A stretch of 7,287 nt of DNA, from assembly GCA_030528545.1 (NCBI GenBank), contig JAUMYR010000133.1, positions 1-7,287 of the forward strand, read 5' to 3'. Shown one piece after another: positions 1 through 7,287 of the stretch; within the stretch, counting starts at the first letter, position 1; every line of letters begins with the position of its first letter. This DNA comes from Propionibacteriaceae bacterium. GTDB taxonomy: Bacteria > Actinomycetota > Actinomycetes > Propionibacteriales > Propionibacteriaceae. The position numbers and the translations under genes are program-made. The notes under the pieces were generated by a model that had not been told where the DNA came from, ran no database searches, and saw only the letters and a program-made list of their open reading frames with translations.

Positions 1-259
1 ACAGCAGCCGGAGGGCATCGCCCACCTCGCGGCGCTGCGCCGCCGTCGTTCTACCAAAGGCCGGCGGATCCCACAGCGGGACCGTGGTCACGCTACGAAT
101 GTTGCCCAGGCCGGGCCAGAGATTGTCCCTCTCCAACCCGACCAGGGTGACCACATGAAACTCATGCTCGAACAGTGTCTCGACGAGTCGATGGCACCAA
201 GTGCTCACGCCGCCGGTCGTGACGGGATAAGTACCCTCATTGACCAGAGCGATCCGCAT
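1..259 (-). CDS. pelF: PelF-like glycosyltransferase, N-terminal part (cut by window edge)
   Basis: Only the first 86 codons are present; the gene continues beyond position 1. The ATG at 259 follows a good Shine-Dalgarno site (GGGAGG at 269-264, 4 nt before the ATG). The protein begins MRIALVNEGTYPV and shows EGTYPVTTGGVSTW at residues 8-21, then HRLVETL. This is the N-terminal signature of PelF-type GT4 glycosyltransferases (DUF3492 region), where E-G-[TW]-[YW]-P-x-x-x-G-G-V-S-x-W forms the first nucleotide-binding loop. Known PelF proteins are cytoplasmic and polymerise the Pel polysaccharide (GalNAc/GlcNAc-rich) from UDP-sugars, working with the membrane protein PelG. The start lies 20 bp after the stop of the deacetylase gene, so the two are very likely co-transcribed. 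Residues 22-86 are less diagnostic, and the catalytic C-terminal half is not visible. Another GT4 enzyme of exopolysaccharide synthesis is the main alternative. Confidence 0.84.
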   Translation of the reverse strand, partial: MRIALVNEGTYPVTTGGVSTWCHRLVETLFEHEFHVVTLVGLERDNLWPGLGNIRSVTTVPLWDPPAFGRTTAAQRREVGDALRLL

Positions 260-279
260 GTCACCTCCCGCTAACCGAG

Positions 280-2490
280 CTAGGCGACTGCATCTGCGGC
301 CTCCAGCACCGCAATGTCTGCTTCGTTCCTGGGCTCCAATACCACCGGAACCGGGGCTTGACGCGGGGACGGAATCTGCTCTTGCACGGGTAGGACGGGC
401 GGCCAGACGACCGATGTCGCGAACCCGGACTCAGCGGCGAGGGTGTAGGTGCGCTGTTGGCCCCGCCGGAAATCCACCCAGGCGGAGGACTCCCCGCCAT
501 AGGACTCACCGAAACGACTGCGCCCCTGGCGCGTCCCAGCCGGCATGGTTACCGGTACCGTGACCGTGTTCCCCGAGGTGTTGTGCAGCTTCACCTTCGA
601 GCCGCTCACCTTGCCCACGACTTTGCTCTTGGCTTTTGCCCACTTCGCCTGCCGCTCCAGCTGGATACCGGACTCACGCATCGTCGGATTGATTACCGGC
701 GCATTATCGACGAAGGCTTCCCGGTACTGGCTGAGGACACGATCCAGCACCGGGTAAAGAATCCCATCGGCGGCGAGATTCGACTGATGCGCGTAGTGGG
801 GACGCGGATCGTTGCTGAGCAGATGGCCGAGGGCGATCCTCGCCTCAATTGGGACAATATAAGAATCGAATCCCGCAGGCTTATCCAACGGCTTGATACA
901 GGTCATGATGTCGGGATGATGCTCACACAAACCTGAGCCGCCATCGGCTTCCGATGTATAAATCCAGTTATACTCGTCAACCGCCTGGGCCTTGGTTTCG
1001 TTATTATAGTAAATGTTCATCGGATAGCGAGGCACGGTGGTTGCCCGGCCAATCTTACGGATATCCTTTTCGCGTGAGGCGTCTGAGGCAATCCAGTCGA
1101 TTCGATCGTAGTTCAGCACTCGGGCCAGATTTGGGTTGTCGGTTTCCATCTGAGGCAACGATTTCAGACCAGAATGCTCTCCCGTGACTAGCACTCCATA
1201 GTCATAGTTTGGAAGGTTCTTGCGCAGCGCGTACCACGAGTTGGTAACGATCTCGTTGTGGATGGTGAGTCCGCTCGCATACTGGATGCGCCCTTCGGCG
1301 TCCCGGACGCACTGCCACGGCGAGACCGCCTCGTTCTGGATACAGCCCAGGTAGGGATGCGACCATGTGTGGTTGACCCAGCGCAGGTCCGACTTCCGGG
1401 CAAGCAGCGCAGCCTCCAGAGCATCAGATCCGAACTCGGCCCGGTGCCGAGCGGCACCGTTACCGTTGTAGACCATCTCAAGTTTGACCCCACTCGCCTT
1501 CTGCCAGTTCACCAGCCGATCCACATCGGAGGGAATCATCCGGCTGGTGGCCCCCGGAGCGTCCGGTGGGTAGGCGGTCAAGTCACAGCCGTCGCCAATC
1601 GTGCAGTTGCCTTCCTCGCTCCACAGCGCGTCGTTTTCGAAGACATCGTCGATGTGAACGCTGAGGTAGTTCCTGTTGAAGGTCGTCGAGATACCGCGGG
1701 TCAGCCAGCGCACCACGCCGTGAGACAAAGTACGCCAATGGTTCTGATACTTGTTGGCGGAAAAGGTCAGCACCAGGCGCTCTTGGCCCTTGTGAGAGTG
1801 AACGCCAATCAGTGAACCCTGTTCCTGGGTACCAGGGATCGGTGCCGTGAGCAGCGGGGTGAAGGAGGACTCGGCCGTCGCGGGCTCCGGGGTTGCCAGG
1901 TAGCCATAGGATTCCGAGACATCGGGCGAGATGTCGTCGAAGGACACACCGCGCAGGTAGCTGAACGCATCGGCAGCACCCGCAGGGGTCACCGAGGCCC
2001 TCATCCCGTCGACCGGACCCGTGTATCCCGTTTCGCCAGCGTAATTGAGCCCTACCCCCGGATGCGCCCAGGTGTAGGCCACCACCGTGCGCACCTTGAA
2101 CCCGGCGGCATAGGCCTCAAGGATGCCCCGCTCCTGCATAGACAGTTGGGCTGGGGCCTCATTGGGCACGACGATGCCGGAGTACTTACCATGAGCGCCT
2201 CTACGATCCACATCGACGAGGAACTCGCTCGTGATGTTCTGCCTCCCGCTCGCGGCCAGATCCACCTCGGTGTAGTGCTGCCCTTCCGCCGACAGCCGCT
2301 CCTTGATCGCTGCGGTAGATGGCGAACCATCGTCGAGCACAAGGATGTTCAACGCGACATCCGCTGGTACCGCTGCGGCGCTAGCCGGTAACGCCTGCAC
2401 CGGCATCGCCAGCACGGACGCGGCCGCCACCAAAGCCAAAAAGCGCACCCGCCTGTTGACACGCACATAGTCAAAGACGATTCTTGTCAT
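280..2490 (-). CDS. Secreted Agd3-like polysaccharide deacetylase (NodB-type fold, CE18-like)
   Basis: This 736-aa exported protein probably removes acetyl groups from an amino-sugar exopolysaccharide outside the cell. Residues 1-38 form a signal peptide: basic VRVNRRVR, hydrophobic core at 17-30, and a likely cleavage in ALPASA-AA. Residues about 45-265 form an alpha/beta domain (NILVLDDG, YSGIVVPNEA). The catalytic part begins at about 275 with SVHIDDVF (D281/D282), followed by HTWSHP (H374 and H378, the HxxxH metal pair of NodB enzymes), RYPMNIYY at about 488 and HYAHQSNL at about 565. Together these resemble fungal Agd3 more than short PgdA/IcaB enzymes. Residues about 620-690 look like a beta-rich accessory domain, and a Pro-rich tail follows. 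There is no LPXTG motif or C-terminal membrane segment, so the protein is probably released or bound to polymer. All six cysteines (296/302, 383/394, 522/531) fall in close pairs, suggesting disulfides. It is the first gene before pelF. A GTG at residue 9 is an alternative start. The fold is well supported; the exact substrate is inferred. Confidence 0.82.
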   Translation of the reverse strand: MTRIVFDYVRVNRRVRFLALVAAASVLAMPVQALPASAAAVPADVALNILVLDDGSPSTAAIKERLSAEGQHYTEVDLAASGRQNITSEFLVDVDRRGAHGKYSGIVVPNEAPAQLSMQERGILEAYAAGFKVRTVVAYTWAHPGVGLNYAGETGYTGPVDGMRASVTPAGAADAFSYLRGVSFDDISPDVSESYGYLATPEPATAESSFTPLLTAPIPGTQEQGSLIGVHSHKGQERLVLTFSANKYQNHWRTLSHGVVRWLTRGISTTFNRNYLSVHIDDVFENDALWSEEGNCTIGDGCDLTAYPPDAPGATSRMIPSDVDRLVNWQKASGVKLEMVYNGNGAARHRAEFGSDALEAALLARKSDLRWVNHTWSHPYLGCIQNEAVSPWQCVRDAEGRIQYASGLTIHNEIVTNSWYALRKNLPNYDYGVLVTGEHSGLKSLPQMETDNPNLARVLNYDRIDWIASDASREKDIRKIGRATTVPRYPMNIYYNNETKAQAVDEYNWIYTSEADGGSGLCEHHPDIMTCIKPLDKPAGFDSYIVPIEARIALGHLLSNDPRPHYAHQSNLAADGILYPVLDRVLSQYREAFVDNAPVINPTMRESGIQLERQAKWAKAKSKVVGKVSGSKVKLHNTSGNTVTVPVTMPAGTRQGRSRFGESYGGESSAWVDFRRGQQRTYTLAAESGFATSVVWPPVLPVQEQIPSPRQAPVPVVLEPRNEADIAVLEAADAVA

Positions 2491-2504
2491 CGCTCCCCCC
2501 GGAG
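2491..2504 (-). promoter_or_regulatory. Ribosome binding site of the deacetylase gene, unusually close and self-complementary
   Basis: The bases before the ATG at 2490 read CTCCGGGGGGAGCG on the minus strand. The GGAG core ends only 2 nt before the ATG, much closer than the usual 5-9 nt. The segment 2493-2504 can also pair with itself (CTCC, GGGG loop, GGAG), which would partly hide the site. The alternative GTG at 2466 has no purine-rich site in front of it, so I keep the ATG. Whether the small hairpin matters is unknown. Confidence 0.4.
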
Positions 2505-2738
2505 ATTCCCCAAGACTCGTGAAGGCCGGTTTTCCCGGCTCGGTTCTATCGGCAGTTTAGGAGGGCAACGGGCCACTTCAGGGAGTCGGCTCACACCGCC
2601 CCCATGAGCGAAGGTGACCCCCGATTCGCTAATCTGGCCCATGTTAAAGTGGCTAGTGGTGTTTCTTACGACGGAGAAGGGATCAGCGGTTTTTGGTGCC
2701 TTCGCGGCGACTCAGACAATATCTTGGACCTGTGCACT

Positions 2739-2752
2739 GTTTCGATTGAAAC
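2739..2752. repeat. 14-bp inverted repeat upstream of the deacetylase gene (possible operator)
   Basis: GTTTCGATTGAAAC has perfect 5-bp arms (GTTTC/GAAAC) around a 4-bp centre, and it sits in the less GC-rich part of the long intergenic region. Its distance from the deacetylase ATG (about 250 bp) fits an upstream regulator site or a promoter further out. A short palindrome of this length can also occur by chance. No known regulator is assigned. Confidence 0.3.
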
Positions 2753-3228
2753 CACTCAGAACACGGCGTCCACAAGGCAAGTTCGACCCTTCCCCGGACT
2801 ACCCGGCCTATTCACTCGGCCCACCCCAGAGCCGTCTTTGAACCGACCCGCCGGGCCAGAGAATACCGCGGGGCCGTTCCAGGAAATCACTTAGTGTTCC
2901 ACTCCTCTCGGCAGCCAGCCAGCGGTGTGGCCCGGGATTGAAACTTTACCGATGAGGCCATCCGGCCGCCAGGCCAATTGCGCGGCGGGCACCGGGGAGA
3001 ACTACCCATCCCAGGGGCAGCGCGGAGCCCAGGATCGTCCCAGCGGCAGCCTCGGCCACCGCACATCAGGAGGCCGCGACCCAGAGCCCTCGGGAAATCC
3101 CTGGACAGCCACCGTCGAGGCGCTAGCTCGGCCCAGGAGGCCCTCACCCCACGGGAGCGCCTGGGCAAACCATTTCGCCGACGGATATCGCCGCAGTGAC
3201 ATCGTGGCCCCACGAGCGAAGCCGAGCG

Positions 3229-3280
3229 GGTCACCACGGCCCGGCAGAGCCAGCCGCGGTTCGGCCGGGCCGTGGTCACC
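3229..3280 (-). terminator. Strong hairpin at the end of the TetR-ABC exporter operon
   Basis: The arms at 3229-3245 and 3264-3280 are complementary over 17 bases with one mismatch (CACGGCCCGGC core plus GGTCAC against GGTGAC), around an 18-base loop. The hairpin starts 9 nt after the permease stop codon, where a terminator is expected. No T-tract follows on the minus strand, which is common for hairpin terminators in high-GC actinobacteria. A second small self-complementary segment (TCGTGG-CC-CCACGA, 3202-3215) lies just beyond and may help. It could instead mainly protect the mRNA 3' end. Confidence 0.68.
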
Positions 3281-3289
3281 GCCCAAGGC

Positions 3290-4894
3290 TCAGCTGTCGG
3301 GGATGTCCCGCCGCCGGTAGCCTGCCCATCCCAGGAGGATCAGGCCGACGGCGGCGAGCGTCTGAATCAGCACCGGGGGCCAGGACATGTCTTCCCCAGG
3401 CAGTTGTGGCAGATAGCCCCAAGGGCTCATCTCGACCAGCCATCCCGGCAGCGAAAACAGCGGTCCGATCCAGACCGCGACCACCGACCAGCACAGGACC
3501 AGCCAGGCCACGGGCATCCACCGCGGTGCCCAGCCAATCAGGCTAGTCACGAGCCCGACGATGAGGACCACACCGGCGTAGAGCACCCCCGTTGCGGCGA
3601 GGCTGTTCCAAATCTCGGACATCTTCCCGGAGCGCAGCGCTTCGGGAAGGGCCAACAGCACCCCAGCCCCAAGGAAGCCGATGCCGGAGGCGATCAGGGA
3701 CAGCGCCACATGACCACCCAGGAACCGGGCGCGCGGCAGAGCCGTCGACAGCAACAGTTCGAGGCGGCCTTGGGATTCCTCCAAGCGCGCGCGGGAAAGC
3801 AGTTGCGCCGCGAAGATGGCGACCACCACTGCCATCAACCCCCTCATCGAGATCAGGTAGGCCTCCCGAAGCTGCTGTGAGCCACCGCCGAGGAGGCGCA
3901 TCATCTCCACGAAACGGGGGTTCTCGGCCAAGACCTGCTCCATCATTCCGGCAAGGTAGCCGAGTCCCAGTGCGGAGACGCCGAGTCCGGCTAGCCATCC
4001 GATGATTCCCAGGCGTTGCAGGCGCCACGCCAGCCCTAGTCCATCGCTCATCCAGGGCCTGGCTGTGGCGGGCCCACCCCGGGCGGGCATCAGCCCGGTG
4101 CCGTGGTCGCGCCGGCCTTCCAGCAGGAAAGCTAACCCGGCAAGGACCAGAGTCAGCCCGGCAGGTAGGACGAGCACCTCCCACCGCTCATCCGCGTAGG
4201 GCCGCACCAGCGCCGCCCATTGCAACGGTACGGCCCATTGCAACGGCTGGACGAAGGACTGAGCGCCCATGCCATCTATCAGCGCCCGGGCGAGGAAGGA
4301 ACCTCCCAGAAAGATCCCGAGCGTCCATGCCCGCACGGTGCGCGCACTCTCGAAGACCTGACACAAGACAGCTGCCACACCGGCATATACCGCACCGGTC
4401 AGCCCAATCCCCAGGCCCGCCGCCACGGACCCGGAGACGGCCTCGCCTAAGGCCACCATTGAGACCGCGACGAGTAGGGCCAGCGCGGCACAGGCCAGCA
4501 GTGCGAGTACGAGCCCGGCCGTGAGCGGAGCACGCCGGGCCAGAGCACCGGCCCGGATCAGCTCGCAGCGTCCCGCCTCTTCATCGGCCCTCGTTGCTCG
4601 CACGACGCCGAGCCCAGCCATCATCGCGGCTCCCACCGCGATGAAAATCCCGACCCGCCAGAACGTAAATCCACCCGGGCTCAGCAGATCGAACGGGGGT
4701 CCAAACAGCGCCCTCATCGTGGGATTATCCGCGAGCAGGTTCAGCATGATCTCGGGGTGCGGACCGGACCAGACGATCCGGTCGTATTGCTGCACCGTCA
4801 GCGGCATGAGCCACACCAGGCCCAGGAGCCACCATAGATAGAAAGCCCGGCTGCGTCGCCAGGCTAGGCCGAAAACAACGCCGAAACCGGTCAT
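3290..4894 (-). CDS. ABC-2 type exporter permease, TnrB3/COG3559-like, with duplicated halves
   Basis: This 534-aa integral membrane protein has about twelve hydrophobic segments, two sets of six around a polar linker at about 258-285. It is expected to form the channel of an efflux pump driven by the ATPase encoded just upstream. Length and motifs match the 'putative exporter of polyketide antibiotics' family, tied to tetronasin resistance by its named member. The halves look like an ancient tandem duplication: GLAWRRSR (9-16) matches GLAWRLQR (287-294), LLADNP (53-58) matches VLAENP (321-326), and [12 protein letters not shown] (101-112) matches [14 protein letters not shown] (367-380). The conserved E-E-x-x-G-R-x-E-L loop probably contacts the ATPase. 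The ATG overlaps the ATPase stop by 4 nt (ATGA), implying translational coupling, with only a weak GGGG before it. The transported compound cannot be read from sequence; an antimicrobial, a lipid or a self-made metabolite are all possible. Confidence 0.87.
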
Positions 4895-5769
4895 GTCCCC
4901 GCCCTGCTGTAATGGGAAACGAATAGCTCTTCGAGGGATGGCGGCGCGCTCGTCAGCGAACGGATGCCTGATGAGGCCAGCAGTTCCATCACTGCGGGCA
5001 TCGCCTCGGCGGCAACCGACAACTCGATCCGGTTACCGGCCACGGAAACCTCGCTCACTCCCGCAACCCTCGATAGGTCGGGAACGGACTCTAACTCCGC
5101 CGCCACCCGGGTGTGGTGCAGGTGACGGAGCTCTTCGAGGCTCCCGGTTTCGACGATCCGGCCCGCCTTGATGATCGATACGTGGTCGCACAGCGCCTCG
5201 ACCTCGCTCAGGATGTGGGAGCTCAGCAGCACCGTGCGATCGCGCTCGCTTCTGATGCACTCCGCGAAGGTGCGTTCCATGAGCGGGTCGAGGCCCGAGG
5301 TCGGCTCGTCGAGCAACAGCAACTCGACATCCGCGGCCAGAGCAGCGATCAGCGCGACCTTCTGCCGATTTCCCTTCGAATAGGAGCGCCCCTTCTTGCG
5401 CGGGTCGAGATCGAAGCGTTCGATCAGCTCGTCTCTTCTGGTCCGGTCGATCCCTCCCCTGGCACCCCCGATGATGTCGATGGCCTCACCCCCAGTCAGG
5501 TTGGGCCATAGACTGACGTCGCCGGGAACGTAGGCGAGGCGCCGATGCAGGCTGGGGCCATCGGCCCAGGGGTCGCCGCCGAGCAGGCTCGCCGTGCCGG
5601 CATCCGCGCGGAGCAGGCCGAGCAGCACCCGGATCGTGGTGGATTTGCCAGCTCCATTGGGGCCGAGGAAGCCGTGTATCTGCCCCTGCCCGACCGTGAG
5701 ATCCAGCCCGTCGAGGGCGCGCGTTCGCCCGAAGTTCTTGATGAGCCCTCTCACCTCGATCGCTGCCAT
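4891..5769 (-). CDS. ABC transporter ATP-binding protein, drug-export type (TnrB2-like)
   Basis: This 292-aa cytoplasmic nucleotide-binding subunit should hydrolyse ATP to drive the adjacent permease. Visible motifs are Walker [10 protein letters not shown] (36-44), Walker B LLLLDEP (150-156) with catalytic E155, the D-loop SGLD and the H-loop histidine H185 in LLSSH. Two motifs depart from the textbook. The Q-loop position reads YVPGDV (80-85) without glutamine, and the signature is SYSKGNRQK (129-137) instead of LSGGQ. As far as I recall both are usual in this drug-export subfamily, so they support the assignment and do not indicate decay. Residues about 220-285 form the C-terminal extension ending in [10 protein letters not shown], typical of DrrA-like ATPases. 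The start has an excellent site (GGAGGA, 7 nt before the ATG) that overlaps the TetR stop; only 3 nt separate the genes. The permease gene overlaps its stop by 4 nt. Function as an exporter ATPase is near certain; the substrate is unknown. Confidence 0.93.
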
Positions 5770-5772
5770 GAT

Positions 5773-6381
5773 TCATTCCTCCGTGACGCTGAAGGCATCC
5801 TCAGCCATGATGCCGCCAGTGAATATCTCCAAACTGACCCGCGCATAGCGGGCCTGGACCTGCGGGTCCATGAGGTCGGTCCCGCCGAGATGGCGCGCGA
5901 CCTGGTCGGCGAGGAGCAACACCCCAACTCCGTAGGCGACCAGCAGCGCCGCCCGGCCTTCCTCGTCCTGGCTCGGCGTCAGCCTCCCGGCTTTCACGCC
6001 CTCGCGGCTCAGGTCGCGGGTGAGCGATGCCAGAGCGTCGAAGACCGAATCGGCGATGGGCCCACCGTCTCGCAGCGCGCGGGTCAGATAGGCCAGTATC
6101 GGGGCGAGGCTGGGACGCTCGGCGACGTAACGCCGCAGTTCCGGCAGTGAGCCTGAGGTCACGACCAGCATCTTCTCCCGGAAGATGTAGTCCAGCACCC
6201 ATTCGTCGCAGGCCCTACGGAGCCCTTCCCTACTGCCGAAGTGGTGGTTGATGAGTCCGAGAGACACCCCGGCCCGCTGGGCGATCTGGCGCATGGTCGT
6301 AGCGCCGAAACCCTGCTGCCCGAAGAGCTCGAGCGCAGCCTGGCGGATCCGAGCCGACGCGGCCAGGTCAGTTGACCTCAC
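5773..6381 (-). CDS. TetR-family transcriptional repressor of the adjacent ABC exporter
   Basis: A 202-aa regulator with the classic TetR N-terminal helix-turn-helix: RIRQAALELFGQQGFGATTM (11-30), then QIAQRAGVSLGLINHHFGSR (32-51). The first half binds DNA as a dimer. The rest (about 65-202) is the divergent ligand-binding domain, largely helical, with a hydrophobic stretch ALLVAYGVGVLLLADQ near the dimer interface. I chose the GTG at 6381 because it puts the usual ten or so residues before helix 1. The open frame continues upstream to an ATG at 6552 inside the methyltransferase gene, but that would add 57 Arg/Pro-rich residues absent from the family. No ribosome site lies at the right distance from the GTG; instead a -10-like element ends 7 nt before it. 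It lies 3 nt before the ATPase gene, so it probably represses its own three-gene operon until the exporter's substrate binds. The ligand is unknown. Confidence 0.92.
   Translation of the reverse strand: MRSTDLAASARIRQAALELFGQQGFGATTMRQIAQRAGVSLGLINHHFGSREGLRRACDEWVLDYIFREKMLVVTSGSLPELRRYVAERPSLAPILAYLTRALRDGGPIADSVFDALASLTRDLSREGVKAGRLTPSQDEEGRAALLVAYGVGVLLLADQVARHLGGTDLMDPQVQARYARVSLEIFTGGIMAEDAFSVTEE
6365..6378. promoter_or_regulatory. Candidate TetR operator: perfect palindrome in the first codons of the repressor gene
   Basis: AGGTCAGTTGACCT has perfect 6-bp arms (AGGTCA/TGACCT) with a 2-bp centre. It spans codons 2-6 of the repressor gene, at about +4 to +17 if transcription begins at the GTG. 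TetR-family repressors commonly bind such palindromes over their own promoter, so autoregulation is a reasonable inference. Palindromic codons by chance are the alternative. Just upstream, TGAACG occurs twice in the same direction exactly 20 bp apart (6406-6401 and 6386-6381). Confidence 0.45.
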
Positions 6382-6396
6382 GTTCAATATCTTATA
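6382..6396 (-). promoter_or_regulatory. Candidate -10 element for leaderless transcription of the TetR operon
   Basis: The minus strand reads TATAAGATATTGAAC directly before the GTG. TAAGAT (6394-6389) fits the actinobacterial TAnnnT -10 consensus and ends 7 nt before the G of GTG, the distance expected if the start codon itself is the transcription start. The absence of a correctly spaced Shine-Dalgarno site agrees with a leaderless message; the nearest GGAGGA is about 26 nt upstream. No good -35 hexamer is visible, which is frequent at such promoters. The position inside the 62-bp gap after the methyltransferase gene also fits. Confidence 0.5.
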
Positions 6397-6443
6397 CGAG
6401 CGTTCAGTCCTCCGCGGCGTTTCTGCCAAGGTTGGAGCCGGAT

Positions 6444-7052
6444 TCAGTTCAGCTGGCCGAGCACTTGGACCACGCTGCACAGCCCTTGATGCGCCATGCC
6501 CTCGAAGATTCTGCGCTCGTTCAGGCGCACGTCGAGGCGCCAGCCCGGCCACTCAGCGAGTACCCGCTCCCTGGTCATCAGCACCGATTCGTCATCTGGC
6601 CCGCCGGAGCTGAGCGACAGCTGGCCCGGCGTGAACTCCTCCATTAGCAACAGCCCCCTCACGCCCATGCGGGGCGTCAGCGCGTGGGCGATCAGCCGCC
6701 GCATGGGCCCAGGCAGGTGCGGGAAGATCACCACCAGCGCGTCCCAGGGACCCGCCGCGGCATCGGAGTTCACCCATTCGGCGAGGTCACCCAGCTGCGC
6801 GTCAATCTCTACGCCCCTCTCGGCGGCGAGCGCGAGAGCCTTGTCCACTCCGGCCCCAGACCAGTCGACGCTGGTCACGCGATGACCCTGCCCAGCCAGC
6901 CAGACCCCATTACGCCCCTCCCCATCGGCCAGACACAGGACCCGGGAAGACGGACGCAGCAACAGCGCCTGCTGCTTCAGGAAATCATTGGGCCGGTAGC
7001 CGTAGACATAGTTCGGGTGGGAATACCGCTGATTCCAATACTCGATGCTCAC
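6444..7052 (-). CDS. Class I SAM-dependent methyltransferase
   Basis: A 202-aa cytoplasmic enzyme with the Rossmann-like methyltransferase fold. The start region WNQRYSHPNYVYGYRPNDFL (6-25) is typical of small TehB/thiopurine-methyltransferase-like proteins. Motif I is VLCLADGEGRNGVWLA (38-53), the S-adenosylmethionine-binding glycine loop, in the distinctive 'LADGEGRN' form of one COG0500 subgroup. D63 in SVDWS is the acidic residue expected to bind the ribose hydroxyls, and LGDLAEW (87-93) gives the adenine-side acid. The C-terminal half has the usual strands (ALVVIFPH, GLLLMEEF, ending near LCSVVQVLG). Translation begins at a GTG that overlaps the stop of the preceding gene by 4 nt (GTGA), so the two are translationally coupled. 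A 62-bp gap separates it from the TetR operon. The methyl acceptor cannot be told; small thiol or metalloid compounds are known for relatives, but that is only a suggestion. Confidence 0.86.
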   Translation of the reverse strand: MSIEYWNQRYSHPNYVYGYRPNDFLKQQALLLRPSSRVLCLADGEGRNGVWLAGQGHRVTSVDWSGAGVDKALALAAERGVEIDAQLGDLAEWVNSDAAAGPWDALVVIFPHLPGPMRRLIAHALTPRMGVRGLLLMEEFTPGQLSLSSGGPDDESVLMTRERVLAEWPGWRLDVRLNERRIFEGMAHQGLCSVVQVLGQLN

Positions 7053-7287
7053 TGGAACATCGCCGCACGGGTTCCGGGCTCTTGAGCCAGCAGCTCGCGG
7101 GCCTTGGCCACGACGTTGTGCTCGGCGAGCAGCTCATACCTCATCGCCACGGTGTGGCGGACCGAGTTGAAATCCCGCTTGCCTCCCGACATCGCATAGC
7201 CAAGACCAGCGGTCAAAACACCCACCATCACCCCGAGCAACAGACCGGCCAGCAGCATCACGGCAAGCGCACTATTGGGGATGAATA
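7049..7287 (-). CDS. Membrane-anchored 'general stress protein' (YflT/GSP17M-like), C-terminal part
   Basis: The frame is open through the right window edge, so only the last 78 residues are seen. They comprise one hydrophobic hairpin or helix rich in Leu, Val and Gly (about LAVMLLAGLLLGVMVGVLTAG without a charge), then GYAMSGGKRDF, NSVRHTVAMRYELLAEH and ARELLAQ. This pattern of a Gly-rich membrane segment followed by G-[RK]-R-D-F, V-A-x-R-Y-E-[LV]-L and ARELL matches the end of actinobacterial proteins annotated as general stress proteins (PF11181-like), as I remember the family. The biochemical role of that family is not established. A GTG at 7261 could serve as an internal start, but the residues before it continue the hydrophobic segment, so the true start lies beyond the window. 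The stop overlaps the methyltransferase GTG. Confidence 0.68.
   Translation of the reverse strand, partial: FIPNSALAVMLLAGLLLGVMVGVLTAGLGYAMSGGKRDFNSVRHTVAMRYELLAEHNVVAKARELLAQEPGTRAAMFQ

Follow-up and report, generated by a model that had tools for sequence, protein, structure and literature searches.

A deacetylase gene followed by the start of a PelF-type glycosyltransferase gene, at one edge of a 7,287-nucleotide stretch of Propionibacteriaceae DNA (the window), raises the question of which exopolysaccharide system the pair belongs to. The original prediction was a Pel operon. Here, we report that the pair quite probably forms the head of a GAG-like exopolysaccharide operon, a reading based on gene order, family relationship, conserved catalytic residues, a three-domain fold, and the recurrent neighbors of relatives. 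The window holds the agd3-like gene and the glycosyltransferase gene only, ending inside the latter, and the remaining GAG-like genes were seen in relatives; by analogy, the window's own operon would continue as it does in those.

The agd3-like gene (positions 280 to 2490, minus strand; 736 codons, TAG stop) encodes a CE18-type carbohydrate deacetylase that is probably secreted, judging by eye from its N terminus. The 736-aa protein has an N-terminal CBM87-like domain, a central deacetylase barrel, and a C-terminal beta domain, and the NodB-type motifs reported earlier are present (SVHIDD, residues 277 to 282; HTWSHP, 374 to 379; HYAHQ, 565 to 569). A profile search for the expected CE18 and CBM87 families gave a hit to Pfam Agd3_CE below the gathering cut-off (19 bits; E value, 7.8e-4; cut-off, 27.6) and none to Pfam CBM87; among 34 aligned relatives, Agd3_CE matched 20 (E value, ≤0.01) and CBM87 matched 10, the window protein not being one of the latter. 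A profile of the 34 sequences matched Agd3 in the PDB (E value, 6.8e-7), covering the CBM87-type N-terminal domain over residues 25 to 262 of the Agd3 chain, with the structural alignment starting from model residue 42. The predicted structure (mean pLDDT, 91.4) had Agd3 as its top match in a structure search (E value, 8.6e-30), over the full length and including the extra domains, longer and stronger than its matches to other deacetylases. The Agd3-like assignment was thus borne out by structure; because structure and motifs fit while the Pfam score lies below the cut-off, the protein is named Agd3-like and not a Pfam-certified member. PelADA was not among the 50 structure matches listed, and the protein gave no match at an E value of 0.1 to DUF2194, which, since it sits within a pel operon, we take to be PelADA. 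The protein is also remotely similar to human heparan sulfate N-deacetylase NDST1, clearly so in fold and only suggestively in sequence. The resemblance between Agd3 and NDST1 is published (PMC10864358, available part); unlike NDST1, the window protein has no sulfotransferase match and would be expected to act on a different substrate.

Catalytic residues were paired with those of Agd3 by profile alignment. CM1 (D281/D282; 1645 to 1650) aligned to Agd3 D377/D378, CM2 (H374 and H378; 1357 to 1371) to H510/H514, CM3 (R488; 1027 to 1029) to R613, and CM4 (H568; 787 to 789) to H668, all on the minus strand and each invariant in 74/74 sequences. The window protein is ~20% identical to Agd3, and at the position of Agd3 M666 it has Y566, the relatives carrying Y (61/74) or F (13/74). 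Replacement of M666 by alanine abolished adhesion, according to the available part of PMC7229062, and the difference at this position weighs against the GAG-like reading.

The agd3-like TAG is separated from the next ATG by a 20-base spacer (260 to 279, minus strand) carrying a ribosome-binding-site-like GGGAGG. The gene with a PelF signature claimed to lie 20 bp after the deacetylase gene is there: an open frame running from its ATG at 259 to position 2 and reading MRIALVNEGTYPVTTGGVSTW is the 5'-terminal part of a gene for a PelF-type GT4 glycosyltransferase (2 to 259, minus strand; 86 codons) and runs off the window edge. The 86-aa fragment matched Pfam DUF3492 (63.6 bits; cut-off, 23.3; E value, 3.2e-17) and NCBIfam PelF (28.5 bits; E value, 8e-7; the cut-off of 100 applies to the full length, and at most 86 of 489 positions were available). 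Two full-length PelF relatives carry the DUF3492 N-terminal domain and pass the NCBIfam PelF cut-off.

Upstream of the agd3-like gene, on the same strand, lies an ABC transporter pair (3290 to 5769) whose genes overlap by 4 bases; the ATPase is nearest DrrA-type models, and its 534-aa permease-like partner had no Pfam or NCBIfam match at an E value of 0.1. A TetR regulator ORF and a methyltransferase ORF (5773 to 7052) share 109 bases in different reading frames, which suggests that the TetR start, called at 6552, may in fact lie farther downstream. Just past the permease stop is an inverted repeat (3229 to 3280, minus strand; 23 nt, 87% complementary, 6-nt loop), which is possibly a terminator and is absent from the terminator scan's list. 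The ABC transporter, TetR, and methyltransferase genes were rejected as operon members by judgment, because L001, one of the related loci, has histidine kinases upstream instead and because the inverted repeat follows the permease stop. A scan of positions 2400 to 3400 gave no sigma-70-like promoter and two terminator-like sites inside the agd3 start, a number near chance (shuffle mean, 0.9), and Rfam gave no match on the window.

An alignment-based scan of genome contigs yielded 496 related stretches, of which the best 80 were kept; all were actinobacterial (67/80 Streptomyces, 13 outside), with some strains listed twice (e.g., L010/L027 and L008/L052). The contig scan with the single protein as query gave no relative, and phage records gave no match; a protein search gave 1249 relatives, the named ones in the list being mostly "hypothetical protein" and one, Q3997_02905 from a 44-kb contig of a Propionibacteriaceae MAG, being 80% identical. 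Neighbors were counted with tblastn plus profile, the membrane-protein profile having been built on 29 of these loci. Agd3-like and PelF genes mostly co-occur among the best 80 of 496, with a same-strand PelF-type gene downstream in 72 of the 76 loci that have at least 1.4 kb of downstream sequence. Where at least 8 kb was available (65 loci among the same best 80), PelF was present in 61, the membrane protein in 61, spherulin-4 in 55, and GH114 in 48, and 30/65 carried a sugar-nucleotide trio, made up of a nucleotidyltransferase plus two members of the NAD-dependent epimerase/dehydratase family (families read from L007). The families identified in example loci were GT4 PelF, Spherulin4, and GH114. 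Among L005 and similar Streptomyces loci there were two types, one short, beside genes resembling sucB and lpd by eye, and the other longer, with the trio. Outside Streptomyces, PelF was present in 13/13 loci of the best 80, one of them (L078) by a partial alignment at +1040.

Four of the 65 long loci (L009, L029, L069, and L079) had no downstream PelF; their agd3 genes are possibly remnants, or encode enzymes acting on polymers made elsewhere. A Burkholderia stagnalis agd3 copy had no such neighbors; judging from this copy and those four loci, certain strains may use the enzyme on its own. In the family of Propioniciclava soli, the gene was found in 3/198 genomes, two with stop codons inside the match, so its distribution there is patchy; L088 and L089, from this family, are distant homologues (41 to 43% identity) whose matching regions reportedly contain stop codons.

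Plasmids carry the set as well. On a Kocuria rosea plasmid, the order is agd3-pelF-membrane protein-spherulin4-GH114. The whole agd3-to-GH114 set on the mobilizable K. rosea plasmid NZ_CP126484.1 (5702 to 14770) lies between two transposase genes of identical protein accession and opposite orientation, a composite-transposon-like arrangement. A Deinococcus aquaticus plasmid has pelF, a hypothetical (membrane) protein, a LegB-like dehydratase, a nucleotidyltransferase, an oxidoreductase, agd3, a hypothetical gene, and GH114, and on a Thermus brockianus plasmid agd3, pelF, and the membrane protein gene are consecutive, a GH114 gene lying close by on the opposite strand.

A genuine Pel operon (pelDEADAFG type), with an Agd3-type enzyme substituting for PelA, as originally predicted, or for PelADA, would account for a PelF-type GT4 adjoining a GalNAc-polymer-type deacetylase, and Pel and GAG have been compared in print as both GalNAc-rich and partly deacetylated (PMC7229062, available part). 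The window's short GT4 fragment does not clearly separate from canonical PelF, with 36 to 44% identity over 39 to 44 columns, against 37 to 54% over 59 to 91 columns for agd3-linked GT4. The full-length GT4 of L001, however, is nearer to four agd3-linked proteins (45 to 55% identical) than to two canonical PelF (24 to 28%); the GT4 tree included just two canonical PelF, omitted L078 as too short, and placed the Thermus row on a long branch. A PelG search of 14 relatives' genomes gave no match in 11 and none beside agd3 in any; partial matches in the other 3, 1 of them above the cut-off (open frames of 1311 to 1346 aa), were >600 kb from agd3 by coordinates or on another contig. The PelG family was found on 0/3 agd3 plasmids and on both canonical pel control plasmids, DUF2194 in 0/8 relatives' genomes, and PelD in 0/8, with only 1 of 2 control plasmids giving a PelD match. 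A profile comparison of the downstream membrane protein with PelG gave no alignment (probability, 0.04%; the PelG profile was shallow, at 14 rows, and the comparison had no positive control). On sequence, PelG was rejected as the membrane partner, within the limit that HMMER filters drop most weak Pfam matches. The family of the downstream membrane protein has no Pfam match, and its predicted fold is MATE/MOP-like. PelG has been placed in the MATE/MOP superfamily, and a very remote link between the two proteins is possible on the basis of the modeled fold. Among the open-licence PMC papers listed by our searches, we saw none naming the agd3-linked membrane partner as a transporter-fold family. 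The relatives' neighbors being those of a GAG cluster, a Pel operon was not borne out in the relatives searched, and we consider it improbable here.

It is likewise unlikely that the enzyme targets the cell wall or some other N-acetylated glycan (peptidoglycan, chitin, or heparosan-like) beside a GT4 making a different polymer: the Agd3 match is the longer and stronger one and spans the extra domains, and spherulin-4 and GH114 neighbors recur. Both GH114 and GH135, to which Sph3 belongs, are known to contain galactosaminidases (PMC12054363, available part). An uptake or attack set, with which the cell would modify and degrade the GalNAc polymers of others, such as fungi, could explain why one operon holds a deacetylase and two hydrolase families, but GT4 and the transporter-fold protein occurred together in 61/61 long PelF-bearing loci among the best 80 of 496, which fits synthesis and makes such a set very improbable.

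The preferred GAG-like reading agrees with published systems. In the available part of Bamford et al. 2020 (PMC7229062), Agd3 homologues are reported from 45 bacterial species, 30/35 in the tree lying in or near carbohydrate-active-enzyme operons; every operon identified there combines a glycosyltransferase with a multi-spanning membrane protein, with GH114 highly consistent and spherulin-4 in some Actinobacteria. The relatives' operons match this description, and the window protein, which that part does not name, shares with Agd3 (CE18/CBM87) and its bacterial homologues the three-domain fold and aligned CM1 to CM4. The link between bacteria and fungi that the original prediction put forward is already published there. 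The fungal GAG cluster comprises uge3, gtb3, agd3, ega3, and sph3 (PMC4817252, available part). Relatives likewise have agd3, glycosyltransferase, GH114 (ega3-like), and spherulin-4 (sph3-like) genes, but they pair the glycosyltransferase with a separate membrane protein, whereas Gtb3 is by description transmembrane, and the minimal relative loci examined have no uge3-like gene, the trio occurring in 30/65. With the Gram-positive Pel operon, pelDEADAFG (PMC7112168, available part), agd3 systems share a PelF-type GT4, a GalNAc-polymer deacetylase, and a transporter-type membrane protein. They differ in having an Agd3-type enzyme instead of PelADA, which in Bacillus cereus is classed CE26/CBM114 and has an Agd3-like three-domain arrangement (PMC13254593, available part), and searches of relatives gave neither PelD nor DUF2194 (8 genomes) and no PelG beside agd3 (14 genomes). 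The locus is thus mostly an already described system, real and well conserved: one more Agd3-type slime-polymer operon.

In such an operon, the cytoplasmic PelF-type GT4 would polymerize UDP-GalNAc, perhaps with another sugar, and the MATE/MOP-fold membrane protein, presumably encoded next beyond the window, would export the chain. Outside the cell, the Agd3-type enzyme would strip N-acetyl groups, with a divalent metal on D282, H374, and H378, D281 as the base, and H568 as the acid. The charged, deacetylated polymer would adhere to cells, and the spherulin-4 and GH114 enzymes may trim or release it.

More tentatively, as a proposal that we lean slightly against, Actinobacteria, Deinococcus, and Thermus may share a non-Pel minimal machine for cationic galactosamine polymers, with a PelF-type polymerase, a MATE/MOP-fold exporter replacing PelG, a CE18 deacetylase, and no PelD/c-di-GMP control. 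The fungal GAG cluster might stem from something like this machine; such a transfer has reportedly been proposed in earlier papers. The agd3-adjacent gene is annotated pelF in the three examined plasmid records having that gene, although these plasmids gave no PelG match, and the transporter-fold partner offers a concrete target for testing polymer export without PelG. Agd3-type genes are common (496 related stretches in one genome scan and 1249 protein relatives), and the identity of the polymer would reveal the material that coats or aggregates the cells of many Streptomyces and their relatives.
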